From Cohnella sp. SGD-V74 (lineage in GTDB: Bacteria; Bacillota; Bacilli; Paenibacillales; Paenibacillaceae), in contig NZ_PVYW01000017.1 in assembly GCF_003001675.1 (NCBI RefSeq), positions 124,001-188,000 of the forward strand: a stretch of 64,000 bases of DNA, in the 5' to 3' direction. The notes beneath the pieces were generated by a model. The model worked only from the letters and a program-made list of their open reading frames with translations. It was not told where the DNA came from and did no database searches. This document shows, piece after piece, positions 1 to 64,000 of the stretch (position 1 is the first letter of the stretch; the number at the start of each line of letters is the position of its first letter). The position numbers and the translations under genes were made by a program.

Positions 1-15
1 GGAAGCGATGATGAA

Positions 16-1215
16 TCAGCGATTCAGAAACGCGTATTCCGGGCGCTTCATCAGCTCCAGATTGCGTTCGATCAGCTCGGAGCGCTGCTCGACGCAAGCG
101 CGGGAGCGAAGCGGATCGGAAGGCGTGTTCACGCAATAGTCGACGAGTTGTTCGACCGACGTCTCCGCGACGTGGCAGCGAGTGTCGGAGGACGCGTAAT
201 AAATGTAGACTTTGCCGTCGTCGTCGGCAATGACGCCGTTGCAGAAGATGACGTTCGACACGTCGCCGACGCGTTCGATTCCTTCCGGAGCGATCAGATG
301 TCCGCCCGGCGCGTAAGTGACTTTGTCCGGCGCCGCCAGATCCGTCATGAACGCGTAGACGACATAGCGCAGTCCGGCCGCCGTATTGCGCACGCCGTGG
401 GCGATGTGCAGCCAGCCCCGATCCGTTCTGATCGGCGCCGGTCCTTGCCCGTTCTTCACTTCCTTGATCGTATGGTACGCTTTCGCGTCGACAATCGTCT
501 CGCGGTCGATGACCGCCGGATTCATGCTATCGGACAACCCCCAGCCGATGCCCCCGCCGGCGCCCGTATCGATGAAGCCGTCCTGCGGCCGCGTATAGAA
601 TGCGTATTTGCCGTTCACGAACTCCGGATGAAGCACGACGTTGCGCTGCTGCGGGGACGGCGTCTTCAGGTCGGGCAGCCGCTCCCACGACTCCAGATCC
701 TTCGTGCGAACGATGCCGCCCTGCGCGACCGCGCTCGACGTGTCGCCCTTCGGAGCGTCCGGATCTTTGCGCTCGGTGCAGAACAGGCCGTAGATCCAGC
801 CGTCTTCATGCTGCACGAGCCGCATGTCGTACACGTTGATGTCCGGATCTTCCGTCTCCGGAAGCAGCACCGGGTATTCCCGGAACCGGAAGCCCCCCGT
901 CGGCCGGTCGCTCTCCGCGACGGCGAAAAACGATTTGCGGTCGGCGCCTTCCACCCGCGCCATCAGCACGTACTTGCCGTTCAGCTTGATCGCGCCCGGA
1001 TTAAAAGCGGCGTTGACGCCGAGACGCTCCAGCAGCAGTGGATTCGTCTCCGGATTCAGATCGTATCGCCAATGGATCGGCGCGTGCGCCGCCGTCAGCA
1101 CCGGCAGCTCGTACCTCGCATAGACGCCGTTGCTAGCTGCGGGGCGGTTCTCTTGATGAATCAGCGCTTCGTATTCGGCTGCCGTCTCTTTCAACTTGGA
1201 CATAAATTCGCTCAT
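16..1215 (-). CDS. GH130 4-O-beta-D-mannosyl-D-glucose phosphorylase
   Basis: Predicted cytoplasmic phosphorylase that splits mannosylglucose with phosphate into mannose-1-phosphate and glucose. The 399 residues resemble the GH130 subfamily 1 enzyme of Bacteroides fragilis along the whole length, as far as I can recall that sequence: HWRYDLN near 48, [19 protein letters not shown] near 84-102, NVYDMRL near 127-133 (D130 would be the general acid), [30 protein letters not shown] and YYASSDTR. No signal peptide. The ATG at 1215 has a GAAGGGA ribosome site nine bases upstream. It lies 46 bases downstream of the mannanase-epimerase gene on the same strand and should use that enzyme's product, which argues for one transcript. 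A mannooligosaccharide phosphorylase is less likely because the motifs fit the subfamily 1 pattern. Confidence 0.9.
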
Positions 1216-1261
1216 GATACCGATTCCCTTCTATTATGAGGATTGCGATTTCTTCAAGCGA

Positions 1262-3421
1262 TTAAAGCACGCGCTCCAACCGCTCCAACGCTTCCATGCA
1301 GGCTCGGGCGTTGTGGTACGGACATTTCCAAGGACCGGCTTTGTCGTGACCCGGCACCGGCTCGCCCGTCCGCATTACCTGCCAATGCCATTCGCCATGC
1401 TCGCCGTCCCGGATAAAGCCGCGAATGAACGCCCAGCTCGCTTTCGCCGCATCGAGATACTTCTGTTCTCCCGACAACTGACAGGCGTTCAGGAATCCGA
1501 CCATCGCTTCGGCTTGCGGCCACCAGTCCTTCGAGTCGTCGAGACGTCCGTCTCCGTGCAGTTCGTTAAACACGCCTCCGTCTTGATCCACGCCTTGCTC
1601 CAGCGTTGCCCGCGCCATTTCGAGCGCTTCCCGCCGAACCCGCTCCGTTCGCAGCGAATCGCCGAGCACGTCCGCGGCTTCGCACAGCAGCCAGCTTCCT
1701 TCGATGTCGTGCCCGTACGAGACGTCTCCCGACTTCGACACCCACTCATCGTCGAAAAAGAGCCGGAAATGGTGCGTACCCTTATCCACGATTTTGTCCA
1801 GATGAACGTCGATCAGCTCCGCCAGCTTGACCCGCAGCCCTTCCGGCTTCCATACCCGGTACAGGTTCGTGTACGCTTCCAGCACGTGCAGATGCGTGTT
1901 CATCGACTTGCGCTCGTTCAAGTCCTTGCCGCTGAGCGACAGGTCGGCCGTCTCCGTCCAATCCCGCGCGAGCGCTTCGACATAGCCGAGGCGAACCGGA
2001 TCGTAGGCATGCTTCTCCAGCAGCCGGTACAGCTCTTCGGCCCGCACGAGCGCTTTGTCCGCGCCGGTCGCCCGATAGTACTCGGCTAATGCGTAGATCG
2101 CGAACGCCTGGCCGTACACCTGCTTCTTGTCCTGCGTCGGCGAGCCGCTGGCGTCGATCATCCAGAACAGGCCGCCGTGCAGCGGATCGGCGAACCGTTC
2201 CAGCGCCTCGTATGCGCGGTCCGCCATCTCCAGATAAACCGACTCCCCGTATATCCGGTAAGCCGACGCGAACGTCCATAGAATGCGCGCGTTCAGCACG
2301 AGCCCTTTGTCCGCATCGGCGACGATCGTCATGTCGTCGCGAATCTCGCCGACGAAGCCGCCGTGCTTGTCGTCTTGGGCGTGACGGATCCAGAATCCGA
2401 GAATATTGCTCTTCAACTCCTGCTCCAGCTCCGACCGCCACCGTTCGCGCTCCGCGGCTAGCTCCGCCTGATCCTCGCGAAGCGACTCGTTCGAATAATA
2501 ATCCCGCACGATCGCTTCCGCCGGCTTGCCGTACATGCAGTAGTCGTCGTTGCCGTAAGCGTCCGACGCGTCATACAGCTTGGCCGGCCAATCCCACAGC
2601 ATGAAGCCCTGCACCCACGGGCGCTGACGGCATGCGGAGAACATCGCTTCGTAATAACGCGCCTGCTCTTCCCCGGACGGAGCGCCGGGCAGCGACCAAT
2701 CGTTCGGCTTCAAGCTGGAGCCGACGCGGCTCGGACAGCCCGCCTCCATGAAGAAAAACGGCTTGCCGTGCTTGCGGACGACCGCCTCGATCCGGTCCAA
2801 CTGCGCTTCCCATTCGCCGACCGGATAGTAGCCGCTGGAGGAGATGACGTCGACCGCGTCCCACCACGCCAGCCGATCCTCCTGGTACTTATCGCAGTTG
2901 TACGTGACGATGCCGCTGTACAGGGCGCGCACGTCGGCAATCAGCTTCCGCCACTGCGCTTCCCTCGCGTCGGCCTGCACCATTTCGCAGCCGACGCACA
3001 GCATTTCGCAGCCCTCTTCCTCGGCTATTCGCGCATAATGCGCGATAAACGCGCCGTACGACGCGAACCACTCGGCCCAGCTCGGCTCCCCCGGCACCTC
3101 GTCGGCGAAAAAACCGATATGCGCGCGCCAGGTTCCGTCCGCGCAGTTGACGACCGGCTTCAAGCAGACTTTGAGCCCCAGCGCCTTGGCTCTCCGGATG
3201 GCGGCGCGCACCTCGTCGTCCGTAACGGTAGGCTCGTCGCGGAAATGGATCTCCGTCGACTGTGCCGTATCTTGAAGCGCGCCCAGCGCAAGGGCAACCC
3301 AGCTTACTCCGAGCTCCTTCATCCGTTCCATCGAGAACTCGGCTTCCGGTCCCGTCCATGTCCCGCGCACGCCCGTCCAGCCCCAGGTCATTCCGTTGAT
3401 CGTCTCGTTCCAGGCGGACAT
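1262..3421 (-). CDS. GH113 beta-mannanase fused to cellobiose 2-epimerase
   Basis: A two-domain enzyme of 719 residues. Residues 1-315 look like a GH113 endo-beta-1,4-mannanase, with a (beta/alpha)8-type layout, a likely acid/base E146 in LCVGCEM and a likely nucleophile E226 in FFFMEAGCP. Residues 330-719 look like an N-acylglucosamine/cellobiose 2-epimerase, with histidines in MNTHLHVLEAY (H510, H512), SYGHDIEGSW (H571) and CPYHNAR (H703). There is no signal peptide, so it should act on imported oligosaccharides. The start is set at the ATG at 3421, eight bases after AAAGGAGG; an upstream in-frame TTG at 3448 would put the ribosome site inside the gene. The next gene encodes mannosylglucose phosphorylase, the enzyme that would use epimerised mannobiose. 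Domain calls are confident; activities are inferred. Confidence 0.88.
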   Translation of the reverse strand: MSAWNETINGMTWGWTGVRGTWTGPEAEFSMERMKELGVSWVALALGALQDTAQSTEIHFRDEPTVTDDEVRAAIRRAKALGLKVCLKPVVNCADGTWRAHIGFFADEVPGEPSWAEWFASYGAFIAHYARIAEEEGCEMLCVGCEMVQADAREAQWRKLIADVRALYSGIVTYNCDKYQEDRLAWWDAVDVISSSGYYPVGEWEAQLDRIEAVVRKHGKPFFFMEAGCPSRVGSSLKPNDWSLPGAPSGEEQARYYEAMFSACRQRPWVQGFMLWDWPAKLYDASDAYGNDDYCMYGKPAEAIVRDYYSNESLREDQAELAAERERWRSELEQELKSNILGFWIRHAQDDKHGGFVGEIRDDMTIVADADKGLVLNARILWTFASAYRIYGESVYLEMADRAYEALERFADPLHGGLFWMIDASGSPTQDKKQVYGQAFAIYALAEYYRATGADKALVRAEELYRLLEKHAYDPVRLGYVEALARDWTETADLSLSGKDLNERKSMNTHLHVLEAYTNLYRVWKPEGLRVKLAELIDVHLDKIVDKGTHHFRLFFDDEWVSKSGDVSYGHDIEGSWLLCEAADVLGDSLRTERVRREALEMARATLEQGVDQDGGVFNELHGDGRLDDSKDWWPQAEAMVGFLNACQLSGEQKYLDAAKASWAFIRGFIRDGEHGEWHWQVMRTGEPVPGHDKAGPWKCPYHNARACMEALERLERVL

Positions 3422-3517
3422 TCGATCGGCTCCTCCTTTGTTAGGCAATTTTAATTTGTTAGCTAATTGTTTCTTTATTTATAATAACAAAACAATAAAT
3501 TTAGATCAATTGCCGCA

Positions 3518-3557
3518 TAAAAAATAACCTTGGAAGACGCAAACCAACCAAGGTTAT
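3518..3557 (-). terminator. Rho-independent terminator after lacI-type gene
   Basis: Ten-base arms ATAACCTTGG (3524-3533) and CCAAGGTTAT (3548-3557) form a stem that, on the minus strand, is followed by TTTTTT. It separates the LacI gene from the mannanase-epimerase gene. The latter should therefore have its own promoter in 3422-3517, an AT-rich stretch that also holds half-sites resembling the LacI operator (TTTGTTAG at 3455-3462, ATAACAAA at 3484-3491). Confidence 0.8.
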
Positions 3558-3584
3558 CCACATTACGATTCACCGCTCGTTTCA

Positions 3585-4658
3585 TCATTCCATTCGCGAC
3601 ACCGGAGCAAGCCCAGTCGACTGGCGCAGCACGAAATCTCCCGACAGCAGTATTTTTTCCTTCGGCCCGTCCGGGTGATCGATCCGCCACAGCAAAGTGT
3701 CCACCGCCCGCCGGCCGAGCGCTTCCTTGTTGACATGGACCGTGCTCAGAGACGGATCGGACAGCGCAGCTTCCTCGATGTTGTCGAAACCCGCCACCGA
3801 GCAGTCGTCCGGCACGCGAACGCCCGCTTTCGCCAGCGCGGTCATGACACAGAAAGCGAGGGAATCGTTGGCGCAGACGAACGCCGTCGGCAGCGAACCG
3901 GAAACCTTCATCTCCGCCGCGATAACGCCCAAGCGCTCCGTCAGCTCCGTCCGATTCTCTCCTTCCAGCTCCAGCAATGCCGGATTCTGATGAAGCGGCA
4001 CGCCTTGCTCCTCCAGCATCGAGCGGAACCCGAGCCATCGATCGAAGAAGCTGCGGGCGTAACGAACGCTGCCGACGAACTGGAAGGAACGATGCCCGTT
4101 GCCGAGCAAATAATTCGTCAGCCTGCGCTCGCATTCGTAGTTGTTCATGAACAGGGCATCCGAAGGGATAAGCGCGTCCTCATGGTCGACGAGCACGAAC
4201 GGAATGCCCAAATTGCGAACCTCGAGCAGCAGTTGGTTGGAGATCAGCCCGACGCCGACCAGGCCGAGCACACCGTCCGGATTGATCAGCTTCGCGAAGT
4301 TGTCGGTAATATGTTCGGTGACGATCATCATTCCGAGCCGCCGCTCCTCCAGCGCGCCCGCAATGCCGTCGATAATTCTGCCCCAATACAGCGACTGGCG
4401 GTTTTGCTCCCGTACGTTAGGGATGAGCACGATAACCGTATCTTTGTCTCCGGTCCGTTCCGCCTTGTCCGACTGCGCCTTCAGAGCGGCCGTCTTGGCC
4501 CGCTTCTGCGAGAAGTAGCCGAGCTGCGTCGCCGCCTGGATGATTTTTTCCCGCGTATCCCGGCTGACTCCGGACTTCCCGGACAGCGCCTTGGACACGG
4601 CGAACTTCGATACGCCGATATGATCGGCGATTTGCTGCATCGTGACTTTGCTGGACAT
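3585..4658 (-). CDS. LacI-family transcriptional regulator of the mannan locus
   Basis: The N-terminus is a LacI helix-turn-helix (MQQIADHIGVSKFAVSKALSG, about residues 7-27). A periplasmic-binding-protein-like sensor domain follows, with typical elements PTAFVCANDSLAFCVM and SVAGFDNIEEA near the C-terminus. It sits between the permease genes and the mannanase-epimerase gene on the same strand, so it most likely senses a manno-oligosaccharide or its product. A perfect inverted repeat just upstream (4694-4717) is a good autoregulatory operator. ATG 4658 is chosen because it starts right at the DNA-binding domain; GTG 4670 is in frame and equally possible, and neither has a strong ribosome site. 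Confidence 0.88.
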   Translation of the reverse strand: MSSKVTMQQIADHIGVSKFAVSKALSGKSGVSRDTREKIIQAATQLGYFSQKRAKTAALKAQSDKAERTGDKDTVIVLIPNVREQNRQSLYWGRIIDGIAGALEERRLGMMIVTEHITDNFAKLINPDGVLGLVGVGLISNQLLLEVRNLGIPFVLVDHEDALIPSDALFMNNYECERRLTNYLLGNGHRSFQFVGSVRYARSFFDRWLGFRSMLEEQGVPLHQNPALLELEGENRTELTERLGVIAAEMKVSGSLPTAFVCANDSLAFCVMTALAKAGVRVPDDCSVAGFDNIEEAALSDPSLSTVHVNKEALGRRAVDTLLWRIDHPDGPKEKILLSGDFVLRQSTGLAPVSRME

Positions 4659-4693
4659 CCGTTTGTTCACATCGCTTTCGACCGTTAGGCATA

Positions 4694-4717
4694 GATAACA
4701 AATTCATTTTTGTTATC
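4694..4717. promoter_or_regulatory. Likely LacI-family operator
   Basis: Perfect nine-base inverted repeat GATAACAAA / TTTGTTATC with a six-base spacer, 36 bases upstream of the lacI-type start. Similar half-sites recur upstream of the mannanase-epimerase gene (3455-3463 and 3484-3491). The symmetry and position fit an autoregulated LacI operator; binding is inferred. Confidence 0.6.
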
Positions 4718-4748
4718 ATAACACAACTTTGTTCGTTAGCGAAGCTCG

Positions 4749-5579
4749 CTACTTGACCGCCCCGTTCGTCACGCCGGAGAAAATATAACGCTGCATGAGC
4801 AGGAACACGATAACAGTAGGAATGAAGATCAGCAGAATACCCGCCGAGATGACGTTAAGCTGCGCCGCGTTCGGACCGACGAAATCGTAGATGGCGGTGG
4901 ACACGACTTTCAATTTCCGCGAAGGCATGTAGAGGAACGGAATGTAGAAGTCGTTGTAGATCGAGATCGTCTTCAGAATAATAAGCGTCGCGGTAGCCGG
5001 TCCGAGCAGCGGGAAGATGATCGACCGGAAAATGTTGAAATACGACGCTCCTTCGATCATCGCGCTCTCGTCCAGATCGCGCGGCACGCTTTTGATGAAT
5101 TGCATGTAGATCGTAATTTGCAGCACGTCCGCTCCGATGTACAGCAATATCGGCGCCCATATCGTGTTGTACGCTCCGATCGCCTGAACGACGCCGAACG
5201 TGGCCACTTGCGTCGTGACGAGCGGAATGACCTGAATGAACAAGTACAATCCGAATATCGGCTTGCGGAGCGCGAAGTCGAACCTGCTCAGGCAGTACGC
5301 GACCATCGTTCCGATCAGCACGTTGCCGGCCAGCGAGAACAGCAGCACGACCGCGATATTTTGAAAGCCGAGCCCAAGCCGCCCGATCTCGAACACCCGA
5401 GCGAAGTTGTCAAAATTCAGCCAGTCTGCCGGGAAAGCAAGACCCGACTGGTAATATTCCACCTGAGTCTTGAACGCGCCGACGACGACCGAATAGATCG
5501 GAAACAGCACGATCAGAACGGCCATCGAGAGCGACAGGTACTTCAACGTCCGAACGACGGCGGATTCGTTGCGCTTCAT
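4749..5579 (-). CDS. Sugar ABC transporter permease (MalG-like)
   Basis: Inner-membrane permease of a CUT1-type importer, 276 residues with about six membrane segments. It carries the EAA-loop motif that contacts the ATPase (DLDESAMIEGASYFNIFRSIIFP, mid-protein) and ends in the usual YIFSGVTNGAVK. The ATG at 5579 lies two bases after the stop of the upstream permease, so the two are translationally linked. An open frame extends far upstream of this ATG but only overlaps the partner gene out of frame. Together the pair should import manno-oligosaccharides for the cytoplasmic mannanase; no binding-protein gene lies beside them in this window. Confidence 0.92.
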   Translation of the reverse strand: MKRNESAVVRTLKYLSLSMAVLIVLFPIYSVVVGAFKTQVEYYQSGLAFPADWLNFDNFARVFEIGRLGLGFQNIAVVLLFSLAGNVLIGTMVAYCLSRFDFALRKPIFGLYLFIQVIPLVTTQVATFGVVQAIGAYNTIWAPILLYIGADVLQITIYMQFIKSVPRDLDESAMIEGASYFNIFRSIIFPLLGPATATLIILKTISIYNDFYIPFLYMPSRKLKVVSTAIYDFVGPNAAQLNVISAGILLIFIPTVIVFLLMQRYIFSGVTNGAVK

Positions 5580-5581
5580 GA

Positions 5582-6460
5582 TCAGTCCGCCCCCTTGAAC
5601 ACGAATTTGCGCTGGACGAAGATGATGAGCATGACGATGAACAGCAGCAGTACGGCCATCGCCGACGCTTTGCCGAAGTTCTGGTACTTGAACGCCGTAT
5701 CGACCGTCTCGATGACGAACGTGGACGTTCCGTTCGCTCCGAGCATGATGATGTACGGGATATCGAACGCCTCCAGCGCGCCGGTCAGCGTCAGGATCAG
5801 CATCAGCTCGATAACGCGCCGTATGCTGGGCAGCGTAATGAACCGGAAGCTTTGCCACCCGGAGGCGCCGTCGATGCTCGCGGCTTCGTACAGGTCTTCT
5901 GGGATTGACTGCAGAGCCCCGATGAAAATGACCATGGACAGGCCGAAATATTTCCACATCGAGATGAACGCGAGCGAAAAGTTGACGATGTCCGGATTGC
6001 CGAGCCACGCCTGCTGCCACGACCCGAGCCCGATCGCCTCCAGCACGACGTTCAGCGAGCCGTATTCCGCGTGATACAGGTTTTTGAACATGATCGCCGT
6101 CGCCACGCTGTGCAGCACGTACGGTAAAAACAGCAGCACCCGGAAAACGTATCTCCCTCTCAGCTTTCCGTTCAGCAGGACGGCAAAGTAAAGCGCGACT
6201 GCCGTCTGGACGAGCCCGCCGATGAAGTAGTAGGCGTTGGCGCGAAAGGCCCGGAACACTTCCGAGTTGGAGAAAATATCCCTGTAATTCGCCAGTCCGA
6301 TAAACTTCTGATCGAACCCTACCCCGTCCCAATCGGTGAGGCTGAAATAAAACAGCGCCGCGGCGGGATACAGCGAGAAAGCCGCCATCAGCGCCAGCGG
6401 GAGGGTTAGAAACCCGAACAGGATGAGGTATTTCTGCGTTTTGTAGCTAAGGTTGAACAT
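5582..6460 (-). CDS. Sugar ABC transporter permease (MalF-like)
   Basis: First permease of the mannan-locus importer, 292 residues with about six membrane segments and an EAA loop (EDLYEAASIDGASGWQSFRFITLP). The ATG at 6460 follows a GAAAGGGGG ribosome site. An in-frame upstream ATG at 6523 is rejected because it would put the catabolite-repression site inside the coding region. It is the first gene of the minus-strand transporter operon, with a promoter and cre-like site just upstream. The ATPase is missing here, as is usual in Bacillales, where a shared MsmX-type ATPase serves many importers. Confidence 0.92.
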   Translation of the reverse strand: MFNLSYKTQKYLILFGFLTLPLALMAAFSLYPAAALFYFSLTDWDGVGFDQKFIGLANYRDIFSNSEVFRAFRANAYYFIGGLVQTAVALYFAVLLNGKLRGRYVFRVLLFLPYVLHSVATAIMFKNLYHAEYGSLNVVLEAIGLGSWQQAWLGNPDIVNFSLAFISMWKYFGLSMVIFIGALQSIPEDLYEAASIDGASGWQSFRFITLPSIRRVIELMLILTLTGALEAFDIPYIIMLGANGTSTFVIETVDTAFKYQNFGKASAMAVLLLFIVMLIIFVQRKFVFKGAD

Positions 6461-6508
6461 AGGCTTTCCTGCCCCCTTTCCGATGTCGTCCGCGGATGCA
6501 CGATCCTG

Positions 6509-6558
6509 AGGAAACGCTTTCAATCCCCATCATTATAAAATGAAACGTTCAACCGTTT
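6509..6558 (-). promoter_or_regulatory. Promoter with CcpA cre-like site for transporter operon
   Basis: On the minus strand a perfect -10 TATAAT (6537-6532) has a weak TTAAAC -35 seventeen bases upstream. The 14-base sequence TGAAAGCGTTTCCT (6522-6509) fits the cre consensus TGWAARCGYTWNCW at every position and starts within a few bases of the expected transcription start. This is the arrangement expected for carbon catabolite repression by roadblock. Confidence 0.65.
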
Positions 6559-6636
6559 AAGGGAATACGTTTGTTTTCCTTGTCTTATTTTGGGATAATT
6601 TTCACCTAACTCTTCATCCGACTGTTCGCTTGGTCT

Positions 6637-8103
6637 TCATCTAACTCTGTCCCGAAACTCTTTAGGCGTGCTGCCGGTCGCTTTTTTGAACGCTTTATTG
6701 AAATAAGCCGGATCCGTGTAACCGACGAGTTCTCCGACCTCGTATGTCTTAAGTGACGGACGCTCGCGAAGAAGCGCCTTCGCACGCTCCATGCGCACGA
6801 AGATGAGATAATCGGTAATCGTCTCCCCTGTCTCCGTCTTGAACAGCTTGCTCAAATAACTCGGCGTGAGAAACACCGCCTCCGCGATTTTGCACAGCTC
6901 GATTTCCTCGGCATAACGTTTGGCGATATACGCTTTGACCGTCTCGACGACGCGGCTTTCTTGCCGCTGCTCCCGCAAACGGCGGAACTTCTCGTGAACG
7001 GCGGCGAAGAAAGCGGCCGCGCACGCTTGCCGGTCCGCGTAACGGCGCGGATCGAAGGCCTCCTTCTCGCCAAGCAGCGCGAAGACACCCTCGCAGCCTT
7101 CCCGCAGATCCTCCCAGGACGGATAAGCCCGCATCCACTCGCCCCACCATCCGACCAGCGCCTCATGCACGCCGTCCCAGTCCGATATCGACAACGCCGC
7201 CCGGCTCGCGCGATCGAACAGAACGAACGGATGAACGGACGGCTCGGCCGCTTTCTCCAGATGCAGAAAATCGGCGAACGCGTGTCGGCCCGGTTCGAAC
7301 CAGGCGCGATGCAGCGCCGCTTCCGCCTGTTCGGCCGCCTTCGGCAGCCAGATCGGCCCGCGGAACGGCTCGCTGGCGCCGACGCGCACATGGCGCAGAA
7401 CGGACATTCGCTGCATCAGCGTCTGCCCTTGCTCGCGGATCGTATCGTAATGGTCGGTCAGCCGAATCGAGACGATAACCGTCGTTCCGCCGCCGAACTC
7501 GAGCGACGTCCACGGCCGACCGACAACGTCCAGCGCGCCGTGCAGTTCCTTGAGAGGCGCGGCCGGCTCCGTCCTCACGCGCACGACCGCGTAAGCTTCG
7601 CGAAACAGCGGATGGTCCTGCAGCTCCTTCGCCGCTTCTTCCCGAAACTGTCCGGGCACCGCCTCTTCATCCGGCACGAGCAGCAGCCGGAGCCGTTTCT
7701 CGAAATCGGCCGCGCTGCGCTCGGCTTCCTCTTCGATCGCCGCATGCATGCGCGCGAGCATCTCGGACAGCTCCTGCGGATCGACCGGCTTGAGCAAATA
7801 ATCTTCCACGCCGTAGCGCATCGCCTGTTTGGCAAACGCGAAGTCGTCGAACCCGCTGATGACCGCGCATTTTATCCCGGGAAACTCTCTGCGCAGCTTG
7901 TCGATCAGTTCGAGACCGCTCATGCCCGGCATTTTGATGTCCGTTATGACGAGCTCCGGCAAGATGCCCGCCTCAATCTTCTCGAACAAATCCGCCGCTC
8001 CCGAGCATGCGGCTGCCACTTCGTATCGCTCCCCCGCTTGTTCGATCAGCTTCGCAAGCCCGCCGCGAATTCGTTCCTCGTCGTCTACGACCGCAATTTT
8101 CAT
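6637..8103 (-). CDS. Response regulator, receiver plus AraC HTH (YesN-like)
   Basis: Receiver domain at residues 1-120 with D7/D8, phospho-acceptor D55 in TDIKMPG and K105 in LLKPVD. A long middle region follows, then a C-terminal AraC double helix-turn-helix (about 390-488; IAEAVFLTPSYLSKLFKTETG and VGYTDPAYFNKAFKKATG). Its start overlaps the kinase stop by four bases (ATGA), so the two form one unit. The pair is transcribed toward the transporter operon that begins at 6460 and probably activates the mannan genes; the inducer is not evident. Confidence 0.92.
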   Translation of the reverse strand: MKIAVVDDEERIRGGLAKLIEQAGERYEVAAACSGAADLFEKIEAGILPELVITDIKMPGMSGLELIDKLRREFPGIKCAVISGFDDFAFAKQAMRYGVEDYLLKPVDPQELSEMLARMHAAIEEEAERSAADFEKRLRLLLVPDEEAVPGQFREEAAKELQDHPLFREAYAVVRVRTEPAAPLKELHGALDVVGRPWTSLEFGGGTTVIVSIRLTDHYDTIREQGQTLMQRMSVLRHVRVGASEPFRGPIWLPKAAEQAEAALHRAWFEPGRHAFADFLHLEKAAEPSVHPFVLFDRASRAALSISDWDGVHEALVGWWGEWMRAYPSWEDLREGCEGVFALLGEKEAFDPRRYADRQACAAAFFAAVHEKFRRLREQRQESRVVETVKAYIAKRYAEEIELCKIAEAVFLTPSYLSKLFKTETGETITDYLIFVRMERAKALLRERPSLKTYEVGELVGYTDPAYFNKAFKKATGSTPKEFRDRVR

Positions 8104-10025
8104 AACGTCTTCCCCTTTCCGATTCCAGCTTCCGCAAGAAATCTAACCGTTACAGTCGTCCCCGCTCCCGGCTCCGCATCCACCTGTAAGCCGTATTTCT
8201 CCCCGTAGCGCAGCTTCAGCCGTTCGTGCACGTTGCGAAGTCCGATGCCGCGGGGATCGTCCTCCTCGCCGGCGGCGGACATGCGGCTCCACTGCGGCTC
8301 GTCCAGCTTGCCCCTTAGCTGCCCGAGCGCTTCTCCGCTCATGCCCGCTCCGTTATCGGAGATGGTGAACCGATGTTCCTGCCCGTCACGCTCGTAGCGG
8401 ATGCTGATATGCATCACCGGTTTGCCGTCCTCCAGCCCGTGGTACACCGAATTTTCCACGATCGGTTGAAAAAGCAGCTTCATGACCGGAAGACTGCCGT
8501 CGAACGGCTCCGCCGGCAGCGTCAGCGTAAACCGGTTGCCGTAACGGTAATTCAACAGCTGAACGTACAGCTTCAGATGTTCAAGCTCCTTCGCGGCGGG
8601 AACCGTCTCCATGCCGCCGCCGATGCTGTACCTTAACAGCTTGCCAAGCAGATGCGTCATATCGCTCACTTCCGCATCGTCGTTCATGACCGCGGTCATC
8701 CGGATCGATTCAAGCGTGTTATAAATAAAATGAGGATTGATCTGATTTTGCAGCGCCTTAAGCTCCGCCTCCTTGTTCCGTTGACCGGCCGCGTAGACGT
8801 CGTCGATCAGCGTTCGGACGCGAAGCAGCATCCGGTTAAACGCGCTTCCGACCAGTCCGGTCTCGTCCGGGCGGCGAACCGGGAACGTCACGTCCAGATT
8901 GCCGGACTGCACGACTTTCATCAGCCGCACGAGCGAGCGCAGCGGCCGCGTCACCGCGATGATGAGCACGAGCGAGATGAGCAGCGCGAGCAGCACCGCC
9001 GCCAGCGTCGTCGAGAGCGTCAGATTGCGCGTCTGAACGGCGCCGGCCATCAGTTCGCGTTCGGGCACCGTGATGATCATTTTCCACCCTGTCTCTTCCG
9101 ACCGCTTGTAGATCGTCAGCATCCGCCGTCCGTCGACGACGGCATGGAAGCTTCCTTCCGGGCCGGACGCCTGCTCCAGCAGCTCCGCATGCGGATACGA
9201 CTGGGTCAAATACTTCTTTTCGCTGTCGAAAATGACCCGTCCCCGTTCATCGACGATCAGCGTCGTTCCGATCGTTGTCTTGTCCAGATCGCGCACGATG
9301 TTTTCGATAACCGTAATGTTCGCGTCGACCGCGATCATGCCGAGCGATTCGAAGGAGGTGTCGATGATTTCCCTCACGACGGTGAATACGTACCGCCCGT
9401 TGTTCGGCCTCCCCGACACTTCCTGCGTGCTGACGAGAATCGGATAGCCGTGCCCCTCTCTCGCCAACTCCTTCCACTGCGGGTACATCTGCGCGAGATC
9501 GCCCCTCACGCCGCCAGATTTGAGCGCGAAATACGAGTGTCCGTACCGGTCGAACAAATAAACGGAATTCGTTCCTTGCTTGATGTTGTTCATGAAGTAA
9601 ATGCTGCTCTCCGCTTCCCGCTGAATCTCAAGCCTTAGCAGCTCTTCTTCCGGCAAAATGCTATCGGGGACGGTCCGAGCGGCCGACTCCTGCCCCTCGG
9701 ACCGTTCCGTCTCGTCGCGCTGCTCGTAAAAAGCGTTCGAACGCTTCAGTCCGGTGCGGATCTCGTCCAAATACGAAGGAATGATCGATATTTTTTTCAT
9801 ATCCTGAATATAGTCGTCCAGCTTCGAAATCATCGCATCGGACAATTCAGATACGTAACTGACCGTGTTCGCCTCGATCGAATCGGCATAGCGTTCGGCA
9901 GATATGTATCCGATCACCCCTACCGGCAGCAGCACGAGAAACAAAAAGACGATGAACAGCTTCCGCTCCATCCGTCTGGCCGGCCACTCGAACAGCTTGG
10001 CGAGCGCTCTGACAATCGTCGGCAT
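8100..10025 (-). CDS. Sensor histidine kinase (YesM-like)
   Basis: Membrane kinase of about 641 residues: an N-terminal membrane segment (about 25-45), a large extracellular dCache-like sensor region, a second membrane segment, a HAMP domain, then a His_kinase domain with phospho-acceptor His in NQINPHFIYNTLESIRM and an ATPase domain with ISDNGAGM and GIGLRNVHERL. The ATG at 10025 is preferred to the upstream ATG 10067 because only the former has an AGGAG site at normal spacing. It partners the overlapping response regulator. Confidence 0.9.
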   Translation of the reverse strand: MPTIVRALAKLFEWPARRMERKLFIVFLFLVLLPVGVIGYISAERYADSIEANTVSYVSELSDAMISKLDDYIQDMKKISIIPSYLDEIRTGLKRSNAFYEQRDETERSEGQESAARTVPDSILPEEELLRLEIQREAESSIYFMNNIKQGTNSVYLFDRYGHSYFALKSGGVRGDLAQMYPQWKELAREGHGYPILVSTQEVSGRPNNGRYVFTVVREIIDTSFESLGMIAVDANITVIENIVRDLDKTTIGTTLIVDERGRVIFDSEKKYLTQSYPHAELLEQASGPEGSFHAVVDGRRMLTIYKRSEETGWKMIITVPERELMAGAVQTRNLTLSTTLAAVLLALLISLVLIIAVTRPLRSLVRLMKVVQSGNLDVTFPVRRPDETGLVGSAFNRMLLRVRTLIDDVYAAGQRNKEAELKALQNQINPHFIYNTLESIRMTAVMNDDAEVSDMTHLLGKLLRYSIGGGMETVPAAKELEHLKLYVQLLNYRYGNRFTLTLPAEPFDGSLPVMKLLFQPIVENSVYHGLEDGKPVMHISIRYERDGQEHRFTISDNGAGMSGEALGQLRGKLDEPQWSRMSAAGEEDDPRGIGLRNVHERLKLRYGEKYGLQVDAEPGAGTTVTVRFLAEAGIGKGKTL

Positions 10026-10143
10026 AGGCGCACTCCTGTCCGCGAATGTTTTTTTCGTTTCTATCATAGCATAACTTTATGCTAACAAATGATAGATTTC
10101 GAGTCTCACGCCGCTCGTATCGGGATTAATATATATGAAAAGA

Positions 10144-10185
10144 AGTCGTCCTCAAGTCCGTTTTACGGACCGAAGGACGACTCTT
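10144..10185 (-). terminator. Terminator between kinase and surface-protein genes
   Basis: Stem AGTCGTCCT (10144-10152) pairs with AGGACGACT (10174-10182), with a second stem GTCCG/CGGAC nested inside. On the minus strand it is followed by TCTTTT. It lies directly downstream of the stop of the SLH protein gene. Confidence 0.75.
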
Positions 10186-10187
10186 GC

Positions 10188-13100
10188 TTATCTTATCCTA
10201 TTTTCTCCACCTTCAGATTTGTGTGTGAAGGAATGATCTCGGGCTGCTTCTTCCACCTCATGGAATGCCCAATGCGTCTCTTTCACATCTGTAAACGCTG
10301 GTGTGCTCACTTCATACAATGGACCTCGGTCAAACATGCGGTTCATCGCTTTGACGGCTTCGGCGCGTGTGAGATTTCCGTTCGGACGGAACACTCCGTC
10401 CTCATAGCCATCCAGAATTCCCGCTTGCTTATTGGCCGCAATCTCCAATACCGCCCAATGACCTGTGATATCCGTAAATGCCGTAATACTGTCTTCCTCA
10501 GTTCCTAACCTAAATTGTTTATATCGCGCTGCGATTGCCGCCATTTCGGCGCGCGTGATCGCTGCGTTCGGGTTAAAATCCCCTGCAGCGTCCCCTCTCA
10601 TCAAGCCTTGCCGCTTCACATATTCAATCGCTCCTGCCGCCCAATGAGAGGCCGATACATCGGAGAACGGGGCTGCTGCCGCTTTTTTCGAGTCATCAAC
10701 CCCCAGATTTCTGGCGATCATCGCCGCGATTTCCGCTCGTGTCACGGTACGGCTTGGCCCGAATGTTCCGTCTGCATACCCTCGAATATACGCTTCGTGG
10801 AAATTCACAGCAGGCTCTTCCACATGAAGAATCGTGAACGTACTAAATTTGCTCACCTCAAACTCGATACCTGGCAAACCATTCTTGTATTCTACGATTT
10901 TCCCTTTTACTAGACGCTTCTCCCCATCACTGTGCTCAATGAAGACCTTGAGTTCATCCAAGAATGCTGCACGCTCCGCTGCATTCGATGGGAGCTGAAC
11001 ATCACGCAAAGGTAATATAAGGGTGACCGGCCGATTCGGCATGTTCGTTTCAATCGTCATAGGTCTTGCAACGACAGTCACCTTGGCATCCTTTGCCGAT
11101 TCTCTAACTACCCGTTCCGATCTTGCACGATTCTCTACTTCTTGCCGCTGCGATTTTTCCTTCAACGGAATGACGCGGAAGTATAAATCCTCTTCAACAG
11201 TATCCATGGATCGATGCGGGATTAGAAGCCTTATATTTTCTGTGAATATTTCAAGGCTCACATTTTTATGAAACAATTCTCTTATTGCTTCTCTTAGAAG
11301 GTTAACACCAACTTGAGCGACTCTGTCCTCTTCGTCCGGAATCATGATGCGAGCCGTCGTTTGACCCGCTTCTGCAATACGCTGCGCCGCTTCTCTCGCT
11401 CGATCGGGCGTTAATGTGACCTCATCTCTTACTCTGCCGCTTGGCTCGGTAATACGGGTAATTTGCGTTTGCATGACCGTTGTAGCCGAGCCTACATCCC
11501 CTGTTTCTACCGGTACGTTGATGATCTGGGCGGCCGGCTGATCGGATGAGGATGAATCATCACTTGGCCTTGTAATGTCGATCGTATACCTTTTCATCTT
11601 TGTTCCATCGTAGGCTGTGACAACCACATCGATCGTATTTCGTCCCGCATGCAGCGGGACAGTTGTTGCAACGCCGCTTATCGCGCTTATCCCGTTCACT
11701 TCCAGACTTGCGCCCCCGCTTGCTGCCGTGGCTGTTACATCCACACTGTTTGCCGATCTTCTTACGTTAGTCCGATAGTTGACCGTATCTGCTGCGAACG
11801 CCGGGCTTAATGTCCCCTCACTCAGCGTCAAGCCGCTTAAATTGGCATTCACAACCCATTTCAAATAGGGATACCGTTCATTCTCTTCGATCTCCCAGAT
11901 GTTATCGAAGTCCCAGCCGGCAAAAGTCGCTTGCTGCTTCATCTCGGCTGTAGACTTACCATAGGATCGCTGGCTTCCCATACTTGTTGTTTGGTTTGTC
12001 GTCTCTTTATCCCAGTAGGAATGATTGACCTTGCCGCCTATATTTTCACCGACTAAGCCGCCGATATAACCACTGCTGACATCCACCTTGCCGACTGCAT
12101 AGGAGTTGCTAATTGTTCCATCTCTTCCACCATAAGTACCGCCATAAAGACCGCCAACCAAACCGCCTGTATAACTTTCAGAAGGGATGACATCGCCAGT
12201 TGCATAGGAATCGCTAATACTTCCGTCGCTTACTCCAACCAAGCCGCCTAGAGCAGCAATGCCTTCCACTGTACTGCTCGCATAGGACTGATTAATGTCT
12301 CCTGCATTGACACCGGCCAAACCGCCTAGAACATCACCGCCTGTCACCTTTCCACTCGCAGACGAGTAACTGATATTTCCGTTGTTATAACCGACCAAGC
12401 CGCCGGAATTACTGCGGCCCTCCACCTTACCGCTCACAGAGGAGTAACTGATGCTTCCGTGGTTATAACCAACCAAGCCGCCGACAAGATCGTAACCGGC
12501 TACCGCTACATTTACGTCCTCTAGTTTTATGTTGGAGATTTTACTCGCAGTATCCGTGTGGCCAAACAAACCGACAACATCTTCGCTGGAACGATTAATA
12601 TATAGACCTGTAATCTTAAACCCCTTGCCGTCCAATGTACCGTTAAACCAATCAATCGGCGCCCAGCCTTCTCCTGTGTTATACGGCAGCACATCAAGGT
12701 TAATATTAGCACCAAGCTTGAAATGCGCATTCAGATGCTCGCGTATTTGATTGAAATGAGCTGCTGTTTTAACAATAAATGGATCGTCCGCTGTACCTGA
12801 ACCAGTCCAAGGCGATCCCGCACCTTCGCGATCCGCTTGCAAATAGGGATAGCTATCACCCTCGTCGATCGCCCAGATGTGATCGAAATCCCAGCCGCCA
12901 AAAGTCGCTTGCTGCTTCATATCAACGGTAATCTTCCCGTATTCATCGCTGCTTCCGGCACTTGTTGTCCGGGTTGTCGTCTCTTTATCCCAGTAAGAAG
13001 CAGTGACGGTTCCACCCGCATTTTCACCCGCTAAGCCTCCGACATCGCCATGTCCTGTCACCTTGCCAACCGCATAGGAGCTGCTGATGCTTCCGCCATC

Positions 13101-14840
13101 GTTAGAACCGACCAAACCGCCTGCATGACCGTTAGAAGCGTTGACATCGCCGCTTGCATAGGAATCGCTAATATTTCCATCGTTTGCTCCAACCAAGCCG
13201 CCTGCAAAATTAGCGCCTTCCACTTGACTTCTCGCATAGGATTGACTAATGTTCCCTGCATTCGCACCGGCTAAGCCGCCTACCCAATCACTGCCTGTTA
13301 CCGCTCCGCTCACATAGACATTGTTTATCGCTCCGCCATTCATCCCGACCAAGCCGCCAACACTAGAATTACCTGTTACCTCTATATTCTCAAGCCGTAC
13401 ATTCGAGATTTCAGCCCCGTTGCCAGCAACGCCAAACAGGCCGACCTCATTTTGACTAGGACGATTGATATGCAGCCCTTTAATTTTATACCCGTTGCCG
13501 TCCAGGATGCCGATAAACGGATCCGACGTTGTCCCGATTGGTTCCCAACCCTCGTCTGCGCCGTATTCCAAGCTAAGATCGATATCCCCGCCAAGCTCGA
13601 AATATGCATTCAGGTAGTTGCGCACCTCATTCAATTGAGCGGCTGAAGCAATAAGGAATGGATTGTTCTCCGTTCCCTTGCCTTCACCGCTCCAAGGAGG
13701 CGGTCCCGCTCTATTCAATTCCCATCTCAATATGGGATAGCTTCCACTTTCGGCTATCGCCCATGTTTCAAAGAAGTTTTCCCAAGTATCGGCAAAAGTG
13801 GATTGTTGCTGCATTTGCTCTGTCGTTTTTCCTTCACCGGCTGCGCTTTGATCTTGTCCAGAGGTCTGTATATCCCAGTAGGAATTCGTAACCGTGCCAG
13901 AGTTGAAACCGATCAAGCCGCCTATATTATTGTGACCTGTCACCTTGCCGCTCGAATAAGTATTGCTAACCACATTAGAATTATAGCCTACCAAGCCGCC
14001 TACATAATTGCCGCCGTCTACCTCTCCGCTCGCATAGGCGTGGCTAATATCTCCTGCATTTCGACCGACTAAACCACCGACCTCTTTATTGCCTGTCACT
14101 TTACCGCTTGCATTGGAATTGTTAATGGTTGTAAAGCTAAAATTATAGCCTACCAAACCGCCTACACTTTCAACACCGGTTACGTTGGCGGTTGCATAGG
14201 AGTCCGTAATATTTTTGCTGTTATCACCTATCAGCCCACCGACCGAATAATCTCCTGACACCTTGCCGCTCACAGATGAGTTGTCAATACTCCCTTCGCT
14301 ATTCCATCCTACCAAACCGCCGACAGCAGCATAGCCTGTTACATCTACATCCTCTAGCCTAACATTGGAAATCACAGCCTGATTACTACTCACTCCAAAT
14401 AGTCCTACATTCTCATCAGCAGGACGGTTAATATACAACCCCGTAATCTTGAATTCATTCCCATCCAGTGTACCGTTAAACGACGAAATCGGCTCCCAGC
14501 CTTCCCCTTCGTTGTATGGCGGTACATCCAGATTAATATCGGCACCAAGTTTGAAGTGTGCATTCGGATGCTCGCGCATTTGATTTAAATGAGCGGCGGT
14601 TGTAATTACATATGGATCGTCCACGGTTCCTTCGCCGTTCCAAAGAGCCGGATCGCTCATCGTGATTCCTAACAGCTGTGAAAGGTCTCCATAAACGGCA
14701 GAAGTTATCGATGGGGTATCATCCCCGGCCAAAGGCGAATCATCCGCTCTAACCGTGGATAGCGGCAGTATCGCAAACAATAACGTCGCTATAATGAGTA
14801 GGCTAATCTTTTGTTGTATCCTGCGTTGTTTTAACATCAT
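10188..14840 (-). CDS. Large GLUG-repeat, SLH-anchored surface protein
   Basis: Secreted cell-surface protein of 1550 residues. A signal peptide (about 1-33, ending near VRADD) is followed by three similar modules of about 300 residues. Each opens with a sequence like GTADDPFIVKTAAHFNQIREH, carries many GLUG-type repeats (VGGLVGYN...GSISNSYA) and closes with a YWDKETT segment. A cadherin-like beta-sandwich follows (LSGLTLSEGTLSPAF, about 1000-1100), then a linker region and about three SLH motifs (from about 1343) that would bind secondary cell-wall polymer. The ATG at 14840 has GGAGG seven bases upstream. Base composition looks lower in GC than the neighbours. A role in adhesion or surface coating is plausible but not shown. 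Confidence 0.88.
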   Translation of the reverse strand: MMLKQRRIQQKISLLIIATLLFAILPLSTVRADDSPLAGDDTPSITSAVYGDLSQLLGITMSDPALWNGEGTVDDPYVITTAAHLNQMREHPNAHFKLGADINLDVPPYNEGEGWEPISSFNGTLDGNEFKITGLYINRPADENVGLFGVSSNQAVISNVRLEDVDVTGYAAVGGLVGWNSEGSIDNSSVSGKVSGDYSVGGLIGDNSKNITDSYATANVTGVESVGGLVGYNFSFTTINNSNASGKVTGNKEVGGLVGRNAGDISHAYASGEVDGGNYVGGLVGYNSNVVSNTYSSGKVTGHNNIGGLIGFNSGTVTNSYWDIQTSGQDQSAAGEGKTTEQMQQQSTFADTWENFFETWAIAESGSYPILRWELNRAGPPPWSGEGKGTENNPFLIASAAQLNEVRNYLNAYFELGGDIDLSLEYGADEGWEPIGTTSDPFIGILDGNGYKIKGLHINRPSQNEVGLFGVAGNGAEISNVRLENIEVTGNSSVGGLVGMNGGAINNVYVSGAVTGSDWVGGLAGANAGNISQSYARSQVEGANFAGGLVGANDGNISDSYASGDVNASNGHAGGLVGSNDGGSISSSYAVGKVTGHGDVGGLAGENAGGTVTASYWDKETTTRTTSAGSSDEYGKITVDMKQQATFGGWDFDHIWAIDEGDSYPYLQADREGAGSPWTGSGTADDPFIVKTAAHFNQIREHLNAHFKLGANINLDVLPYNTGEGWAPIDWFNGTLDGKGFKITGLYINRSSEDVVGLFGHTDTASKISNIKLEDVNVAVAGYDLVGGLVGYNHGSISYSSVSGKVEGRSNSGGLVGYNNGNISYSSASGKVTGGDVLGGLAGVNAGDINQSYASSTVEGIAALGGLVGVSDGSISDSYATGDVIPSESYTGGLVGGLYGGTYGGRDGTISNSYAVGKVDVSSGYIGGLVGENIGGKVNHSYWDKETTNQTTSMGSQRSYGKSTAEMKQQATFAGWDFDNIWEIEENERYPYLKWVVNANLSGLTLSEGTLSPAFAADTVNYRTNVRRSANSVDVTATAASGGASLEVNGISAISGVATTVPLHAGRNTIDVVVTAYDGTKMKRYTIDITRPSDDSSSSDQPAAQIINVPVETGDVGSATTVMQTQITRITEPSGRVRDEVTLTPDRAREAAQRIAEAGQTTARIMIPDEEDRVAQVGVNLLREAIRELFHKNVSLEIFTENIRLLIPHRSMDTVEEDLYFRVIPLKEKSQRQEVENRARSERVVRESAKDAKVTVVARPMTIETNMPNRPVTLILPLRDVQLPSNAAERAAFLDELKVFIEHSDGEKRLVKGKIVEYKNGLPGIEFEVSKFSTFTILHVEEPAVNFHEAYIRGYADGTFGPSRTVTRAEIAAMIARNLGVDDSKKAAAAPFSDVSASHWAAGAIEYVKRQGLMRGDAAGDFNPNAAITRAEMAAIAARYKQFRLGTEEDSITAFTDITGHWAVLEIAANKQAGILDGYEDGVFRPNGNLTRAEAVKAMNRMFDRGPLYEVSTPAFTDVKETHWAFHEVEEAARDHSFTHKSEGGENRIR

Positions 14841-15088
14841 TGTCCTTCCTCCGTAAACATATTTTTCTACATGGAACCTCCATTCTTGTTAGTTTAATCT
14901 GTCGGATGTTGCAAAACTGTGACAAACCGTTCGATAAAACCGGCCATAGCATCAGCTGCCGCAGCCGGACGTTCGCCTGTTCAAAAATTGATCAGTTCGA
15001 CGCCTTACTATTCAATATAGGAAAGCATTCTATCGAACAGTGCTCAATAGCGGATTGAGATAGAAGCAAGGAAAGAGAGGATCGACGA
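14841..15088. other. Intergenic stretch without recognised gene
   Basis: About 250 bases upstream of the surface-protein gene. It must hold that gene's promoter on the minus strand and one for the small ORF at 15089 on the plus strand. I see only a short inverted repeat CTCAAT/ATTGAG (15044-15060) and no convincing coding frame. Confidence 0.5.
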
Positions 15089-15256
15089 ATGGGGAGAAAC
15101 AGACTTCCTTACGCTCGTCTCTGCGAAACGCGAGGATGCACGAAAAAGCACTACGCCAAAGGCCAGTGCAAACTGCATTACTTTCGTTCCTGGCGCAGCA
15201 AGAGTCGTTCGGCGAGCGCTTGCGAGGAAGAGGAAGCTTCGGCAAAATCCGGTTGA
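15089..15256 (+). CDS. Small zinc-finger-like protein, 55 residues
   Basis: An ORF below the usual length cut-off. The N-terminal half carries a CxxxxCx9CxxH pattern: C12, C17, C27 and H30 within LCETRGCTKKHYAKGQCKLHY, followed by basic residues. The pattern GCxxxxyakGxCxxHyxR is common in small bacterial and phage zinc-ribbon-like proteins. An AGAGG ribosome site lies eight bases before the ATG. The Glu-rich tail (EEEEAS) is followed by a TGA stop. Function unknown; nucleic-acid binding is the obvious guess. It lies about 115 bases from the left recombinase-associated palindrome and is read toward it. Confidence 0.55.
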   Translation: MGRNRLPYARLCETRGCTKKHYAKGQCKLHYFRSWRSKSRSASACEEEEASAKSG

Positions 15257-15289
15257 TCGCAAGCAAGCTCGGGAAAATCGCGCACAAAA

Positions 15290-15316
15290 AAGCCGGCGGG
15301 TTCGCTCCGCCGGCTT
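15290..15316 (-). terminator. Terminator for the recombinase transcript
   Basis: Perfect ten-base stem AAGCCGGCGG / CCGCCGGCTT with a seven-base loop. On the minus strand it runs into TTTTTTG. It would stop a minus-strand transcript coming from the recombinase gene. Confidence 0.8.
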
Positions 15317-15370
15317 CGTCGCCTTCCTATGAGCCGATGTATGAAGACCGGCGAATAGGGTATGATAATC

Positions 15371-15398
15371 ATGTCGAACAATAGTGATTGTTCGACAT
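15371..15398 (+). repeat. Left palindromic site flanking the recombinase gene
   Basis: A 28-base site with perfect 11-base arms ATGTCGAACAA / TTGTTCGACAT around a six-base centre TAGTGA. The 11-6-11 layout is that of Xer/dif-type sites. A 23-base stretch is repeated, in inverted orientation, at 16433-16455 on the far side of the recombinase gene. On the plus strand it is followed by TTTTTT, so it may also act as a terminator. Confidence 0.7.
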
Positions 15399-15450
15399 TT
15401 TTTTGTTTAATTATCCCTTCTTTGTTACTCATTATAAACGACCGAATCTT

Positions 15451-16404
15451 TCATAACAATACATTTTTCAACACACCGTGCATGCTTTCGGCCACGAAAT
15501 CCGGAGCGGCTTTCTTCATCAACTCAACCGTGTGCAGGTAGCGCTGCGTCGTATTGATCTGCACGTGGCCCAGCGTCTGCTGCACCTGTTGAAGCGATGC
15601 GCCGTTCAGCAGCGCCATGGTCGCATTCGTATGCCGAAGCCAATGGGGCGTCACCGGCTTGGAAATCCCGCACTCCCTGCTCGCCCTGTTCACGATGCGC
15701 TCTACCTGACGGGACGTAATCGGAAAGACCCGGCTTTGCCGGTTCACATGCGCAGATCCGCCATGCAGCTTCAGCCGGATGGAAGGGTCGTTATGCAGCT
15801 TCCATAACGCCTCCGGCATTTTCACCTGCCTCGTCTTGCCTCCCTTGCCGTCCGCGACGGTCAGCCACGCGCCGCTCTCCAGCGGGTCCGTAACCACATC
15901 GCCCCACCTCATCTGCACCAGCTCCGATACCCTCAGTCCCAGTATGACCATATAAAGAACCATCATCCATTCCCGTACGCTCTTGGCGCTCAAATAGGTC
16001 AGCAATTCGGTCAGCTCGCGCTGGGTCAGAAAATGATGCCCGCTCGTTACCCGCACCTTGGGCAGTCGGATGGACGAGGCGGGATTATGCGAGAACAACG
16101 CGATATTGGCGTCGCTCCCCCATCTGTAAAACGAGCGCAGCGGTGCGATCAAGCTGGCGATAGTCGAAGCGTTCAGCGGTTTGTTCCCGGACGTTCCCCG
16201 CAGCAAGGATGATTTGTATCGCTCCAGATCGTGCCAAGTGGCTTCGCCCAAAGGGGTTGCCCCGATGAACGATCGAAAACGGCGAAGCGCCCGTTCGTAA
16301 TTACGGATCGTATTCGGCCGATGATACCCGGCCAGGAAGCTCTGGATCATCTGCTCTTCGTCCAACACAGCCGCTCCGTTCGAGAGCTTGCGGTCCGCAT
16401 TCAT
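15451..16404 (-). CDS. Tyrosine recombinase (XerC/D-like)
   Basis: Complete 317-residue site-specific recombinase. The N-terminal SAM-like core-binding domain (about 12-105) is followed by a catalytic domain with all expected residues: R158 (GLRVSELVQM), K187 or K190 (ADGKGGKTRQ), H254 and R257 (HWLRHTNA), H280 (LGH) and nucleophile Y289 (QRYLHT). The ATG at 16404 has AAAGGAG eight bases upstream. The gene is tightly bracketed by two inverted copies of a dif-like palindrome, one about 50 bases past the stop and the other about 25 bases before the start codon. It has no excisionase or phage genes beside it, which argues against an ordinary prophage integrase. It could be an invertase, a resolvase or the core of a tiny mobile element. 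Confidence 0.9.
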   Translation of the reverse strand: MNADRKLSNGAAVLDEEQMIQSFLAGYHRPNTIRNYERALRRFRSFIGATPLGEATWHDLERYKSSLLRGTSGNKPLNASTIASLIAPLRSFYRWGSDANIALFSHNPASSIRLPKVRVTSGHHFLTQRELTELLTYLSAKSVREWMMVLYMVILGLRVSELVQMRWGDVVTDPLESGAWLTVADGKGGKTRQVKMPEALWKLHNDPSIRLKLHGGSAHVNRQSRVFPITSRQVERIVNRASRECGISKPVTPHWLRHTNATMALLNGASLQQVQQTLGHVQINTTQRYLHTVELMKKAAPDFVAESMHGVLKNVLL

Positions 16405-16429
16405 GTCATTGGCTCCTTTCTATCGGTGA

Positions 16430-16457
16430 ACTTCGAACAATCACTATTGTTCGACCT
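16430..16457 (-). repeat. Right palindromic site flanking the recombinase gene
   Basis: Arms TCGAACAA and TTGTTCGA surround the centre TCACTA on the plus strand, which is the reverse complement of the left site's TAGTGA, so the two sites point in opposite directions. The eight inner bases of each arm match the left site exactly; the outer arm bases have diverged. No T-run follows on either strand, so this copy is not a terminator. It lies in the leader of the recombinase gene. Confidence 0.7.
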
Positions 16458-16508
16458 CGCTTGTCGGGCGGCTCCGCCGCCATAGAACAAGAAAGGAGGA
16501 TTTGAAGG

Positions 16509-17090
16509 ATGTCGAACCTGATCCGCTCCGAGCTTCATGCTCTTGGACTGCGGAAAGATCCCGCGACTTTCTCGCATAGCGTACGGGTAGGCCTGCTGGC
16601 TCAAGCCGCCGCCAGGCAGCTCGGAATGCCGGAGGACGAAGAACGGATGTTCACGGCCGCCTGCAGCTTTCACGATATCGGGAAGCTTCTCGTCCCGCAG
16701 GAGCTGCTCGTCAAACGACTCCCGCTCGACGAGCAGGAACGGGAGCGTATTCGCGAGCACCCGCTCCTCGGCGTTCGCCTTGTTCGCCGACTCGGCTGGC
16801 GGGACCCGAGAATGATCGCGACCGTGCGCTCCCATCACGAGCGCTGGGACGGAACGGGATATCCGGACGGACTCCGAGGCGAGAGCATTCCGCCTTGGGC
16901 GCGCCTGTGCGCCGTCTTCGATTCCTTCGACGCCATGGTCCAGACCCGCTCCTACAATCGGGTCAAGACGGCGGCGGAAGCAATGGACGAGCTTAGAAAG
17001 CAGAGCGGACTCCAATTCGACCCGGCCTCCGTCGAGCTGTTCTTCTCCATTCCGGAAATAGCGATTGAAAAAATACGGCGTTATCGTTAA
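16509..17090 (+). CDS. HD-GYP domain phosphohydrolase
   Basis: Compact 193-residue HD-GYP protein, nearly all catalytic domain. The metal-binding HD pair is intact (H55-D56 in SFHDIGKLL) and the GYP signature is present (HHERWDGTGYPDGL, about 109-122). Proteins of this family hydrolyse cyclic di-GMP or related nucleotides. No input domain or membrane segment is seen. AAAGGAGGA lies eight bases before the ATG. It is followed after 29 bases by a second HD-GYP gene on the same strand. The right palindromic recombination site is about 50 bases upstream of its start and overlaps the region where its promoter should be. Confidence 0.88.
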   Translation: MSNLIRSELHALGLRKDPATFSHSVRVGLLAQAAARQLGMPEDEERMFTAACSFHDIGKLLVPQELLVKRLPLDEQERERIREHPLLGVRLVRRLGWRDPRMIATVRSHHERWDGTGYPDGLRGESIPPWARLCAVFDSFDAMVQTRSYNRVKTAAEAMDELRKQSGLQFDPASVELFFSIPEIAIEKIRRYR

Positions 17091-17119
17091 GACGCCGAAC
17101 CGAAAGCAGGTCGAAAACG

Positions 17120-18244
17120 ATGAAACCAACCGTCACTCTCCGTCCGGGACAAACGCTGGCCAAGCCGGTGCTGAACAAAAACGGGATGGTCATGCTCGGC
17201 GCCGGAACGCAGCTGACCGACAAATATATCGAACGTTTGCGAACGCTGGGCATTACAGACATCTATGTCGAAGAAGACGCCTCTTCCAGGACTCAGGGAG
17301 CGGAGTCATCGCCCGCCGCTGCTTCATCCGCCTCCGCTTCGCAGGAGAGGCCGAACAGGAAGAGAAACTCCGCCGCTTCCAAAAAGGCGGTCGACGAAGC
17401 GTTCGCCAGGCTCATCGGCAATCCGCTCATCCGCCAGCAGCTGTCCGTGCCGATGCTCGGCGACCGCTTCGTGCGCATCTATCAGACGCTGCTGGAAGAG
17501 TTGTCCGATCATCGCTTCATTAAAGACAGGCTGACCCTGCTTCATATGAAGGACCCGATGCTGTTCGAGCACACGCTCAATGTCGCTACCCTGTCGGCAA
17601 TTATCGGCTTCGCCAAACAATACTTCATCGAGCCGCTTCACGATCTGATCGTCTCTGCTCTGCTGTTCGACATCGGCATGACCCAGCTTCCCGACGAACT
17701 GCTGACCAAGAAAGGCCGGCTGACGGATTACGACCGAGGGCTTATCGAGCGCCATACGGTCGAAGGCTATCAGATGCTTGTCCATCGATCCGACTTGCCC
17801 GGAGCCGCCGCGATATGCGCCCTTCAGCACCATGAACGCTATGACGGCTCCGGTTATCCGTCGGGGCTCAGCCGTTCCAATATTCACGAGTTCGCCCAGA
17901 TTATTGCCCTTGCCGACACATACGACGCGCTCGTGTCCCGGCGGCACCATCGCAGCTCCTACACGAAGAGGGACGCCGTCGAATTTCTGCTCGGCTCCGG
18001 AGATCGCATGTTCGACTTATCGCTTGTCAAGCTGTTCGTCGGCCACATCTCCATCTATCCAGTCGGAAGCCGCGTCGTTCTCAACAGCGGGCAGACGGCG
18101 GTCATCACCTCGGTCGATTCCTCTCTCGTCCAGCGTCCGATCGTCAAAATTATCCGGGAAGGGGACGGAACCCCCGTAACATCCCCCTATGAGATCGATC
18201 TGAGGGCGCAGTTCGATCTGGTCATCGTAGACACGGCCCTGTAA
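17120..18244 (+). CDS. HD-GYP protein with altered HD motif
   Basis: 374 residues. An N-terminal domain of about 50 residues (GQTLAKPVLNKNGMVMLGAGTQLT) is typical of HD-GYP proteins. A Ser/Ala-rich linker (about 55-90) leads to an HD-GYP domain and a C-terminal tail of about 75 residues. The GYP signature is intact (HHERYDGSGYPSGL, about 237-250), but the HD motif reads LLFDIGMTQ: H is replaced by F183 and the following K by M. Loss of a metal ligand suggests reduced or absent hydrolysis, perhaps a sensor or partner for the intact HD-GYP protein just upstream. Confidence 0.87.
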   Translation: MKPTVTLRPGQTLAKPVLNKNGMVMLGAGTQLTDKYIERLRTLGITDIYVEEDASSRTQGAESSPAAASSASASQERPNRKRNSAASKKAVDEAFARLIGNPLIRQQLSVPMLGDRFVRIYQTLLEELSDHRFIKDRLTLLHMKDPMLFEHTLNVATLSAIIGFAKQYFIEPLHDLIVSALLFDIGMTQLPDELLTKKGRLTDYDRGLIERHTVEGYQMLVHRSDLPGAAAICALQHHERYDGSGYPSGLSRSNIHEFAQIIALADTYDALVSRRHHRSSYTKRDAVEFLLGSGDRMFDLSLVKLFVGHISIYPVGSRVVLNSGQTAVITSVDSSLVQRPIVKIIREGDGTPVTSPYEIDLRAQFDLVIVDTAL

Positions 18245-18254
18245 CCATGCAAAA

Positions 18255-18281
18255 AGACCGTTCCGAAATCAGGAACGGTCT
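18255..18281. terminator. Hairpin terminator after the HD-GYP genes
   Basis: Stem AGACCGTTCC / GGAACGGTCT with a seven-base loop, just after the HD-GYP stop codon. The T-run lies on the minus-strand side (CTTTTT), so it works best against minus-strand readthrough but may stop both. Confidence 0.6.
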
Positions 18282-18580
18282 GGTCATGTTGTTCGTAAGC
18301 AGGCTGCGGAAGATCCGGTCATTTTCGGCGGCTCAGCTACCATGGGACAGAATCCGTCCTTTAGGCCTGAAGCTTTGCGCCCCCGTCTTTCGAGCGGGTT
18401 TGCCGTTATCGGTATGTCCTCGGTCAAATACACGATCATTATACCTACAAACGTCTTCCTATTCAATACTTTGGTAGGAAGACTTTGGTAGGACAGCAGA
18501 AGATGACCTCCCCGGCCGCCAAGCTCAAGGGGTCATCTTCTGTTGCGGCAATAGCGATTACTCGTCGTTGAGGATCGCGA
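18282..18580. other. Intergenic region without gene
   Basis: About 300 bases between converging transcripts. It holds a tandem duplicate of ACTTTGGTAGGA (around 18470-18494) and a strong hairpin with arms CAGAAGATGACC / GGTCATCTTCTG (18497-18508 and 18531-18542) that could stabilise or end the GH99-like transcript. No T-run follows it, and no coding frame is convincing. Confidence 0.5.
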
Positions 18581-19693
18581 TTATTCCGTAAACACCCGTT
18601 TCACCGCTTCCAAATAACCGTATCCGTGCAGGTCGTCCGGCTGCAGGTAGCTGGTCTCCGTCCATTCGTTCCAGCTGTTGATCGTAACGAGCGGCGCCCG
18701 CTCGGGATGGGAATCGAGATACGCTTTCGCTTTCCGCAAGGCGAGTTCGACTTTCTCCGGCGTATTACCCTTCACGATGCCGGGGCGAAACTCCTGGAAC
18801 CTCGGGTTATTGTCCCATCCGATCGAGACGTGAGGGAAATACGGGATGTCGAAAGCTTGATCGATGCGCTCCCATTCCTTCTCCACGTCGGGCAAAATGT
18901 CCCCGTACTCCCTGTCGATGTCGACAAAGTGAACGAATTGATAGTGCGTGAGGCTGTCAAAGCCGAGCAGCCGGGCCGTCTCGCTTGTCGTTGCCGTCTG
19001 TCCCCCGTCCACGCCGCTGAGATTGAAATTCGTCTCCCGCCACATCGTCAGTTGGAGGTGAAGGCCCGGAAGACCTTGCGCCACAGCACGGCCGCGAAAC
19101 CATTCCAGCGCCTCACGGGTCGCCTCGGCTCCGCCCAATCCTTTCATTAGATTAGCCAGATCGTAGACCATGAACACCGGCTTGCCGTCAAGCCGATAGT
19201 AGGACGGATGGGAGAAATAACGCTCGATCAACCGGTCGGCGATCTTCTCGAATTCCGCCCGATCGACCGCCGCGTTCCAGATAATATTGTCCTGATCACC
19301 GGACAGCCGAATATCCCACGTGTTGTTGACGTCGTGATTGGCCCACATCAAATAAAACTTCACCTTGTCGTTGTTGCGGGCTTTCAAGTAACCGTCGTTC
19401 AGGCATTGTTCCAGAAACGGGCGTCCGTCATACCAGTACCAGTCGTAGATTAACACGTTGACGCCGTGGTCCGCCGCCGCCCGGATCTGCATCTCCATAA
19501 CGTAAGGATCGGCTTCGTTCACGTATCCCCAGAGCGGCCGGCGGGGCCAATCGTGGCCAGGGAACTTCCTTACCGCGTTCTTGACGGACTGCCATTCCCC
19601 GATCCCTTCCGGCCAGAACATCCGGGTTCTCGGCTCATCTCCCGTGTACGCCGGCCACACGTAGGCGGCGACGTCGTATCGATTGCTCATCAT
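18581..19693 (-). CDS. GH99-like (WbsX-type) glycosidase domain protein
   Basis: 370 residues resembling the WbsX/GH99-like family: DVAAYVWPAYTGD at the start, LIYDWYWYDGRPFLEQCLND near 80-100, YYRLDGKPVFMVYDL, and the closing NSWNEWTETSYLQPDDLHGYGYLEAVKR. Related GH99 enzymes are endo-acting on alpha-mannosides, but this branch also occurs in surface-polysaccharide clusters, so the substrate is open. No signal peptide. It is the last gene of a minus-strand operon after a binding protein and two permeases, so it probably acts on the imported glycan. Two adjacent ATG codons (19693, 19690) follow GGAGG very closely, so the start is uncertain by one codon. Confidence 0.82.
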   Translation of the reverse strand: MMSNRYDVAAYVWPAYTGDEPRTRMFWPEGIGEWQSVKNAVRKFPGHDWPRRPLWGYVNEADPYVMEMQIRAAADHGVNVLIYDWYWYDGRPFLEQCLNDGYLKARNNDKVKFYLMWANHDVNNTWDIRLSGDQDNIIWNAAVDRAEFEKIADRLIERYFSHPSYYRLDGKPVFMVYDLANLMKGLGGAEATREALEWFRGRAVAQGLPGLHLQLTMWRETNFNLSGVDGGQTATTSETARLLGFDSLTHYQFVHFVDIDREYGDILPDVEKEWERIDQAFDIPYFPHVSIGWDNNPRFQEFRPGIVKGNTPEKVELALRKAKAYLDSHPERAPLVTINSWNEWTETSYLQPDDLHGYGYLEAVKRVFTE

Positions 19694-19729
19694 CCATCCT
19701 CCATACGAATCGTAATTGTGTTGCCGAAT

Positions 19730-20623
19730 CTAGCCTTTTACACTGCCCAAAACGATCCCCTTCATAAAATACTTCTGGAGAAACGGGTACACGGCCAGGA
19801 TCGGAGCCGCCGCGATGAAGATTTGGGCGGATTTCAACGTTCTGTCCGATATTTGCGACAACAGCTTGAGCTCCTCCTGCGATGCGGATACGAACAAAGA
19901 CATATCGCGGCTGGCGATAATCGTCTGCAGGTACGTTTGCAGAGGGTACTCCGAGGGGGAGCGCATCAGAATCAACCCGTCGAACCAGGAGTTCCAATGT
20001 CCCACGCACGTGAACAGCACCAGTGTGGCGAGGGCCGGAACCGACAGCGGCAAATAAATCCGGCTCAGCACCGTCCAATGCCCTGCGCCGTCCATGACTG
20101 CGGATTCCCCGATCTCCTTCGGCACTTGGCGGAAGAAATTAAGCAAAATGATGACATTAAACACCGGAACGGCGCCCGGCAATATTAATGCCCAGAGAGA
20201 CCCCATGAGACCGAACTGCTTGATCGTCATGTACCATGGGATCATCCCGCCGCTAAAGATGATAGTCACGAACAAGTACCAGGCATACGCGTTCCTGCCG
20301 TACAGCTCGCCCTTTTCTTTGGACAGCGGATAAGCGGCGAAAATCGTAAGCAGCATGTTGATCGCCAGTCCCAGGCCGACGCGCTCCAGCGTAACGACGA
20401 ACGAAGTCAGAAACTGCGGCTTGGTCAACGCATACTGGTAGGAGCTTAGATTGAACTCGACCGGCCACAGGGTGACTTGCCCGGACGCCGCCGCGGTGCT
20501 GGAGCTGAAAGATACAGCCAGCACATGGAGGATCGGGAAGACGCACAGCAGCGCGGCGCCAATCAGAAACGTATAATTAACGGTTTCGAATATTCGGCCT
20601 CTCAACGTTTGATAGGAATGCAA
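19730..20623 (-). CDS. LplC-like sugar ABC transporter permease
   Basis: 297-residue CUT1 permease of the LplC/YtcP type with about six membrane segments and EAA loop (KEIGESAVMDGAGHWTVLSRIYLPL). It ends in KYFMKGIVLGSVKG, the usual tail of this subfamily. It lies 18 bases after the partner permease and before the GH99-like gene. Substrate unknown; probably a polysaccharide fragment processed by the downstream enzyme. Confidence 0.92.
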   Translation of the reverse strand: MHSYQTLRGRIFETVNYTFLIGAALLCVFPILHVLAVSFSSSTAAASGQVTLWPVEFNLSSYQYALTKPQFLTSFVVTLERVGLGLAINMLLTIFAAYPLSKEKGELYGRNAYAWYLFVTIIFSGGMIPWYMTIKQFGLMGSLWALILPGAVPVFNVIILLNFFRQVPKEIGESAVMDGAGHWTVLSRIYLPLSVPALATLVLFTCVGHWNSWFDGLILMRSPSEYPLQTYLQTIIASRDMSLFVSASQEELKLLSQISDRTLKSAQIFIAAAPILAVYPFLQKYFMKGIVLGSVKG

Positions 20624-20641
20624 GTGCGCTCGCTCCTCTGC

Positions 20642-21604
20642 TTAAAAAATACGATAGCCTGCAAACTTGGAGGCAAGCCTGTAACCCGTCACAATGAACA
20701 GAAACGACACGACCGACTTGAACAGTCCGACCGCCGTAGCGACGCCGTATTGGCTGTTCTGCAAACCGATGCGATAGACGAACGTGTCCAAAATGTCTCC
20801 CGTCTTGTACACGATCGGGCTGTACAGGTTGAACACCTGCTCGAACCCCGCATTCAACACGTTGCCGAGGCTAAGCGTGGCCATAAGCACGATGATCGGC
20901 ATCATCCCCGGCAGCGTCACGTGGAAAACCTGGCGAACGCGGCTGGCTCCGTCCATCACGGCGGCTTCGTACAACGACGGGTTGATCGAAGTGATGGCGG
21001 CCAAATAAATAATCGTGCCGTAGCCGAATTCCTTCCATACGTCCGTAGTCACGAGAATATAAGGAAACATGCGCTCGTCCGCCAGGAAGAAAATCGGCTT
21101 GATTCCGATCGCGTTCAGCAAGCCGTTGACGATGCCTTCGCTGGGGGACAAAATATCGATCAGGATGCCGGAGAGAATGACCCACGACAAGAAATGCGGA
21201 ATGTAAATGAGCGTTTGGATGGTGCGCTTGACGAAGCTTCTGCGGATCATATCCAGCAGAATAGCGAAGACGACGGGGACGATCAGTCCCAATACGATTT
21301 TGAGCAGCGCAATAAAGACGGTATTCCAGAGCACCTGCAGCGTGTCGGGCATTGCGTACATGTATTTGAAATTGTCGAGTCCTATCCATGGGGAATGAAA
21401 GAAGCCCTTAGTCGGATTAAAATTCTGAAATGCAATCACGATTCCGATCATCGGATAATAGCTGAAGGCCGCAACCAACAGGATGCAGGGGAGCATCATG
21501 ACGTGCATTGGCAGCTGCTGCCGGATTTTCGCGGTTTTGCGAGAGCGAGCCTTGGCTGCACCGCCGCCCGGAACTACGGATTCGGTTAAAGCCATTCCCT
21601 TCAT
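20642..21604 (-). CDS. LplB-like sugar ABC transporter permease
   Basis: Permease with the hydrophilic N-terminus and six membrane segments of the LplB family, including PCILLVAAFSYYPMIGIVIAF and the EAA loop (SLYEAAVMDGASRVRQVFHVTLPG). The start lies in a run TTG...ATGATG; the ATG at 21604 is seven bases from AGGAG, while ATG 21607 and TTG 21619 remain possible. It follows the binding-protein gene on the same strand. Confidence 0.9.
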   Translation of the reverse strand: MKGMALTESVVPGGGAAKARSRKTAKIRQQLPMHVMMLPCILLVAAFSYYPMIGIVIAFQNFNPTKGFFHSPWIGLDNFKYMYAMPDTLQVLWNTVFIALLKIVLGLIVPVVFAILLDMIRRSFVKRTIQTLIYIPHFLSWVILSGILIDILSPSEGIVNGLLNAIGIKPIFFLADERMFPYILVTTDVWKEFGYGTIIYLAAITSINPSLYEAAVMDGASRVRQVFHVTLPGMMPIIVLMATLSLGNVLNAGFEQVFNLYSPIVYKTGDILDTFVYRIGLQNSQYGVATAVGLFKSVVSFLFIVTGYRLASKFAGYRIF

Positions 21605-21670
21605 CATTCCTCTCCTCAAGCTCCGCCGGCCGATCGAAGCGGACCTCTTCGGCCGGCGGAGCAGGCGTGC

Positions 21671-23377
21671 CTACTTGGCCGCGTTGACTTCCTTCGTGAT
21701 GTCGTCTCCGCCAAGCTTTTTCCACTTCTCCACGTAGGAGTCGAATTCGTCCAGCGGCGCCGAACCCATGATGATCTTGGTGAATGTCTCGCTCCTCATT
21801 TGATTCAGCGTCGCTCCCTTCTGCGTCATCGACTCCGTGTCTCCCTTGATGTAGCCGTTTTTCAGGAACAGGTTATTTCGATCGTAATGGTCGATTACGC
21901 TGAAGGCGCTGTTGTCCGGACCGGCCCACCCATTGGAGCTCCACAACGTGTTGTCTCCGGCCTTATATTTCTCAATGTTGCCGACATTGTCCTTAATCCA
22001 GTAATTTTCGAGTACGCTCTGATCGTTCTCCTTGAAATACTTGCTCACGTTCTGATGAATGAACAGGTTCTGCTGCGGGAAGAACGTCGTCATGACGGCC
22101 AATTGATAGAATTGATCCGGATAGGTTTCCAGCTTGCTGTCCTGTCCGTGGTAGATCGGATCGAAGTCGGGGCTGAGCGCCGGGTCCTTCGCGTAGAAAT
22201 AGTTGTACAGCTTGATAGCGGCTTCCGGGTTTTTCATCTTCTTGTTCACGACGTAGAACGTGGCGGACGATCCGTTGATCATCGGTTTGGCCTGCTGTCC
22301 GTCGGCGGATACGATCGGGTACGCTTGCCAATCGGCATTCGGGTCTTTGTTCTTGGAGTCCTGCAGCGGCCAGAACGGCAGGAAGTGCTGACCGAAGACC
22401 ATGCCGATTCTGCCCGCCGTTACCGCCTCCGCGACCTTGCCCCCGTCTTTGACGGAAAATTCCGTATCGATATAGCCGTTGCCGTACATTTCCGCCACTT
22501 TGCCGAGAGCGGTCCTGACCGCCGGTTGAACGCCCCCGTAGACAAGATTGCCGCTGCCATCGTCCAGCCACCCGTTGGCGTATCCGGTATAGCCTTCGAA
22601 GAAACCGTCCAGCGAGGCAAAGCCGCCGAACAGATCCTTCTGGAGCCCCAGGCCGAACGTATCGTTCTTCCCGTTCCGATCCGGATCGTCCTTCGTAAAC
22701 GCTTCCACGATGTGAAGCACGTCATCCATCGTTTTCGGCGGCTCCAGATTCAGATTTTTCAACCAGTCCGCGCGAATCCATATCATCGAAGCTCCGTCGA
22801 TCGCGCCGTTAATTTGCGGCAGCCCCATGAGCCTGCCGTCCACCGTTGCCTGCGACAGGCCGATACGCTGGTCTGCCTCCATCATCTGCTTCGTGAAGTC
22901 GGAAGCGTACTGATCAAACAATTCGGTAATGTCCATGGCGACGCCCGTATCCACCAGCATTTTGAACTGTCTCGAATTGACCGGGATAATGTCCGGCAAG
23001 TCGTTGGAGGAGATCGATACGTTCATTTTTTGTTCCAGCTGTGCACCCGGCACGGTCCACAGGTAATTGATCTTAATGCCCAGATCGTTCTCGTAACCGC
23101 GCGTCCACACGTTGTCGCTCAGTACGTCCGGCTTGATCGACACCGATTTTTGCACCTGATCGCTTAATCCCATCACCGAAGTCACGGTAATCGGCGGGTC
23201 GTATTTCGCTTTCGGATCGGCAGGCTGCTCCGCGCCGGCAGTCGATGCGCCGCCGGCTGAGGGAGAGCTTGCCCCCTTATGGTTGTCGTCGTTCGAACCG
23301 CTGCACGCGGCAAGCGACCATGCCATCATGCCGATCATCGCGACCGACAGCGCTTTATGAAGTCGTTTTGTTGTCAT
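21671..23377 (-). CDS. LplA-like extracellular sugar-binding lipoprotein
   Basis: Solute-binding lipoprotein of 568 residues. A signal peptide ends in the lipobox SLAAC with C25 as the lipid-attached residue. A low-complexity linker rich in Ser, Gly and Ala comes before the binding domain (PPITVTSVMGLSDQ onward), a usual length for the LplA family. The ATG at 23377 follows AAAGGGG; an upstream in-frame start at 23431 lacks a site and would bury the signal peptide. It is first in the operon with two permeases and the GH99-like gene. A cre-like site and an inverted repeat lie upstream. Confidence 0.92.
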   Translation of the reverse strand: MTTKRLHKALSVAMIGMMAWSLAACSGSNDDNHKGASSPSAGGASTAGAEQPADPKAKYDPPITVTSVMGLSDQVQKSVSIKPDVLSDNVWTRGYENDLGIKINYLWTVPGAQLEQKMNVSISSNDLPDIIPVNSRQFKMLVDTGVAMDITELFDQYASDFTKQMMEADQRIGLSQATVDGRLMGLPQINGAIDGASMIWIRADWLKNLNLEPPKTMDDVLHIVEAFTKDDPDRNGKNDTFGLGLQKDLFGGFASLDGFFEGYTGYANGWLDDGSGNLVYGGVQPAVRTALGKVAEMYGNGYIDTEFSVKDGGKVAEAVTAGRIGMVFGQHFLPFWPLQDSKNKDPNADWQAYPIVSADGQQAKPMINGSSATFYVVNKKMKNPEAAIKLYNYFYAKDPALSPDFDPIYHGQDSKLETYPDQFYQLAVMTTFFPQQNLFIHQNVSKYFKENDQSVLENYWIKDNVGNIEKYKAGDNTLWSSNGWAGPDNSAFSVIDHYDRNNLFLKNGYIKGDTESMTQKGATLNQMRSETFTKIIMGSAPLDEFDSYVEKWKKLGGDDITKEVNAAK

Positions 23378-23439
23378 GCCCGTTCCCCTTTTTATCCGTC
23401 GTTGAGTTACAGCGGCCGACTGCAATTTCATTGTAAATA

Positions 23440-23477
23440 AACTGTAAGCACTTTCATATCTTCATTTCTTTACAGTT
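23440..23477 (-). promoter_or_regulatory. Regulatory region with cre-like site and inverted repeat
   Basis: On the minus strand TGAAAGTGCTTACA (23456-23443) matches the CcpA cre consensus except for T in place of C in the central CG. An inverted repeat AACTGTAA / TTACAGTT spans 23440-23447 and 23470-23477 and overlaps it; it could bind the neighbouring AraC-type regulator or shape the leader. Both lie between the regulator gene and the binding-protein gene. Confidence 0.45.
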
Positions 23478-23488
23478 CATTCATTTGT

Positions 23489-24223
23489 TTACCTGTTGGC
23501 GGCATCTCTGTAATCCTGCGGTGTAAGGCCCGTTATTCGCTTGAACGAACGAGTGAAATTCGACGAGGAACCGTACCCCAGCGCTTCGGCGATGTCGTTG
23601 ACCTTGATGTTCGGATCGGTCAGCATTTGCTTGGCCCGTTCCACTTTCACGTTCTGGGCGTATTCGGATAGATTAAGGCCGGTTTGCTGCTTGAAGAAAC
23701 GGGACAGATAGCTCGGGTTAAAATGAACGACTTCCGCCAGCGACACCAGCGAGACGTCCTGATGGAGATGCGCTTCGATATAACTCTTGACCTTGTCCAC
23801 GATTTCCATCGCCCGTCCTTCCGTCCTCAGCATCCGCAGGGACGGGTCCAGTTCCACGGCCAGTTCCTCGACGACCTCGACGATTTTGTCGTAACCTTCG
23901 GTCTTCAGCACGTAACGTTCGGCCCCATGCTCCAGAGCGCCGTAGGCATAATCGAACTCCTTGTAGCCGGTCAGAAAAACGACCTTGCATGCCGGCCAAT
24001 GCCGCTTGGCCTGCTTCAGCAGTTCGATTCCGTCGATCCCCGGCATGCGAATGTCCGATATGAGAAGATCGATTCGCATCCGACTGATCAGCTCGAGCGC
24101 GTCTTTGCCGGAATAGGCGCGGTGAACGTCCAGCTCCCACTTCTCGTTTTCCTTGAATTCCTCGTACAGCCCGTCCGCGATGATCGGCTCATCGTCGACA
24201 ATAAGCAATGTAAGCATGAACAT
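23489..24223 (-). CDS. Response regulator, receiver plus AraC HTH
   Basis: Short YesN-type regulator of 244 residues. The receiver has D57 in ISDIRMPG and a conserved Lys in YVLKTEG; the C-terminal AraC domain (about 145-244) includes HFNPSYLSRFFKQQTGLNL and ALGYGSSSNFTRSFKRITG. It lacks the long middle region of the other two regulators of this type in the window. Start at ATG 24223 after GGGGAGG. It lies 16 bases after its kinase gene and upstream of the transporter operon it probably activates. Confidence 0.92.
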   Translation of the reverse strand: MFMLTLLIVDDEPIIADGLYEEFKENEKWELDVHRAYSGKDALELISRMRIDLLISDIRMPGIDGIELLKQAKRHWPACKVVFLTGYKEFDYAYGALEHGAERYVLKTEGYDKIVEVVEELAVELDPSLRMLRTEGRAMEIVDKVKSYIEAHLHQDVSLVSLAEVVHFNPSYLSRFFKQQTGLNLSEYAQNVKVERAKQMLTDPNIKVNDIAEALGYGSSSNFTRSFKRITGLTPQDYRDAANR

Positions 24224-24239
24224 CCCTTCCTCCCCGAAT

Positions 24240-25970
24240 TTATTCGCCGACCTCAAGCCGGATCGCGACGACCACGAAATCCGGGCCGTTGACGATCCGA
24301 ATTCCGCTTCGCTCGCCGAAGCGAAGCCGGATTCTTTGATGAATGTTGAGCATCCCCGTCGTCTCCTTCTGACCGAAATCCGCCGCTGTCGCCTCGTCCG
24401 TGACCGACAGAAGCGCCTCTTCGCTCATCGGCTCGCCGTTATTGGCAACCTCGATTCTTATTCCGCGCGGTTCGGGGATAAATTGGACATGAAGCACCCC
24501 GTTCTCTTCCATTTTCTCCAGCCCGTGTTCGAAAGCGTTCTCAATGATCGGCTGCAAAATGAGTCTCGGCACCGCCAAGCCTGCGTATTCGGTCGGCAGC
24601 TCGCCGAATTCGACCCGTATCCGGTTCGAGAATCGTTTCTCCTGGATGTCGCAGTACACTTTGGCATGATTGACCTCCCGCTCCAAAGTGACCTCGTCCG
24701 ACGCGTTGCGGCTAAGGAACTGGAAGTATTCCCCCAGCTGCAGTTGAAACTTCATCAGTTCCTCGTATTTGCCCCTTCGCGTCATCGTATACAGAAGAAA
24801 AAAGCTGTTGTAGAGAAAATGAGGATTGATTTGCGCCTGCAGCTGCTTCAGTTCCGCGCGCTGCACCATAATGGTCTGCCGGTAATTCTGATCGATCAGC
24901 GAACGCAGCCGGACGAGCATCGAGTTGAAGCGATGGTACAGGACGCCGAATTCGTCTTCGAACGGGTGTCCGATCGTAAAGTCCAGATCTCCCGTTTCGA
25001 GTCTTCTGAAGCCGTCGAGCAGCTTGCGCAGAGGACTGCGGAGAAATCGAATAATCGCCAGCGAGAACAGCACGGCGATCAGCATGACGGCGGTCGTCAA
25101 TATCCAGAACCAGATTTTATGCTTGTCCAGTCCTGCGAAGAAAGCGTCCTCCGGCAAATAACTGACGAGCGTAACCCCGAGATAAGGCGACGTATCGAAA
25201 ATGTACAAATAGGACTTGCCTGCGATTTCGACCGTCCCGCTGCCGCTCTCCCGATCGTCGATCAGCGACCTGATGCGTTCTTCGGCCAAAGTCGCCTGCG
25301 TTTTCGACAGCAGCAGCCGTTTGCCGGAATCCAGCAGGAAGGAACCGCTGTCCTTATCCGCGTTAAGGGAGCCGAGCGAGGCTTTCAATTGCGGCAAGGA
25401 CAGCTTGACCAAGACGGAATATAGAGGGGGAGAGCCGGACGTGCTGTAATTGGGCGGAAAAAAGGCGTTAAGAAACAGATGATTGTCTTGATAAATCAAC
25501 TGAGAAGGCGTTGAATCGTCGAACAGCTGCATCCGCTCCAAGTCAGAGGGCTGCATTTCGCCGATGCTTCCTTCGGCGGGAATCGCACGTTGAATCGACG
25601 GGATATATGCGGTAACGTTTTCGATGTATACGCTTCCGTTTTTGATCGCGCTTAATCGCTGCTGCAGCTTGATCATGTAATAACCTCTCTCGTACGCGTT
25701 CATGAACGGAACGTTGTTGGCGAGCAGGTTAATATCGTCGTTGTACAGCGTATCGGATTGAACGAGCTTCATGCCTTGAATTTCTTTGGAGATCTTGTCC
25801 AAATAATACGACATTTGCGCCGCTTTGGAATTGGAGATCTCCTCCTTGATCGCGTTTAAGCCCCACATGTACATGTTGATCCCGATCGCGTACAACGGCG
25901 CCATAATAATCAAGAAAGTAAGAATAAGCCTTATCAGTATCGACTTCCGCCAAAAGGCGAATATTCTCAC
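24240..25970 (-). CDS. Sensor histidine kinase (YesM-like)
   Basis: 576-residue membrane kinase: membrane segment near 12-32, extracellular sensor of about 240 residues, second membrane segment (WFWILTTAVMLIAVLFSLAI), HAMP, then the His_kinase domain with His in QINPHFLYNSFFLLY and ATPase region IIENAFEHGLE. The last box is less canonical (ETTGMLNIHQRIRLRFGERSG), though the overall kinase fold is intact. It pairs with the regulator 16 bases downstream. Confidence 0.9.
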   Translation of the reverse strand: MRIFAFWRKSILIRLILTFLIIMAPLYAIGINMYMWGLNAIKEEISNSKAAQMSYYLDKISKEIQGMKLVQSDTLYNDDINLLANNVPFMNAYERGYYMIKLQQRLSAIKNGSVYIENVTAYIPSIQRAIPAEGSIGEMQPSDLERMQLFDDSTPSQLIYQDNHLFLNAFFPPNYSTSGSPPLYSVLVKLSLPQLKASLGSLNADKDSGSFLLDSGKRLLLSKTQATLAEERIRSLIDDRESGSGTVEIAGKSYLYIFDTSPYLGVTLVSYLPEDAFFAGLDKHKIWFWILTTAVMLIAVLFSLAIIRFLRSPLRKLLDGFRRLETGDLDFTIGHPFEDEFGVLYHRFNSMLVRLRSLIDQNYRQTIMVQRAELKQLQAQINPHFLYNSFFLLYTMTRRGKYEELMKFQLQLGEYFQFLSRNASDEVTLEREVNHAKVYCDIQEKRFSNRIRVEFGELPTEYAGLAVPRLILQPIIENAFEHGLEKMEENGVLHVQFIPEPRGIRIEVANNGEPMSEEALLSVTDEATAADFGQKETTGMLNIHQRIRLRFGERSGIRIVNGPDFVVVAIRLEVGE

Positions 25971-26102
25971 GCCATCGTCCCCTTTGTGCCGCTGAATGTT
26001 AACGTTCCTGTATTATAGGATCAGTTCTCCGCATTCATCAAGAGCGAAAAGCGTCCGGCATCGGTATAACATGCTCTTGTTGGATGATTTGTGGCAAACC
26101 AA

Positions 26103-26124
26103 AACCACTCTGTAGAGAGTGGTT
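26103..26124. terminator. Hairpin near the end of the coiled-coil protein gene
   Basis: Perfect nine-base arms AACCACTCT / AGAGTGGTT with a four-base loop, about 30 bases beyond the stop of the minus-strand gene at 26157. The T content after it is modest on either strand (GGTTTTGG on the minus), so strength is uncertain. Confidence 0.55.
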
Positions 26125-26156
26125 GGTGGAAGGAATCTATTCTTTTCTCGCTTGTC

Positions 26157-26816
26157 TTAAAACCGTATCCCTAAGTCTTTTCCTAAACTTTTATAGTGGT
26201 TTAGTACGATTTGAATTATTGAATTGCTTTGTTCTAGAAATTTAATGTCCTGTTCATAATCTTTTATCTGCTGATTTTGCTCTGCAACTTGCTTCTCAAT
26301 ATTTGTAATTTTATTACGAATATAATTCAACTCATCTTGATCCTTTGCAAACTCTACTTCTTTTTTAGCAATTAACAATTGATCGTTGTATTTACTAATT
26401 TGCAAATTGTTGTTTTCAAGCTCTCTTTTATATCTATCAATTTTTGAATCAATTTGCTTTTTATGATTTAAAATGTCTGTGTACTCGTTCATAAAATCTT
26501 GTTGTGCAAATCCGCTGCTCTTTAATTTTCCAAAATAATTACCTGAAGTATATTCAAGAACAATTTTTGATTTAGAATTTTCTTTGATCTTAAACCCAAG
26601 CATCCAACTAGCCTGTTTCAATGATATGTAGGTTGTATTATCAACAACTATTGCGCCTTTAGGAGCACCCATATTTTCAATTTCTATATTTTTTTCTGCT
26701 GTAACCTTTTTTCCAAGAACTGATTTTATTTGTTCGGCAGAGACAGAAAATGATATTGCTAATAATACCCCGGATATGAATCCAACTATTAAATAGCGCA
26801 ATGATTTTTTATCCAT
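26157..26816 (-). CDS. AT-rich membrane-anchored coiled-coil protein
   Basis: 219 residues. A membrane or signal segment (YLIVGFISGVLLAISFSVSA, about 7-26) is followed by a domain resembling the stalk or copper-amine-oxidase-N type (GAIVVDNTTYISLKQASWMLGF, about 54-75), then a long coiled coil (about 110-200) rich in Lys, Glu, Asn and Gln. The ATG at 26816 has GGAGG seven bases upstream; an upstream in-frame frame to 26927 overlaps the promoter and is rejected. The gene is strikingly AT-rich compared with its neighbours, which suggests horizontal acquisition. Function unknown. Confidence 0.72.
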   Translation of the reverse strand: MDKKSLRYLIVGFISGVLLAISFSVSAEQIKSVLGKKVTAEKNIEIENMGAPKGAIVVDNTTYISLKQASWMLGFKIKENSKSKIVLEYTSGNYFGKLKSSGFAQQDFMNEYTDILNHKKQIDSKIDRYKRELENNNLQISKYNDQLLIAKKEVEFAKDQDELNYIRNKITNIEKQVAEQNQQIKDYEQDIKFLEQSNSIIQIVLNHYKSLGKDLGIRF

Positions 26817-26926
26817 AAGAAATCCTCCAGTTATTATTATTTCTACGCATATGTACTGTTTGAAAGCATTGGAACCATTGCGTAAAAGTCCAAAATCATA
26901 CGCCAATTGCTCCATTCTATAGCACA

Positions 26927-26955
26927 TTTATAGCTTAATCTTCGATGATTATCAA
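26927..26955 (-). promoter_or_regulatory. Promoter of the coiled-coil protein gene
   Basis: On the minus strand TTGATA (26955-26950) and TATAAA (26932-26927) are separated by 17 bases, a good sigma-A promoter. It lies back to back with the toxin promoter at 26998-27003. Confidence 0.6.
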
Positions 26956-26997
26956 CAAAATTTTACAATCATTCAAAAATACGCCGACAAAATATGG

Positions 26998-27003
26998 TAT
27001 AAT
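26998..27003 (+). promoter_or_regulatory. Extended -10 promoter of the toxin gene
   Basis: TGGTATAAT gives a perfect -10 TATAAT with the TG extension; no strong -35 is seen. It is about 64 bases upstream of the small toxin ORF and implies a long leader. Confidence 0.6.
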
Positions 27004-27066
27004 CCTCCATACAACAGTATAGGCTTTGAGGGCGGTCGGCTAGTCTCCCGGAAGGGAGGTGATGCC

Positions 27067-27174
27067 ATGGAGGTTAAAGACGCTTTGATGTTGATGATCG
27101 GTTTTGGTGCGCTAATTATCGCGTTGCTGACACTGGTTGTCGCAATCGTCACAGCGTTTAACCAAAAGAAATAG
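27067..27174 (+). CDS. Holin-like type I toxin peptide
   Basis: A 35-residue ORF too short for routine calling. It starts MEVKDALMLMIGFGA, has one hydrophobic helix (about 7-29) and a polar basic end (FNQKK). This is the pattern of the small holin-like toxins of Bacillales related to TxpA, which insert in the membrane and are held in check by an antisense RNA. A strong GGGAGGTGAT ribosome site precedes the ATG. A converging antisense promoter and shared terminator lie just downstream. Confidence 0.75.
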   Translation: MEVKDALMLMIGFGALIIALLTLVVAIVTAFNQKK

Positions 27175-27206
27175 ACCGCCCTCAACCCAGGGATAACGGT
27201 CTATTT
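27169..27206. terminator. Bidirectional terminator of the toxin/antitoxin pair
   Basis: Ten-base arms AAATAGACCG / CGGTCTATTT. The left arm overlaps the toxin stop codon. T-rich tails follow on the minus strand (CTTTT) and weakly on the plus strand. Confidence 0.65.
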
Positions 27207-27275
27207 CCAATCACTTATCCGCAAGCCTACCGCCCTTAAAAGCGGCTGTTGTGGGGAGTCGTGTTAGCGCACGGC
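27169..27275 (-). ncRNA. Predicted antisense antitoxin RNA
   Basis: On the minus strand TTGACT (27309-27304) and TGTAAT (27286-27281), 17 bases apart, form a good promoter that points at the toxin gene. A transcript from about 27275 would end at the hairpin 27206-27169 and overlap the 3' end of the toxin message, as in txpA/RatA. A 20-base perfect palindrome (27293-27312) covers the -35. The ends are estimates. Confidence 0.55.
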
Positions 27276-27409
27276 TCCTTATTACATTTACCCTATTGAC
27301 TATAGTCAATAGAACTTCTGTCTAAAGTATACCACGACGATTTATTCTGTAAACAGAATTTAAGCAACAAAAACCATATGCGCAACCCATTCGCATGAGG
27401 TCGAGCTTC

Positions 27410-28444
27410 TCAACCCCGAATCAACGTGACCTTAAACACGCTTCCCGAGTCGGAACTCGTCTCCAGTTCAACGGTCCCCTGGAAAAGTGCAAGCAAATGG
27501 CGAACAATCGACAGACCCAAGCCAGCGCCGCCACTTCTGCGCGCTCGTGACGAGTCGATTCGATAAAACCGCTCAAAAACCAGCTCCCTGGACGGAGCAG
27601 GGATTCCTTTTCCGGTGTCCGAAACCTGAACTGCAACCTGTCCATCTTCATGCGATACTTGCAGCGTAACGTTTCCATTCGGCCGATTATACCGGATGGC
27701 GTTGTCCAGCAAGTTGCGAAAGATCAGGAATAAGAAGCTTTCTTCCCCCCTTACCAAGGCCATACAGGGCTCCATCAAATGAATCGTCACCCCATATTTG
27801 ACTGCCACCGGTTCCATAAATGAAGTTACGTCCACGAGAATGTCGGCAAGCTCAACAACCTCGTGTTCGCTATGCGACCGATCGTACGTTCCGTCAGCCA
27901 GCAGCAACAAATCCTCCGTTAACGACTCCAACCGTGAAAGCGTCCGCTCCGTTGTCTCCTTGTACTCTCTCCATTCGCTGGGATCAATACCTTCGCTGTC
28001 TCCGGCCACTTCCAGATTCGTGCGCAGGATGGAAAGCGGCGTTCTTAATTCGTGCGCGGCCGCGGAAACAAAACGGGCCTGCTGCTTAAAAGAGTGTTCC
28101 AGCCCATCCATCATCGTATTGAATGCGATCCCGAGCTTCTTCAATTCATCGTGAAGCTCGTCGATTTCCAGCCGTTTGTGAAGGGTGGCTGACGTTATTC
28201 CCGCAGTTGTCTCACTCATCCGCTTCACAGGCTTCAGAACAATCACGGCGAGCCATTGCGCGCTAACAACCATGGCTGCTAAAGCGACAAGCAAGCTGAT
28301 TATGCGCCCTTGCAGCTCTGGTACAATCCTGTAAGTCGAGAAAAAAGACTCTATCGCCGCATAGAGAACAATCATGATCGCCAAATGAACAATCGCAAAC
28401 AGCGTCAATCTGGAACGCAGGGAAAGACGGCTCCATCGTCTCAT
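27410..28444 (-). CDS. Sensor histidine kinase, OmpR-type system
   Basis: 344-residue membrane kinase with two N-terminal membrane segments (about 12-32 and 47-70) enclosing a very short outer loop, HAMP, HisKA with phospho-acceptor H131 (AAAHELRTPLSIL) and a full ATPase domain (NLLDNAIRYN, DTGKGIP, GGAGLGLSIVRHLL). The tiny outer loop suggests membrane or redox sensing rather than a soluble ligand. Its start overlaps the regulator stop by four bases. The divergent operon encodes thioredoxin-like, CcdA-like and peroxiredoxin-like proteins. Confidence 0.92.
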   Translation of the reverse strand: MRRWSRLSLRSRLTLFAIVHLAIMIVLYAAIESFFSTYRIVPELQGRIISLLVALAAMVVSAQWLAVIVLKPVKRMSETTAGITSATLHKRLEIDELHDELKKLGIAFNTMMDGLEHSFKQQARFVSAAAHELRTPLSILRTNLEVAGDSEGIDPSEWREYKETTERTLSRLESLTEDLLLLADGTYDRSHSEHEVVELADILVDVTSFMEPVAVKYGVTIHLMEPCMALVRGEESFLFLIFRNLLDNAIRYNRPNGNVTLQVSHEDGQVAVQVSDTGKGIPAPSRELVFERFYRIDSSRARRSGGAGLGLSIVRHLLALFQGTVELETSSDSGSVFKVTLIRG

Positions 28445-29154
28445 TTCGTTTCCTCTTTCTTTCCGGCTGCGGGCAGAGCCCATTTATAACCGTAACCCGG
28501 AACGGTTTGAATCGCCTTTTCTCCTGCCTCCGGATCATAGTGCGAAAGCTTTTTGCGCAATGAATTGATGTGAACCCGAACCGTTGAGGAAAGGGGATCC
28601 GCATGAATATCCCACACGTGCTCAAGAAGCCGCTCAGACGAAATGACCTCGCCGGGATGCAGCATCAAATATTCTAGCAACCCGAATTCTTTTCTCGTTA
28701 ATGAAAGAAGAACGTTGTCGAACCAGACTTCCTTCGTTTTCGAATCGAGGGTAAGCTGTTCGAACTGCAGGACCGGGCTTTTCACGGACGAACTCCGGCG
28801 AAGGAGCGCCCGGATGCGGGCAAGCAATTCATTGAACACAAAGGGTTTACGAAGGTAGTCGTCCGCACCCGAATCGAGCCCTTCCTCCACTTCGTCCGGA
28901 TGGCTGCGCGCTGTCAGCATGAGGATAAAAACATCGTTATGATGCGAGGACTGGCGAATGCGTTGGCATAGCGAAATGCCATCCAGCTCCGGAAGATTGA
29001 TGTCAAGGAGAATAACGTCATAATCGTTGGTATCCGCGAGCTCCCACCCGGTTAACCCGTCAACCGCGAGGTCCACTGCATAACCTTCCCGCCTTAGTCC
29101 CTTGGCTAGTGCCCGTGAAAGATCCTCCTCATCTTCAACAATGAGGATTCGCAT
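28441..29154 (-). CDS. OmpR-family response regulator
   Basis: 237 residues: receiver with D51 (LLDINLPE) and K in YLRKPF, then a winged-helix DNA-binding domain (about 128-228; RVHINSLRKKLSHYD, VPGYGYKW). The kinase gene follows with a four-base overlap. It is divergent from the redox operon at 29345; direct repeats suited to this regulator class sit in the gap. Confidence 0.93.
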   Translation of the reverse strand: MRILIVEDEEDLSRALAKGLRREGYAVDLAVDGLTGWELADTNDYDVILLDINLPELDGISLCQRIRQSSHHNDVFILMLTARSHPDEVEEGLDSGADDYLRKPFVFNELLARIRALLRRSSSVKSPVLQFEQLTLDSKTKEVWFDNVLLSLTRKEFGLLEYLMLHPGEVISSERLLEHVWDIHADPLSSTVRVHINSLRKKLSHYDPEAGEKAIQTVPGYGYKWALPAAGKKEETK

Positions 29155-29246
29155 ACCACCACTCCTTCCATGACAATGACACTAGATTATCACACATTTT
29201 TCCGCGAAACGAGGAAAATCATGCAGTCTTTCGGAGCTTCGCTTAC

Positions 29247-29279
29247 TTAACAAGGATTTAACAGCTCGACCTTTATAAT
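29247..29279 (+). promoter_or_regulatory. Promoter with TTAACA direct repeats for the redox operon
   Basis: TTAACA at 29247 and again at 29258, an 11-base period, lies directly where a -35 should be, upstream of a perfect TATAAT (29274-29279). Direct hexamers with 11-base spacing are the typical target of OmpR/PhoP-class regulators, so this is probably the target of the adjacent system (or of PhoP). Confidence 0.5.
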
Positions 29280-29344
29280 CAAAGCAAATCTTCCTTTGGC
29301 ATGGAGGAGGTTTAACAGAAGGGACAGAAGGAGGAGGTTTTTTG

Positions 29345-29614
29345 TTGATTGAAGTGGTATCGGCTGGACCGGGGTGTTCCATTTGTCAAAAAGCGCTGAA
29401 GCTTGTTAAGCAAGCAGCGGAGGAATTCCCGCAGATCGAGACTCGGGAGTTAAATGTGGTGGAGCAGTTTGAACGTCTCCAGGAACTGAACATTTTCAGC
29501 GCTGGAGCGATTCTTATTAATGGAAAAGCGGGATTTGGCTCTCCGCCCTCGCTAGCTAAGCTTCGTGAACGTGTGTACGAATTGCTCAAACCTGAAGAGA
29601 ATCTACAAAATTAA
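29345..29614 (+). CDS. Thioredoxin/glutaredoxin-like protein
   Basis: Small thiol protein of about 90 residues with a CxxC active site (PGCSICQKALKLVKQ, near residues 10-15) and a thioredoxin-like fold pattern. The start is a TTG; the one at 29345 is seven bases from GGAGG, while TTG 29342 is only four. It is followed 11 bases later by a CcdA-like gene, which fits a role as the partner that receives or passes electrons in membrane thiol transfer. Confidence 0.8.
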   Translation: MIEVVSAGPGCSICQKALKLVKQAAEEFPQIETRELNVVEQFERLQELNIFSAGAILINGKAGFGSPPSLAKLRERVYELLKPEENLQN

Positions 29615-29625
29615 AGGAGACACAA

Positions 29626-30318
29626 ATGGAAGATTTATATCATTTCACGATCACGGGCGGAATTTCCGCCGCTACCTATATCCTTGTATTTGTCGTCGGA
29701 ATCGTGAGCGCGGTTTTGGCCTGCTATTTGCCCGTGCTTGCCATGTTTGCGGGTTATGTCCAAAGAGGGGCAGCCGGCGATAAAAGAAAAGCCTTCCTGA
29801 TCGCGATCAACTTTATCTCGGGCATGGTCGTCACTTCACTGTTGACTGGTTTGATATTTGCGCTGCTCGGACAACAGTTCCTGCCTTTTGTTGAGAAATA
29901 TCGTTTGCTAACCTGGGTTCCGCCCCTCTTCGACATAGCGGCTGGACTGCAGTTGCTTGGCGTCATTTCGTTCGCGATGCCTGCTTTCCAGAAGCCGCTC
30001 AGCCGGCCGGAACTCCCGCCAAGCAACGCGGCCGCTTTCAAACTGGGGATTCCTTACGGACTTGTCATTTCGCCCTGTGCCATCCCCATCTTTTTTGCGC
30101 TGATTAGCTATATTGCACTTCAGGGAAGTCCGCTTCACGGAGCGCTGCTCCTGACGACCTATTCGTTAGGAAAAGGGGTGATCCTCATCGCTGTTGCCGT
30201 CTTTTCCATTTCCATTCTGCGCAAATTCGCAAAATGGGGCGGCCCTGTCAAAAAAATCGCCGGCTACTTCTCAATCATAATTGGCATCGTTCTTCTGATT
30301 GTTGGATTTATGAAATAA
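29626..30318 (+). CDS. CcdA/DsbD-like thiol transporter
   Basis: 230-residue integral membrane protein with about six segments. Single cysteines sit in VLACYLPVLAMF and ISPCAIPIFF, the paired positions used by CcdA to carry electrons across the membrane. Flanked by thioredoxin-like and peroxiredoxin-like genes in one operon. Confidence 0.88.
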   Translation: MEDLYHFTITGGISAATYILVFVVGIVSAVLACYLPVLAMFAGYVQRGAAGDKRKAFLIAINFISGMVVTSLLTGLIFALLGQQFLPFVEKYRLLTWVPPLFDIAAGLQLLGVISFAMPAFQKPLSRPELPPSNAAAFKLGIPYGLVISPCAIPIFFALISYIALQGSPLHGALLLTTYSLGKGVILIAVAVFSISILRKFAKWGGPVKKIAGYFSIIIGIVLLIVGFMK

Positions 30319-30336
30319 GTGGGAGGAGAATCATTC

Positions 30337-30981
30337 ATGTCCTTAAATCAAACGCTGGAAGAAATGAAACAACAGTTTATCGCCCAATCGCCCGCAGAAG
30401 TCCAGGCCGCGATGTTCCGTTCGATCCGGGAGCAGCAGCAGTCGGGAATCCCGTATGGCCTGCAGGAGGGGCAGAAGGCGAAAGATTTTACGCTGAAAAA
30501 TGCGATGGGCATCCCCGTCCACTTGTATGAAGAATTGGCCAAAGGACCTGTCGTTCTCACCTTCTACCGCGGAGGCTGGTGTCCTTACTGCAACTCGCAG
30601 CTCCGGGCGTATCAGAAAGTGCTGCCGGAAATTGAAGCACAGGGCGCCAGGCTTATCGCCGTTAGCCCGCAAAGCCCGGACAACACGCTTTCCCAGCAAG
30701 AGAAGGAAGAGCTGCAATTCCAGGTCCTGAGCGATACGAACGGTCTGGTCGCCGCCTTTTACAATATTTTGTACGATGTGCCGCCCTATATTCAGGAGAT
30801 GATGACGAATCTGTTTCAACTCAATCTGGCCGAATACAACGCGACCGATCGGTGGATTCTCCCCATCCCCTCCACCTTCATGATCGACGAATCGGGCATT
30901 ATTCGTTCCGCGTACGTCAACCCGGATTTCATGAAGCGCCCGGATCCCGAGGATATTCTGCATGAGCTAAGGAAGCTGTGA
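30337..30981 (+). CDS. Peroxiredoxin-like (AhpC/TSA) protein
   Basis: 214-residue thioredoxin-fold protein with the motif FYRGGWCPYCNSQL near 80; the CxxC fits the peroxiredoxin-like subfamily. It probably reduces peroxides with help from the upstream thiol proteins. Cytoplasmic, no signal peptide. ATG 30337 has GGAGG upstream; the in-frame start at 30319 is rejected for lack of a site. Last gene of the redox operon; a 150-bp repeat element follows. Confidence 0.87.
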   Translation: MSLNQTLEEMKQQFIAQSPAEVQAAMFRSIREQQQSGIPYGLQEGQKAKDFTLKNAMGIPVHLYEELAKGPVVLTFYRGGWCPYCNSQLRAYQKVLPEIEAQGARLIAVSPQSPDNTLSQQEKEELQFQVLSDTNGLVAAFYNILYDVPPYIQEMMTNLFQLNLAEYNATDRWILPIPSTFMIDESGIIRSAYVNPDFMKRPDPEDILHELRKL

Positions 30982-31028
30982 GCTGCCCTCGACACGACTC
31001 CAGACAAAGGGGCTGTGTCATAAGCAGG

Positions 31029-31199
31029 GACGTACAAGATTATCGATGAAAAAAGAAGGGCATCTATCTCCTGGAGACTGCCTCATACGGTCCTGAAATC
31101 ACCTATTCACGGGTTTACCGTTCCCATTTCAGGATCGTATAGCATCGGAAGGAGATAGATGCCCATTACCTGCATCCATCGATAATCGTTCGGTACGTC
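31029..31199. repeat. 150-bp hairpin repeat, copy 1 (MITE-like)
   Basis: Ends in inverted repeats GATTATCGATG (31038-31048) and CATCGATAATC (31177-31187), with nested arms GGGCATCTATCTCC / GGAGATAGATGCCC (31058-31071, 31151-31164) and outer GACGTAC / GTACGTC. The whole unit can fold into a long imperfect hairpin. A second copy, inverted and roughly 90% identical by eye, lies at 53929-54080. It contains no ORF. Likely a non-autonomous mobile element, or a structured 3' element since both copies follow stop codons. Confidence 0.75.
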
Positions 31200-31230
31200 T
31201 CTTTTTACTTATGGGAAGCCCCTTTGCTTT

Positions 31231-31954
31231 CTACTTAATGAGTTGATGCTCTCTTGCCGTCTTGATCCAGTCGGGAAACTCCTGAAGCAGCTTGGTGTAA
31301 AGACTCGTTTCATCCATCTTGGAGATATTGTTAATCTTGAAAAAGTTAGCATTGTCCACGAATCTTCCGCTTAAGTTGTCCAGCTTTTCAAGGAACTGAA
31401 ATCCGGCGCTTCCGATTCCAACAAACTGCCAGAAGATCCCCAATTTCGATGCAGCTCGAATCGCTTCCTCTGTCTGCGGCTTGTCCTGGTTATCCCCGTC
31501 CGTAATGAAAATAACGAATACCGGTTCCTCCAGAGGTCCATTGATTGCAGAGGCTTTACGGAAAAAGCCCTTTTTCTCCGTCGTATATTTCTTGACAATC
31601 CGATTAATCACGCCAGCGTATCTCGTTTCACTCTCGAGAGGGTAACTTTTAACGATTTTATTATCCACATATCCGTAGAAATTAGACTCTACCAGTTCTC
31701 CGACTTCATAGTCACGCTGCCCAAATAAAAAAATGTCGATAGCCTGATTGTCGTCAAACTTAACGCCCAGAGCCAAAAGTTCTTCGACTACCTTTTGAAC
31801 GGTTCCGTTTTTGAACGTAGACGCCATTGAACCGGATATATCCAAAGCTAACGCCACTTTCGCCTTCTGATTTCCAAGGCGCAAGACTGGACGCAACATC
31901 ATTTGCCTTTTTCTTAAGTTCAATGAAGTTCTTCTTCGCCAGATCGATACTCAT
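31231..31954 (-). pseudogene. vWA-domain (TerF-like) protein, frameshifted
   Basis: The frame from 31923 encodes a von Willebrand A domain with an intact metal site (ALALDISGSM, later FITDGDNQD), as in tellurium-resistance-associated vWA proteins. It lacks a ribosome site and the family's N-terminus. Another frame starting at ATG 31954, behind GGAGG, supplies that missing N-terminus (MSIDLAKKNFIELKKKANDVASSLA). A one-base shift around 31868-31885 would join them at ...SSLA/LGNQKAKVALALD. Either a real frameshift mutation or a sequencing error. The fold downstream is complete. Confidence 0.72.
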
Positions 31955-32220
31955 TGAAAACGTCCTCCGCATTTCATCTATTGGAAACAAGTCTTACAGT
32001 TCATTATATTGAACGCTTTTCTTTATGGCAATGAGGGCGGTATGCAGCAGTCAGGCTTGGTAAAATGCTTTTTCAAGAACAGACTGAGGAATCCCCCCCC
32101 CTCTCCCCAAAGGATTAAATCCCTCGGAGGGATGACCAGAACATTATCTGCACAGCCATTATGCTTCATCAGTTACATTCATGATATAATATTTGTAAGC
32201 ATAGATTGGTGTTGATTGCT

Positions 32221-32980
32221 ATGCACGATCTGCTGGATCCTAAAAACGATTTCGTATTTAAACGCATCTTCGGCAGCGAAGAAAATAAGGATATCTTGCT
32301 TGCTTTCCTCAATCGTACCTTTACGGAAGCTGGAGAATCTCCTCTGACCGAAATCATCTTGATGAACCCTTACACAGACAAGGATTCTCCTCGAGACAAG
32401 CAATCCATATTTGACATCCAAATTTTACTGGAGCAAACAATACTCAGATCAGCTTGAAGAAGGTCAGTCATACAAGAAGCTTCGAAAATGTGTGACCATC
32501 AATATCCTGAATTTCACCATTCTACCTAATGATCGTTACCATAGCGTTTTTCATCTCCGAGAAGACCAAAGCGGAATCACCTTCATTGATGACATCGAGA
32601 TACACATCATGGAACTATCGAAGCTGAATCAACAAAACATACCTGATGAAGGCGGTTTGCTCAATTGGCTGCTGTTCCTGAAAAGTGAGGATACAAAAAA
32701 TTGGGAGGTGTTGAAGGTGAATGAACCTACTCTGGGCAAGGCGATGACCGCGCTTGAATTTTTAAGTCAAGATGCCGAAGCACGCAGGCAGTACGAAATG
32801 AGACAAAAGGCGCTTCATGATGAAGCTTCAATGATTGAAGGCGCACGTACAGAGGGCGAGACTAAAGGAAAATTGGAAATCGCCCAGAATTTGATTCAAA
32901 TGGGCATGGATATTTCAAAAGTAGCTCAAGCAACCGGGTTGTCCGTCCAAGAGTTAAAGAAACTGCAAAAGACGCATTAA
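32221..32980 (+). pseudogene. Rpn/PD-(D/E)XK nuclease, internally deleted
   Basis: The N-terminal frame (MHDLLDPKNDFVFKRIFGS... to KQSIFDIQ, stop near 32457) and a second frame (FYWSKQYSDQLEEGQSYKKL... to 32980) are the two ends of one recombination-promoting nuclease/putative transposase. From the known family, roughly 30 residues between FDI and YYWS are missing, including the segment with catalytic Asp and Glu-x-Gln, and the frame changes at the joint (about 32418-32430). The C-terminus (EGARTEGETKGKLEIAQNLIQMG) is typical. Probably inactive. Confidence 0.75.
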
Positions 32981-33015
32981 ACTGCACAGATGAGGCCAAC
33001 AACGTACGGTGAGCA

Positions 33016-33063
33016 AGAGCATCTCCTGAAGCGATCAGATCGCTCTGGAGATGCTCTTTTTTC
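33016..33063 (+). terminator. Terminator after the Rpn remnant
   Basis: Stem AGAGCATCTCC (33016-33026) pairs with GGAGATGCTCT (33047-33057), with a nested AGCGATC/GATCGCT, followed by TTTTTT on the plus strand. Confidence 0.85.
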
Positions 33064-33138
33064 AGCTTGCTACCACGGAAGCATTTCAAACGTTTCCCCC
33101 CGCTCCTCTTCCCTGGCTCTCAAAAAACGCAAATAAAA

Positions 33139-33164
33139 AAAATCCCCGGCCACACAAGGGATTT
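33139..33164 (-). terminator. Terminator of the Glu-Lys-Leu tRNA unit
   Basis: Stem AAATCCC / GGGATTT followed on the minus strand by a run of T, directly downstream of tRNA-Leu. Confidence 0.75.
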
Positions 33165-33178
33165 CAGCTTCTTAGTTA

Positions 33179-33264
33179 TGGTGCGGTCGAGAGGACTCGA
33201 ACCTCCACGGTATTGCTACCGCCAGCCCCTCAAGCTGGTGCGTCTGCCATTCCGCCACGACCGC
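33179..33264 (-). tRNA. tRNA-Leu (GAG)
   Basis: Cloverleaf with acceptor GCGGTCG/CGACCGC, long variable arm, TTCGAGTCC T-loop and encoded CCA. The anticodon loop TTGAGGG gives anticodon GAG. Last of three tRNAs in a minus-strand unit. Confidence 0.93.
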
Positions 33265-33313
33265 ATATGATGAACGTCGTCTGAGTAAGGATACTGCCTT
33301 CCCAGAGAAATAC

Positions 33314-33389
33314 TGGTGAGCCATGTAGGACTCGAACCTACGACACCCTGATTAAAAGTCAGGTGCTCTACCAACTGAGCTAATGGCTC
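33314..33389 (-). tRNA. tRNA-Lys (TTT)
   Basis: Acceptor GAGCCAT, D-arm AGCTCAGTTGGTAGAGC, anticodon loop CTTTTAA (anticodon TTT), T-loop GGTTCGAGTCC, encoded CCA. Confidence 0.95.
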
Positions 33390-33392
33390 TCA

Positions 33393-33467
33393 TGGTGACC
33401 CCTAGGGGATTCGAACCCCTGTTACCTCCGTGAAAGGGAGGTGTCTTAACCACTTGACCAAGGGGCC
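33393..33467 (-). tRNA. tRNA-Glu (TTC)
   Basis: Acceptor GGCCCCT/AGGGGTC, anticodon loop CTTTCAC (anticodon TTC), T-arm GGTTCGAATCC, encoded CCA. First gene of the unit. Confidence 0.95.
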
Positions 33468-33522
33468 ATTATAGGCCATTTGCCCTTGCGCTTAGCGCTG
33501 TCCGTTTCAGACGACAAAAATT

Positions 33523-33551
33523 ATTATATCTGAAACAATCGCCTAAGGCAA
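33523..33551 (-). promoter_or_regulatory. Promoter of the Glu-Lys-Leu tRNA unit
   Basis: On the minus strand TTGCCT (33551-33546) and TATAAT (33528-33523), 17 bases apart, 56 bases before tRNA-Glu. Confidence 0.7.
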
Positions 33552-33745
33552 GTCCTTTTTCGGTCAAAACGCACTTTTTTTTATTTCTTTTTTCGAGCCC
33601 CTTCCCCGGTTCCATTTCTGCCAAAAGAGGGGAGCAAATCCGCCGGATGTCGGCATCCCGACGGTCGATCAACGCTGATCAAACCATGCTCAGGCCGACC
33701 GCCTGCAAAGCCTATTTTGCCCCAACGCCGCCTGAACAATCAAAA
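33552..33745. other. Spacer between tRNA units
   Basis: With its flanks this makes a gap of about 340 bases between tRNA-Glu and tRNA-Ser. Apart from the promoter and the terminator annotated on either side, I see no gene; a 67-residue minus-strand frame across it has no ribosome site or recognisable motif. Confidence 0.5.
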
Positions 33746-33775
33746 AGAGCCCTCCGGCGCAAGGCCGCGGGCTCT
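33746..33775 (-). terminator. Terminator of the Asn-Ser tRNA unit
   Basis: Stem AGAGCCC / GGGCTCT with inner pairing; on the minus strand it is followed by TTTTT. It separates the two tRNA transcripts. Confidence 0.8.
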
Positions 33776-33805
33776 CCTTAAGTCGTCTTTTATGAATTCC
33801 ATGGG

Positions 33806-33896
33806 TGGCGGGGAGAGAGGGATTCGAACCCTCGCACGCATGACACGTCTACTCCCTTAGCAGAGGAGCCCCTTATAGCCACTTGGGTATCTCCCC
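33806..33896 (-). tRNA. tRNA-Ser (GCT)
   Basis: Acceptor GGGGAGA/TCTCCCC, long variable arm, anticodon loop CTGCTAA (anticodon GCT), T-arm GGTTCGAATCC, encoded CCA. Confidence 0.93.
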
Positions 33897-33897
33897 A

Positions 33898-33973
33898 TGG
33901 CTCCCCGAACAGGACTCGAACCTGTGACAACTCGATTAACAGTCGAGTGCTCTACCAACTGAGCTATCAGGGA
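33898..33973 (-). tRNA. tRNA-Asn (GTT)
   Basis: Acceptor TCCCTGA, D-arm AGCTCAGTTGGTAGAGC, anticodon loop CTGTTAA (anticodon GTT), T-arm GGTTCGAGTCC, encoded CCA. One base separates it from tRNA-Ser. Confidence 0.95.
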
Positions 33974-33995
33974 AAGTTCAAAAGCGACAAGTAAT

Positions 33996-34024
33996 AATTT
34001 ATCATGACGGCGATATTAAGTCAA
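33996..34024 (-). promoter_or_regulatory. Promoter of the Asn-Ser tRNA unit
   Basis: On the minus strand TTGACT (34024-34019) and TAAATT (34001-33996), 17 bases apart, about 23 bases before tRNA-Asn. Confidence 0.65.
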
Positions 34025-34127
34025 GCCTTTCGCAGAAGTTTTTTTCACTGTCTCTCCACCGCCTTTTTCTGTAAAAAAATCGCCCCACATTTAGGAAATT
34101 CGTTGACTTCATGCTCGCCCTTATGAT

Positions 34128-34145
34128 ATTTATTGATTAATAAAT
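34128..34145. promoter_or_regulatory. Likely TetR operator upstream of the regulator gene
   Basis: Inverted repeat ATTTATT / AATAAAT with a four-base spacer, 40 bases before the regulator start. A closely similar repeat lies before the exporter gene at 34737-34756, so both genes probably answer to the same TetR protein. Confidence 0.6.
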
Positions 34146-34185
34146 CATTGCAGCCGCAATCGAAGAAACCGGAGTCGATGCCCCC

Positions 34186-34713
34186 TTGAGCCCTAATGAA
34201 GAAATCGCAGCAAGCCGTAAAGAGCAGATCTTGCAGAGCGCAGCAGCCTTGTTCGCTTCCCAGGGCTTCTACAAAACCACGACCGCGCACGTCGCGGAAG
34301 CTGTAGGCGTAACCCAGCCGTACGTATTCCATTTTTTCAAGTCGAAAGAACAGCTTTACTTGGCCGTCTTGGAGAAGGCGTTCGACCGAATGATGAACCA
34401 GTTTTTCACGGTCAACGCACCTCCCGATCAGCTCAGCACGGAGATGGGCCGCCAGTTCGAGCTCTTGCTCCAATCCCACCGCAACGAAATGCTGCTGCTC
34501 ATGCAAAGCTTCACGACGCCGGAACCGGCCGTCAGAAATTTCGTGAAGGAAAAATATTCGTTCGCCTACGATCGGCTGGTGGAACGTTTTGTGAAAGCCG
34601 GCGTTCCCAATCCGCAATGGCAGGCGAGCATGTTTATCAGCTTGGGACTGATCGGGACGCTGGCCGAAGTGTTGGAATTGCCGAAGCTGGCGCCGTGGTG
34701 CGACTCCGAGTAA
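34186..34713 (+). CDS. TetR-family regulator
   Basis: 175 residues. The N-terminal helix-turn-helix (ILQSAAALFASQGFYKTTTAHVAEAVGVTQPYVFHFFKSKEQLY, about 15-58) is standard TetR; the C-terminal half is a ligand-binding helical domain. The start is doubtful: TTG 34186 has only a distant GGAG, while ATG 34178 with a nearer GGAG is out of frame by one base in a run of five C, so a one-base indel there is possible. It is followed by a drug exporter gene with a matching operator and is probably its repressor. A hairpin with its stop codon in the loop region (34703-34720) ends the transcript. Confidence 0.85.
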   Translation: MSPNEEIAASRKEQILQSAAALFASQGFYKTTTAHVAEAVGVTQPYVFHFFKSKEQLYLAVLEKAFDRMMNQFFTVNAPPDQLSTEMGRQFELLLQSHRNEMLLLMQSFTTPEPAVRNFVKEKYSFAYDRLVERFVKAGVPNPQWQASMFISLGLIGTLAEVLELPKLAPWCDSE

Positions 34714-34728
34714 TCGGAGTTTTCTTTC
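34703..34728 (+). terminator. Terminator overlapping the TetR stop codon
   Basis: Stem ACTCCGA / TCGGAGT with loop GTAA that contains most of the stop codon, followed by TTTCTTTC. It may leave the exporter dependent on its own promoter. Confidence 0.65.
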
Positions 34729-34736
34729 GCCACTCA

Positions 34737-34756
34737 TTTATTTATCAATAAATAAA
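34737..34756. promoter_or_regulatory. Likely TetR operator upstream of the exporter
   Basis: Perfect eight-base arms TTTATTTA / TAAATAAA around TCAA, 22 bases before the exporter start. Same half-site as at 34128-34145. Confidence 0.6.
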
Positions 34757-34778
34757 GTTATCAAAAAGGAGAGATCAC

Positions 34779-36203
34779 ATGTTCACAGCTTCGCGAATCC
34801 GTCTGTTAGTCGTCACCTGTATCGCCCTGTTCATGGCCATGCTCGACAATCTGGTCATCGGCGTCGCCCTGCCGTCTATTCAGAAAGATCTGAACGCCAC
34901 CATGTCGGACCTCGAATGGTTCATGAACGCCTACACGCTTGCTTTCGCCGTACTGCTCATTCCGTTCAGCGTACTTGGAGAATCGATCGGGAGGAAAAAG
35001 GTGTTTCTTGCCGGTGTCGTCGTCTTTTCGCTCGGATCGCTGCTGTGCGGCCTCAGCGAAACGTCGCTGTCGCTGATTCTGTCCCGCGCGCTCCAAGGCG
35101 TCGGAGGAGCGGCTATCGTCCCGCTGAGCCTGACGCTGGTCAACTCCGCCTTCCCTCCGGAGAAGAGAGCGGCCGCCATCGGCCTATGGTCGGGAATTTC
35201 CGGGCTCGGCCTCAGCGTAGGACCGCTTGTCGGCGGCCTTATTATGGAGGGAGCGCCTTGGCAGATGATTTTCTACGTGAATGTGCCGATCGGCATTCTC
35301 GCTGTCCTGTTCGGCTTTAAATGGCTCGCAGAGTCCCGCGGCGTCCGCAAGCCGCTCGATCCTGCCGGAGTGCTTCTGCTTGTCTCCGGGCTGTTCGGAT
35401 TGATATTCGGATTGGAGAGAGGCAATTCGGAAGGGTGGGGAGCGCCGATCGTCGTCGGTTCGCTTGCTCTTGGAGCGCTGCTGCTCATTCTGTTCTACTT
35501 CTGGGAAAAAACGCGCAAAGTGCCGTTTGTACGCTTCGATCTGTTCCGCAGCCGCGCATACTTCTTCTACACGTTCGCAGGCTTCTGGATGAACGCAGGG
35601 GTGTTCGGGGCAATCTTCCTGCTTACTTTGTTCCTGCAGCAGGCGCAGGGCTTTACGCCGCTGCAGGCGGGCGTGCGGGAGATGGCGTGGACGACGATGA
35701 CGATGATCGCCGCGCCGCTGGCCGGTCTCGCCATCAGCCGTCTGGGCAATCGCAACGTGCTGATAGCGGGGCTTCTGTTCCAGACCGCCGCTCTGGCCTG
35801 GTTCGCTCTGCTCATCCAGGCGCGCGGCGTCGACTTCCCGTTCGTCGCGATGCTCGGACCGATGATGCTCGCCGGTACCGGGATGGGCCTCAGCTTCACG
35901 CCGCTCTCGCACGGTCTGATCTCTTCCGCCCCCGAAGACGCGGCGGGGGAAGCAAGCGGCGTCGGCAACGCCACAAGGGAGCTCGGAGGCGTATTCGGCA
36001 TCGCGATCGGCGGACTGATCTTCCAATCCGGCTCGGCGATTCGATCGCCGCAGGATTTCGCCGATCATATCGTGCCCAGCCTTGGCGCCGGGTCGCTGAT
36101 GATGGCGCTCGCGCTGCTCGGCATCGCGATCTTCGTGCGCGGCCGATCGACAGCGGCGCAATCCGCACCAAGCTCCGCCAACGAATCGCCCTCCGCCGTT
36201 TAA
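34779..36203 (+). CDS. DHA2-family drug:H+ antiporter (EmrB/QacA type)
   Basis: 474-residue major-facilitator exporter with about 14 membrane segments. Motifs: ALFMAMLDNLVIGVALPSI in segment 1 (DHA2 D1-type), GESIGRKKVFLAG in loop 2-3 (motif A), SRALQGVGGAAIVPLSL (motif B) and LSVGPLVGGLI (motif C, antiporters). Expected to expel hydrophobic drugs or dyes. GGAGAG precedes the ATG. Likely repressed by the upstream TetR protein through paired palindromes. Its last four bases overlap the convergent SprT-like gene. Confidence 0.92.
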   Translation: MFTASRIRLLVVTCIALFMAMLDNLVIGVALPSIQKDLNATMSDLEWFMNAYTLAFAVLLIPFSVLGESIGRKKVFLAGVVVFSLGSLLCGLSETSLSLILSRALQGVGGAAIVPLSLTLVNSAFPPEKRAAAIGLWSGISGLGLSVGPLVGGLIMEGAPWQMIFYVNVPIGILAVLFGFKWLAESRGVRKPLDPAGVLLLVSGLFGLIFGLERGNSEGWGAPIVVGSLALGALLLILFYFWEKTRKVPFVRFDLFRSRAYFFYTFAGFWMNAGVFGAIFLLTLFLQQAQGFTPLQAGVREMAWTTMTMIAAPLAGLAISRLGNRNVLIAGLLFQTAALAWFALLIQARGVDFPFVAMLGPMMLAGTGMGLSFTPLSHGLISSAPEDAAGEASGVGNATRELGGVFGIAIGGLIFQSGSAIRSPQDFADHIVPSLGAGSLMMALALLGIAIFVRGRSTAAQSAPSSANESPSAV

Positions 36204-36694
36204 TCGCCCAGCCGCCGCGCTCCCGCGTCGTCCGCGGGAGCCGCATGAAACAGCTTCAGCTTGCCCCTGCACTTGCCGCACGCGTACTTCCGAGGGTCCG
36301 TGCGGCGCTTGCGGGGGTATTGCATGCCGCAAGCCTGGCACACGAGCAAATACTTCACCGGAAGGCGTCTCGCCGCCCCGGGAAGAGCGCGGCAGTGCCT
36401 GGTCGCGCCTACCTTAACGAGCAATTGCTTGAAGTCCGCGTCGCGATGCTGGAATCCTTTGCGCTGCAAATGCAAATGATAATGGCACAGCTCGTGCTTG
36501 ATGATCGCTTCCGTCTCTTCCGCCCCGTACGCTTCAAGCTGATGCGGGCTGATCTCGATATTGTGGCTTTGCGTAAAATAGCGGCCGCCCGTCGAGCGAA
36601 GCCGCGAGTTAAAGGTAGCTTTGTGCAGAAACGGCCGGTCGAAATATTCCAAGGACACGCGCTCGACCCACCGCTGCAGTTCTTGATCCCTCAT
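36200..36694 (-). CDS. SprT-like zinc metalloprotein
   Basis: 164 residues. The SprT zinc site is clear (IIKHELCHYHLHLQ, HExxH near 66-70). A C-terminal zinc ribbon follows (CQACGMQY...CGKCRGKL). Cytoplasmic. Related Bacillus YdcK/SprT-like proteins are of unknown role; Spartan relatives cut DNA-protein crosslinks. The ATG 36694 follows GGGAGGG; upstream start at 36721 is rejected. Convergent with the drug exporter. Confidence 0.87.
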   Translation of the reverse strand: MRDQELQRWVERVSLEYFDRPFLHKATFNSRLRSTGGRYFTQSHNIEISPHQLEAYGAEETEAIIKHELCHYHLHLQRKGFQHRDADFKQLLVKVGATRHCRALPGAARRLPVKYLLVCQACGMQYPRKRRTDPRKYACGKCRGKLKLFHAAPADDAGARRLGD

Positions 36695-36755
36695 GCCGAC
36701 AATCCCTCCCCGGCCCTGCAATTCACGTCTCGGAAACCGCCCGTCCGAGCTTGGC

Positions 36756-36798
36756 CTACTTGAATTGTAGCCCCGTATTGGGCTACACTGTCAAGTAG
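36756..36798. promoter_or_regulatory. Large dyad between divergent genes
   Basis: A 43-base imperfect palindrome: outer arms CTACTTGA / TCAAGTAG and inner arms GTAGCCC / GGGCTAC around a six-base centre. It sits midway between the SprT-like gene (minus) and the small gene at 36825 (plus). It may be a shared operator or a structured leader; the binding factor is unknown. Confidence 0.55.
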
Positions 36799-36824
36799 AA
36801 ATGGTTGAGGGGAGACTGCGTTAC

Positions 36825-37181
36825 ATGCCTGAAATGTCCTACGTTCTTCTGCAGCACGAGCAAGGAAATCTCGATTTCGTCGAGATGCCCGCTTCCCACG
36901 CTTACCAGCTAAGCGCCTTGAATCTGCGCCTTCATAAAGAGCTGTCCAAGCTGACCGCGGACAACGTGCCGAACCTGCCGAGAGCGATAGCCGAATTTCG
37001 CGCGCTCGATCTGCTCGACGAGAAGCAATCTCCGATCGGGGGATTGCATTACGTGAACGAGCTGGAGCGCACATTCGCTTCGATTCGCGAAGGCTCCTAT
37101 CCGCTGATCGCGCTGCTGACCGAGATCCGCGCTCTTCAAGCGCAACTGGAGCAGTGGTACGAGGAAGAGGATCTGCTCTAG
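36825..37181 (+). CDS. Conserved-looking small protein, function unknown
   Basis: 118 residues, acidic, cytoplasmic and mainly helical by composition, with no motif I recognise. Codon use matches the neighbours and GAGGGGAG lies about nine bases before the ATG at 36825, so the gene is probably real. It is read away from the dyad at 36756-36798 and lies upstream of the cortex protein gene cmpA. Confidence 0.7.
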   Translation: MPEMSYVLLQHEQGNLDFVEMPASHAYQLSALNLRLHKELSKLTADNVPNLPRAIAEFRALDLLDEKQSPIGGLHYVNELERTFASIREGSYPLIALLTEIRALQAQLEQWYEEEDLL

Positions 37182-37272
37182 CCCAGCACAAATCCGATTC
37201 GGACCTGCACGGTCATCCGCCCAATCCCATATGCTAGCAATACAGCATGAGATGGGAGGAGGACGATTTTCA

Positions 37273-37422
37273 ATGCCTCAATGGCTTTGCAACCAGTTAA
37301 TGTCCGCTTTTCAGAAGAAAGACCGCAGGCAGATCCGTCTGCTGAACGATTGCTGGTTTTATTATCGGGGCAAACCCGACAAATCCAAGGATACGAAAGA
37401 TACCGCAGGCTCCACCCCTTGA
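37273..37422 (+). CDS. cmpA: Cortex morphogenetic protein CmpA
   Basis: 49 residues. The first 35 (MPQWLCNQLMSAFQKKDRRQ...LNDCWFYYRGK) match the short sporulation protein CmpA of Bacillus, which in B. subtilis delays cortex assembly until the coat is properly laid down, acting with ClpXP on SpoIVA. The ATG at 37273 has GGAGGA upstream; the longer frame from 37231 is not needed. The 12-residue tail is an extension compared with the B. subtilis protein. A strong terminator follows. Its presence supports a spore-forming host. Confidence 0.85.
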   Translation: MPQWLCNQLMSAFQKKDRRQIRLLNDCWFYYRGKPDKSKDTKDTAGSTP

Positions 37423-37429
37423 ATTCACG

Positions 37430-37480
37430 AAAAAAGGATCCTCCGCAGCCGACGAGCGGCGAACGGAGAGATCCTTTTTT
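37430..37480. terminator. Bidirectional terminator after cmpA
   Basis: Arms AAAAAAGGATC(C)TCCG and CGGAG(A)GATCCTTTTTT with T-runs for both strands. It ends the cmpA transcript. Confidence 0.85.
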
Positions 37481-37583
37481 AGCGTAGCCAAGCAAAAACG
37501 CCTTCGTCGTCCTCAGGACGGTGAATGTGTTTTGTCGGAGACGATTCAGATAAGGATAGCGAATTTTATACTTGCTGAATCGT

Positions 37584-38240
37584 TTAAAAATCGAATTCAT
37601 TCCATCTGACGACCTCGTCCACCGTAAGCCGAACCGAAGGATGGCCTTCCTGGGCGGCTTTGCCGATGGCGATCAGCATGATCGGCACATAACGCTCCCC
37701 GATCTTGAACTCCTCCACGAACTTCTGCGCGTTGTAACCGCCCATAGGAACGGTATCGTAGCCTCTTGCCTTGGCCGACAGCATAATCTGCATGGAGACG
37801 AGCCCTCCGTCGGTGTAGACGATTTTGCGCGCGATTTCAGGCGGCAGGTTGCCGTAGATTTTCGTGGAATTGGCGATGAACATGTCCCTGGTCGCTTCCG
37901 GCATATAACCGGCTTCGTAAGCCCGATTGTAGATCGTTTCCCCCAGCTTGTAGCTTTCCACGTCGCCCAGAACGGCGATGACGGCCGAAGCGTCGACAAC
38001 CTGCTGCTGGTTGTTCGCGATCGGCAGCAGCTTCTGCTTAAGCTCCGGAGAGTCGATTACGAGAAAACGCCAAGGCTGGAGGTTGGAAGAGGAGGGAGCT
38101 TTAAGCGCTTCGGCGAACAAGTCCTTCAATTCGTCTCTGGAGATGGTAAAGGACGGGTCGTAATGGCGAACCGAACGGCGTCCTTGAACGACTTCGGCAT
38201 AGCTCGGAGTCTGGGTCTGCACCGCTTGCGTAGTTGACAT
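37584..38240 (-). CDS. Nitroreductase-family FMN oxidoreductase
   Basis: 218-residue flavoprotein. RRSVRHYDPSF near 21-31 and APSSSNLQPWRFLVI near 48-62 are the FMN-binding signatures; KARGYDTVPMGGYN near the C-terminus is usual. Family members reduce nitro compounds or quinones with NAD(P)H. ATG 38240 lies eight bases after GGAGG. Stands alone; an AT-rich region upstream (38241-38340) may hold its regulation. Confidence 0.88.
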   Translation of the reverse strand: MSTTQAVQTQTPSYAEVVQGRRSVRHYDPSFTISRDELKDLFAEALKAPSSSNLQPWRFLVIDSPELKQKLLPIANNQQQVVDASAVIAVLGDVESYKLGETIYNRAYEAGYMPEATRDMFIANSTKIYGNLPPEIARKIVYTDGGLVSMQIMLSAKARGYDTVPMGGYNAQKFVEEFKIGERYVPIMLIAIGKAAQEGHPSVRLTVDEVVRWNEFDF

Positions 38241-38401
38241 GGGTATTTCCTCCGTTTTCTTAAAAAAGTTAATTGTGCAATCATTAGCACAGTTATAGGT
38301 TTGAAACTGTTTCGAATAATGCACAGTATATTCTTCTTCAATTCGATTGTCAATATGTCGGCGCTCCTGGGAATTGCCGTCCCGATAAGCACGCGCAAAA
38401 A

Positions 38402-38437
38402 GCCTCGCGAGCCGGTCGGAAAGACCGGTCGCGAGGC
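38402..38437 (-). terminator. Terminator of the third sugar transporter operon
   Basis: Long stem GCCTCGCGA...TCGCGAGGC with inner CCGGTC/GACCGG; the minus strand continues with TTTTT. It lies 14 bases past the binding-protein stop. Confidence 0.85.
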
Positions 38438-38450
38438 GCCTACCTTTATA

Positions 38451-40178
38451 TCACGAACCCCACAGAGCCAGACGTTCGTTCAGAAGCTGCTGCCGAAGCT
38501 GTTCGGCTTTCTCGACTCCTGCGGCTTCGATTTCCTGCAAATATTTGTCCCAGAGCGCGTCGAATTGCTCAGGCTTGGCGAGAATCGCCTCCGGAATGCG
38601 TTTCCAGGTAATGTTCTTAAGTTTCTCTTCCAACACGACCAGATCGCTCTCGCTCGGAATCGGAATGTTCCAGAGCGCGCCCCACGGCTTCATCTTGAAC
38701 TCTTCCTCTTTCGGGAACAGGTCCTTCCAGATCGTCGCGCCGTAAGCGGAGAGAACTTCCTTCTCCACGTCGCTGTAATCGTTGATGAGCTGTTCCGGGA
38801 ATCTCGTCGTGAAGTAGTTGCCGGTCGAGTCCTGAACGCCGTCGCCGTAGTGGGCGCTGAGCAAATTATAGTTGCCAATTCCGGTTTCTTTCTGGAAGTT
38901 GATGGCGTCGTTCACTTTGCGGTCGTTCACTTCGGCCGGAATGACGCGCTTGCCGTTCTCGACGTTGTAATGCTTGCCTTCGATTCCCCAGTTTACGAGC
39001 ACTTGACCTTCGTCGGAAGCCAGGTAGTCCAGGAACTTGATCGTGCGCACCGGGTCCGGATTGTCGACCGAGATCGCGACGCCGGAGCCTCCCGTGAAGC
39101 CCGTCGGCCAGAATGCCGTATGTTTGTACTCTTCCGACAGCGTGACCGGATAGTGACCGTAAGCTTGGTCCATCTTGCCTTCCGCTTTCAGCGCTTTCTG
39201 ACCGTCGTCGAAGCTCCACTTCTGGTCGATCAGGCCGAGCACGCGCCCGGTTGCGATTTTCGCCTTGTATTGGTCGTACTTCTGAACGAACGATTCTCTG
39301 TCGAGCAGACCTTCGGCGTTCATGTGATTCAGCCAACGGAAGTACTCTTTTTCTATCGGCCGGCGGAAGTGGTACGTCACTTCGTGCGTATCGATGTCCA
39401 CGTAATATTCTCCGTCGTCGGAACCTCCCGTCGACGCGAACGCGGGGTTCGTGACGCCGATGTACATCCGCCAGTCCTCGGCGATGAGCGAGAGACCGAT
39501 GTTCGGGTTGCCGTTCGCGTCCTTAGGGTATTTCTCCAGATAGGCTTTGATTGCGTTCTCGAAGTCCTTGACCGTGCGAATCGTCGGGTAGCCGAGCTCC
39601 TTGACAACGCGATGCTGAAGCTGCATGCCCCCGCCGGCTTCGAAATATTGTTGGTTGATGCCGTCGTAGGACGGAATGACGTAGATCGACTGATCCGACT
39701 CGCTGTATTTCAGCCGGTTCATCTGACCTTCGAACAGCTTCTTCAGATTCGGAGCGTGCTGCTCGATCAAATCGGTCAGGTCGAGGACGGCGCCCGCGTC
39801 GACGAACTTGCTGATGCTCGTTTTCGCGCTGATGAGGTCCGGATAATCGCCGCTGGAGGCGATGAGCGCCGACTTCTGCACGGCGTCGCCGACGGCGAAT
39901 TCCGCCTTGAGCGAAATGCCCGTTTTCTCCGTGATCGCTTTTCCGAGATCGTCCTGCATGTTCGCCCAGTTCGGGTTAACGTCTTCGCTGTAATAGGTGA
40001 GCGTAAGCGGTTGAAGCTTCTCCTCCGACGGGGAAGCGGACGCCGAACTCGAACTCGGTGCGCTCGGGGAAGCGCTCGGGCTGGACGATTCCTTGTCGTT
40101 GTTGCCGCAAGCGGCCAACAAGCCGGACACAAGCGCCGCGCTCAGCATCAGGCTCGGCCATTTTCTCTTTGTTGCCAT
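38451..40178 (-). CDS. LplA-like extracellular sugar-binding lipoprotein
   Basis: 575 residues. Signal peptide with lipobox LLAAC (Cys near 24), Ser/Pro-rich linker, then a large binding domain (LTLTYYSEDVNPNWANMQDDLG...). Family members deliver oligosaccharides to LplB/LplC-type permeases. GAGGAGGG lies eight bases before the ATG at 40178. It is third in its operon after two permeases, an unusual place compared with the 21-23 kb locus, where it is first. Confidence 0.92.
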   Translation of the reverse strand: MATKRKWPSLMLSAALVSGLLAACGNNDKESSSPSASPSAPSSSSASASPSEEKLQPLTLTYYSEDVNPNWANMQDDLGKAITEKTGISLKAEFAVGDAVQKSALIASSGDYPDLISAKTSISKFVDAGAVLDLTDLIEQHAPNLKKLFEGQMNRLKYSESDQSIYVIPSYDGINQQYFEAGGGMQLQHRVVKELGYPTIRTVKDFENAIKAYLEKYPKDANGNPNIGLSLIAEDWRMYIGVTNPAFASTGGSDDGEYYVDIDTHEVTYHFRRPIEKEYFRWLNHMNAEGLLDRESFVQKYDQYKAKIATGRVLGLIDQKWSFDDGQKALKAEGKMDQAYGHYPVTLSEEYKHTAFWPTGFTGGSGVAISVDNPDPVRTIKFLDYLASDEGQVLVNWGIEGKHYNVENGKRVIPAEVNDRKVNDAINFQKETGIGNYNLLSAHYGDGVQDSTGNYFTTRFPEQLINDYSDVEKEVLSAYGATIWKDLFPKEEEFKMKPWGALWNIPIPSESDLVVLEEKLKNITWKRIPEAILAKPEQFDALWDKYLQEIEAAGVEKAEQLRQQLLNERLALWGS

Positions 40179-40285
40179 GTTGTATACCCTCCTCGATAAT
40201 GTACGAATGCAATATGCGTATAACGGGGCTGGCCCGCTGATACCGGTTTCAAATCCGCTTCGGAAAAAGGCGCGGAGCGTATGGC

Positions 40286-41191
40286 TCAGCCTTTGACCGA
40301 ACCGAGCGTCAAGCCTTTGACAAAGTAGCGCTGCAGGAACGGATACACGAGCAGAATCGGCACCGAGACGAAAATCGTAATCGCCATCTTGACCGAGTCC
40401 GGGGACACGGTCGACATGACCTGGGTCATGTTCTGCGTGCGGTAGTCGCCCGAGTTGTTCGTCGTGCTCTGCAGCACTTTGACGAGCTCGTATTGCAGCG
40501 TCGTCAGATGCTCGCTCGAGCCGTTGTACAGATAAGTGTCGAACCACGCGTTCCATTGGCCGACCGCCAGGAACAGGCCGATCGTGGCGAGCGCGGGCTT
40601 CGTCATCGGGAGAATGATCCGCCAGTAGATCGTGAAGTCGTTGGCGCCGTCGATTTTGGCCGATTCCTGCACTTCGTACGGAATGCCGTCCATGAACGAC
40701 CGGACGACGAACACGTTAAACGCGCTGACGATGCCGGGAAGAACATAGACCGCGAACGTGTTCATCATGTTCAAATCTTTGATCAGAATGTAGAAAGGAA
40801 TGAGTCCCGCGGTCACGTACATCGTGATGGCCAAGTACGTCGACACGAATTTGCGTCCTTGAAAATCCCGCCGCGCCAGCGTGTACGCGATCATCGACGC
40901 GCTGATCAAGCCGAGCAAGGAGCCGACGAGCGTTCGCAGCAGCGAAATTTTGAATCCGGTGGCCAGCGTGTCGTACGTGAAGATCGCTTTATAGTTTTCG
41001 AGCGTGAACTGCCGGGGGAAAATCGTAATGCCTCCCCGCACGCTGTCAGTCGAATCGTTCAGCGAAATGGCCAGCACGTTGAGAAAAGGATAAAGCGTGA
41101 CGATCGACGTAACGATAAGGACGGCGTAGATGAGAGCGTCGACGATCCGTTCGGATCCGGGGACGCCTCTGCGAATGGCGCGAGCGTTCAT
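40286..41191 (-). CDS. LplC-like sugar ABC transporter permease
   Basis: 301 residues, about six membrane segments, EAA loop (YEVQESAKIDGANDFTIYWRIILP) and C-terminal KGLTLGSVKG. The ATG at 41191 follows AGGAGGGG. An open frame reaches further upstream but only shadows the partner gene. Located between the LplB-like permease and the binding protein. Confidence 0.92.
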   Translation of the reverse strand: MNARAIRRGVPGSERIVDALIYAVLIVTSIVTLYPFLNVLAISLNDSTDSVRGGITIFPRQFTLENYKAIFTYDTLATGFKISLLRTLVGSLLGLISASMIAYTLARRDFQGRKFVSTYLAITMYVTAGLIPFYILIKDLNMMNTFAVYVLPGIVSAFNVFVVRSFMDGIPYEVQESAKIDGANDFTIYWRIILPMTKPALATIGLFLAVGQWNAWFDTYLYNGSSEHLTTLQYELVKVLQSTTNNSGDYRTQNMTQVMSTVSPDSVKMAITIFVSVPILLVYPFLQRYFVKGLTLGSVKG

Positions 41192-41202
41192 GGTGTCCCC
41201 TC

Positions 41203-42168
41203 CTAGAATACGCTTTCTTTCGTGAAGCGCTTGAACAGTCCGTTCGCCGTGAAGAGCAGAAGCACCGCGACGACCGAGTTGAACATGTTGATCGCCGTCG
41301 CGAACGAGATCCGGTTGATCTTGATGCCGTATTCCAGCGCGTACAGATCGAGCACCTTCGAGTAATCGACGACGAGATTGTTGCCGAGCAGGAATTGCTT
41401 CTCGAATCCGATGTTGATCAGGTTGCCGATCGACAAAATCATCAGGATAATGATCGTCGGGCGAATGCCGGGCAACGTGATGTGCCACATCTGCCTTAAT
41501 CGGCTCGCTCCGTCAACCTTGGCCGCCTCGTACAGCTCCGGAGCGACTCCGGCCATCGCGGCCAAGTAGATGATCGCGTTCCAGCCCGTTTCCTTCCAGA
41601 CGTCCGACAACGTGACGATGCCCCAGAAATATTCTCCCTTCGCCAGCCACTGAACCGGCTCGTTCAGCAGGCCCGTCCACATCAGGAAATCGTTGACCGC
41701 GCCGTTGTCCGTCGACAGCATCTTCGATACGATGCCCGCGACGACCGCCCAGGATACGAAATGGGGCAAATAGGAAATCGTCTGCGCCGTTTTCTTGAAC
41801 GCCATGTTCTTCACTTCGTTGAGCAGAAGCGCGAACACGATCGGAATCGTAAATCCCGCGATCAAGGACATCACGCTCATCGCAAGCGTGTTGCGCATGA
41901 CCAGATAGAACGTTTCGTCCTGGAACAGCATTCTGAAGTTGTCGAAGCCGACCCAATCGCGCTCCCATACCGCGAGCTTCGGATTGTACTTCTGGAACGC
42001 CATCAACCATCCCCACAAAGGCAAATAAGTGAAGACGAACGCCCAGGCGACGAAGGGCAGCGACATTAAGTACAAGTACCGGTTCCTGAACGCGCGGCGG
42101 AGCGCGCCTCCCTTGCCGGGCGCTGCAAGCGGTTGCGCGGCCGGTTGATGATCGGGCATCGCTTTCAT
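41203..42168 (-). CDS. LplB-like sugar ABC transporter permease
   Basis: 321 residues, six membrane segments after a polar N-terminus, EAA loop (PELYEAAKVDGASRLRQMWHITLPG). First gene of the operon. ATG 42168 lies after GGGAGGG; the longer frame to 42249 lacks a site. Confidence 0.92.
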   Translation of the reverse strand: MKAMPDHQPAAQPLAAPGKGGALRRAFRNRYLYLMSLPFVAWAFVFTYLPLWGWLMAFQKYNPKLAVWERDWVGFDNFRMLFQDETFYLVMRNTLAMSVMSLIAGFTIPIVFALLLNEVKNMAFKKTAQTISYLPHFVSWAVVAGIVSKMLSTDNGAVNDFLMWTGLLNEPVQWLAKGEYFWGIVTLSDVWKETGWNAIIYLAAMAGVAPELYEAAKVDGASRLRQMWHITLPGIRPTIIILMILSIGNLINIGFEKQFLLGNNLVVDYSKVLDLYALEYGIKINRISFATAINMFNSVVAVLLLFTANGLFKRFTKESVF

Positions 42169-42331
42169 GTGTTTCCCTCCCTGCTGTATGAATCCATCAT
42201 AATGAAAACGCATTCTTTCCGCTACACGGAGGATTCGTTGAATAATCATATGAAAATTAGAGGTCGCGAAAATCGGACACGTGAAAATCCGATATGTACA
42301 AGTCCCGAACGCAAACGTGCAGAAAAAGAAA

Positions 42332-42373
42332 AGGCCGACTCTCGGGTCGCCGTAACGGCCCGGGAGTCAGCCT
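42332..42373 (-). terminator. Terminator after the third regulator gene
   Basis: Stem AGGCCGACTC(T)CGGG / CCCGGGAGTC(A)GCCT followed on the minus strand by TTTTCTTTTT. It separates the kinase/regulator pair from the transporter operon, so the latter needs its own promoter in 42169-42331. Confidence 0.8.
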
Positions 42374-42404
42374 GCTGCTCGCGCCGCCCTCGCTCGGCCG
42401 TTCC

Positions 42405-43919
42405 TCAGCGGGATTCGGCGGCGTTTTTGCGGTATGCGACGGGAGACAAGCCTACGTATTTGCGGAATTTGGCATGAAAATAATCGACGTTCGCATAGCC
42501 GACCTGCTCCGCGACCTGGTACACCTTCATGCCTTTGCGGAGCATTTCCTTCGCTTTCTCGATTCTGACCTTGTCCAGGTAGGTGTTGAAATAATCGCCC
42601 GTGGCGTTCTTGAACAGCTTGCCGAGATACGAGCTGTTGTAGCCCAGCACCTCGGCCAGCGCCTCCAGCTTCAAGTTGTCCGCGCTGTTGCGGTGGATCA
42701 GCTCGATCATGCGCTGCACCTGCTTGTCGGGCCCGGCTCCGGCGACGCTCAGCTTCTCCGCCGCCTTGCCGCAGATCGAGGCCAGGCGGGCGATCAGCCG
42801 CTCATACCGATACTCCTCGGACAGCGAAGCCAGCTCCGAATCGAGCGATTGCACGTATTCGCGAATTTCCGGGCGGGACTGCGCCAGCTTGGACAAAGCT
42901 GCCGACATTCGCGCCGCGAAGCCGGTCTTGACCTCCTGCTCGGACGCGCCCGCTCCCAGCCAGACCGCGCCGAGCCGGCGCAGCGCCGCTTCGGCGACAT
43001 CGGGGTTCGCCGCGTCGAGCGAGAGGAGCAGCTTCTCCTCCAGTTCGGTCGCGGCGGTCGCGTCCGCCGCGCCGTCCGGCAGCTTCGGTTCGTCGAAGAC
43101 GATGCTCCCGCCGGCGAACAGAAACCGGCGCTTCATCAGCTCCCGCGCCTTCTCGAACGACCGGACCAGTTCCGCCGACGTCTTAACCGCCCCGCCGGAC
43201 GCGACGTCGAAATCCGTCCCTTCGCACGCTTCGGCGATCAGGCGATACACCTTGCTCCCGGTCGACGACCGGTTGGACGCTTCCTTCAGCACGATGCCGA
43301 GATACGGCTCCGCGGAGAACACGATCCCTTCGTCCGACTGATCGAGCTTCTCCGTCAGTCTCCGCTTGATGCGGGCCACCGCCGAAGCGTCCGGTTCGCC
43401 TCGGCTCAGCAGCTTGACGAGCAGCACCTCGTAAGACGGCCAATTCAGGTCGGGCGCGGTGCCCCCGGCATCCCCTTCCCCGGACAGCAGCTTCTGGATG
43501 GCGTTCTCCCGCCCCCATCTTCCCGCCGCTTCCGCGCGTTCCTCCTGCAGAGCGCGCTTGACCTGCTCCAGATGCTTGGCCAGCTCATCCTCGTCGATCG
43601 GCTTGAGCAAGTAGCCGTCCACCTTCAGCTTCAGCGCCTCGCGCGCGTATTCGAAATCCGCATGCCCGCTCAGAATAAGAAACCGCGGGCAAGGACGACA
43701 CTTCTCCTGAACGCTGCGCAGCAATTGCAGGCCGTCCATTCCCGGCATGCGAATGTCCACGATCATCAGCTGGGGCGCGGCTTCGGGAAGCTTCCGAAGC
43801 GCTTCCAGCGCGTCGGCTGCCGCCTCCGTCACTTGGAAGCCGTGCTCCTGCCAATCGATGATCGTCCGAAGTCCCTCCCTGATTAACGGCTCGTCATCCA
43901 CGATCATGACCCGATACAT
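42405..43919 (-). CDS. Response regulator, receiver plus AraC HTH (YesN-like)
   Basis: 504 residues: receiver with D55 (IVDIRMPG) and Lys in YLLKPID, a long middle region, and C-terminal AraC domain (about 405-500; VLGYNSSYLGKLFKNATG and VGYANVDYFHAKFRKYVG). Its start overlaps the kinase end by 26 bases. Presumed activator of the adjacent transporter and perhaps of the divergent GH3 gene. Confidence 0.92.
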   Translation of the reverse strand: MYRVMIVDDEPLIREGLRTIIDWQEHGFQVTEAAADALEALRKLPEAAPQLMIVDIRMPGMDGLQLLRSVQEKCRPCPRFLILSGHADFEYAREALKLKVDGYLLKPIDEDELAKHLEQVKRALQEERAEAAGRWGRENAIQKLLSGEGDAGGTAPDLNWPSYEVLLVKLLSRGEPDASAVARIKRRLTEKLDQSDEGIVFSAEPYLGIVLKEASNRSSTGSKVYRLIAEACEGTDFDVASGGAVKTSAELVRSFEKARELMKRRFLFAGGSIVFDEPKLPDGAADATAATELEEKLLLSLDAANPDVAEAALRRLGAVWLGAGASEQEVKTGFAARMSAALSKLAQSRPEIREYVQSLDSELASLSEEYRYERLIARLASICGKAAEKLSVAGAGPDKQVQRMIELIHRNSADNLKLEALAEVLGYNSSYLGKLFKNATGDYFNTYLDKVRIEKAKEMLRKGMKVYQVAEQVGYANVDYFHAKFRKYVGLSPVAYRKNAAESR

Positions 43920-45696
43920 GTTCCGTCCCCCTCTCCAATGGAATGCAAAAGCTGATGCGCGTTCCCCGATGTTCTTCGCTCTCGATCGTCAGCCCCGAAC
44001 GCTCTCCGTATGTCATAACCAGCCTGTGCTGGATGTTATGAAGGCCGATCCTGTCCGCTTCCTGGCTCGCGAGCGAGCGAAGCACGTCCTCGCGCTTCGC
44101 CGCGGACATCCCGATGCCGTCGTCTTCGACGACGACCCGCAGAAGCTCGCCCTCCGGGTATGCTCTCACGACGACCGTGCCTCCCTCCACCGCTCTCTCC
44201 AGTCCGTGCACGACCGAATTTTCGACGAGCGGCTGGATCAGGAGAGGCAGCAGGGACGCCCTCTCCACGGAAGGATCGAGATGAAGCTCGTAATCGAGCC
44301 GGTCTTCGTGCCGGAACTTCTGGATTTCCAGATAACACCGCAAAATCTCGAACTCCTCGGCCAGCGCGATTTCTTTGCCGGTCAGCTCCAGGTTTTTCCT
44401 CATGAGCTTGCCCAGCATTTTCACCGTCTGGGAAATCTCCTTTTCCCCCTTCAAATGCGCCTTCATCCGGATCGACTCCAGCGCGTTGTACAAGAAGTGG
44501 GGATTGATCTGGCTCGCGAGCATCTTCAGCTTGATCTCGTTCTGCTTGCGCTCCAGCTCGCGGGTCTGCTCGTGGGAGGATTGGACCTCGTCCATCAGTT
44601 CGCGAATGCTGCCGACCATCTGATTGAACTGCCGTTTGATCTGCCCGATCTCGTCGCTGCCGTCCACGGTCAGCTCCGTATTGAAATTGCCCATCGACAC
44701 TTTATTGATCTGTTTGCTGAATTTAAGCAGCCGGTTCGTGAGCACGGTGCAGATCGAGTAGATCAGGACGAGCGAGACGACGAACACGACGGTCATAATT
44801 TGAAAGCCGATCGTGCTGATCCGGTTCGCCTCTTTCATGATGCTCTCCACCGGAAAGACGGAGACGACTTTAAGCCCGTTGTAGCTGTTCTCCGGCTTAA
44901 GCGCGTCGACGATCACCTGGGAGCTGACTCCGCCGACCGCCAGCTCGTACTTGCCCGGTTCCAGAGAAGCGATCTGCTCCCCCCAATCCAGCTCGTTCAG
45001 CTTCTTGCCGATCATGCCGGGACGGTTGGAAGCGACGACGACCCCGCGTTCGTCGGCCAGCGCGATCTCCGGTTCCTCCTGCGCCATAATCGCATTCAGC
45101 TCGTTCGTATTGACGTCGACCTGCAGCAAGCCGACCGAGCGGGTTTTCTGAAAATAGACGCTGCGAACGAGACTGAGCATGCTGGACGAGGATCGCGATT
45201 CGTTCGGGAAGTAATACCAGCCCAGCCTTCCGGTCTGGGCGATCGCCGCTTGGTACCAGAACGTCTGCTGCGTTTTGGCGTCGAGCGGGGTGAATTCCCA
45301 GTTGTCGATGAGCGTCGGGTTATCCGCGTACACTTTGACCCTCGTGATCTCGGAATTGAAATCGAGAAATACTTTGAATTTGGTATAGCTCCAGTAAGCG
45401 TCCACGACCTGGAAAACGTTCTGGTAACGCGTCGTCGCGATGTCCTCCATATCGGTATCCACCGAAAGCTGGTTGGAGAGCAGCATCGGCACGCCGAGCA
45501 TCTCCTGCACGCGGCTTTTGACCCGTTCCACCGTGCTTTCCGACTGCTCGGTCGCCCGTGTCAGCGCGGTCTGACGAAATTCGTGAACGACGAAAAGCCC
45601 TACGATCATGAAGGGAAGGATGAAGAAAAGCATATACGACCACACCATTTTGTTGCGCAGTTTCATGTCGTTGAATCTTCTGGCGTATCCCTTCAT
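43894..45696 (-). CDS. Sensor histidine kinase (YesM-like)
   Basis: 600 residues: membrane segment near 20-40, extracellular dCache-like sensor, second membrane segment (FQIMTVVFVVSLVLIYSI), HAMP, His_kinase domain with His in QINPHFLYNALESIRM, and ATPase domain (VVEDDGIGM, GLHNIQHRLVM). The ATG at 45696 is close behind GGGGGAGGG; the in-frame GTG 45714 would include that site. Divergent from the GH3 gene. Confidence 0.92.
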   Translation of the reverse strand: MKGYARRFNDMKLRNKMVWSYMLFFILPFMIVGLFVVHEFRQTALTRATEQSESTVERVKSRVQEMLGVPMLLSNQLSVDTDMEDIATTRYQNVFQVVDAYWSYTKFKVFLDFNSEITRVKVYADNPTLIDNWEFTPLDAKTQQTFWYQAAIAQTGRLGWYYFPNESRSSSSMLSLVRSVYFQKTRSVGLLQVDVNTNELNAIMAQEEPEIALADERGVVVASNRPGMIGKKLNELDWGEQIASLEPGKYELAVGGVSSQVIVDALKPENSYNGLKVVSVFPVESIMKEANRISTIGFQIMTVVFVVSLVLIYSICTVLTNRLLKFSKQINKVSMGNFNTELTVDGSDEIGQIKRQFNQMVGSIRELMDEVQSSHEQTRELERKQNEIKLKMLASQINPHFLYNALESIRMKAHLKGEKEISQTVKMLGKLMRKNLELTGKEIALAEEFEILRCYLEIQKFRHEDRLDYELHLDPSVERASLLPLLIQPLVENSVVHGLERAVEGGTVVVRAYPEGELLRVVVEDDGIGMSAAKREDVLRSLASQEADRIGLHNIQHRLVMTYGERSGLTIESEEHRGTRISFCIPLERGTEHVSGHDRG

Positions 45697-45743
45697 CGGC
45701 CCTCCCCCTTTCACTACTAGTTATAGGCGAGCGTTCGGAACAA

Positions 45744-45757
45744 TGCAAGCGGTTTCC
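45744..45757 (+). promoter_or_regulatory. cre-like site between kinase and GH3 genes
   Basis: TGCAAGCGGTTTCC fits the core of the CcpA cre consensus (TGNAANCGNTNNCW) except at the last base. Located in the divergent control region upstream of the GH3 gene. Confidence 0.4.
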
Positions 45758-45865
45758 TGATGTTCATATGATTTTATGTCGAATGTTCCGGGTATTGCGA
45801 GCCTTGCCGGAATGATAGAATGAACGGAAACTATCGGCTTGCGCCGTCGAAATGGAGGAACTTCC

Positions 45866-48853
45866 TTGTCCGCAACCGACTATCCGTTCCGCAATCCAGA
45901 CCTCCCTTTGGAGACCCGCGTCCGGGATTTAGTAAGCCGACTGACGTTAGGCGAGAAAATCAACCAGATGTGCCAATATCAAGACGAGGTTCCCCGCCTC
46001 GGCATCGCGAAATACAAACACGGCACCGAGGCAGCGCACGGGATCGCGTGGCTTGGGGAAGCGACCGCGTTCCCGCAGCCATTCGGCCTGGCGTGTACCT
46101 GGGACGAAGAGCTGCTGCGAGAGGTGGGCCGAGTAATCGGTACGGAGGCGAGAGGCTTCTTCGCGCGCGATCCGGCTCTGCACGGACTGACGCTGTGGGC
46201 GCCGACCGTGGATCTGCTGCGCGACCCGCGGTGGGGCCGCACGGACGAGGGCTACGGCGAAGATCCGATTCACGCGGGAAAAATGGCGGCGGCGCTCGTG
46301 CGCGGCATCCAGGGGGATCACCCTTTTTACCTGCGCGCTGTCGCGTCTCCGAAGCATTTTATCGGCAACAACAACGAGGTCGGGCGCGGCGAACGGTCCG
46401 TCAGCATCGACCCTCGCAATATGCGCGAGTCCTACTTGAAGGCGTTCGAGATTCCGTTCCGCGAAGGCGGCGCGCAGTCGATGATGACGTCGTACAACTC
46501 CGTCAACGGCGTGCCCGCCAACCTGAATCCGGACATTAACGGAGTCGTCAAGCGGGAGTGGGGCATGGACGGGTTCGTCGTCAGCGATGCCGGGGACGTG
46601 CTCGGGACGGTGAACGACCACAAATACGTGCCGGATTACAAGCAAGCGGTTGCGGCCTCAATCCGGGCCGGCATCGACAGTATTACCGACGACCACGATA
46701 TCGTGAAGCAGGCGATCCGCGACGCGCTGAAGGAAGGACTGCTGGAGGAGAGCGATCTCGACAACGCCCTTCGCAACACGTTCCGCGTGCGGATGCGGCT
46801 CGGCGAATTCGATCCTCCGGAGCGCAACCCTTACGCCTCGATCGGCGAGTCGGCCATTCTCGCGCCGGAACACCGCGCCGTATCGCTGGAGGCGGCTCGC
46901 AAAAACGTCGTGCTGCTGAAAAACGACGGCTCTCTTCCTCTGTCGGTTGGGTCGGGTCGAGCGAGGGAGTCTGACGGGTCGGCTCGTTCGGGCCCCCGTA
47001 TCGCCGTCATCGGGCCGCTGGCCGACATCGTCTATCGGGACTGGTACAGCGGGACTCTGCCGTATACGGTCACTCCGCTTGAGGGAATCCGCTCGCGCCA
47101 GGAAACGTCCGGAGGCAGCGTCACTTATGCGGAGGGAATCGACCGCGTGCGGCTGTCCGTGAACGGGCGATACGTTCGCATACGCGAGGACGGCAAGCTG
47201 GCCGCCGACAGTTCGGCCGTGCAGGCGGAAACGTTCGCCGTCGCGGATTGGGGCTGGCGCTCGCATACGCTCGTCGCCGCAAGCACGGGGCTGTACGTAA
47301 CGACGGACGATGCGCATCTGACGGCTGATTCGAGGGAAATTTTCGGCTGGTTCACCAAGGAGACATTCCTCATCGACCGCTGCGCGGATGGCGAGCGCTG
47401 GCGCTTGCGAACTTGGAATGACGCAGCCGTGGGCGTTGCCGGAGACGGGGAGGACGCCGGTCTGCTGACCGTCGATGGAGCCGAAGCGGAGGAACGTTCG
47501 ACGCTGGGGTCTCCGGAGGAGCACGGCGCGTCGGAGCGCATGCGGTCCGACGTCGCAGCGATTCGCCCGGCGCTGTTCAACGCGGAGCTGGCGACCGACG
47601 GCTTGCAGGAAGCGCGGGAAGCGGCGAGCGAGGCGGAAGCCGCCGTCGTGTTCGTCGGCAACCATCCGCTCGTCAACGGCAAGGAGACGATCGATCGGCC
47701 CGGATTGGAGCTGCCCGAAGCGCAGCTTGAGCTGATTCGCGCGACGGCCGAAGCCAATCCCAACACGATCGTCGTTATCGTCGGCAGCTATCCGTTCGCG
47801 CTCGGCAAGGCGAAGGAACTGGCGAAAGCCGTTCTGTACACCTCCCATGCCGGTCCCGAACTGGGCAATGCGATCGCCGACGTCCTGTTCGGCGACGTCT
47901 CCCCTGCAGGAAGGCTGAACATGACATGGCACCGGTCGGTCGAGCAGCTTCCCGACATCATGGAGTACGACTTGATCCGAGGGCAGCGCACGTACCGCTA
48001 CTTTGACGGAGAGCCCGAGTTCCCGTTCGGTCACGGACTGACGTATGCGGAGTTCCGCTATACGGAACTCCGTCTCGAGTCGGGAGAAGTGCGGGAAGGC
48101 GGCTCGGTCGGCGTCGAGGTCGAGGTTCGCAACGAAGGATGCATCGACAGCGACGAAGTCGTCCAGCTCTATGGAGCGGCCCGTTCGTCACGGGTGAAGC
48201 GCCCGATCCGGCAATTGCTCGCGTTTAAGCGCGTGCGCATCCCTGCTGGCGGCTCTATTACCGTATCGTTCCGCATAGCCGCATTGGACTTGGCGTTCTG
48301 GGACGTGACCCGCGATCGCTGGTGCGTCGAGACCGCGCAATGGACGCTGGCCGCCGGTCCTTCTTCGGCGGATTGGAGGCTGGAGACGACGCTAGACGTC
48401 ATCGGGGAAACGGTGCCTCCGCGCGATCCGACTCTGCGTACTCGCGCGATGAATTACGACGATTGCTCCGAAGTTTACTTGGACGAGTGCGCGGAGGGAG
48501 GCACCGCCGTGGTCGCCAAGCCGGGCGCGTGGCTGCGGTTTGAGGATGCGTTGTTCCGGGGCGGGATCGTTCAGTTCGAGGCGCGTATCGCGGGAGATCC
48601 GGACGGCCGTGTCGGACTTCGGCTCGACGGACCGGACGGGATTGCCGAATTCGCAGCCGTCGAAAGCTTGCCCGGCGGGCCGAACGGGGGTGCCGCCTTC
48701 GGGGCTGGCGAAGATCCAGCTGGCGCTCCGGAGCCGGCGAATACGCATGGCTGGCGCACATTAGTTTGCCCGGTCTCCGTACCGTCTGGACGGTATGACA
48801 TAACCCTCTCGCTCGGCGAAGGAATGGCCTTGAGCTGGTTCAGATTCGCTTAA
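45866..48853 (+). CDS. GH3 beta-glycosidase (xylosidase/glucosidase-like)
   Basis: 995-residue GH3 enzyme: N-terminal barrel (about 1-320) with nucleophile D241 (GFVVSDAGD) and substrate motif KHFIGNNNE; second domain from about 335; an inserted beta-rich segment (about 425-560); fibronectin-like domain (about 715-790); and a C-terminal beta-rich stretch (about 855-995, AWLRFEDALFRGGIVQFEARIAG) that resembles a CBM6-type carbohydrate-binding module. No signal peptide, so it should cleave imported oligosaccharides. The start is TTG 45866, seven bases after GGAGG; a TTG at 45839 lacks a site. Divergent from the kinase. The exact sugar cannot be read from sequence. Confidence 0.88.
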   Translation: MSATDYPFRNPDLPLETRVRDLVSRLTLGEKINQMCQYQDEVPRLGIAKYKHGTEAAHGIAWLGEATAFPQPFGLACTWDEELLREVGRVIGTEARGFFARDPALHGLTLWAPTVDLLRDPRWGRTDEGYGEDPIHAGKMAAALVRGIQGDHPFYLRAVASPKHFIGNNNEVGRGERSVSIDPRNMRESYLKAFEIPFREGGAQSMMTSYNSVNGVPANLNPDINGVVKREWGMDGFVVSDAGDVLGTVNDHKYVPDYKQAVAASIRAGIDSITDDHDIVKQAIRDALKEGLLEESDLDNALRNTFRVRMRLGEFDPPERNPYASIGESAILAPEHRAVSLEAARKNVVLLKNDGSLPLSVGSGRARESDGSARSGPRIAVIGPLADIVYRDWYSGTLPYTVTPLEGIRSRQETSGGSVTYAEGIDRVRLSVNGRYVRIREDGKLAADSSAVQAETFAVADWGWRSHTLVAASTGLYVTTDDAHLTADSREIFGWFTKETFLIDRCADGERWRLRTWNDAAVGVAGDGEDAGLLTVDGAEAEERSTLGSPEEHGASERMRSDVAAIRPALFNAELATDGLQEAREAASEAEAAVVFVGNHPLVNGKETIDRPGLELPEAQLELIRATAEANPNTIVVIVGSYPFALGKAKELAKAVLYTSHAGPELGNAIADVLFGDVSPAGRLNMTWHRSVEQLPDIMEYDLIRGQRTYRYFDGEPEFPFGHGLTYAEFRYTELRLESGEVREGGSVGVEVEVRNEGCIDSDEVVQLYGAARSSRVKRPIRQLLAFKRVRIPAGGSITVSFRIAALDLAFWDVTRDRWCVETAQWTLAAGPSSADWRLETTLDVIGETVPPRDPTLRTRAMNYDDCSEVYLDECAEGGTAVVAKPGAWLRFEDALFRGGIVQFEARIAGDPDGRVGLRLDGPDGIAEFAAVESLPGGPNGGAAFGAGEDPAGAPEPANTHGWRTLVCPVSVPSGRYDITLSLGEGMALSWFRFA

Positions 48854-48870
48854 GCTTATTTAGGAAAACG

Positions 48871-48912
48871 AAAATAACCCTCCCAGGTTCGCGCCACGGA
48901 AAGGGTTATTTT
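48871..48912. terminator. Bidirectional terminator between GH3 and Rrf2 genes
   Basis: Arms AAAATAACCCT / AGGGTTATTTT that supply T-runs in both directions, between converging genes. Confidence 0.8.
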
Positions 48913-48956
48913 CTAGTTTCTACTGGAGGTTTCCCATCCAATTTGTCTTGTCCTAC

Positions 48957-49421
48957 TTATTTATCCGCCGCCGCGCTCGCGAAACTGCCGGCGCGTTCGG
49001 CGATCTGTCCGATCGTGTAGCGTTCCAGCACAAGCAAAATGGCGCGATCCATCTCGCCCGTCACCTCGGCGAAAATCACGTTCATCTCCTTGCCGAAGGC
49101 GTGATCGCCCGCCGTCTCCCGAATGCCCGAGCATAGAGGGTCGGCAACTTGAAGAACCGAGAACACCTCGGCCAGCGTGATCGAATTCGGATCTCTTCTT
49201 AATCGGTATCCGCCGTCCCGACCTTCGCGAGTTTCCAGAATGCCGCCCTTCGCCAGAAGGGACAGAATGCGTCGGAGCAAAGTCGCTTCCGACTGCAGCA
49301 TCTTGGCGAGCTCCGCGCTCGGACAGGTGCGTATGCAATCCTTCGAGAGGACCACAAGCGCCTGCAGCGCCAGCCCGAACCACTTGGGATGGTAGGAACC
49401 GACGCACTTCTCCGGATTCAT
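48957..49421 (-). CDS. Rrf2-family regulator
   Basis: 154 residues. The N-terminal winged helix (ALQALVVLSKD...LAKMLQSEATLLRRILSLLAKGGILETREGRDGGYRLRR) is typical Rrf2, including the wing GRDGGY. Cysteines are present (C5, C27, C31 and one in DPLCSG) but not in the three-Cys cluster pattern of IscR/NsrR, so iron-sulphur sensing is doubtful. ATG 49421 lies seven bases after GGAGG. Target unknown. Confidence 0.85.
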   Translation of the reverse strand: MNPEKCVGSYHPKWFGLALQALVVLSKDCIRTCPSAELAKMLQSEATLLRRILSLLAKGGILETREGRDGGYRLRRDPNSITLAEVFSVLQVADPLCSGIRETAGDHAFGKEMNVIFAEVTGEMDRAILLVLERYTIGQIAERAGSFASAAADK

Positions 49422-49498
49422 GCAATCGCCTCCAATTGCTTGAATTGTACCGGATTGCTTCCCCCGGAGCAAGAGGCAAATCATGCTTTTCGCAAAAA

Positions 49499-49531
49499 GC
49501 TCCGGCCGCCTGGCTTCCAAGCGGCCGGAGC
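49499..49531 (-). terminator. Terminator of the tex gene
   Basis: Eleven-base stem GCTCCGGCCGC / GCGGCCGGAGC; the minus strand continues with TTTTT. It lies just past the tex stop. Confidence 0.85.
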
Positions 49532-49542
49532 CTTTCCGTTCT

Positions 49543-51735
49543 TTACGGCTGACGCATCGTCAAGCTCACTCGGCCTTTCTTCAGATCGACGCCGAGCACC
49601 CATACGGTGACCGTATCACCGACGGCGACCACTTCGGTCGGATGCTTGACGAATTTGTTGCTGATCTGGGAAATGTGCACGAGCCCGTCGTTCTTGATGC
49701 CGATATCGACGAAAGCGCCGAAATCGACGACGTTGCGCACCGTCCCTTGCAGTTCCATTCCCGGCTTCAAATCCTCGATATCGAGCACGTCCGTATGGAA
49801 GATCGGAGGCGGTAGCTCGTCGCGCGGATCCCGTCCCGGACGCTGCAAGCTGTCCACGATGTCGCGCAGCGTCGGGATGCCGACGCCGAGCCGCTCCGAC
49901 ACGTCCTCCAGACGCACCTCGGCCAGCTTCGCCTTCAGCTCTTCCGTGCCGATATCCGTCAGCTTCAGCCCGAGCTCCTTGAACAGCTTGCCGACCACGG
50001 CGTACGACTCGGGGTGAATCGGCGTCCGGTCGAGCGGATTCGCTCCGTCCGAGATCCGCAGGAAACCCGCGCACTGTTCGAACGTTTTCGCGCCGAGGCG
50101 CGGCACCTTCTGGATTTGCGAACGCTCCGTGAACTTGCCCTTCTCCTCGCGCAGCTTCACGATATTGCGCGCCATCGTCGCGTTGATGCCGGATACGTAG
50201 GAGAGCAGCGAAGGAGAAGCCGTATTGACGTCCACTCCGACGTGGTTAACCGCCGATTCTACAACTCCGGTTAGGCTCTCGTCCAGCCTCTTCTGCGTCA
50301 CGTCGTGCTGATATTGGCCGACGCCGATCGCTTTCGGCTCGATCTTCACCAGCTCGGCGAGAGGGTCCTGCAGACGGCGGGCGATGGAGACGGCGCTGCG
50401 CTCCGACACGTCCAGATCCGGGAACTCCTCCGCGGCCAGCTTGGACGCCGAGTAGACGCTCGCACCGGCCTCGTTTACGATCAAATATTGCAGGTCGCGC
50501 TCGGGCATCGCTTTGATGATTCCAACCGCGAACTGCTCGGTCTCCCTCGATCCCGTGCCGTTGCCGATGACGATCAGCCCGACTCCGTATTGATTGATCA
50601 ACCGCCGGAAGACGACTTCCGCCTCCGCTTTCTTGTTGTGAGGAGGAGTCGGGTACGTGACCGCCACTTCCAGCAGCTTGCCCGTATCGTCGACGACGGC
50701 CAGCTTGCACCCGGTCCGGTACGCCGGATCGACGCCGAGCACGACTCTCCCTTTGACGGGCGGCTGGAGCAGCAGATTGCGCAGATTTTCCGAGAAAATG
50801 CCGATGGCATGCTCCTCCGCTTTCTCCGTCAGCTCTCCCCGCAGCTCCCGTTCGATCGACGGAGCGATCAGCCGCTTGTACGCGTCTTCCGCCGCGGCAG
50901 CCAGCGTGTCCCGAGCGGGACCCGGCCCCTTGATCGTCCTGCGGTTGATCTCGTCCACGATCCGGTCGGCCGGCACGTCAATCGAGACGCCCAGAAACTC
51001 CTCTCGCTCGCCCCGATTGATCGCCAGCACCCGATGCGGCGGCAGACGCCGGACCGGCTCCGAATATTGATAGTACATTTCATAGACGGACTCCGCTTCC
51101 GCGTCCTTCGCTTTGCTGATCAGCACGCCTTGATCCCACGTGAACTTGCGCACCCAGCGCCGGATGCCGGCATCGTCGGCCAGCCCTTCCGCCACGATGT
51201 CCGAGGCGCCCTGGATCGCTTCCTCAACGGTACCGACGCCCTTCTCCGCGTCTATGTATTTCGCCGCTTCCGCCCGCAGGTCGCCCTGTCTCGGCTGCGA
51301 CAGCAGCCACAACGCGAGCGGCTCCAGGCCGCGCTCCTTGGCGACGCTTGCCCTCGTCTTGCGCTTCTGCCGGTACGGCCGGTACAGATCCTCGACCTCC
51401 TGCAGCTTAACCGCCTTCTCGATGGCCGCTTGCAGCTCGGGAGTCAGCTTGCCCTGCTCCTCGATCAGGCGAATGACTTCGCCTTTGCGGTCCTCCAGCC
51501 CTTTCAGGTACGTGCGGCGGTCGTCGATCGCGCGAAGCTGCACCTCGTCGAGCTCCCCGGTCATTTCTTTACGGTATCGGGCGATAAAAGGAATCGTATT
51601 CCCGTCGTCCAGCAAAGCCGCGACCGTTCGCACCTGGCCCAAGCCAAGCCCGAGCTCGCCCGCGATCTGCTTGATCATTCTTTCTTGCGCATTCTGTACC
51701 GCATTCTGTATCGCGTTCTCGTTCCCCACACTCAT
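49543..51735 (-). CDS. tex: Tex, S1-domain nucleic-acid-binding protein
   Basis: 730-residue Tex. N-terminal helical region (QVRTVAALLDDGNTIPFIARYRKEMTG), YqgF-like domain (GVDPAYRTGCKLAVVD), helix-hairpin-helix segment (VDVNTASPSLLSYVSGINATMARNIV) and C-terminal S1 domain (GMELQGTVRNVVDFGAFVDIGIKNDGLVHISQIS). Usually linked to transcription and RNA processing. ATG 51735 follows GGGGGG; the frame from 51801 is not needed. Confidence 0.93.
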   Translation of the reverse strand: MSVGNENAIQNAVQNAQERMIKQIAGELGLGLGQVRTVAALLDDGNTIPFIARYRKEMTGELDEVQLRAIDDRRTYLKGLEDRKGEVIRLIEEQGKLTPELQAAIEKAVKLQEVEDLYRPYRQKRKTRASVAKERGLEPLALWLLSQPRQGDLRAEAAKYIDAEKGVGTVEEAIQGASDIVAEGLADDAGIRRWVRKFTWDQGVLISKAKDAEAESVYEMYYQYSEPVRRLPPHRVLAINRGEREEFLGVSIDVPADRIVDEINRRTIKGPGPARDTLAAAAEDAYKRLIAPSIERELRGELTEKAEEHAIGIFSENLRNLLLQPPVKGRVVLGVDPAYRTGCKLAVVDDTGKLLEVAVTYPTPPHNKKAEAEVVFRRLINQYGVGLIVIGNGTGSRETEQFAVGIIKAMPERDLQYLIVNEAGASVYSASKLAAEEFPDLDVSERSAVSIARRLQDPLAELVKIEPKAIGVGQYQHDVTQKRLDESLTGVVESAVNHVGVDVNTASPSLLSYVSGINATMARNIVKLREEKGKFTERSQIQKVPRLGAKTFEQCAGFLRISDGANPLDRTPIHPESYAVVGKLFKELGLKLTDIGTEELKAKLAEVRLEDVSERLGVGIPTLRDIVDSLQRPGRDPRDELPPPIFHTDVLDIEDLKPGMELQGTVRNVVDFGAFVDIGIKNDGLVHISQISNKFVKHPTEVVAVGDTVTVWVLGVDLKKGRVSLTMRQP

Positions 51736-51914
51736 CGATTCGTGCCCCCCGCAGCTATTTGTGCATCCTTTTATTATGTCGTTCCGCGCTCCGTTAGGCA
51801 AGCTTAACGAAGTATGACCGGCAACCTCGAAGACTTGCCTTGCGCAGTTGACCGAACGATGGATTGCCTTCTATGCTGGATACTATAAATCACAGAAGAA
51901 GCGGGGGTGCTGTC

Positions 51915-53885
51915 ATGCTGCTGCGCCTGAACGAACATATCCGGCTATGGAATCTCGTCCATATTCGGCATATCGAAGTTCGCAAGATGACTCTAAAACC
52001 CGGAGGACGCAGTTCTTTCTCCTTCCGATCCGGCAGCTTCCTCTGCATGAGCAGAGGCAACGCTTTGATTATATTGAATCGGCGTACCTATTCAGCGAAC
52101 AACATCCACATTATTCATGCGCCCGGCAAAAGCTATTGCGAGGTCAACGCCGGAATAGACGGCGCCGAGTTTATTATCGCGGGCTACGAAGCCGACCTGG
52201 AGACACCGTTGCCTGAAGATTTGCTCCCACTGCTGGATAAATGCAATCCATTCGAAGCGGTCTACTCCGTGATTCCCCATCAACCGGTGGCCCTCTACGA
52301 TCTCCTCGCCGAGATGCTCAGGCTGAGCCTGCTCCCGGATCTCCCGGAACAGCCGGCATCGCTGCAGCTCAAAGGCGTTTTCTATCAATGGCTGTCCCAC
52401 GCATTGGAGCAGTATCATTGCGGACCCGCGCCGTCCAAGGCGACGAGTCCTGCCGAACTGGTCACAATGACTCTGGAATACATGCTTAAGCATTATTCCG
52501 AACCTCATACGCTGGATACGCTCGCGCTTGCGGTCAACCGAAGCCCCGGCCATCTCTCCAATTGTTTCAAGCAGGTGTTGAATCGCGGCCCAATCGATTG
52601 TCTCATTCGCTTGCGGATTCACAAGGCGTGCGAACTTCTCGCCGAGACGAAGCTTCCGCTGCGAACGATCGCATCCGCGATCGGGTACCAGGACGCCTAC
52701 TATTTCAGCAACGCCTTCAAAAAGCACAAGGGGATGTCCCCGCAGCGGTACCGCAAATTGCTTCAACAGGAGGATGTTACATTATCGGAAGGGAGAAATC
52801 CCATTGTCGACCCTCAGCAGCCATGCTATATTGCTAATCGTGATAATGAGAATCATTGTCAACATGAAAGCGGAGGGTCTGCAAATATGTTCAAAAATTC
52901 GATGATGGTACCGGCCAGCCTGCTGCTTGCTTTCGGTCTGCTGATCGGAGGCTGCGGCAGCAACGCCGCTAACGATGCAACTCCCAGCGCGTCTCCCGGC
53001 GCATCCCCGTCCCAAGCGTCTTCGGGAGCGACCGACTCCGGCGATTCTGCCCGCGAACCAAGCACGCGGCTGGTGGCGACGCCGATGGGAGAGGTCGAGG
53101 TTCCTACCGAACCGCAGCGGGTCGTTACCGATTTCTATTTGGGCTACTTGTTGGCGCTGGGCGTGAAGCCTGCAGGAACCAACCGAATGTTCCTGGAGAA
53201 CCCTTACCTGGAAGACCAGGTCGCGGGAATCGCCGACATATCCGACAATCTGGAAGCTATCGTTGGCCTTAATCCCGATCTTATCGTTACGGGAGATGCC
53301 GACAAATATGAGGCGTATTCCAAGATCGCCCCGACCGTCTACCTCGAAAATAACTCCAACGTCCGCGAGCAAGTGAAGCAACTGAGCGAGGTTCTGGGCA
53401 AGCAGGAGGACGCTTCGTCCTGGTTGACAACGTTCGAGGACAAGCTGGCGGCTGCGAAGGAACGGGTGAAGACTCACTTGAAAGACGGAGAGACGGTAAC
53501 CGTGTTCGACGGAGGCATCATCAAGGAGGTTACCCTTTACGGAAGCGCCTATACCGGGAAAACCATTCACGGAGAGCTCGGCATGCCGATGAACGAGAAC
53601 GTCGTAAAAGACATAGATCCGAAGGTAGGCTGGCTGAGGATTTCGAGCGAAGTGGTGGACAAGTATGCCGGAGAGCATATTTTCATGGCGGTGAACGCCA
53701 AGAACGAGACGTTCGACTACGCCGGCGACTCGATCTGGGGAACGCTGCCGGCGGTCAAAAGCAATCAACTGTACGAAATCGACGGCTACCGCTTCTATTT
53801 CTCCGATCCGATCTCGGTCATGGGGCAGATCGAGGACATTGCCGACATGATGGACGAGCGGGCAACAGCGAATGCCGCGCAATAA
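51915..53885 (+). CDS. AraC regulator in frame with iron-binding lipoprotein
   Basis: The frame from ATG 51915 encodes about 275 residues of an AraC-type regulator: an N-terminal sensing region and a double helix-turn-helix (LDTLALAVNRSPGHLSNCFKQV, TIASAIGYQDAYYFSNAFKK). Instead of stopping, it continues about 50 codons through a promoter and Fur box into the downstream lipoprotein, 656 residues in all. Bacillus Btr (YbbB) is an AraC regulator fused to a siderophore-binding domain without a signal peptide; here an intact lipoprotein signal lies between. Likely outcomes: a Btr-like cytoplasmic fusion, or two separate proteins with a lost stop codon. The ribosome site is modest (GGGGG). Confidence 0.75.
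   Translation: MLLRLNEHIRLWNLVHIRHIEVRKMTLKPGGRSSFSFRSGSFLCMSRGNALIILNRRTYSANNIHIIHAPGKSYCEVNAGIDGAEFIIAGYEADLETPLPEDLLPLLDKCNPFEAVYSVIPHQPVALYDLLAEMLRLSLLPDLPEQPASLQLKGVFYQWLSHALEQYHCGPAPSKATSPAELVTMTLEYMLKHYSEPHTLDTLALAVNRSPGHLSNCFKQVLNRGPIDCLIRLRIHKACELLAETKLPLRTIASAIGYQDAYYFSNAFKKHKGMSPQRYRKLLQQEDVTLSEGRNPIVDPQQPCYIANRDNENHCQHESGGSANMFKNSMMVPASLLLAFGLLIGGCGSNAANDATPSASPGASPSQASSGATDSGDSAREPSTRLVATPMGEVEVPTEPQRVVTDFYLGYLLALGVKPAGTNRMFLENPYLEDQVAGIADISDNLEAIVGLNPDLIVTGDADKYEAYSKIAPTVYLENNSNVREQVKQLSEVLGKQEDASSWLTTFEDKLAAAKERVKTHLKDGETVTVFDGGIIKEVTLYGSAYTGKTIHGELGMPMNENVVKDIDPKVGWLRISSEVVDKYAGEHIFMAVNAKNETFDYAGDSIWGTLPAVKSNQLYEIDGYRFYFSDPISVMGQIEDIADMMDERATANAAQ
52804..52860 (+). promoter_or_regulatory. 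Fur-box promoter inside the AraC reading frame
   Basis: TTGTCG (52804-52809) and extended TGC-TATATT (-10 at 52827-52832), 17 bases apart, form a promoter. Ten bases on, GATAATGAGAATCATTGTC (52842-52860) matches 17 of 19 positions of the Fur consensus GATAATGATAATCATTATC. This should drive iron-repressed expression of the lipoprotein that starts at 52887. Confidence 0.75.
52887..53885 (+). CDS. Iron-siderophore ABC transporter binding lipoprotein
   Basis: 332 residues. The ATG at 52887 has GGAGGG nine bases upstream. Signal peptide MFKNSMMVPASLLLAFGLLI ends in lipobox IGGC with C23 as the lipid site, then a Ser/Ala/Pro-rich linker and a type III binding fold (PQRVVTDFYLGYLLALGVKPAG, EAIVGLNPDLIVTG, PTVYLEN) as in FeuA/FhuD-like proteins. 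Fur box and promoter upstream indicate iron regulation. No permease or ATPase genes follow, so it is an orphan here. The same frame is open upstream through an AraC regulator (51915). Confidence 0.88.
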   Translation: MFKNSMMVPASLLLAFGLLIGGCGSNAANDATPSASPGASPSQASSGATDSGDSAREPSTRLVATPMGEVEVPTEPQRVVTDFYLGYLLALGVKPAGTNRMFLENPYLEDQVAGIADISDNLEAIVGLNPDLIVTGDADKYEAYSKIAPTVYLENNSNVREQVKQLSEVLGKQEDASSWLTTFEDKLAAAKERVKTHLKDGETVTVFDGGIIKEVTLYGSAYTGKTIHGELGMPMNENVVKDIDPKVGWLRISSEVVDKYAGEHIFMAVNAKNETFDYAGDSIWGTLPAVKSNQLYEIDGYRFYFSDPISVMGQIEDIADMMDERATANAAQ

Positions 53886-53928
53886 TCGAAACGAGACTGT
53901 CCTATAAATAAAATGAGTCGTACCGAAC

Positions 53929-54080
53929 GATTATCGATGGATGCATGGTAACGGGCATCTATCTCCTTCCGATGCTATACGATCCTGAAATTTGAAATGG
54001 TAAACCCGTGACAGGGTAATTTCAGGACCGTATGAGGCAGTCTCCAGGAGATAGATGCCACTCTTTTTTCATCGATAATC
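53929..54080. repeat. 150-bp hairpin repeat, copy 2 (MITE-like)
   Basis: Inverted, near-identical counterpart of 31038-31187: ends GATTATCGATG (53929-53939) and CATCGATAATC (54070-54080), same nested arms around the ATCTATCTCC motif. Similarity extends a few bases past both ends (GTACCGAAC on one side). It follows the binding-lipoprotein stop and lies before the convergent aminopeptidase gene. Confidence 0.75.
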
Positions 54081-54136
54081 TTGCACGCCCCGCTATGGGA
54101 CAACGCCGTTTCTATTCGTCGTGCGTCCGCCTCAGC

Positions 54137-55372
54137 TCAGAACGCCCAGTTGCCCTTGCGGAATACCGGGACGACCGTGCCGTCGGCGCGAACGCCGTCG
54201 ATGTCCATGTCGGCGGAGCCGATCATGAAGTCGACGTGCACGATGCTCGAATTGACGCCGGCTGCGGCCAGCTCCTCGGGCGTCATCTTCTTGCCGCCCT
54301 CCACGTTGAAGGCGTACCCGCTGCCGATCGCCAGATGGTTCGACGCGTTCTCGTCGAACAGCGTGTTCAGGAACAGCACGTTCGATTGCGAGATCGGGGA
54401 TTCATGCGGCACGAGCGCCACTTCGCCCAAGTAATGCGCGCCGTCATCCGTCTCGACGAGCTGGCGCAAGTTCTCCTCGCCCTGCTCCGCCTCCACGCCG
54501 ACGATGCGTCCGTTCTCGAACGTCAGCTTAAAGCCGTCGATCAGGTTGCCGCCGTGGCTGAGCGGCTTCGTGCTGGAGACGTAACCGTTCACGCCCGTCT
54601 TCAGCGGCACGGTGAACACTTCCTCTGTCGGCATGTTCGCCATGAACGGCACGCCGTTCTCGTTGATGCTGCTCGCCGCCACCCAGAGGTGCTTCTCCGG
54701 CAGCTCGATCGTCAGATCGGTGCCTGGGGCGCGGTAATGCAGCTTGGCGAACCGGTTCTCGTTCAGCCAGTCGCTCTTCTTGTGCAGATTGGCATCGTGC
54801 TCCGCCCAGTCCTTCACCGGATCGGCCGCGTCGAGGCGCACCGCGGAGAAGATCGCCGTCCACAACTTGTCGACCGCTTCCTGCTCCGACGCGCTGTCCG
54901 GAAACACTTTGACCGCCCAATCCTTCGTCGACGCCGCAACGACGGTCCAGCTCACCTTGTCCGATTGAATCGCTCTTCTGAACTCGGTCAGCCCTTGGCC
55001 CGCCGCTTTCTGGTAATGGCCGATGCGGGAAGGATCGATGCCCCTCAGCAAGTCCGGATTCGGGGAGGAGAAGGAGATGAAGGCCGCGCCGCGCGCGACA
55101 AAATCATTCCTCTTCGCCGTCTCCCATTCCGGGAAACGGGTAAACACGTCGTCCGCCGCCTTCTCGTATTTCAGTCGGGACAGCGCTTCGTCCGACCAGT
55201 CGACGTGGACGTTGCTCGCGCCCGCCTCGTAGGCTTGCGCCGCCACGCGGCGCACCAGCTCGGCGATCTCGATCGAGGCGATCATGAATACCTCCTGGCC
55301 CTTCTGCACGTTAACGCCTACGCGAACGATCAATTCCGCGTATTTATCCAATTGTTTCGCCAAATCCGCCAT
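54137..55372 (-). CDS. M29-family aminopeptidase (AmpS/PepS-like)
   Basis: 411-residue cytoplasmic metallo-aminopeptidase. Family signatures are seen throughout: ELIVRVGVNVQKGQEV at the start, NMPTEEVFTVP, GENLRQLVETDDGAHYLGEVALV and HVDFMIGSADMDIDGV at the C-terminus, with Glu and His residues in the expected metal-site segments. It releases N-terminal amino acids from peptides. ATG 55372 fits GGAG spacing better than GTG 55381. Not obviously linked to its neighbours. Confidence 0.92.
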   Translation of the reverse strand: MADLAKQLDKYAELIVRVGVNVQKGQEVFMIASIEIAELVRRVAAQAYEAGASNVHVDWSDEALSRLKYEKAADDVFTRFPEWETAKRNDFVARGAAFISFSSPNPDLLRGIDPSRIGHYQKAAGQGLTEFRRAIQSDKVSWTVVAASTKDWAVKVFPDSASEQEAVDKLWTAIFSAVRLDAADPVKDWAEHDANLHKKSDWLNENRFAKLHYRAPGTDLTIELPEKHLWVAASSINENGVPFMANMPTEEVFTVPLKTGVNGYVSSTKPLSHGGNLIDGFKLTFENGRIVGVEAEQGEENLRQLVETDDGAHYLGEVALVPHESPISQSNVLFLNTLFDENASNHLAIGSGYAFNVEGGKKMTPEELAAAGVNSSIVHVDFMIGSADMDIDGVRADGTVVPVFRKGNWAF

Positions 55373-55464
55373 GTACGACACGCTCCGTTTTCCTCTGGAT
55401 TAGAAATCACAAAAACGACAGGCAACCGCCCGAACCCAGGCAGTTCCTGTCCGAATTTCCGCTT

Positions 55465-55815
55465 TTAAAAGTCGATAAGGCCGACGCTGATCTGCAAGGC
55501 GTCGTTCACCTTGTGCATCGTCTCGTCGTCCAAATGCGTGATTTTGTCCGTCAACCGCTGTTTGTCGATCGTGCGGATCTGTTCGAGCAGAATGACGGAA
55601 TCCCGCTCCATGCCATGGGTTTTCGCTTCGATTTCAACGTGGGTCGGCAGCTTCGCCTTCTGGATTTGCGCCGTTATGGCCGCGATAATCACCGTCGGGC
55701 TGAACCGGTTCCCGATATCGTTCTGAATGATCAAAACCGGGCGCACTCCGCCCTGCTCCGAGCCTACGACCGGCGACAAATCCGCATAGAACACATCCCC
55801 GCGTTTCACGATCAA
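55465..55815 (-). CDS. ndoA: Endoribonuclease toxin NdoA (MazF/EndoA)
   Basis: 116 residues that match Bacillus EndoA along the whole length: [33 protein letters not shown] and [31 protein letters not shown]. It cuts mRNA at specific short sites (UACAU in B. subtilis). Located three bases after its antitoxin gene on the same strand, in the conserved alr-ndoAI-ndoA order. Confidence 0.95.
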
Positions 55816-55818
55816 CGT

Positions 55819-56100
55819 TTACACCCCGCTTACGAGGCGACCCAGTATGTTGTCCGCATCTTCTTCCGCATGGAACGCTTCCGATGCCATGTGCAGATTG
55901 ATTTTAGCCATTTCCAAATACCCGCGCTGCATCGCGTCGCGAATCAGCCGCTTCTTGCGATCGACCAGGTAATGCTTCATCGCCTGGCGTATGATCTCGC
56001 TGCGGTTGGTGTTTTCCTTGGCGACGACGAAGTCGACTTCGCGCAGCAAATGATCCGGAAGACTGATCATAATGCGTTTCGTATTGTGTAAATTGGCCAC
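55819..56100 (-). CDS. ndoAI: Antitoxin NdoAI (EndoAI, ribbon-helix-helix)
   Basis: 93 residues. The N-terminal ribbon-helix-helix (RIMISLPDHLLREVDFVVAKENTNRSEIIRQAMKHYL) binds DNA; the C-terminal tail (GYLEMAKINLHMASEAFHAEEDADNILGRLVSG) wraps the toxin, as in B. subtilis EndoAI. The start is probably GTG 56100 behind GGGGGTG; the frame extends further upstream without support. Confidence 0.9.
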   Translation of the reverse strand: MANLHNTKRIMISLPDHLLREVDFVVAKENTNRSEIIRQAMKHYLVDRKKRLIRDAMQRGYLEMAKINLHMASEAFHAEEDADNILGRLVSGV

Positions 56101-56226
56101 CGAACGGACACCCCCAAAGATTTTCCAACAAGCACCCTTTTTTCCAGTATGCATGAGTCTGGTAAGAATTATTCGAGATCGGACGCCGACATTCCTGCCG
56201 AAGCCGGCCAAAATTCACATCCAATA

Positions 56227-57408
56227 TTAACCAAGGAGCGGATTGACGACCGATACGACCTCTCCGCCGCTGACGTACACTCTCGGAACCCGCGCGGCCA
56301 GCATGCAGGTCAGCTCGTAATTGATCGTTCCCAGCTTATCCGCCACTTCCTCCGCGGAGATGACTTCGCCGCCCTGGCGGCCGATAAGCACGACTTCTTC
56401 TCCCGGCTTGAAATCCGGCTCTCCTTGGACGAAAGCGTCGTTCAGGCGAATCATGCATTGATCCATGCAGATCGTCCCGAGCACCGGAACCCGGCGCCCT
56501 CGCACGAGAGCCTCCGCCTTGCCGCTCAGCATCCGGCTGAAGCCGTCGGCATAGCCGATCGGCAGCGTGCCGATCGTTTCGCAGCCCTGGGTGAAATAGC
56601 GGGTGCCGTAGCTGATTCCTTCTCCCGCCCCCAGTTCCTTGACGTGCACGACCGACGTTTTCAGCGACAGGACCGGCTTCAGCGCGACGGCGTTCGCCTT
56701 GACCTCGTTGCTCGGATACAGGCCGTACATGCTGATGCCGAGCCGAAGCATACCGCCCGTGTGTTCCGGCAGATCGATTCCCGCCGCGCTGTTGCCCGAA
56801 TGGACGATGGCGATCGGCATTCCCGCCCGGCGCGCGTAATCGGACACGGAGGCGAAGCGCTCCAGCTGCATTCTCGTATACGCTTTGTCCGTCTCGTCCG
56901 CGCGGGCGAAATGGGTGTAGAGCCCTTCGACTTCCACCTGGGGCAGCGCGAACGCGCGCTCCAGAAACTGCTCCGCCGCCCGACCCGGAAGCAGGCCGAG
57001 ACGACCCATGCCCGAATCGATTTTCACATGGATTTTCAGCTTGCGTCCGGAAGCCGGCAGATCCGCCGCCGCTTCCAGCATATCGTCGCGATACAACGTT
57101 AACGTAATTCCTTGTTCCCTTGCCTTCGAATACCCCGATGGAGGCGTATAGCCCAGCACCAGAATCGGAGCGGCGATTCCCGCTCTCCGGAGCTGCAAAG
57201 CTTCATCCAGAAACGCGACGCCCAAATAATCGACGCCCGCCGCTACCGCTCTTCTTGCGATCTCCGTCGCTCCATGCCCGTAAGCGTTCGCTTTGACCGA
57301 AGCCAGCAGCTTCGTGCCGGGGGCCAAATGTTCGCGGAACGCTCCGATGTTGTGGTCAAGGGCGTCAAGGGAAATCTCGGCCACGGTCGGCCGGTAATAA
57401 CAGTCCAC
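56227..57408 (-). CDS. alr: Alanine racemase
   Basis: 393-residue PLP enzyme that makes D-alanine for peptidoglycan. PLP lysine K39 in ASVKANAYGHG, catalytic Tyr in GISYGTRYF, plus HSGNSAA and GTICMDQCMI. The start is GTG 57408 (V-DCYYRPTVAEI), eight bases after AGGTG and at the family's usual first residue; TTG 57444 has no site. The order ydcC-like, alr, ndoAI, ndoA matches Bacillus. Confidence 0.95.
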   Translation of the reverse strand: MDCYYRPTVAEISLDALDHNIGAFREHLAPGTKLLASVKANAYGHGATEIARRAVAAGVDYLGVAFLDEALQLRRAGIAAPILVLGYTPPSGYSKAREQGITLTLYRDDMLEAAADLPASGRKLKIHVKIDSGMGRLGLLPGRAAEQFLERAFALPQVEVEGLYTHFARADETDKAYTRMQLERFASVSDYARRAGMPIAIVHSGNSAAGIDLPEHTGGMLRLGISMYGLYPSNEVKANAVALKPVLSLKTSVVHVKELGAGEGISYGTRYFTQGCETIGTLPIGYADGFSRMLSGKAEALVRGRRVPVLGTICMDQCMIRLNDAFVQGEPDFKPGEEVVLIGRQGGEVISAEEVADKLGTINYELTCMLAARVPRVYVSGGEVVSVVNPLLG

Positions 57409-57558
57409 GGACCGTTCACCTACCCTGCTGCGCAAAAACTGCAATAAATCAATGTTACCGGGCTAACGGAGGACTGTCAACGATATTCGGGCAGGCAACC
57501 TTTGCCATGAAGCCGTGAAGCCGCGGAGAGAAGCCGGAACCGGGCCGCCGATTAAAAC

Positions 57559-57602
57559 CGGGCTGTCCGCGGCCGTCTCTCGACGGCCGGCGGGACAGCC
57601 CG
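57559..57602 (-). terminator. Terminator after the ydcC-like gene
   Basis: Stem CGGGCTGTCC / GGACAGCCCG with inner GCGGCCGTC/GACGGCCGGC; the minus strand continues GTTTTAA. It separates the ydcC-like gene from alr. Confidence 0.75.
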
Positions 57603-57615
57603 TTGCGCTTTTGCC

Positions 57616-58785
57616 TTATTTGCCCGACGTATCGACCATCGACTGGGCGATGCGAACCATGTCGCGATCTTCCAGATCTTCGCTGGTCAAGCGGAACTCG
57701 ATGCCGTCATACGTCCAGGTCAGCGTCCTCACCGTATTCGCGGCGCCCTCCGTCACGTGACCGAGCGTGAAGCCGAGGTCGAGCGAGTATCCCGCGCTCA
57801 AAGTCGCCGCCGAGACTTTGGCCAGACTTTGCGTAATTGTGAAGTCGTAGCTTCCCGTATACCGGAGCATGTAGCCCGGATTGTCGACCAGTTGCAGATC
57901 GATCTGATCGAGCAGCTCCACGCCTGCCGGCAGCGACTCGATGTCCGGTTCGATCAGCGAGAACGAAGTGTTCTGCGCGGGAGACGGTTCTCCTTCTTCC
58001 GGAGGCTGACCGTCCGGCGACGCCGTCGCGTCCGGAGCGTCCGTGCCATCCGGCGAAGCGGTAGACTCAGGAGCGGCGCTTCCGTCCGGAGAAGCCGATG
58101 GATCCGGGCTTGCGCTGCCGTCCGAAGGCTTGGCGTTCGAGTTAGGCGCAACGCCCATGTTCGAATTCATATCGAACGCGGATTTGTCGAACTTCTTGCC
58201 GAATTCGAACGAGTTGAAGATGACTTCGACCATCTTGTTGCCGTTGGCGTCCGACACTTCGACGTGCTTGGGCGCGTAGTCGTCCTGCGACAGCCATATT
58301 TTCTGCCGGGCGAACGAGCCGTTCTGATAGTTGCCCGCCATTACGTCGAACACGTAGCTGTCTTTGTCGGTCGCGAACTGCCGGGAGTTGTCCTTGATGA
58401 TGCTGTCCGCCAGCGTCTGGTACAAGTAGACCTGACCCTGATTGTCCGGCCAGTCGCTCTGGAAGCGATAGCTTTTGTTCAGCTGCGGGGTGAGCACGAA
58501 CACCCCGTCCTCGTTGCGCAGAACGATCTGCGTAATGTCGCGCTTCGCGTTCGTCAGCGCGATCCGGTACATGTCCGGCTTCTGGTACCACACCTCGACC
58601 TTGTACTCCAGCGGCTGCTGACCTGTATATAGAATCATCTCGCCGCTGCCTTCGTAACTTTCCATTTTGTCCACGACTTTGTCCAGGTCCTTCACGATCG
58701 ACTCCGCGTTCTTGCTTCCGCAACCGGCCAGAATGACGGCCAGCGCTACGACGACGGCAGCGATCCATGAAATCCGACGATGCAT
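57616..58785 (-). CDS. LolA-like lipoprotein (YdcC/GerS type)
   Basis: 389 residues. Signal peptide with lipobox LAGC, then a LolA-like half-barrel (EGSGEMILYTGQQPLEYKVEVWYQKPDMYRI, about 45-205). A repetitive low-complexity linker of Pro, Ser, Asp, Gly and Ala (about 208-275; SPDGS/SPDGT units) splits it from a second beta-rich part (about 285-389). B. subtilis YdcC is a sporulation outer-forespore lipoprotein, and GerS relatives act in cortex modification. GAGGGG lies eight bases before ATG 58785. Position next to alr supports the assignment. Confidence 0.85.
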   Translation of the reverse strand: MHRRISWIAAVVVALAVILAGCGSKNAESIVKDLDKVVDKMESYEGSGEMILYTGQQPLEYKVEVWYQKPDMYRIALTNAKRDITQIVLRNEDGVFVLTPQLNKSYRFQSDWPDNQGQVYLYQTLADSIIKDNSRQFATDKDSYVFDVMAGNYQNGSFARQKIWLSQDDYAPKHVEVSDANGNKMVEVIFNSFEFGKKFDKSAFDMNSNMGVAPNSNAKPSDGSASPDPSASPDGSAAPESTASPDGTDAPDATASPDGQPPEEGEPSPAQNTSFSLIEPDIESLPAGVELLDQIDLQLVDNPGYMLRYTGSYDFTITQSLAKVSAATLSAGYSLDLGFTLGHVTEGAANTVRTLTWTYDGIEFRLTSEDLEDRDMVRIAQSMVDTSGK

Positions 58786-58926
58786 GCGATCCACCCCTCA
58801 GCACATTAATCAATCCATGCTTCATGTCTATGAGGGGACTTGACCAATTATGCGGACAAAGATGACGAGCATCGGCTTGGACAGAAGTCAGGTTCCGCTC
58901 GACGAAGCCGGGTCCGGGCGCAGCGA

Positions 58927-59862
58927 TCAGCCTCCGTCAACTACGGCCCCTTGCCGCAGCTCGCGATCCTGCTCCCAGTGCACGCGAATGGACTTGGAAT
59001 CGAACAAATCCTTCCCGTCGGAAACCTGGAAATGAAGATGCGGCTCGCTGGAATTGCCCGAATTGCCGCAGAGGCCGATCTGGTCTCCCTTAGACAGTCT
59101 GTCGCCGACTTGGACGGAGACGGACCCTTTTTGCAGATGAGCCAAAATGCTGAACTCCCCGTCGCCGTGGTCGATGACGACGACATTGCCGGCCGGGTTC
59201 TCCGGATCCATTCGACCGCCCGGTTCATTGTCCGCGATGCCGTCGACGACCGCCGCGACCGTGCCGTCGCGCGAAGCGACGATCGGCTGGCCGAAGGCGT
59301 AATAGCTCTCGTTCTTCGTCTTGTCTCCTTGATAGGTGTAGCCGTCGCGGGTTTGCACCAGATCGTAGGCGTAACGCTGGCTGTCTACCGCGTAATGGTA
59401 GTTCTCGAACACGTTCTCCCCGCCCCAGAAGACGGTCCATTCTCCAGTGAAAGGCAAGCCGTAAGCCGATTTCGTCCTCGCGGCGTCCGTATCCGGATCC
59501 GGCTGCACGGGCATCATGAGCAAGCTGTCGATGCGTCCCGTCTCCTCCGTCGTAAGAATTAATCCCCACTTCCCGGAATCGTCGGCCCAGCCGTAGTATT
59601 CGCCTCCGTTCCACGATTGCTTGGCCATCGGCTTCCAGGAGGAGATATCCGAGACGACTTGATCCGCGACCTGTCGAAGATCCGCTTCCCCCACCGCCTG
59701 CTTGAAGCCGTCCGTGAATCGCGAATGAATTTGCCCGTATTTCCTGTCCAGCAGCGCCTGCGGAACGTCCTCCGGCTTCATGTCTTGCTCCTGTTTGCCC
59801 GAAGCGCAGCCGGACAACGCAAGCCCCAATGCGAGCGCAGAGGCGATAAAGATCATTCTCAT
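58927..59862 (-). CDS. M23-family metallopeptidase lipoprotein
   Basis: About 311 residues. Signal peptide with lipobox LSGC near residue 18. A central region resembling DUF3887 (about 30-125) precedes a LytM/M23 endopeptidase domain with ENYHYAVDSQRYAYDL, VVVIDHGDGEFSILAHLQ and HLHFQV metal-site motifs. Expected to cut cell-wall peptide cross-links outside the membrane. ATG 59862 is preferred over ATG 59880 because AAGGATG stands at suitable distance. Divergent from a two-component system. Confidence 0.86.
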   Translation of the reverse strand: MRMIFIASALALGLALSGCASGKQEQDMKPEDVPQALLDRKYGQIHSRFTDGFKQAVGEADLRQVADQVVSDISSWKPMAKQSWNGGEYYGWADDSGKWGLILTTEETGRIDSLLMMPVQPDPDTDAARTKSAYGLPFTGEWTVFWGGENVFENYHYAVDSQRYAYDLVQTRDGYTYQGDKTKNESYYAFGQPIVASRDGTVAAVVDGIADNEPGGRMDPENPAGNVVVIDHGDGEFSILAHLQKGSVSVQVGDRLSKGDQIGLCGNSGNSSEPHLHFQVSDGKDLFDSKSIRVHWEQDRELRQGAVVDGG

Positions 59863-60066
59863 CGTTGGCACATCCTTCATCGGTTAATGTCTTCAGATTA
59901 GCTTCGCAAGCTTATCCTCCCGATAACGGCGTCTTATGCCCGGCTTAATTCTATCCTGAAAAATTAAGATAGAGTTAATAGAACGCCCCGCTTCATGCGG
60001 TCCGCGAAATGATAAAATAGGTTGGGAAAATAGTCGGATGGACAACATCGGGAAGGAGAGACGATA

Positions 60067-60789
60067 GTGAACGATGCCGCGATTTTGCTCGTGGACGATG
60101 AACAGGCGATCGTTCTCTTGCTGGAGACGGTGTTCCGCAAGGAAGGATTCGCGAATATCGACATAGCCGTGTCCGCCGAAGAGGCGCTGGCCGCCTGCGA
60201 ACGAAAGAACTACGACGCGATCGTCCTGGACGTCATGCTGCCGCAGATGAGCGGGTTCGATATTTGCCCGTTTATTCGCCGCGCGACGGACTCCCCGATC
60301 TTGTTTCTTAGCGCCAGATCCACCGATTTCGATAAGCTGACGGGCTTCGCCGTCGGCGGGGACGACTATGTGACGAAGCCGTTTAATCCGCTGGAGATCG
60401 TCGCCCGCATTCGCTCCCTCTTGCGCCGTTCCGGCAAAACGCAGAGCTCCCCGGCAGCGCCCCAGTCCGTCGGCGCCGTGCACGATTTCGGCTACTTCCA
60501 GGTGAACGAAGCGGCGGCGGAGCTGCGAACGGGCGGCAAGCCGGTCAATTGCCCGACACTCGTCTATCAATTGCTGCTCTTTCTCTGTAAAAATCCGAAC
60601 CGGGTGTTCACGAAGAGCGAGCTGTACGAACGGGTATGGGGCGAAAGCAGCATCGGCGACGACAATACGGTCATGGTGCATATTCACCGTATCCGCGAAA
60701 GAATCGAGCCGGATCCTTCCCGTCCGCGGTTTCTGGTGAACGTCCGGGGACTCGGATACAAGCTCATGAAAAAAGAGGTCCGGCCATGA
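60067..60789 (+). CDS. OmpR-family response regulator
   Basis: 240 residues: receiver with D55 (VLDVMLPQ) and Lys in YVTKPF, then a winged-helix domain (about 140-236; VMVHIHRIRERIEPD, VRGLGYKL). GTG start at 60067, eight bases after GGAG. The kinase start overlaps its stop by four bases. Divergent from the M23 peptidase gene, which may be a target. Confidence 0.93.
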   Translation: MNDAAILLVDDEQAIVLLLETVFRKEGFANIDIAVSAEEALAACERKNYDAIVLDVMLPQMSGFDICPFIRRATDSPILFLSARSTDFDKLTGFAVGGDDYVTKPFNPLEIVARIRSLLRRSGKTQSSPAAPQSVGAVHDFGYFQVNEAAAELRTGGKPVNCPTLVYQLLLFLCKNPNRVFTKSELYERVWGESSIGDDNTVMVHIHRIRERIEPDPSRPRFLVNVRGLGYKLMKKEVRP

Positions 60790-62546
60790 GCGTCAATTGG
60801 CGGCTGGCGCTCCGTCTGGTCGGTTGGCTCGTCGTCGTCGGCGCCGTGCTGCTCGGATTGGCCACCGGGACGGTCCTATGGACGATCGATCGGTTCAACC
60901 GGATCGAGGCGGCACGTCAATTCGACAGCTCGGGCATGTACAGCATCGTGCAGTCGATCCAGGCCGACGGGGACTCACTGACGTTCGATGCCGAGCTGCT
61001 GGAGCTTGTGCGGCAAAGCGGAGGCTGGCTGCAGAGAATCGACGAGCGCGGCGAGGTAACGCACTCGTTCTTCGCCCCTCCGGACGTTCCGGCCCGGTAC
61101 GGTCCCGGCGAGCTGACGGCTTATTGGCTCGGAAGCAGCCCGTTTCCGTATCAGCTCTTCTTGTGGATCCAGCCGAAGAACGGCGTTATCCACACCTTGA
61201 TCTACGGCGTGAAGGACACGGATAATGAGCTGATGGAACGACTGATCCGGGAGAGCAGGCAGGAGGGCTCGGCACTGATTCTCCCGGAAGAGCTGGTGCG
61301 CGAATTGAAGTCGAGCGGCTCGTGGCTGCAGCTGGTGGACAAGAACGGCTCCGAGCTTGCCTTCTTCAATAAACCGGAAGGCGCTATGGGAAGCTACAAT
61401 GTGGAGGAAATGGTTCTTCGCGCCGTCTACTGGGACCGCTACGGCACCAAGCTCGTGACGCGTTACGATGCGGCTTCGGGCCGCACCTGGGCGCTCAGTT
61501 CGCCCCTGCCTGGCAACGAACCCGGGAAGCAACCCTGGATCACGCCGGAGAATCGCGTGCTGATCCAGTCGATCGGCGCTCTGATCTCCGCAGCCCTGCT
61601 GCTGTTCGCGGCGATGGCGATCTGGTTCGGTCACCGCATCGGTTCGCCGATCGTCCACGTCATGAATTGGGTGCGGCTTCTCGGCAGGGGAGTATACGCC
61701 GAGCCGACCGGTGCGGGAGGGATCGCGAGAAGCCGCACGCGGCAGGGAGGGCGGAAGCGCAAATATAAAGTGTACGAGGAAGTCATCCGCTCGATGGAAT
61801 CTCTCTCGGACGCGCTCCGGCGCAACGAACGTTATCGCACGGACGCCGAGCGCCTGCGCGAGGAATGGGTGGCGGGGGTGTCCCACGATCTGAAGACGCC
61901 CTTGTCCTCGATCGTCGGCTATGCCCATATGCTGGAGGCCGAACATTATTCGTGGACGCCCGAAGAGGTGAGATCGTTCGCCAAAGTGATTTTGGACAAA
62001 TCTTCTTATTTGGAAGGATTGGTGAACGACCTCACGCTGACGTACCGTCTGCGCAGCGGCGTCGCCGCCCCCTCCATGTCCCCGGTGGAGATGAACGGGT
62101 TCATGGACGCGGCGCTGCGCGAAGCCGCTGCCGGCCATCCAGGTTACGAAGCCTCGATCGTCCGGTTCAAGGCGGCGGAGCGTCCCGTCTATATTCTTGC
62201 CTACGCGCCCTGGATGCAGCGGATCGTAGACAATCTCGTCGCCAACGCCCTGACCCACAATCGCAAGGGCATCCTGCTGGAGGTAGCGGTCAAGGAGAAC
62301 GGCGAGGAAGCGATCATCGAATTTGCCGACGACGGCAAAGGCATGGACAAGGAAACGGTGGAAAGGCTGTTCGAGCGGTATTACCGGGGAACGGACACCG
62401 ACAGCCGTCCGGAGGGAACGGGCCTCGGCATGGCGGTAGCGAAGGCGCTGACGGAAGCGATGGGCGGCACGATCGGCGTGGCGTCCGGGATTGGCCGAGG
62501 GACGACGATTCGCCTTTGTTGGCCGCGGACGGATGCGGAGGAATAA
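60786..62546 (+). CDS. Sensor histidine kinase
   Basis: 586-residue membrane kinase: membrane segment near 11-32, extracellular region of about 230 residues with two similar halves (LLELVRQSGGWLQRIDERG and LVRELKSSGSWLQLVDKNG), second membrane segment (LIQSIGALISAALLLFAAMAIWF), a basic insert (RSRTRQGGRKRK), HisKA (GVSHDLKTPLSSIVGYAH) and ATPase domain (DNLVANALTHN, GTGLGMAVAKAL). The ATG overlaps the regulator stop (ATGA). Ligand unknown. Confidence 0.92.
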   Translation: MSVNWRLALRLVGWLVVVGAVLLGLATGTVLWTIDRFNRIEAARQFDSSGMYSIVQSIQADGDSLTFDAELLELVRQSGGWLQRIDERGEVTHSFFAPPDVPARYGPGELTAYWLGSSPFPYQLFLWIQPKNGVIHTLIYGVKDTDNELMERLIRESRQEGSALILPEELVRELKSSGSWLQLVDKNGSELAFFNKPEGAMGSYNVEEMVLRAVYWDRYGTKLVTRYDAASGRTWALSSPLPGNEPGKQPWITPENRVLIQSIGALISAALLLFAAMAIWFGHRIGSPIVHVMNWVRLLGRGVYAEPTGAGGIARSRTRQGGRKRKYKVYEEVIRSMESLSDALRRNERYRTDAERLREEWVAGVSHDLKTPLSSIVGYAHMLEAEHYSWTPEEVRSFAKVILDKSSYLEGLVNDLTLTYRLRSGVAAPSMSPVEMNGFMDAALREAAAGHPGYEASIVRFKAAERPVYILAYAPWMQRIVDNLVANALTHNRKGILLEVAVKENGEEAIIEFADDGKGMDKETVERLFERYYRGTDTDSRPEGTGLGMAVAKALTEAMGGTIGVASGIGRGTTIRLCWPRTDAEE

Positions 62547-62626
62547 CGCCGTCATCCGCCGATTGGCTATCTCGAATGATCGGCAATTTGCCGATATAAA
62601 GGATATAAACGAGAGGAGGGGATTGC

Positions 62627-63172
62627 ATGCCAGGACCGTCCATCTTTATATTCACGGGAACAAGCGGCGCCGGGCGCAAGACGATCGCCCGCAAAGTCGG
62701 AGAAGCGCTCGGCTGGACCGGAGTTCGCTCCTGCACGACGCGCGAGCCGAGAAATCCCGCTTCGCCGGACAAGGATTACCGTTACGTCGCCCGCGAGCAG
62801 TTCGATCAATGGGAAAGCGAAGGCAAGTTCGTCCAAACCGCGAGCATCAACGGCAACCGTTACGGCGTGCTTCGCCACGAGCTGGAAGCCGCGGTCGCGG
62901 GAGGCAATAGCGTCTACCTCGTGCTTAATCGCGAAGGCGCGGACGCGATCGTGAAGCAATATCGCGATGCCGCAGTCAGAATTTTCATCTATGTGGGCAA
63001 ACTAACGCTTCGCGAGCGTCTGGAAAGCAAGGGGATGCCTTACGAGGTCGTTCAGCGCTATCTGGACAGCTACACCGACGAAGTGACTTATCGCAGCAAA
63101 TGCGAGTACACGTTCGAGAACGTGGATGCGAACCGGACGGCGGAGCTGATCCGTTCGGCCCTCGCCCGCTAA
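62627..63172 (+). CDS. Guanylate-kinase-like P-loop protein
   Basis: 181 residues with guanylate-kinase layout: P-loop GTSGAGRKT near 10-18, SCTTREPRNPASPDKDYRYV (GMP-binding-like) near 35-54, and the lid/helix region RERLESKGMPYEVVQRYL. In true guanylate kinases the P-loop reads GPSGxGKGT; here the key Lys is Arg with Lys next to it. It may be a divergent kinase rather than the housekeeping enzyme. GAGGAGGG precedes the ATG. Confidence 0.75.
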   Translation: MPGPSIFIFTGTSGAGRKTIARKVGEALGWTGVRSCTTREPRNPASPDKDYRYVAREQFDQWESEGKFVQTASINGNRYGVLRHELEAAVAGGNSVYLVLNREGADAIVKQYRDAAVRIFIYVGKLTLRERLESKGMPYEVVQRYLDSYTDEVTYRSKCEYTFENVDANRTAELIRSALAR

Positions 63173-63180
63173 AAGTGAAA

Positions 63181-63399
63181 GTTCAAAAAGTCCGGTTTTC
63201 AGCACCAAGGCTGGTCGTTCGCCTTACGGCGAACTGCTCGCCCATGCATCCGGGAAGGTTGGATGAAGGCTGGTGATGAGGAAGCGATCGCTTAGTGTAG
63301 GAGAACCTACATGAGTACCGGAAGAACCGGCTGAATTCAAGATTCGATGTCGAATCCGCTTCCCGAGTTGCTTCGTGATCAAAAGCGGACTTTTTGAAC
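63181..63399. repeat. 219-bp repeat with terminal inverted repeats (MITE-like)
   Basis: Perfect 14-base terminal inverted repeats GTTCAAAAAGTCCG (63181-63194) and CGGACTTTTTGAAC (63386-63399); the similarity continues inward for about 15 more bases with mismatches. No target duplication is evident. A 72-residue minus-strand frame inside it is not a credible gene. From memory, near-identical elements occur between genes in many Paenibacillus-like genomes. Confidence 0.7.
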
Positions 63400-63421
63400 A
63401 ACCTCTAAAAGGAGAGTTAAG

Positions 63422-63964
63422 GTGGCCGTCTATATTGCCCTGATCAGAGGAATCAACGTTGGCGGGCACAACAAAGTGCCGATGGCCGATTTGAGAGACG
63501 CCTGCGAGAAAATCGGACTCCGGCAGGTGAAAACGTATATCCAGAGCGGCAACGTCGTGTTCGAGTCGGAGCAGCCCGAGGCGCAGCTGCGCCCGCTGCT
63601 GGAGAAGGCGATCTCCGACCGGTTCGGCATATCGGCTTCCGTCGCGATCCGCTCCGCCGCGCAATGGGAGAACGTGATCGCAAGCTGCCCCTACGATGCG
63701 CGAACGCTTCAGGAGAAGCAGACGATCCAGATCGCCTTCCTGACGGAGCCGCTGTCGGAGAAAGCGGCGAATACTCTGGAGGCGAGCAAGGACGAGCGCG
63801 ACGAATACGCCGTCGCCGAATCGGAAATCTACTTCCTGTTCCGGCAGAGCATGCTCGATTCCAAGCTGGCGAACGGCATGCAGAAGGTCGGACGATCGAT
63901 GACCGTGAGGAATTGGAATACGGTCGTCAAGCTGGCCGAGCTGAGCCGCGCGATCGCGAACTGA
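63422..63964 (+). CDS. DUF1697 family protein
   Basis: 180 residues of the DUF1697 family: MAVYIALIRGINVGGHNKVPMADLR at the start, YIQSGNVVFES near 40 and the closing MTVRNWNTVVKL. The family's role is unknown; cytoplasmic. GTG start at 63422 after GGAG. Downstream is a hairpin at the window end. Confidence 0.88.
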   Translation: MAVYIALIRGINVGGHNKVPMADLRDACEKIGLRQVKTYIQSGNVVFESEQPEAQLRPLLEKAISDRFGISASVAIRSAAQWENVIASCPYDARTLQEKQTIQIAFLTEPLSEKAANTLEASKDERDEYAVAESEIYFLFRQSMLDSKLANGMQKVGRSMTVRNWNTVVKLAELSRAIAN

Positions 63965-63972
63965 AAACAAAG

Positions 63973-64000
63973 GAACCCGCTCCATGACGGATGCGGGTTC
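63973..64000. terminator. Hairpin at the window end
   Basis: GAACCCGC / GCGGGTTC arms after the DUF1697 stop; any T-run would lie beyond the window. Confidence 0.55.

Follow-up and report, generated by a model that had tools for sequence, protein, structure and literature searches.

A cassette of 1.09 kb in the genome of Cohnella sp. SGD-V74 is very probably a self-contained promoter-inversion (phase-variation) device that would control genes for HD-GYP proteins. It consists of a XerC/D-like tyrosine recombinase gene flanked by inverted near-palindromic sites (arm, TAGTGA, arm) and resides in the window, i.e., the stretch of 64,000 nucleotides analysed here, which is contained in contig C17 of the 8.24-Mb genome. 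The sequence features that support this reading are the inverted sites, a promoter match, the occurrence of both orientations among relatives and the presence of both junctions in three single-strain assemblies. The sequence-only reading of this DNA had suggested that the segment inverts itself. This suggestion gains its support from relatives and not from the strain itself, namely from 76/76 identical crossover centres, 21 flipped locus pairs (which are not independent of each other) and both junctions in three strains. The features of the locus are as follows:

15282..15322, minus strand: hairpin with T-run, likely intrinsic terminator that is faced by the promoter in the present orientation (-24.8 kcal/mol, z -4.6)
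15371..15398, no strand: left recombination site, a perfect 12-4-12 palindrome that can alternatively be read as 11-6-11 around TAGTGA at 15382-15387
15431..15459, minus strand: predicted outward promoter TTGTTA-17-TATAAT (by consensus only, 10/12 matches), past the recombinase stop and inside the segment
15451..16404, minus strand: open reading frame (317 amino acids) for the XerC/D-like tyrosine recombinase, inside the putatively invertible segment
16433..16455, no strand: right recombination site, an inverted copy with 23/23 bases complementary to the left site and its centre at 16441-16446 (TAGTGA on the minus strand)
16509..17090, plus strand: short stand-alone HD-GYP gene (193 amino acids; HD_5 at 1.5e-33; motif HHERWDGTGYPDGL), presumed first target
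17120..18244, plus strand: second HD-GYP gene (374 amino acids; HD_5 at 1.1e-29; FD at the HD position), probable second target within the same operon

Sites, recombinase and predicted promoter of the window cassette

The inverted repeat comprises positions 15373-15395 and 16433-16455, which match in 23/23 bases at a spacing of 1037 nt. Earlier, a 23-base inverted repeat with a six-base centre and an 11-6-11 symmetry of the left copy had been described, and this proved exact on recheck. When read from the outer to the inner side, both sites have TAGTGA as their centre. The perfect arm of the right site is shorter than that of the left (TCGAACAA/TTGTTCGA), and on the plus strand the left site has the potential for a strong hairpin that is followed by TTTTTTT (T7). 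The degenerate site TCGNAYAANNNNNNTTRTNCGA was found at four places in the 8.24-Mb genome, all of them at two cassettes, and a reversed-pattern control gave none. The site pair is therefore not due to chance. The second cassette, located on contig C12, has two sites with the centre TTTCTG, its own recombinase and an adjoining HD-GYP-like gene. A genome-wide search for the site core had been proposed earlier as a check; every one of the four matches fell at a cassette and no scattered palindromes emerged, which rules out for this genome that the palindrome is a scattered terminator family. In other genomes, looser site patterns yielded additional solitary matches as well as some control matches (among the matches listed, 0 to 3 per genome and strand in one scan and none in another), so that a lone site match elsewhere means little.

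The recombinase contains a Phage_integrase domain (PF00589, 3e-28) and an N-terminal SAM-like domain (Pfam). The catalytic set of tyrosine recombinases is R-K-H-R-H-Y, and R158, K187, H254, R257, H280 and Y289 are invariant in an alignment of 15 sequences that includes the window protein. With the Phage_integrase fold and this catalytic set, the protein belongs to the tyrosine recombinase superfamily and not to the serine recombinases that operate Hin-type switches; the earlier statement that a complete recombinase with its catalytic residues lies between the sites is borne out. Among solved structures, XerA (5hxy) is the best match (E 1.7e-31). The scores of the protein lie far below the cut-offs for XerC (131.1 vs 335.15 bits) and XerD (124.6 vs 329.6 bits), and among named relatives, Cohnella phaseoli CECT 7287 has the most similar recombinase (97% identity). 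The recombinase gene starts only 28 bases inward of its site. The start of its own transcription must consequently be located within the site or further out, and this transcription may be orientation-dependent. When 76 loci were inspected for a recombinase promoter with its -35 element outside and its -10 element inside the site, none of the spacings from 10 to 25 was clearly preferred, and a promoter at a fixed place before the site was not found in these loci either.

The -35 element of the predicted outward promoter overlaps the final codons of the recombinase gene. Within positions 15200-16600, this sequence is the best of three promoter-like sites; shuffled sequences average 0.9. It is currently directed away from the HD-GYP genes, an orientation that we call OFF, and would be directed toward them after inversion (ON), with a leader of about 105 nt. 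Judged by consensus, the segment thus contains an outward promoter, as an invertible promoter requires. Consensus scoring was extended to 74 loci of the family introduced below (L050, L053, L060, L061, L073, L087 and L102 were left out), and the outward score exceeded the inward score in 67 of them, equalled it in six and was lower in one. Mean scores were 14.9 outward, 12.5 inward and 12.6 for mononucleotide shuffles. In loci L074 and L078, the right-site centre is separated from the recombinase stop by 485 and 488 bp, compared with 66 to 268 bp in the remaining 72 loci; these two thus have extra sequence between recombinase and promoter.

The terminator originally placed at 15290-15316 stands with regard to its fold, for which energy and z score are listed above, whereas a consensus scan did not return it. 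Hairpins with other stem letters occupy the equivalent place in loci L005 and L006, the T tail of the latter being poor. Stretches with at least five T in eight bases occur inside the right site at 34 of 76 loci, inside the left site at four, outside the right site at 17 and outside the left site at nine. Given that T-runs often lie just inward of the right site, this site may also stop transcription that enters the segment. Past the terminator, on the side that the promoter faces, the minus strand carries a repeat-rich open reading frame of 1550 amino acids (10188-14840) that is surface-protein-like as judged by eye only; transcription from the promoter would reach it upon read-through. Eight of 80 loci were scanned for riboswitches between site and target, and none was present near the cassette at the gathering threshold. 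A T-box in L055 and a TPP riboswitch in L040 lie kilobases away from the cassette.

Crossover centres and neighbouring genes in the cassette family

A profile built from 15 members retrieved 202 relatives from species genomes. The top 80 of these and the window together make up 81 loci, so that all counts given here describe the nearer part of the family. A complete inverted site pair surrounds the recombinase in 76 of the 81 loci, and poor conservation of the sites beside orthologous recombinases, which an earlier proposal had singled out as a point to check, was not found. The five incomplete loci comprise three whose contigs stop at the right site or within it (L080, L082, L093), the half-site locus L061 and the masked locus L050. 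In L061 (around 9057, Cohnella thermotolerans), the left site is intact and only half of the right site is present, possibly because the cassette is locked or because of an assembly-end effect. A different deviation is seen in L058 from Cohnella laeviribosi (the same locus as L012), where the inverted repeat reaches 73 identical bases at the recombinase start and thereby duplicates the ribosome-binding site and the first recombinase codons at the opposite end of the segment.

Both sites have the same six-base centre in every one of the 76 complete pairs, which together display 33 different centres. For a quantitative comparison, 58 distinct pairs were used which stem from 71 of the 76 loci (L053, L060, L073, L087 and L102 were resolved later). 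Within these pairs, 0 of 348 centre positions and 26 of 928 arm positions are mismatched (Fisher p 4.5e-4). Between pairs, mismatch rates are 54% in the centre and 15% in the arm. Random re-pairing, a procedure that ignores kinship, gave 184 centre mismatches on average and a minimum of 150. Such a pattern, with identity confined to a six-base centre whose sequence varies from locus to locus, is what a tyrosine recombinase needs for strand exchange.

The family has a patchy distribution. At the level of the bacterial family, 62 matches were obtained in 56 of 245 genomes, all with E values of 5.9e-126 or better and with none further among the matches listed down to the cut of 1e-70. In other families of the order, four of 23 genomes have a member (G041, G043, G050, G052), and across the phylum a single genome out of 398, the window's own, was matched at 1e-60. 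The profile search also returned some loci from Brevibacillus, Aneurinibacillus, Tepidibacillus and unplaced Bacillota. Two or three cassettes are present in several genomes, three being the maximum. Co-resident cassettes have no centre in common in seven genomes (11 within-genome pairs). Note that this does not reach significance as evidence for centres private to each cassette of a genome, random locus pairs sharing a centre in just 107 of 2850 cases (3.8%).

Neighbouring genes were analysed for 80 loci, i.e., all except the masked L050, with a panel of which representatives were assigned by Pfam and the rest by tblastn at 1e-6. Beyond HD-GYP, the panel was drawn from neighbours of loci without an HD-GYP match. 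At 79 of 80 loci, a panel gene that faces outward is found within 1.5 kb of one site but not of the other, and no locus has such genes on both sides; this figure is a description and no independent test because the panel was partly drawn from the loci that were then scored. The exception is L042, where the sequence outside the right site is just 114 bp long. The median distance of the panel gene from the site centre is 188 bp. In the 79 loci, the first outward gene encodes an HD-GYP protein in 66 cases, CheW (with CheA) in six, a methyl-accepting chemotaxis protein (MCP) in three, an EAL protein in two, and CheX and SecA in one each. In 25 of the 66 HD-GYP loci, CheW, CheA or MCP matches follow among the next panel matches. 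The single SecA case, L090 from P. dendritiformis (5487-7871), has a gene for a SecA-like translocase and not a signalling gene as its outward neighbour. As assembled, 61 loci are OFF, with the gene at the recombinase-start side, and 18 are ON, with the gene at the promoter side.

When the HD-GYP protein encoded at 16509 was compared with 37 genomes of the genus, each of the 13 top-scoring matches adjoined a recombinase of the family, so that recombinase and short HD-GYP gene seem to travel together. The second HD-GYP gene is second in line in the seven closest loci as well (L033-L039). The sequence-only reading had held that a flip could affect the HD-GYP genes through the reading direction of the recombinase gene. 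Its first half is supported by position, with HD-GYP neighbours at 66 of 79 loci; the second half needs amendment insofar as a flip would mainly redirect the outward promoter. Support for a control of the HD-GYP genes by orientation thus comes from position only.

Orientation between species and within single assemblies

Comparison of related genomes for flipped loci, which had been suggested as a check, revealed such loci. Among locus pairs in which both outer flanks are conserved, 67 have the same orientation and 21 are swapped, without any same-side match in those 21; the swapped pairs are not independent and centre on L063, L078/L074, L047 versus L057 and L052, L042 versus L057, L076 versus L110, and L089 versus L099, and the counts as a whole are not independent either since pairs and loci are related by descent. 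For L063 (P. sanguinis, OFF) versus L072 (P. senegalimassiliensis, ON), the flanks are 86.9 and 81.7% identical, and identity of the segment rises from 51.4% as found to 88.0% when it is turned back. The corresponding values for the segment in L078 versus L074 are 50.6 and 82.5%. In both alignments, the switch in sequence falls at the sites. On a quick recombinase tree, at least 13 changes between ON and OFF are counted. The OFF orientation is shared by the window and its seven closest loci, and this sub-branch could therefore be locked.

Junctions of both orientations were found in three assemblies, those of Paenibacillus brevis, P. periandrae and P. daejeonensis. In P. brevis MSJ-6, one contig (L080) comprises the HD flank, a site and the recombinase and ends with the right site, and another (L120) has a different flank joined via the site to the recombinase start (71/71 bases). 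The flank of L120 resembles the far side of the L075 locus with 81% identity over 84 bp beside the site and with 93% over 1359 bp about 2 kb further out, which means that an indel in between must be assumed. In P. periandrae PM10, one and the same HD-side flank (126/127 identical) leads into the promoter end on one of the contigs L042 and L158 and into the recombinase start (133/134) on the other. The outer arm on the HD side is not the same at the two junctions (L158 and L042, right site), where its sequences are GTCGTACAA and GTCGCACAA, a one-base difference that a crossover in the centre alone does not explain. In P. daejeonensis DSM 15491, a flank similar to the far side of L066 (70% over 818 bp) precedes a third site, after which come only 12 bases of recombinase leader and then an N gap. 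All these junctions were read from assembled contigs and not from reads, and a single fixed orientation cannot explain their joint presence in one assembly, barring misassembly or a second near-identical cassette, neither of which is strictly excluded. In six loci the contig terminates no more than 350 bp from the right site, and three of these gave both junctions. For P. silagei (L054), the site count comprised only its two sites, and for Cohnella thermotolerans (L061) only the half-site was present on that side. Taken together, both orientations expected of an invertible switch are found in relatives, between species as well as within strains.

Three other explanations have to be weighed. 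The cassette may be a minimal mobile element that has the two inverted sites as its ends and transposes as a unit. The presence of cassettes beside different genes (nine target changes on the quick recombinase tree) and of two or three cassettes in several genomes fits this idea and indicates that the module was copied or moved in evolution. However, both flanks are conserved in the 67 same-orientation and 21 flipped locus pairs, and the cassette thus often stays put; moreover, it is found reversed in place and its neighbour is mostly an outward-facing signalling gene, unlike what random insertion would produce. That the cassette is such an element is very unlikely in the face of these observations. 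A Xer/dif-like module for the resolution of chromosome or plasmid dimers is brought to mind by the arm-centre-arm symmetry of the sites and by the relationship of the protein to XerA, XerC and XerD, but we regard it as extremely unlikely: there is a single dif site per chromosome, whereas the genome of strain SGD-V74 has four sites at two cassettes, each cassette has one inverted pair with up to three cassettes per genome, only 56 of 245 genomes of the family possess a member, and the protein falls short of the XerC and XerD cut-offs by the wide gap given above. In consequence, the sites, which had initially been labelled 'dif-like', are not dif sites.

The remaining explanation applies to the window copy only and overlaps with promoter inversion, which may hold for the family. 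According to it, the copy is a locked relic or a non-switching regulatory palindrome, whose sites now serve as terminators or binding sites. The strong hairpin and T7 of the left site on the plus strand, the accumulation of T-runs inside the right site (34 of 76 loci versus four at the left site) and the uniform OFF state of the window and its seven closest relatives are in its favour. It is nevertheless unlikely, given that the recombinase is intact with its catalytic residues, that the two centres match exactly, that relatives show both orientations and that a terminator role can coexist with switching.

For promoter inversion, the favoured explanation, we propose the following course of events. 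The recombinase would bind the two inverted sites and exchange strands across the six-base centre, leading to inversion of a segment of about 1.06 kb that carries the recombinase gene and the outward promoter. In the present orientation (OFF), the promoter would fire into the terminator at 15322-15282. In the inverted orientation (ON), transcription from it would run through the site and on into the HD-GYP genes at 16509 and 17120, and c-di-GMP turnover would be altered in a subset of cells. This scheme presumes that inversion is the work of the resident recombinase, that the promoter is active with transcription of the HD-GYP genes following orientation and stopping at the terminator in the OFF state, that the HD-GYP proteins degrade or lower c-di-GMP, and that Cohnella sp. 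SGD-V74 itself flips the cassette.

Comparison with known switches

In the Salmonella Hin/fljBA system, an outward promoter within the segment drives the neighbouring genes in one orientation, and Hin is a serine recombinase that is aided by an enhancer. The cassette is similar in that recombinase gene and outward promoter both lie inside the inverting segment and differs by its tyrosine recombinase, its short palindromic sites and its c-di-GMP or chemotaxis neighbours. FimB and FimE are tyrosine recombinases, which are encoded outside the short fimS segment that holds only the promoter. Tyrosine recombinase, inverted repeats and invertible promoter are common to fimS and the cassette, but in the latter the recombinase is inside the segment. 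Accounts of both systems, i.e., of the Escherichia coli fim switch and of Hin as a recombinase located inside the inverting segment, are contained in the portions of PMC5903667 consulted. Compared with XerC, XerD and XerA and their dif sites, the cassette is alike in sequence family and differs by paired inverted sites, variable centres and a patchy distribution.

A parallel with regard to the target is pdcB of Clostridioides difficile, where an invertible promoter precedes a gene for a c-di-GMP phosphodiesterase and the reference genome is OFF; in the consulted portions of this report, the recombinase is stated not to be identified (PMC9286219). Invertible promoter and phosphodiesterase target are shared, and the cassette differs in that the recombinase is encoded within the segment. 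For Clostridia, inversion signatures are described beside genes for MCPs, HD-type phosphodiesterases and chemotaxis components, and for Providencia stuartii an invertible segment that encloses its recombinase is described at a fimbrial locus (PMC5903667, in part). The kinds of neighbouring genes and the recombinase inside the segment, respectively, match the cassette and the organisms differ; this comparison is by description only, and in the portions consulted these accounts describe no common recombinase family, site or promoter (PMC5903667). A literature search judged by titles and the beginnings of abstracts, with subscription papers and preprints mostly outside its scope, returned no description of this self-encoding cassette family. 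Invertible promoters and inversion near c-di-GMP and chemotaxis genes are thus known already, and it is the predicted outward promoter in the window cassette that is new here.

The evidence is about evenly balanced for a more far-reaching proposal, namely that the cassettes form a portable family of self-encoding promoter-flipping modules, mostly in Paenibacillaceae, which were recruited repeatedly before different c-di-GMP or chemotaxis operons, each with a private six-base crossover that prevents recombination between co-resident cassettes. If true, random switching of c-di-GMP turnover and chemotaxis would be built into many Paenibacillaceae by way of a compact, self-contained module. For P. 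polymyxa, the consulted part of PMC3694910 describes the mechanism behind colony phase variation as one yet to be discovered. The family also provides dozens of natural recombinase/site pairs with a readable crossover code, useful for tests of site specificity and as independent genetic switches, and strains with both junctions in their assembly make switching directly testable. Apart from the cassette sites, a different and fully symmetric palindrome, TCGAACAAATCGATTTGTTCG, occurs at least once per genome away from the cassettes in at least eight genomes (G669, G672, G674, G677, G679, G682, G685, G687) and is possibly another conserved binding site.
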